NCBI GenBank assembly: GCA_018262395.1
Contig: JAGSYM010000014.1
Location: forward strand, 1-11,734
Length of the DNA: 11,734 nucleotides
Origin: Nitrospirota bacterium
Lineage (GTDB): Bacteria; Nitrospirota; Thermodesulfovibrionia; Thermodesulfovibrionales; SM23-35
Direction of reading: 5' to 3'
Shown here: one piece after another, positions 1-11,734 of the stretch
Layout: each line of letters starts with the position of its first letter
Numbering within the stretch: the stretch's first letter is position 1
Notes under the pieces: generated by a model
Database searches by the model: none
Seen by the model: the letters and a program-made list of their open reading frames with translations, nothing else
Told to the model about the DNA's origin: nothing
Translations under genes and position numbers: made by a program

Positions 1-2220
1 TCGGATATAGCGCCATTAAAGGAATTCATCGGACAGGACAGGGCCATTGATGCCATAAAATTTGGGCTGGCTGTTGAGCGGTCTGGTTACAACCTTTTTC
101 TGACGGGCCTGACAGGCACCGGAAAGGCTGCAACGATCAAAGCGAGCTTGAGCAAATTCATTGAAGAAAGAAAGGCTCGGGGCAAAACCTATGAAATTCA
201 TGACTGGTGTTATGTCTATAATTTTGCTGCCCCTGATCAGCCCAGGATTCTCAAGTTACCACAAGGCGTTGGGAAATCCTTCGGAAATCAGATGGAAGAT
301 CTGCTCAGGGCGTTAAAGGAAGAAATACCCAAGACATTCGGAAGCGAGGAATATACAAAGAAAAAACAGGAAGTAATGGAGGAGCACCAGCGGAAATATC
401 AGGGTGCGATTGATGCCCTGGAGAAGGAATCTGCCGGGAAGAATCTCCTGGTGCAACTTTCACCGACGGGAGCAGCTGTAGTTCCGCTTGAAGATGGAAA
501 GCCGCTCTCGAGAGAAGAATTTCTGAAACGCCCTGAATCTGTAAGAACCGAGATCGAGTCGAAACGTCTTGAAATCATGGTTTTCTGACTGAAATGAGGG
601 ATTATACGCTCACCAAATTAGACATGTTTATGCAGGCTCCGCCGTCTGCCCAGATCCCCGGCGTTCCCTTGCCACAGATGGACTCATTCATGGCTTATAA
701 AATTAATATCTTCGTTGATAACAGCTCGTTGAGTGGGCCTCCTATTATTATCGAGCCAAATCCCAACTGGTTTAACATGTTTGGAAAAATCGAACGGAGA
801 GCATTCATGGGAACATATGTCAGCGACCATACCATGATAAAGGCAGGAGCAGTGCAACAGGCCAACGGAGGTTATCTGATCCTCAACATTCGCGATGTTT
901 TGTTGAATGCAGGGGTATGGGAGGGCCTTAAGAGGGTTATCCGGGCAAAGGAGATCCGGGTTGAGGACCCGTGGGATCAGTTTGGTTTCCTCGCTCCACA
1001 AGGTATGAAGGCTCAGCCCATGCCTGTTGAATTCAAGATTGTTGTGATGGGTGAAGACACTATCTATCAGATACTGACTACCTATGATGAGGATTTCTGG
1101 GAGATGTTCAAAGTCAAGGCGGATTTCGACTATCAGATGCAGCGAACGGATGACAATTTACGGTCTTTTGCCTGTTATGTCCGTACCTGTTGCGATGATG
1201 AAAAACTCCTTCCGTTATGTCCGAACCTGCTGCGACGATGAAAAGCTACTTCCTTTTGATAGAAGCGGTGTCAGCAAGATTGTAGAGTATGCGGTAAGAT
1301 CAGCAGGCGATCAGGAAAGATTGTCTGCCAGATTCGGACCGTTAAAGGATCTCCTCATTGAGGCTGATTACTGGGCAAGGGATGCTCAGAGTCAGATGAT
1401 CAATGGAGGACATGTTGAAAAGGCGGTAACAGAAAAAATCCACCGTCTTGATCTTGTTGCTGAACGAATACGCCAGATGATAACAGAAGGAACCTTAATG
1501 GTTGATGTAGAGGGTACTGTTGTCGGGCAGGTAAATGGTCTGGCGGTCTATGACCTTGGCATATTCAGTTTTGGTCGCCCCAATCGTATTACTGCAAAAA
1601 CTTTCCTGGGGAAACGCGGAGTAATAAATATCGAGAGGGAGTCGCAGCTCAGTGGTCGAATCCATGATAAAGGGGTGCTCATTCTTTCCGGGTATTTGGG
1701 ATCACAATATGCCCAGGACAAACCTCTGTCCCTTTCAGCAAGCATCTGTTTTGAGCAGTCCTACTCGGGGGTTGAGGGTGACAGTGCCTCGTCGACGGAG
1801 CTCTATGCCATTCTCTCAAGCCTCTCGGATATTCCCATCAAACAAAATATAGCAGTGACCGGCTCTGTCAATCAGAAGGGGGAGGTACAGCCGATCGGAG
1901 GGGTCAATCATAAAATTGAGGGCTTCTTTGACATCTGTAAAGCGAAGGGATTAACCGGACAACAGGGCGTTATGATCCCGCATCAGAATATCAGAAACCT
2001 GATGCTGAGGGAGGATGTGATACAAGCTGTTCAGGACGGTCAGTTCCATATCTATACGGTGAAGACGATAGATGAAGGCATCGAAGTCCTGACGGGAATC
2101 TCTTCGGGAGAGCGGCAGCCGGACGGTTCTTACCCCGAAGGAACGGTGAATTATCTGATAGACAGGCAGCTCAGGGAATTTGCTGAAAGGCTTAAGGATT
2201 TCGGGGTATCTGAGGGATAG
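1..2220 (+). pseudogene. Lon-like AAA protease (COG1067 family), 5'-partial, frameshifted twice
   Basis: This is an ATP-dependent Lon-family protease with an N-terminal AAA module and a C-terminal Ser-Lys protease domain, expected in the cytosol. Reading is open from base 1, and a Walker A-like GLTGTGKA lies near codons 37-44; the usual Ser/Thr after the Lys is Ala. Frame 1 runs to a TGA at 586-588. Frame 3 (open from 573, ATG at 594) carries the middle part with the family-typical KAGAVQQANGGYLIL. It ends at 1239-1241, just after a 40-bp duplication, and frame 1 resumes to 2220. The protease domain looks intact: catalytic Ser in GDSASS (codon 1783-1785) and Lys in GGVNHK (codon 1912-1914). 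Compared with my memory of the family, roughly 70 residues of charged coiled-coil linker are missing at the first break. As written, no single protein can be made. It is either a decayed gene or an assembly artefact. Family call is secure; the cause of the breaks is inference. Confidence 0.85.
1174..1253 (+). repeat. 40-bp tandem duplication inside the Lon-like gene
   Basis: Two adjacent 40-base units (1174-1213 and 1214-1253) match at 35 of 40 positions. Each encodes the same peptide, YVRTCCDDEKLLP, but in different frames, because 40 is not a multiple of 3. All five differences fall at silent third positions. Removing either copy joins the frame-3 part of the gene to the frame-1 protease domain. 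Confidence 0.95.
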
Positions 2221-2283
2221 CACTGTAAGAGACTTCTCTGTTGCCCTTGCCAAGGAGGGAATCAGAGGGAGTATAATGAAATC

Positions 2284-3210
2284 ATGAACAGACGATACAA
2301 TTCTTTTGGTGCGTATATGAAAAGCCGCTTTGGGGCCACGGTTTACAAAGTTAACGTGGATGCGGGGTTCACCTGCCCTAACAGGGATGGAACCATTGGG
2401 ATATCGGGTTGTATCTATTGTAATAATGACAGCTTCAGGCCGAATTCCTGCAAACCCACCCTGTCAGTCAGCGAACAGATCCATAACGGCATCAGATATA
2501 TCAAAAAGAGATACAAGGTTGAGAAGTTTCTCGTGTATTTTCAGCCTTATACGAATACCTACGCGCCTGTTGATGAACTGGAGCGGCTCTATAAAGATGC
2601 CTTAGCAGACCCTGCCGTTATCGGCCTTGCAATCGGTACAAGACCCGATACGGTTGATGAAGAGAAGATTGCCCTTATTCAGTCATTGGCAGAGAAATAT
2701 TTTATCCTGATCGAGTACGGCATGCAGTCCATGTATGAAAAAACCCTTGAGTTTATAAGACGGGGGCACGATTACAAAACCTTTCTGAGGGCACTTGAAA
2801 TGACGAGAAACAGGGGGATATGGATCGGTGCTCATGTCATTGTAGGGTTTCCGACAGAAACAAGAGAAGAAATGCTTGCCATGGCAGACGAAATCTCGCA
2901 TCTTCCGGTCGACTTTCTCAAGATTCACCAGCTTCAGGTGATTAAAGATACCCCGCTTGCAGATATGTATCATGAAAATCCCTTTCATGTATTCGGCTAT
3001 GATGAATACATTGATTTCGTAACTGAATTCCTTGAGATGCTTTCACCGAGTATTGTTCTGCAGAGACTTTTTGCCACAGCTCCTGACGCGTTACTGATTG
3101 CACCGCAGTGGCGAAAAAGCAGGCAGGAAATCCTGAGAGATATTGAGAAAAGACTTGAATTACAGAATACCCGGCAGGGAAAGCAACAGAAGATTCACGC
3201 AAGAATATAG
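2284..3210 (+). CDS. TIGR01212-family radical SAM protein (YhcC-like)
   Basis: This is a 308-residue radical SAM enzyme of the TIGR01212/YhcC family, whose substrate is not well established. The cluster-binding cysteines are C31, C43 and C46 (spacing CX11CX2C, within TCPNRDG...GCIYCNN), the atypical spacing of this family. Further family-like segments are FQPYTNTYAP, the GTRPDT motif, IEYGMQS and HVIVGFPTET, consistent with a partial TIM barrel. Length is normal. The ATG at 2284 is preceded by purine-rich GAGGGA (2265-2270), a somewhat distant ribosome site; an ATG at 2276 is out of frame. It starts 63 bases after the broken Lon-like gene and converges on the acyl-CoA synthetase, with only 12 bases between the two stop codons. 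No frameshift or missing motif is seen. The family assignment is strong; the reaction is unknown. Confidence 0.9.
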   Translation: MNRRYNSFGAYMKSRFGATVYKVNVDAGFTCPNRDGTIGISGCIYCNNDSFRPNSCKPTLSVSEQIHNGIRYIKKRYKVEKFLVYFQPYTNTYAPVDELERLYKDALADPAVIGLAIGTRPDTVDEEKIALIQSLAEKYFILIEYGMQSMYEKTLEFIRRGHDYKTFLRALEMTRNRGIWIGAHVIVGFPTETREEMLAMADEISHLPVDFLKIHQLQVIKDTPLADMYHENPFHVFGYDEYIDFVTEFLEMLSPSIVLQRLFATAPDALLIAPQWRKSRQEILRDIEKRLELQNTRQGKQQKIHARI

Positions 3211-3231
3211 AGGGAATATCCTCTACTTTTT
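3208..3231 (+). terminator. Intrinsic terminator between convergent genes
   Basis: A 6-bp perfect stem (3208-3213 with 3220-3225) plus an inner G-T pair closes on an AATA loop. After one C it is followed by a run of five T (3227-3231). The left arm contains the TAG of the radical SAM gene and the right arm contains the TAG of the opposing gene read on the minus strand. The T run suits plus-strand transcription. The minus-strand side has only a broken T-rich stretch, so termination in that direction would be weaker. Confidence 0.65.
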
Positions 3232-5121
3232 CTGAGCATATCCGATCTTTTTAAAGGCCTCTTCAACCTCCCCGAGAATCGACGGGTCATCAATCGTTGA
3301 TGGCATTGGATACGGTTCACCGTCAGCGATCTTCCTCATGGTGCTCCTGAGTATTTTCCCGGAACGGGTTTTGGGGAGCCTTGTCACGACAGCTGCTTCC
3401 TTAAAGCATGCGATCGGGCCGATTTCATTCCGTATCATCCGCACAAGTTCTGTTTTGAGATCTTCTTCCTCCCGGATAACTCCTGATTTCAAAACAACGA
3501 GTCCGACGGGAAGCTGACCCTTCAGAGGATCATGGGCTCCGATCACAGCGCATTCGGCGATATCGGTGTGCTGTGCGACAACTTCTTCCATTGCACCTGT
3601 TGAAAGCCGGTGACCGGCGACGTTGATTACATCATCAACTCTTCCCATGATGTAAACGTAACCGTCTTCATCCATATAGCCACCGTCGCTCGTGAAATAA
3701 TAACCCGGGAAGATCTTCATATAAGATTCGATGAATCTCTCATCTGCATTCCAGAGAGTCGGCAGCGTTCCGGGGGGAAGCGGCAGTTTGATAACGACCA
3801 GCCCTTCTTCTCTGGGCTTCAGTTTTTTCCCGAGGTTGTCGATTATCTGGACATCATATCCGGGCACCGGTTTCGTACAAGAACCAGGCTTGATAGGAAA
3901 ATGTTCTATCCCCAGGCAGTTAGCGGTGATCGGCCAGCCGGTTTCGGTCTGCCACCAGTGGTCTATAACCGGTTTCCGCAGAAGATTATACGCCCAGTGA
4001 TACGTATCGGGGTCTAATCGTTCGCCTGCAAGGAAAAGATACTGGAACTTTGAAAGGTCATATTTCTTGATATGCTCACCGCGGGGATCTTCCTTCTTGA
4101 TTGCCCTGAATGCCGTTGGAGCAGTGAAGAGTGTCTTCACGCCGTGCTGGGAGATAACCCGCCAGAATGCACCAGGGTCAGGGGTTCCGACAGATTTTCC
4201 CTCAAAAAGAACTGTTGTGCAGCCCGTTATCAACGGCCCGTAAACAATATATGAGTGTCCGACAACCCATCCTACATCAGAGGCGGCCCAATATACTTCA
4301 CCCGGTTTTGTATCATAGATATGCTCGAGGCTCCACCTGAGGGCGACAGCATGACCGCCGTTGTCACGGACAACACCTTTTGGTTTTCCGGTTGTTCCTG
4401 AGGTGTAAAGAATATACAAAGGATCTGTTGCCTTGACAGGAACGCAGGGAACAGGTTCTGCGCTGCTCATCAGTTCTTTCCAGTCGAGATCACGTCCTTG
4501 AATCATCTCTTCCCTGATAAACTGCCGCTGGAAGATGATACATTTCTCAGGTTTGTGCGTTGCAAGTTCAATTGCCTTATTAAGCAACGGCTTGTATTCG
4601 ATGAGCCTCGTCACTTCAACTGCACCGGATGCAGAGATGACAATCTTTGGTTTGGCATCATTAATTCTGAGAGCAAGTTCGTGCGGGGCAAATCCACCAA
4701 ATACAACTGAATGGACTGCGCCAAGACGGGCGCAGGCGAGCATTGCGACCGCTGCTTCCGGTATCATCGGCATATAGATAACTACGGTATCCCCTTTTTT
4801 TACTCCGAGACTTTTCAAGACTCCGGCGAAGCGGGCTACTGTATCAAGGAGCTCACGGTAGGTAAATTTTTGAATTGTTTTTGTTACCGGGCTGTCATAA
4901 ATGAGCGCTGTCTGGTCTGCTCTCCCGCTTTCTACATGCCTGTCAAGGGCATTGTAACAGGTATTCAACTCGCCACCGGTGAACCACCGGTAAAAAGGAG
5001 GATTTGAAGCATCAAGTACCTTATCCCACTTTTTATGCCATGTTATAGCTTCAGCAGCCTCTCCCCAAAACCCTTCCGGGTCTTCTATGCTTTTCCGGAA
5101 TTCCTCATCGAATGTGCCCAT
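3223..5121 (-). CDS. prpE: Propionyl-/acetyl-CoA synthetase (ACSS3/PrpE type)
   Basis: This AMP-forming acyl-CoA synthetase activates a short-chain acid (propionate or acetate) with ATP and CoA through an acyl-adenylate. Conserved motifs in order (632-residue numbering) are: YTSGTTGKPKG phosphate-binding loop at about 239-249, followed by VVRDNGGHAVAL, which is typical of the propionate-preferring PrpE/ACSS3 branch; WQTETGWP; the hinge region GRVDDVINVAGHR; and the A10 motif LPKTRSGKILR with the catalytic Lys at about 589. Length is normal and no motif is missing. I chose ATG at 5121 because GAGGAGG ends 6 bases upstream of it; a GTG at 5136 in the same frame would put that ribosome site inside the gene. 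It is transcribed away from the aldo/keto reductase. The substrate cannot be fixed from sequence alone, and acetate remains possible. The post-translational control of many such enzymes (acetylation of the A10 Lys) is family knowledge, not seen here. Confidence 0.88.
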   Translation of the reverse strand: MGTFDEEFRKSIEDPEGFWGEAAEAITWHKKWDKVLDASNPPFYRWFTGGELNTCYNALDRHVESGRADQTALIYDSPVTKTIQKFTYRELLDTVARFAGVLKSLGVKKGDTVVIYMPMIPEAAVAMLACARLGAVHSVVFGGFAPHELALRINDAKPKIVISASGAVEVTRLIEYKPLLNKAIELATHKPEKCIIFQRQFIREEMIQGRDLDWKELMSSAEPVPCVPVKATDPLYILYTSGTTGKPKGVVRDNGGHAVALRWSLEHIYDTKPGEVYWAASDVGWVVGHSYIVYGPLITGCTTVLFEGKSVGTPDPGAFWRVISQHGVKTLFTAPTAFRAIKKEDPRGEHIKKYDLSKFQYLFLAGERLDPDTYHWAYNLLRKPVIDHWWQTETGWPITANCLGIEHFPIKPGSCTKPVPGYDVQIIDNLGKKLKPREEGLVVIKLPLPPGTLPTLWNADERFIESYMKIFPGYYFTSDGGYMDEDGYVYIMGRVDDVINVAGHRLSTGAMEEVVAQHTDIAECAVIGAHDPLKGQLPVGLVVLKSGVIREEEDLKTELVRMIRNEIGPIACFKEAAVVTRLPKTRSGKILRSTMRKIADGEPYPMPSTIDDPSILGEVEEAFKKIGYAQKK

Positions 5122-5174
5122 CGGATGCCTCCTCACCGAGTTTTAAAAATGTGAATTATCTTAGCATAAACACA

Positions 5175-5202
5175 TTGGGTTATTGCATGCCAGTGATATT
5201 AT
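5175..5202 (+). promoter_or_regulatory. Possible sigma70 promoter for the aldo/keto reductase
   Basis: TTGGGT (5175-5180) and TATTAT (5197-5202) are separated by 16 bases and point toward the gene starting at 5255. The match is partial, so this is a candidate only. Confidence 0.3.
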
Positions 5203-5215
5203 CTATCTGTAATTC

Positions 5216-5235
5216 TTCCGAGGAGCTCCTCCGAA
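5216..5235. promoter_or_regulatory. Palindrome upstream of the aldo/keto reductase
   Basis: GAGGAGCTCCTC (5220-5231) is a perfect 12-bp palindrome. Beyond one C/C mismatch on each side, it continues as TTC/GAA, giving a 20-base near-perfect dyad. It ends where the weak ribosome site of the downstream gene begins (GAAGGTG, 5233-5239). It could be a protein operator or an RNA hairpin limiting translation; the sequence does not decide. Confidence 0.45.
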
Positions 5236-5254
5236 GGTGTGATACAATGAAAAC

Positions 5255-6088
5255 ATGAGTATACCTTTGAGGATTCTTGGCAGAACAGGGGTTAAAGTGA
5301 CCAGCATCGGACTCGGCGGCGAGGGTATCCTGAGGACCTTTAACCATGACCGCGATGCGTATGCACTGATCAACAGGGCTATAGACCTGGGTATCAATTA
5401 TTTCGAGTCAGCCAGGGCATATGCTGGGAGCGAGTTTTATTACGGCAGGTCACTGAAAGAGCGGAGAAAAGATATCTTTCTGACAAGCAAATCCCATGCA
5501 AGGGACAAAATGGGCGCGTTGGCACATCTGCGGGAAACGCTTGAAAATATGCATACGGAGCATCTGGACCTCTGGCAGGTACATGATATGAGGACAGAAG
5601 ATGAGATACGAAAGGTTTTCGGCCCGGGCGGTGCTATAGAAGCGTTTGTACAGGCTAGGGAAAAGGGGTTGACGCGTTTCATCGGGGTGACCGGCCACCA
5701 TGACCCTTTGATATTGAGAAAATGTATTGAACTGGTCGATTTCGATACAGTACTGATGCCTGTGAATCCTGCAGAGATGCACTACAAGAGTTTTATCGAG
5801 AAAGTTCTCCCTGTTGCAGAGAAGAAAAAAATGGGCATCATTGGTATGAAGGTATACTTCAGGGGCTTTGCTGCGAAAATACCTTGGTATGAAACCATGG
5901 AACCTTTCCTCCATTTTGCACTCTCGCACCCGGTCACCACTACTGTTATCGGCTGTGATACCATCCAACAGCTTGAAGAGAATGTAAAATTCGCCTCACG
6001 GTTCAGACCGATGCCCAAAGAAAAAATGGAACAACTCTCCCGGGACATCAGGCCTTTCGCCCGCCAGCTCATGTATTACAAGCCGTAG
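5255..6088 (+). CDS. Aldo/keto reductase family protein
   Basis: A 277-residue aldo/keto reductase, a TIM-barrel NAD(P)H-dependent oxidoreductase of the cytosol. The N-terminus LRILGRTGVKVTSIGLGG and the C-terminal NAD(P)-binding region (TTTVIGCDTIQQLEENVKFA) are typical. Of the catalytic tetrad Asp-Tyr-Lys-His, Tyr56, Lys79 and His110 are recognisable, but the Asp position reads Glu51 (NYFESARAY instead of the common FDTA). There is no C-terminal ferredoxin domain of the kind some anaerobic relatives carry. The ATG at 5255 has a weak, distant ribosome site; an ATG at 5247 is out of frame and closes at once. The gene stands alone, divergent from the acyl-CoA synthetase, with 247 bases to the next tRNA. 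Physiological substrate unknown. Family call secure. Confidence 0.88.
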   Translation: MSIPLRILGRTGVKVTSIGLGGEGILRTFNHDRDAYALINRAIDLGINYFESARAYAGSEFYYGRSLKERRKDIFLTSKSHARDKMGALAHLRETLENMHTEHLDLWQVHDMRTEDEIRKVFGPGGAIEAFVQAREKGLTRFIGVTGHHDPLILRKCIELVDFDTVLMPVNPAEMHYKSFIEKVLPVAEKKKMGIIGMKVYFRGFAAKIPWYETMEPFLHFALSHPVTTTVIGCDTIQQLEENVKFASRFRPMPKEKMEQLSRDIRPFARQLMYYKP

Positions 6089-6219
6089 CGACTGTTCACC
6101 CGATAAAGGTCAGACATTGTTCGAAAAATTATTAAACTCGATAATTTGATTAAAGTATCTTTCATCGCTCCCTGACTGAATATATTTATGAAACCATGCG
6201 GAAGGTTCACTGAGGTATC

Positions 6220-6234
6220 GAAAAATAATTTTTC
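6220..6234. repeat. AT-rich 15-base palindrome in the gap before the tRNA
   Basis: GAAAAAT (6220-6226) and ATTTTTC (6228-6234) form a perfect dyad around one A. It sits in the 247-base gap between the reductase and the tRNA, which otherwise holds an AT-only 7-bp stem at 6126-6147 and no supported gene. Its function is unknown; in such an AT-rich stretch it may be chance. Confidence 0.3.
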
Positions 6235-6313
6235 TCACAACATCTGACCTCTTCAAATGCATTTTCTGGGATCAAAGAATACCAGCTCTGTGAAGTTTTC
6301 TCGGGTGTTAAGG

Positions 6314-6319
6314 TATAAT
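6314..6319 (+). promoter_or_regulatory. -10 element of the tRNA-Arg promoter
   Basis: TATAAT lies 16 bases before the first base of the tRNA, the right distance for a short leader. The matching -35 (GTGAAG, 18 bases upstream) is poor, so only the -10 is offered. Confidence 0.5.
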
Positions 6320-6335
6320 ATTCGTCAACCCGCGT

Positions 6336-6409
6336 GCCCCCTTAGCTCAGTAGGATAGAGCACAGGTTTCCTAAACCTGGTGTCGCAGGTTCGATTCCTG
6401 CAGGGGGTA
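6336..6409 (+). tRNA. tRNA-Arg (anticodon CCT)
   Basis: All arms fold. The acceptor pairs 6336-6342 with 6402-6408 (first pair G-T). The D stem is GCTC/GAGC (6345-6348 / 6358-6361). The anticodon stem is CAGGT/ACCTG around loop TTCCTAA, with anticodon CCT at 6370-6372. The variable loop has five bases. The T stem is GCAGG/CCTGC with loop TTCGATT. The discriminator is A6409, and no CCA is encoded. The anticodon reads AGG (arginine). The 3' half is the presumed target of the neighbouring integrase, whose stop codon (minus strand, 6371-6373) overlaps the anticodon. Confidence 0.96.
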
Positions 6410-7540
6410 ACAACTTTCTTCCTTTAAATTCAACGAGTTAGGTTTTTGGGAGGTAGGCTTAGTTATGCTCTCTTTTGTGGGATTGTGCCCAAATTGTGCC
6501 CGTTCCAGTTTTCTTGTGTTTTCCTGATGCATATTGTTTACTTTCTCGGAAGCAGTTTTCAAATCGGCTTCATTGACGATATTGTACCTGTCAAAAACTG
6601 AACGAGTCTTATGGCCCGAGATCTTCATGGCAACCCTTTCGGGAATGCCTGCTCTTATCATATTCCTTACCGCAGTTCTTCTGAGATCGTGGAAGTATTT
6701 CTGACCGAGCTTTGCATTCTTGCATGCAGTTAACCATGTTTTTCTGAAACTCTGTATCCTCTGCCCGTCTTTAAAGAAAACATATCCACATTCAGGATAA
6801 TCGCTGTCTTTAAGAGCCTTTAGCTGCAGAACAGTCTGGAACAGTTCTCCAGTAAGGAATACAATTCGTGCTTCTTCATTCTTCGTCGTACCCGCATCAA
6901 GGGTAATCTTTCCCTCGATCATGTTTACCTTATCCCATTTAAGCGAGAGAATTTCCTCTTTCCTCATCCCAGAGTAATATCCCATTGTCAATACGGGTTT
7001 TAGATAATCTGGTAAGGCTTCTTTGAGTTTCAGGTATTCATCGTGTTCAAAGTATCCAGTTCTGATGTTGTTTTCTTTCAGCTTTGGAATATGAGGGATC
7101 AGATTAACCTTTGGTGGAGTCTGTTCAGCTCCAAGAGACAGCATCCGGTGCAGTGCGGAAGTTTCTCTGTTGATAGTTCCATTGCTTGCATTTTCCGATT
7201 GCCTTTTCAATATGTAGCGCTGAATCATATCCGTTGTCATGTTGGAAATTCTGATTCCAGTAAAAGCATCTTTGAGATGGTCGATACAATCTTCTATTCG
7301 CTCCAGAGATTTTCTTCCGTTGATCTTATAATCGTTGATAAGATCCAGCGAAAGTTCGTCGAAGGTTACCTTATCAACCCTGAGCCCTGGAAATTTACCT
7401 TCTGCAATGTGACCTTCTCTGAGCTTTAATAGTCTTTTCGCATGGGATTCTTTTTCAGAATTAGAGCTTTCCCTGTAAGGTTTTCCGTTGCGGTAATACT
7501 TAATCCAGAAGATTCTGCCTCTCTTATAGATTGTACCCAT
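6371..7540 (-). CDS. Tyrosine recombinase (phage/island integrase)
   Basis: A 389-residue tyrosine recombinase that catalyses site-specific integration and excision. It has an N-terminal arm-binding segment ([20 protein letters not shown]), a core-binding SAM-like domain around residues 55-140, and a catalytic domain with R193 (SGMRKEE), K220 (TTKNEE), H284 and R287 (FHDLRR), H310 (SGHKTR) and the nucleophile Y319 (FDRYNIV). All are present, so it should be active. The last twelve residues ([12 protein letters not shown], about 378-389) are encoded by the antisense strand of the tRNA-Arg gene, a common mark of integrases whose att core is the tRNA 3' end. A strong ribosome site, AAAGGAGGTGA, overlaps the stop of the XRE gene just upstream; the genes are 7 bases apart and surely co-transcribed. 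Element type (prophage remnant, integrative element or island) cannot be told from this window. Confidence 0.95.
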
Positions 7541-7547
7541 TTCTTTG

Positions 7548-7763
7548 TCACCTCCTTTCTCTTTTCATTAACTTGCCCTTATCTTTCATTTCACCTCCTT
7601 CATTTTCCAGCCACTTCAGGGCCAAGTGGAGGAACGGCGGGATATGTCTGTATCCCGCTTCCCATCTGTAGACACAGGTTTTTGTAACACCCAATTTTAC
7701 CCCTAATTCTTCCTGAGTTAAAGAGCGGCTGATGCGCCAGGTTTTCAGTTCTTGCTGAGTCAT
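7548..7763 (-). CDS. Small XRE-family helix-turn-helix regulator
   Basis: A 71-residue DNA-binding protein. The single XRE/Cro-type helix-turn-helix covers residues about 3-55: [12 protein letters not shown] is the first part and [11 protein letters not shown] the recognition region. A short basic tail follows ([12 protein letters not shown]). It is probably the regulator of integrase expression: it lies directly upstream of int with 7 bases between the genes, and a perfect operator-like palindrome overlaps its own promoter, which suggests autoregulation. The ATG at 7763 gives the usual family N-terminus ([10 protein letters not shown]). There is no ribosome binding site before it, and the predicted transcript start falls on the ATG itself, so translation may be leaderless. 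A GGAGGTGAA inside the gene precedes an in-frame ATG near its end, but a functional internal start is not supported. Whether it represses or activates is unknown. Confidence 0.88.
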
Positions 7764-7768
7764 AATAT

Positions 7769-7797
7769 ATTATACCAATGGTATACTAATATGTCAA
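7769..7797 (-). promoter_or_regulatory. Perfect-consensus sigma70 promoter for XRE-int
   Basis: On the minus strand TTGACA (7797-7792) is followed by a 17-base spacer and TATAAT (7774-7769). Both hexamers and the spacing are ideal. Only five bases separate the -10 from the ATG of the XRE gene, so transcription should begin at or beside the start codon. Confidence 0.85.
7771..7785. promoter_or_regulatory. Operator-like palindrome in the XRE-int promoter
   Basis: TATACCA and TGGTATA are perfect inverted arms around a single A. The palindrome covers most of the -10 hexamer and the adjoining part of the spacer, so a protein bound there would block RNA polymerase. The XRE protein encoded next to it is the obvious candidate (inference). 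Confidence 0.7.
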
Positions 7798-7918
7798 GAA
7801 AAAATATCAATAACACATAGGAGTACGTACTTTGAACAATTTCATCTGTTATCACTTTCGACCAGAAATGCGTTGTCAAGTTGTCTGTTCGAATAGAGTT
7901 TTATAGGCTATCAATGAG

Positions 7919-7947
7919 TAGACAAACCCTATTTGCAGAGATATAAT
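7919..7947 (+). promoter_or_regulatory. Sigma70 promoter of the sulfur operon
   Basis: TAGACA (7919-7924), a 17-base spacer and TATAAT (7942-7947) match consensus at 11 of 12 positions. They point at the operon starting at 8058, leaving a leader of about 100 bases. The rest of the 294-base gap between the XRE gene and this operon shows no gene and no convincing riboswitch. Confidence 0.7.
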
Positions 7948-8057
7948 GGGTTAGGCAATTTAATCGTTAATAAGCTTTGTCAAGCGCATTTATATACATA
8001 GAAATATCCATATCGTTTGAAGAATTCGAATATTTTTATATTTAGAGGTGATATCTG

Positions 8058-8279
8058 ATGGCAGAGATAAAAGTTGATTGTACCAATGAAACCTGTCCAG
8101 TTCCCTTAGTGGAAACGAGAAAAGCCCTGCGGAAAGCAAAAGAGGGTGATATAGTGATAGTTACCGGTACTCATCCAGCGTCAAAGAAAGAAATACCGAT
8201 GGCGGTTAAGGCATTAGGCTTGGAATTGCTTGATATCAAAGAAGACGGCAATGTCTGGACAATCAGAATTCGCCGATAG
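8058..8279 (+). CDS. TusA-like sulfur carrier protein
   Basis: A 73-residue TusA/SirA-family protein (two-layer alpha/beta fold), which carries sulfur as a persulfide between enzymes in the cytosol. The family motif CPxP is present as C13-P14-V15-P16, with C13 the expected persulfide site. A second cysteine, C8, lies five residues earlier. The remainder (THPASKKEIPMAVKALG...GNVWTIRIRR) fits the family, and length is typical. The ribosome site AGAGGTG (8044-8050) sits seven bases before the ATG. It is first in a four-gene operon with DsrE-like, IscS-like and IscU-like genes (8 bases to the next). Context suggests it hands sulfur to or from the DsrE-like protein and on to the scaffold. Homologues are split into TusA, YedF and YeeD types, and I cannot say which this is, so no symbol is given. 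Confidence 0.88.
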   Translation: MAEIKVDCTNETCPVPLVETRKALRKAKEGDIVIVTGTHPASKKEIPMAVKALGLELLDIKEDGNVWTIRIRR

Positions 8280-8287
8280 GGGGAGTC

Positions 8288-8707
8288 ATGGCAAATAAAG
8301 CGACCATAATAGCACACAGTGGTGATATGGACAAGATATACAGCGCCTTAATCATTGCCAATGGTGCACTTGCTATGGGAATGGAGGCATCTATCTTTTT
8401 TACGTTTTGGGGGCTCCAGCGGTTAAAAAAGGGTGGCTTGGAAAAAGGCCCCCTCTCAAAAATGAATATGCTTGGTCTGGGTAAGCTGATGGTAAAACTC
8501 AAGATGAAGAAAGTAGGGGTTGCCACTTTGGAGAGGCTCCTGCAAGACTTCAAAGAACTGGGCGGCAAAATACTTGCCTGCGACATGACGATGGAGATCA
8601 TGGGAATCAAGAAAGAAGAACTCAGGGACGATCTCATATCGGATTACTGTGCCGTTGGCACTTATGTGAATGAGGCAAGAGATTCATCGATTACTCTTTT
8701 TATCTGA
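8288..8707 (+). CDS. DsrE/DsrF-like family protein (COG2210 type)
   Basis: A 139-residue DsrE-superfamily protein, probably a thiol-based sulfur carrier. The N-terminal KATIIAHSGDMDKIYSALIIANGALAMGMEASIFFTFWG pattern (split here only by helices) is characteristic of the COG2210/DsrE2 branch. The central Lys- and Gly-rich stretch, and C98 in ILACDMTMEIMGI, the conserved persulfide-type cysteine, fit the same branch; a second cysteine, C121, is in DYCAVGTY. There is no clear membrane segment beyond one moderately hydrophobic helix (residues 20-32). An AGGGGGAG ribosome site bridges the preceding stop and this ATG, and its TGA overlaps the next gene's ATG by one base. Genetic linkage of tusA and dsrE-like genes is common in sulfur oxidisers and reducers (family knowledge), which supports a relay TusA to DsrE or the reverse. 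The exact partner is inferred. Confidence 0.85.
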   Translation: MANKATIIAHSGDMDKIYSALIIANGALAMGMEASIFFTFWGLQRLKKGGLEKGPLSKMNMLGLGKLMVKLKMKKVGVATLERLLQDFKELGGKILACDMTMEIMGIKKEELRDDLISDYCAVGTYVNEARDSSITLFI

Positions 8708-9906
8708 TGAGAGGAGAAGAATTGTTCGCAAATCGCATCTATTTCGACAATTCAGCTGCTACCCGTCTGGATGAGCGTGTGTTAGATGCAATGAAGCCAT
8801 ACTTCTTTGAGAATTATGCAGTTGCAACCTCCGAGTTTGCCTATTCGGAGGGTATCAGTGCAAGAGAGGCTTTGGACGATTTACGAAGTGTTCTTGCTAC
8901 ATCTCTTGGTGCTAATTCAGACGAATTTATATTTACCTCAGGGAACACTGAGTCTTCTAATATCGCTCTTAAAGGTGTAGCTCTTGCACTCGGTAAGAAA
9001 AAAGGTACCCACATTATAACGTCGAAAATTGAAGATTTCCCGGTACTACATAGTGCGCGAGCGTTAGAAAAGCGAGGCTTCCAGGTAACGTATTTAAAAG
9101 TGGACAGCAATGGTTTTGTTGACCTCGATCAACTGAGAGATGCTCTTACCGACAAGACTATCTTGGTCTCCATTCAGCATGCAAACCAGGAAATTGGAAC
9201 CATCCAAGATATTGAAACAATTGCGCATATTTGCAAAGAGAAGGATGTTCTGTATCATACAGATGCCACACATACCTTTACCAGAGTTCCTCTTGATGTA
9301 AGTAACATTCCTGTTGATCTGGTTACCGTATCTGCCCATACGATCCATGGTCCGAAAGGTATTGGGGGTCTTTATATAAGAAAAGGAACATCCGTAACTA
9401 AATGGATGGATGGCGGTTTTCAGGAATTTGATATTCGTCCGGGGTTAGAGAACATACCTGGTGCAGCAGGCTTTGCTAAAGCAGCTGACCTGGTGACTTC
9501 AGAAGAAACACTGAGACTGCAAGCTATGCGGGATAGAATCATTGACCGTGTGCTCACCGAGATACCGAATACTACGCTCAATGGTCATCGCCATAAGCGG
9601 CTTCCACAAAACGCCAATATCACCTTTCACTTTGTCGAAGGAGAATCAATTACCTTACATCTGGATATGCATGGATATGCTGTAAGCACAGGATCAGCAT
9701 GTTTTAGCCGATCCCTTGAAAGTAGCCATGTCATTATGGGTATAGGTGGTGATCACGAAAGAGCGCATGGCTCGATACGGTTTACCTTCGGGCGTTATAA
9801 CACCATCAATGAGGTTGACGATATCGTTGGAACGCTGGGTGAAATCGTTAAGGAGCTCAGAAAGATCAGCCCTCTTGGGAAAGAAAAAATGGAGGAATCA
9901 AAATGA
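8707..9906 (+). CDS. NifS/IscS-like protein lacking the PLP lysine
   Basis: A 399-residue class V aminotransferase-fold protein, clearly homologous to cysteine desulfurase along its full length (YFDNSAATRLD, FTSGNTESSN, VEGESI, STGSACFSRSLESSH, SIRFTFGR). The lysine that forms the PLP aldimine (SAHK in the family) is T212 (SAHT, codon ACG at 9340-9342). Other pocket positions also differ: E. coli IscS His104 aligns with D110, Asn155 with Q161 and Gln183 with H189. The PLP-ring Asp (D186), the sulfur-accepting C332 and the substrate-binding Arg near the C-terminus remain. Normal desulfurase chemistry is thus unlikely; a scaffold or sulfide/persulfide-transfer role with IscU is inferred. ATG at 8707 overlaps the preceding TGA, but AGAGGAG at 8710-8716 favours an in-frame TTG at 8722, giving a protein five residues shorter. 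It overlaps the iscU-like gene by four bases. An IscS without this lysine is known in Archaeoglobus fulgidus (Asp there). Confidence 0.92.
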   Translation: MRGEELFANRIYFDNSAATRLDERVLDAMKPYFFENYAVATSEFAYSEGISAREALDDLRSVLATSLGANSDEFIFTSGNTESSNIALKGVALALGKKKGTHIITSKIEDFPVLHSARALEKRGFQVTYLKVDSNGFVDLDQLRDALTDKTILVSIQHANQEIGTIQDIETIAHICKEKDVLYHTDATHTFTRVPLDVSNIPVDLVTVSAHTIHGPKGIGGLYIRKGTSVTKWMDGGFQEFDIRPGLENIPGAAGFAKAADLVTSEETLRLQAMRDRIIDRVLTEIPNTTLNGHRHKRLPQNANITFHFVEGESITLHLDMHGYAVSTGSACFSRSLESSHVIMGIGGDHERAHGSIRFTFGRYNTINEVDDIVGTLGEIVKELRKISPLGKEKMEESK

Positions 9907-10538
9907 AATTTCCATATAGTGACATAGTGTTAGAACACTTCCGCCACCCGAGAAATGTGGGGCAAATTGAAGACGCGGATGGGAAGGCAACAGAAGGAAG
10001 TCCTTCTTGTGGAGATATGGTTTCCGTATATATAAAAGTTGATCCGGACAAAAAAACGATCAGCGATATCAAATTTGAATCATACGGTTGTGCTTCCAAC
10101 ATTGCGACGGGTTCTATCATTACTGAACTTGCAAAGGGCAAGACGCTTGATGAGGCCAAGAAAATCAACTGGAAAACAGCTTCGGACGCGCTTGGAGGTC
10201 TGCCTAAAATAAAAGCTCACTGCTCTGTTTTAGCGGTAGAAGGTCTGCGATCAGCCATACAGAATTACGAGGAGCGCCATGGATTGGTCAGAGAGAAAAA
10301 ACCCACAACCGAAGAGGAGATACATAAGCGACTCAGGAAAGTTATGAATCCATTGTCAGGCTTGGATATAGAGCGAACCAACTTAGTGAAAGTTGTGCAA
10401 TTAAAAGATGGCACTGCGCATGTTATGATAGACCTGCCTCCCGACCATCAGTTTTCCAATTCTATAAAGGAGGAAATAAAAGAAAAGATTGAGCCACTTT
10501 GGGATATTAAGGAAGTCATTGTGGAATTCATAACATGA
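9903..10538 (+). CDS. IscU-like Fe-S scaffold fused to a DUF59/MIP18 domain
   Basis: A 211-residue two-domain protein. Residues 1-122 are an IscU/NifU-N scaffold on which Fe-S clusters are built. The three ligand cysteines are C36 (SPSCGD), C63 (SYGCAS) and C107 (KAHCSV), and the assembly-linked Asp38 is present. LPKIK at about 100-104 replaces the LPPVK chaperone motif. After a charged linker, residues about 137-211 resemble DUF59/MIP18 (PaaD, SufT, MIP18), with the typical start EEEIHKRLRKVMNPLSGLDI and the end IKEVIVEF. The cysteine that many DUF59 proteins carry in a TxxGCP-like loop is absent; the loop reads LPPDHQFSNS. The ribosome site GGAGG (9891-9895) is seven bases before the ATG, and the gene overlaps the IscS-like gene by four bases, so the two products are probably made together. 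It is last in the operon; no terminator is evident. The fusion implies cluster assembly and delivery in one polypeptide (inference). Confidence 0.88.
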   Translation: MKFPYSDIVLEHFRHPRNVGQIEDADGKATEGSPSCGDMVSVYIKVDPDKKTISDIKFESYGCASNIATGSIITELAKGKTLDEAKKINWKTASDALGGLPKIKAHCSVLAVEGLRSAIQNYEERHGLVREKKPTTEEEIHKRLRKVMNPLSGLDIERTNLVKVVQLKDGTAHVMIDLPPDHQFSNSIKEEIKEKIEPLWDIKEVIVEFIT

Positions 10539-10876
10539 TATTATGTTCTTTGCGCATTTCCATAAATCTTAAAAATCCAGAACGATAAGATATCGGCCCT
10601 TCTATTGTCGATTGTTTGTTTGAAAGTAACACTGATTAAGAATAATGAGGGTATCTGATAGACAAAGATCTTCACATAGTTATTGAAACGTTGGAAAATT
10701 TTTACCACCGTGTATTTCCTGTTGATATGTGCATACCGGATTGCTTGTTGGGTTAGGAAAAAGTACCTTTCAAAACAAACAGGGCAGATGCCTTCCTGCA
10801 AGCAACGCTTTCTATCCATTTGTTATGAGTGTCACATTCTGTTGGAAATTCTTGTGTGTCAGTTGCATATCCTTCA
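10539..10876. other. Gene-free stretch between sulfur operon and IS element
   Basis: No coding region here can be supported. The open frames are short, cysteine- and aromatic-rich or run into the IS hairpin. A small dyad (CGATA AGA TATCG, about 10583-10595) lacks a T run, so it is not a convincing terminator for the operon. The stretch may be a decayed remnant. Confidence 0.5.
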
Positions 10877-10898
10877 TGCGTGGATAACGAGTGAAACT

Positions 10899-10918
10899 CC
10901 CCGCCCCTTGGGGCGGGG
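10899..10918. repeat. IS right-end hairpin
   Basis: CCCCGCCCC (10899-10907) pairs perfectly with GGGGCGGGG (10910-10918) around a two-base TT loop. It lies just past the tnpA stop codon and is followed on the plus strand by CAT, as is the other terminal hairpin. This is the subterminal structure recognised by the transposase. Confidence 0.85.
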
Positions 10919-10926
10919 CATCTTTA

Positions 10927-10948
10927 GCACAGCTCAGAAGAGCTGTGC
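10927..10948 (-). other. Stem-loop over the tnpA stop codon
   Basis: GCACAGCTC (10927-10935) and GAGCTGTGC (10940-10948) form a perfect 9-bp stem with a four-base loop. The stem covers the last codons and stop of tnpA. There is no T run after it, so it may protect the mRNA end or act with the adjoining terminal hairpin rather than terminate on its own. Confidence 0.6.
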
Positions 10949-11362
10949 AGGCCCTTGCTCTATATCTCTATGATGCTTGATATACTTATCAATGATCTGG
11001 CGAGTCAGACGGTCTCCGACCCTCCTGACAAAATACCCATCTTCCCAAAGTTCTCCAGACCACAACCTCTTCTTCAATCGCGGAAACACGCGGAACAATT
11101 CTCTTGCACTTATGCTCTTTATTGTTCTGACCACCTCACCTATCGAATGCTTTGGCGGAAACGATATCAATATATGTACATGATCCTCTGCTACTTCCAT
11201 CTCATCTATCTCAAATCCATAATCTTCACATATCTCCCGTATCAATTGTTCCGCACGTTCCCTTACCTCTTCACCAACAAATATCTTTTTCCGATATTTC
11301 GGGCACCATACCAAATGGTATGCTGTGTCATATACCGCATGACTCGCCCTCTTCAATCCCAT
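10934..11362 (-). CDS. tnpA: IS200/IS605-family Y1 transposase TnpA
   Basis: A 142-residue HUH endonuclease (REP/Y1 transposase family) that cuts and rejoins single-stranded DNA at the element ends, acting as a dimer. The metal-binding HUH motif is H61-V-H63 in EDHVHILISF. The nucleophile is Y127 in RQIIDKYIKHH, the same number as in the well-studied IS608 enzyme. The start SHAVYDTAYHLVWCPKYRKKIF is the classic family N-terminus. Length is normal and the frame is intact, so it is probably active. The residue four after the Tyr, often Gln in relatives, is His131. ATG at 11362 gives the family start. The ribosome site is poor, and an upstream ATG seven bases away in another frame could interfere; low translation is usual for IS200. 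It runs opposite to the sulfur operon. Confidence 0.93.
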   Translation of the reverse strand: MGLKRASHAVYDTAYHLVWCPKYRKKIFVGEEVRERAEQLIREICEDYGFEIDEMEVAEDHVHILISFPPKHSIGEVVRTIKSISARELFRVFPRLKKRLWSGELWEDGYFVRRVGDRLTRQIIDKYIKHHRDIEQGPAQLF

Positions 11363-11402
11363 GCTTCATGTTATACCATATCCTCGCAAGGACCTTTGTG
11401 GA

Positions 11403-11427
11403 TAAGGGAGACTTCCCGTCTCCCTTA
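11403..11427 (-). promoter_or_regulatory. Leader hairpin upstream of tnpA
   Basis: TAAGGGAGAC (11403-11412) and GTCTCCCTTA (11418-11427) form a perfect 10-bp stem with a five-base loop, between the left-end hairpin and the tnpA start. In IS200 a leader stem-loop shields tnpA from outside transcription and lowers translation (family knowledge); this one is in the right place for that role. Confidence 0.6.
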
Positions 11428-11455
11428 TAACCCTCTGGGTATGGCATGCATTCAT

Positions 11456-11475
11456 CCCCGTGGCAAGCCACGGGG
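11456..11475. repeat. IS left-end hairpin
   Basis: CCCCGTGGC (11456-11464) pairs perfectly with GCCACGGGG (11467-11475) around AA. It lies upstream of tnpA. The outer CCCCG/CGGGG pairs are shared with the other terminal hairpin, as expected for the two ends recognised by one transposase. Confidence 0.85.
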
Positions 11476-11644
11476 CATACTGCAAATTTCTTCGTTAACT
11501 TGGTATCTCCCCCATTTGCGTGGATAAAGAGTTAGAAATGGGCGCAATATCCCCAAATTCTTTTCACAGCCTGCGGCTTGATGTATGATAACGAGAAACC
11601 AGTTAATACCTTGTTCGGCTGGCATTGATAAAGGGGGTATACGC

Positions 11645-11734
11645 ATGGACATGTGGAAGTTCTTTAACATCACGCATCGGGAGCACATTCTCTGCAATCC
11701 GATGAGTCTTGAGAAACTTGAACAGCTTATCACA
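11645..11734 (+). CDS. Start of a probable SAM-dependent methyltransferase (3'-partial)
   Basis: Thirty codons are visible before the window ends. The N-terminus (MDMWKFFNITHREH, then ILCNPMSLEKLEQLI) resembles class I methyltransferases that begin with a W-x-x-F-x-x-T-H-R-x-H segment and a CNP motif ahead of the Rossmann fold. The SAM-binding GxGxG loop would lie beyond the window, so the call rests on the N-terminus alone. An excellent ribosome site, AAGGGGG (11631-11637), sits seven bases before the ATG. The 110 bases between the IS-flanking repeat and this gene hold nothing else I can support. It could be further island cargo or resumed chromosome. Confidence 0.6.
   Translation, partial: MDMWKFFNITHREHILCNPMSLEKLEQLIT

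Follow-up and report, generated by a model that had tools for sequence, protein, structure and literature searches.

A lysine-less class of IscS homologues and its conserved TusA, DsrE2 and IscU-DUF59 neighbours: a candidate PLP-independent platform for Fe-S cluster assembly

In E. coli, IscS is an active cysteine desulfurase and the sulfur donor to TusA. The MIS minimal system is described as pairing an IscS homologue, the cysteine desulfurase MisS, with an IscU homologue (PMC12442378). IscS proteins that lack the PLP-binding lysine are already known: that of Archaeoglobus fulgidus, which is reported to have no desulfurase activity and to provide a cysteine as a ligand of the cluster on IscU, and IscS1 of M. 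acetivorans (MA0808), in which other PLP-binding residues are also missing, as was noted in 2020 together with the suggestion of a mode of action possibly similar to that of the A. fulgidus protein (PMC7585200). (A preliminary description of the locus analyzed here had held the A. fulgidus protein to be the sole precedent; it is not.) Recombinant M. acetivorans IscS1 formed inclusion bodies, and the text of the same report has only IscS2 and IscU2 consistently detected in the proteome, although its table marks IscS1 as detected (PMC7585200); the organism may thus rely chiefly on a system other than IscSU1.

The window (that is, the whole stretch of DNA that was analyzed: 11,734 nucleotides of a Nitrospirota bacterium, assembly GCA_018262395.1, contig JAGSYM010000014.1, positions 1 to 11,734) carries four genes of interest on its + strand: a tusA-like gene (8058..8279; 73 aa; PF01206, E 9e-22) for a sulfur carrier with its CPxP cysteine, C13; a dsrE2-like gene (8288..8707; 139 aa; PF13686, E 2e-36) for a putative sulfur carrier with Cys98, scoring 75 bits against NCBIfam NF047629 (cut-off 210); an uninterrupted ORF for a 399-aa IscS/NifS homologue (8707..9906; PF00266, E 4.5e-66); and iscU-DUF59 (9903..10538; 211 aa), a fusion of NifU_N (PF01592, E 8e-41) and FeS_assembly_P (DUF59; PF01883, E 2.5e-10). 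The IscS homologue reads SAHT in place of SAHK and accordingly lacks the PLP-binding lysine of IscS and NifS; it also falls below the NCBIfam equivalog cut-offs for NifS (439.6 vs 530.75) and for IscS (365 vs 643.2). The aminotransferase class V fold is kept, as judged by PF00266 and by predicted structure: the AlphaFold2 model (pLDDT 88) has the IscS/Nfs1 fold and its structural matches of ranks 1-24 are all IscS or Nfs1 (TMq 0.85-0.90).

The residues singled out in the preliminary description can be read directly from the codons: T212 (ACG, 9340..9342), D110 (GAT, 9034..9036), Q161 (CAG, 9187..9189) and H189 (CAT, 9271..9273), together with the retained mobile-loop cysteine C332 (TGT, 9700..9702; STGSAC) and R358 (CGG, 9778..9780), all on the + strand. 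How general are they? Lysine is found at column 212 in none of the 99 other members (unique loci) of what we shall call the window's class, where this column is T in 91, L in 7 and S in 1; D110, Q161 and H189 are each present in 99/99, as against H, N and Q, respectively, in 40/40 Lys-type IscS (a comparison set defined by K at column 212). C332 is found in 98/98 rows with a letter at that position, and is directly followed by F in 98/98 (S, T, A or N in the 40 Lys-type proteins). R358, which we take to be the substrate-carboxylate Arg of desulfurases, is retained in 98/98 rows with a letter, and its place is taken by L, V or E in 28/28 proteins of the Asp-type, to which A. fulgidus IscS belongs. 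D186 is likewise retained (99/99), as is T81 in 92/99. The phosphate-contact column 247, T in 40/40 Lys-type proteins, has lost its Thr in the class (the commonest residues being L 54, V 14, I 13 and M 6), and Gly80, 40/40 in the Lys-type, is mostly S, D or E. The class has an invariant lysine outside the PLP motif, K232 (9400..9402, + strand; 99/99), at a column where K is not among the four commonest residues of Lys-type IscS. (K217 was considered as a stand-in for the PLP lysine and is an unlikely one, because the position varies: Arg in 39/99 members and His in 2.) Altogether, 21 positions hold a single residue in at least 97% of the class and that same residue in fewer than 30% of Lys-type IscS. 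The earlier proposal of four coordinated and selected changes thus stands with regard to coordination and selection; it is the number four that is too small.

Two further samples, both leaning to close relatives, agree with this picture. Among the window protein and the best 120 of 7966 homologue matches (79-100% identity), column 212 is T in 116/121 and A in 5/121, D110 and C332 are each found in 121/121, and Q161 and H189 in 120 each. An alignment of 97 rows (the window, the best 80 of 164 confirmed genome loci and 16 archaeal loci) has D/Q/D186/H throughout, with T 89, L 7 and S 1 at column 212, and 36 Lys-type IscS all have H/N/D/Q/K at the same columns. A close homologue with the lysine or an ordinary pocket, which would have counted against the preliminary description, was sought and is absent from those examined. 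The window's gene and its nearest locus (L001) have a dN/dS of ~0.05: by this sequence measure the gene is under purifying selection. Sequencing error and recent pseudogene formation are ruled out by the homologues and the dN/dS value, and the assertion that the missing lysine is no chance error holds up. An identical protein (P0001, 100%) represents 8 sequences clustered at 90% identity, and the longest contig among them, of 5518 bases, is shorter than the window; the gene has thus been assembled at least one more time, possibly from the same sample. Plasmid and phage collections yielded relatives only at <60% identity.

Eighteen representatives of the class form one clade on the best tree (support 100/100; the trees are unrooted). 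On that tree the Thr class and the Asp-type are separate clades (100/100 and 100/99), in keeping with the earlier suggestion that the class is distinct from A. fulgidus IscS, but a topology that unites all the Lys-less kinds in a single clade is also acceptable by the AU test (p 0.43), and we accordingly do not claim two independent losses. The Gln-type is placed at the base of the class or, in the best tree and at weak support, with the Leu-type, depending on the tree. The kinds differ in their pockets: at columns 110/161/189 the Asp-type has H; N, P, G or S; and A, and the Leu-type has R, F and H. Asp at the lysine column goes together with Ala at the Gln column in 28/28 Asp-type proteins, where the window has Thr and His.

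The gene neighbourhood is conserved too. Counting genes on the same strand within 5 kb, at loci with enough flanking DNA, TusA accompanies the class at 71/73 loci (those having >900 bases upstream), DsrE2 at 72/76 (>500 bases upstream) and IscU and DUF59 at 78/78 (>650 bases downstream); the TusA/DsrE operon and the IscU-like partner noted for the window thus recur across the class. TusA may lie upstream of, between or behind the IscS-IscU pair: gene order varies and the set tusA, dsrE2, iscS, iscU-DUF59 is constant. A scan of ten neighbours at class loci found no further near-constant companion. The cysteines of the sulfur carriers and the cluster ligands are also conserved: C13 of TusA in 75/75 rows with a letter (window included), C98 of DsrE2 in 74/75, and the IscU ligands C36, D38, C63 and C107 in 80/80. 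(At one locus, L010, a ferritin gene lies between iscS and iscU. In the window, an integrase gene adjoins tRNA-Arg; a check for a mobile island found no second tRNA copy of at least 14 bases within the window.)

The absence of the lysine turns out to be coupled to TusA. Of 177 IscS matches, 172 unique ones were kept, and adjacency (a same-strand TusA no more than 1.6 kb away) was counted only where flanks were at least 1490 bases, leaving 110 Lys-less and 37 Lys-type proteins. TusA lies beside 101/110 of the former and 0/37 of the latter, although shared phylogeny keeps these counts from being independent (the best tree has two changes, and a single origin is not rejected). By kind, it is found at 73/80 loci of the window's class, 23/25 Asp-type, 1/1 Gln-type and 4/4 Leu-type loci; no TusA lies within 1.6 kb at seven of the 80 loci of the class or beside the A. 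fulgidus copy of solved structure. (A technical note: the 77 TusA sequences used as tblastn queries included 75 from the window's class, which could favour that class. As a control, the curated PF01206 model was applied to 15 genomes holding both kinds, and it agrees: TusA lies within ~1.4 kb of the window-class gene in 15/15, and within 5 kb of 0/16 other IscS (41-47% identity). TusA-family genes do occur within ~2 kb of seven class-V matches that are more distant, of 28-31% identity in six of the control genomes and taken without regard to the lysine column; in two cases they are on the other strand.) We found no account of this coupling, or of the breadth of Lys-less IscS, in a search of open-licence PMC papers; the four-gene operon likewise goes undescribed in titles and the beginnings of abstracts there. 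The rule that an IscS without the lysine comes with TusA predicts function for many proteins now annotated as cysteine desulfurases.

How does the locus compare with its known relatives? M. acetivorans IscS1 is similarly Lys-less and has the motif STGSACFS; its IscU1 (MA0807), at 24.2 kDa, has the size of IscU-DUF59, and the two are described as clustered with four genes of unknown function, without mention there of TusA or DsrE2 (PMC7585200). Class-like iscS genes (62-69% identity, some partial) are present in 28/30 Methanosarcina genomes; one of these (G392, 5.8 Mb) has a single class-like copy at 67% identity and two others at 44-48%. On the strength of the published features and the homologues in the genus, M. 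acetivorans IscS1 and IscU1 very probably belong to the window's class. A. fulgidus IscS (Asp199; PDB 4eb5, 4eb7 and 4hvk) shares the lack of lysine, the IscU partner, the loop Cys and the fold, but has Asp rather than Thr, keeps His110, has Ala at 189 and Asn at 211, and has lost Arg358. One of the two A. fulgidus IscS copies is encoded, like the window's, in a TusA-DsrE-IscS-IscU operon, so that this arrangement is not, as had been suggested, distinctive of the Thr class; the IscU beside that paralogue has no match to DUF59, which in the window is fused to IscU. Canonical IscS/NifS and MIS (MisS-MisU) have the fold, Cys loop and IscU partner in common with the window, which differs from them in that its PLP lysine is missing, its pocket is remodelled, its operon includes TusA and DsrE2, and its IscU is fused to DUF59. 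Measured against the published description of MIS (PMC12442378), the window has the homologue pair, with an IscS that lacks the lysine and with TusA and DsrE2 added. The pairing of IscS with TusA recalls the E. coli relay, and the solved complex of IscS with TusA (3lvj) is among the structural matches; what would differ, if our reading is right, is that the sulfur is not supplied through desulfuration of cysteine by this IscS.

If the lysine and the usual ring and phosphate contacts are gone, why are the fold, the Cys loop and the IscU partner retained, under purifying selection, in an operon conserved together with its cysteines and with loss of the lysine coupled to TusA? Judging from these sequence patterns, we think it rather likely (probability about 0.6) that this IscS no longer desulfurates cysteine and that, independently of PLP, it serves a four-gene module for Fe-S assembly as a platform for docking and for the relay of persulfide. 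The reading envisaged in the preliminary description, a relay of persulfide or a platform for clusters with a different supply of sulfur, is thereby the best supported of those considered. DsrE2 and TusA would carry sulfane sulfur from a source other than cysteine (polysulfide, sulfide-derived or thiosulfate sulfur); TusA would pass it to the Cys332 loop, or past this IscS altogether; and the loop would deliver it to the nascent cluster on IscU-DUF59 or, alternatively, complete the ligand sphere of that cluster. Sulfur would then flow in the opposite direction to that of E. coli, where it moves from IscS to TusA. It appears probable that the protein helps to build Fe-S clusters from non-cysteine sulfur in many anaerobic bacteria and archaea.

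The awkward fact for a platform is the pocket, whose near-invariant, class-specific residues exceed what an inert scaffold needs. Could the PLP site instead have been converted to another active or ligand site, for a metal or a small molecule (through D110, Q161, D186, H189, K232, D235 and R358), with a chemistry of its own such as persulfide reduction or iron delivery? This is possible, though unlikely: D110, Q161, H189, H214, K232 and D235 are each 99/99 in the class and below 30% in the Lys-type, and D186 (99/99) and R358 (98/98) are retained, but at 110/161/189 the remaining Lys-less kinds carry other residues while having the same TusA and IscU neighbours, which argues against any common new chemistry across these kinds. 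It is a good deal harder to believe that the protein is a PLP-dependent desulfurase still, in which the internal aldimine is formed by K232 or K217, or PLP is held non-covalently. The class-specific K232 (99/99) and the largely retained R358 (98/98) and T81 (92/99) fit such an enzyme; the Arg (39/99) and His (2) at K217, the replacement of the ring His, Asn and Gln and of the column-247 Thr, and a Gly80 that has mostly become S, D or E do not.

Nor must the sulfur be destined for clusters: the module might be a sulfur hub for tRNA, for the molybdenum/tungsten cofactor (FdhD) or for a thio-cofactor, with IscU-DUF59 as an accessory. TusA of E. coli is described as serving both tRNA and Moco, and an FdhD gene lies near the operon at L006, its gene cluster being found also at L013 and L016. 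However, the near-constant partners are only TusA, DsrE2 and IscU-DUF59, and the cluster ligands of IscU are complete in 80/80 rows, making such a hub distinctly improbable. Least probable of all is a pseudoenzyme regulator that sequesters IscU or TusA, or hetero-dimerises with a Lys-type IscS to tune it. Such a partner is often at hand, in that 21/24 genomes hold another IscS-like match, or more than one, and a Lys-type iscS lies ~2 kb away at L006, L012 and L013; on the other hand, some genomes show no other IscS or SufS match, and a regulator would scarcely account for an invariant Cys loop.

Further IscS-like matches (E 1e-20) in those 21/24 genomes also mean that the platform system is not a plain replacement for cysteine desulfurase. 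In six genomes (G013, G172, G176, G183, G197 and G201), a full-length class member is the sole IscS/SufS-like match at a single E-value cut (1e-10), in genomes of unstated completeness; at least four of these are metagenome assemblies, in which a desulfurase may have been missed.

Where might such a system matter? M. acetivorans shows no growth phenotype when all of its SufBC are deleted (deletion of sufC1B1 singly gave a delay), loss of IscS2U2 causes a cysteine-specific defect, and with regard to nitrogenase the authors ask if the system involved is IscSU or a Fe-S system as yet unknown (PMC10500019). T. kodakarensis without cysteine desulfurase lives on elemental sulfur by a mechanism that the authors call unclear; they propose sulfide on SmsBC, which is another non-cysteine route (PMC12442378). 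One can push the argument further, to a cysteine-independent Fe-S system widespread among anaerobes, with sulfur running backwards via TusA and the PLP pocket rebuilt as a new and strictly conserved ligand or metal site; some lineages would then have no other IscS/SufS machine, and Methanosarcina would find its missing non-cysteine route. This larger proposal is tentative and, on balance, doubtful. More modestly, the module is a concrete candidate, amenable to deletion, for Fe-S assembly in anaerobes whose cluster sulfur does not come from cysteine. In the GTDB class of Methanofastidiosum, to which Thermococcus also belongs, 4/61 genomes have a related set of Lys-less IscS, TusA and IscU.

The iscS* gene (8707-9906, plus strand) encodes a 399-residue Aminotran_5 protein in which the family motif SAHK has become SAHT (codon ACG at 9340-9342), with Asp, Gln and His at positions 110, 161 and 189, and with Asp186, Cys332 and Arg358 retained. 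Codon reading and an alignment of 121 rows (the window's protein and the best 120 of 7966 homologues) bear out the preliminary description of an altered motif and pocket combined with an intact loop Cys and C-terminal Arg: D110 and C332 are found in all 121 rows, Q161 and H189 in 120 each; column 212 is Thr in 116 rows and Ala in 5, and the search for a close homologue with Lys there turned up none. One protein, P0001, is identical to IscS* and was assembled elsewhere too.

The Lys-less protein of the window is a member of a class and no lone oddity. GTDB species genomes yield 164 confirmed relatives, the best 80 of which (66-86% identity) are placed by record title or NCBI rank in Chloroflexota, Thermodesulfobacteriota, Myxococcota, Nitrospirota, Bacillota, Atribacterota, Actinomycetota and several archaeal groups. 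Genome loci and further archaeal loci together provide 99 unique class members (window excluded), every one with D/Q/D/H at 110/161/186/189, where 40/40 Lys-type IscS (those with the ordinary SAHK lysine) have H/N/D/Q; column 212 is Thr in 91, Leu in 7 and Ser in 1. Identity to the window is at least 63.8% inside the class and at most 52% outside it in the genomes searched, except for a single partial copy at 62% and some short pieces. The class forms a single clade in a quick tree built without the four diagnostic columns (41 rows, support 100) and in a more careful one that leaves out seven pocket columns (18 representatives, support 100/100). Against the nearest locus, L001, dN is 0.069 and dS 1.38, so iscS* is under strong purifying selection; this, and the uniform D/Q/H, sustain the earlier contention that the changes are coordinated and selected, not a chance error.

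Cofactor contacts of the pocket columns are assigned here from E. coli IscS and SufS. The ring-contact His, Asn and Gln are substituted, in addition to the Lys, in 99/99 class members; the phosphate-contact column 247, Thr in 40/40 Lys-type proteins, usually holds Leu, Val, Ile or Met in the class; and the Gly80 position is mostly Ser, Asp or Glu. Twenty-one positions are at least 97% one residue in the class and less than 30% that residue in the Lys-type: R20, V39, F44 (opposite a gap in the Lys-type), K98, D110, F111, Q157, Q161, T188, H189, R193, H214, K232, D235, I250, H318, F333, G348, H350, R352 and I387. The IscS fold is kept in an AlphaFold2 model (50 sequences; pLDDT 88, pTM 0.88), which most closely resembles the structures of human Nfs1, E. 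coli IscS and A. fulgidus IscS; confidence is low at residues 39-41, 241-246 and 332-335, the last being the Cys loop.

Upstream of iscS* lie tusA (8058-8279) and dsrE2 (8288-8707); downstream, with a four-base overlap, lies a fusion of an IscU scaffold with a DUF59 domain (9903-10538). Among the best 80 of 164 loci (same strand, within 5 kb), TusA is present in 71 of the 73 whose upstream flank exceeds 900 bases, DsrE2 in 72 of the 76 where it exceeds 500, and IscU and DUF59 in all 78 whose downstream flank exceeds 650 bases. The cysteines expected to carry sulfur are kept (TusA C13 in 75/75, DsrE2 C98 in 74/75), and so are the expected cluster ligands of IscU (C36, C63, C107 and D38, 80/80). 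In several Chloroflexota tusA and dsrE2 are downstream rather than upstream, so it is the four-gene set that is conserved while its order varies. Setting aside these four genes and an open frame on the strand opposite tusA/dsrE2, the commonest neighbour clusters reach only 9/81 loci. (Two rarer neighbours: a ferritin gene separates iscS* from iscU at L010:9221-9706, its cluster being found in 3/81 loci, and an FdhD/NarQ gene, L006:9866-10657 on the minus strand, has the iscS* operon on one side and an ordinary iscS-iscU pair on the other, its cluster in 4/81.)

Three further Lys-less kinds, named by their residue at column 212, are found among A. fulgidus relatives and archaeal IscS. The Asp-type comprises 28 unique sequences, A. 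fulgidus included. The one Gln-type protein (L125/L141, genome G054) is followed by an IscU with a C-terminal extension and then by TusA. The four Leu-type proteins (L136, L144, L145 and L146; genomes G209, G227, G235 and G245, from the GTDB class to which Methanofastidiosum belongs) have Leu in place of the Lys, together with Arg110, Phe161 and Glu80, with TusA directly behind IscS and the IscU gene next. TusA lies beside 73/80 IscS of the window class, 23/25 of the Asp-type, 1/1 of the Gln-type and 4/4 of the Leu-type, and beside 0/37 of the Lys-type (same strand, 1.6 kb limit, counting only IscS flanked on each side by 1490 bases or more); IscU is within 1.6 kb of 109/110 Lys-less versus 26/37 Lys-type genes. 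As a control, a curated TusA model was applied to 15 genomes carrying a window-class gene and other IscS: in 15/15 the window-class gene has TusA no further than about 1.4 kb away, whereas TusA is within 5 kb of 0/16 other IscS of 41-47% identity. The association between Lys absence and TusA is striking, but the counts are not independent events: the best tree has two changes at the Lys column, one along the branch leading to the window class plus the Leu- and Gln-types (100/99) and one along that leading to the Asp-type (100/99), but a single origin of all Lys-less kinds is not rejected (AU p 0.43). The suggestion of a separate Thr class accordingly holds as to its own clade (100/100 on the best tree) and less firmly as to its separateness from the Asp-type.

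A TusA-family gene also lies within about 2 kb of seven class-V aminotransferase homologues of just 28-31% identity (G023:C83, G016:C163, G005:C77, G022:C155, G019:C25, G019:C42 and G015:C1), possibly selenium-metabolism cassettes.

The A. fulgidus genome (G141) encodes a chain with a 100% match to the solved IscS structure; no TusA lies within 1.6 kb of this copy (L177). The genome also carries another Asp-type copy, which shares 87% identity with the solved one and resides in a TusA-DsrE-IscS-IscU operon (L176:1193-4362), with a DsrE2-like gene further on. The TusA/DsrE operon put forward as a mark of the Thr version does recur beside iscS*, but is shared with this paralogue. Nor is A. fulgidus IscS the only precedent, as had been supposed: M. 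acetivorans IscS1 (motif STGSACFS) was reported in 2020 to be without the catalytic Lys, according to PMC7585200, which also gives 24.2 kDa for IscU1 and records only IscS2 and IscU2 as consistently seen in the proteome; the latter argues against a main role for IscSU1 in the conditions examined there. A genome of the genus Methanosarcina (G392) holds one copy that is class-like by identity and two other IscS copies. Lys-less IscS as such is already known; the function of the module is what we infer.

The simplest reading of the module is a reversed sulfur relay without PLP: DsrE2 and TusA would deliver sulfane sulfur, the Cys loop of IscS* would place it on IscU-DUF59, and PLP would go unused. 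The earlier interpretation, a relay or assembly platform fed by another sulfur source, is partly supported by these results, and widened. A. fulgidus IscS is the precedent for a non-catalytic role: PMC7585200 describes it as without desulfurase activity and as giving a cysteine ligand to the IscU cluster. The main rival is that the rebuilt pocket accommodates a new ligand or new chemistry; the new pocket is invariant in the window class and not common to the other Lys-less kinds, which leaves room for either.

Are there genomes that manage with IscS* alone? In one search, 21 of 24 genomes show one or more additional IscS-like matches at E 1e-20. In another search of 24 genomes, at E 1e-10, the class member is the sole IscS/SufS-like match in G013, G172, G176 and G183. 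Of seven genomes in the GTDB class of G013 that encode the class member in full length, G013, G172, G197 and G201 have it as the sole match and the remaining three have further IscS/SufS-like matches; additionally, G218 holds a partial copy of the class and G224 a class-like fragment. Genomes with the class member as sole match include two Methanofastidiosum (L031, L036), one Atribacteria (L037) and one Dehalococcoidia (L038). Provided that no genes are missing from their assemblies, these genomes keep IscS*-IscU and have no IscS/SufS enzyme to desulfurate cysteine.

Cysteine-independent Fe-S assembly in anaerobes is a standing question, which the module opens to direct testing in an archaeon amenable to genetics. 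PMC10500019 reports no growth phenotype on deletion of all SufBC, and asks whether IscSU or an unknown Fe-S system serves nitrogenase. PMC12442378 describes the MIS (minimal MisS-MisU) and SMS systems, and a desulfurase-less T. kodakarensis that grows on elemental sulfur, how being unclear to its authors, who propose sulfide on SmsBC. TusA and IscS are the subject of PMC11302665 and PMC11446229. A literature search of titles and abstract openings found no description of the TusA-DsrE2-IscS*-IscU-DUF59 set or of the Lys/TusA rule, either of which may still exist in print.

The window has other features of its own. At 1-2220 one gene, which we take to resemble a Lon-type protease, is apparently split over three ORFs (1-588, 594-1241 and 1084-2220), two of which have the peptide YVRTCCDDEKLLP in common; the split reflects a frameshift, faulty assembly or decay of the gene. 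At 6335-7763 a tRNA-Arg(CCT) shares its 3' part with the end of a tyrosine integrase gene (6371-7540, minus strand), with an HTH gene next after it, an arrangement that is the mark of an integrated element; no second copy of at least 14 bases of the tRNA was found within the window. Behind the iscS* operon lies an IS200-like Y1 transposase gene (10934-11362, minus strand).
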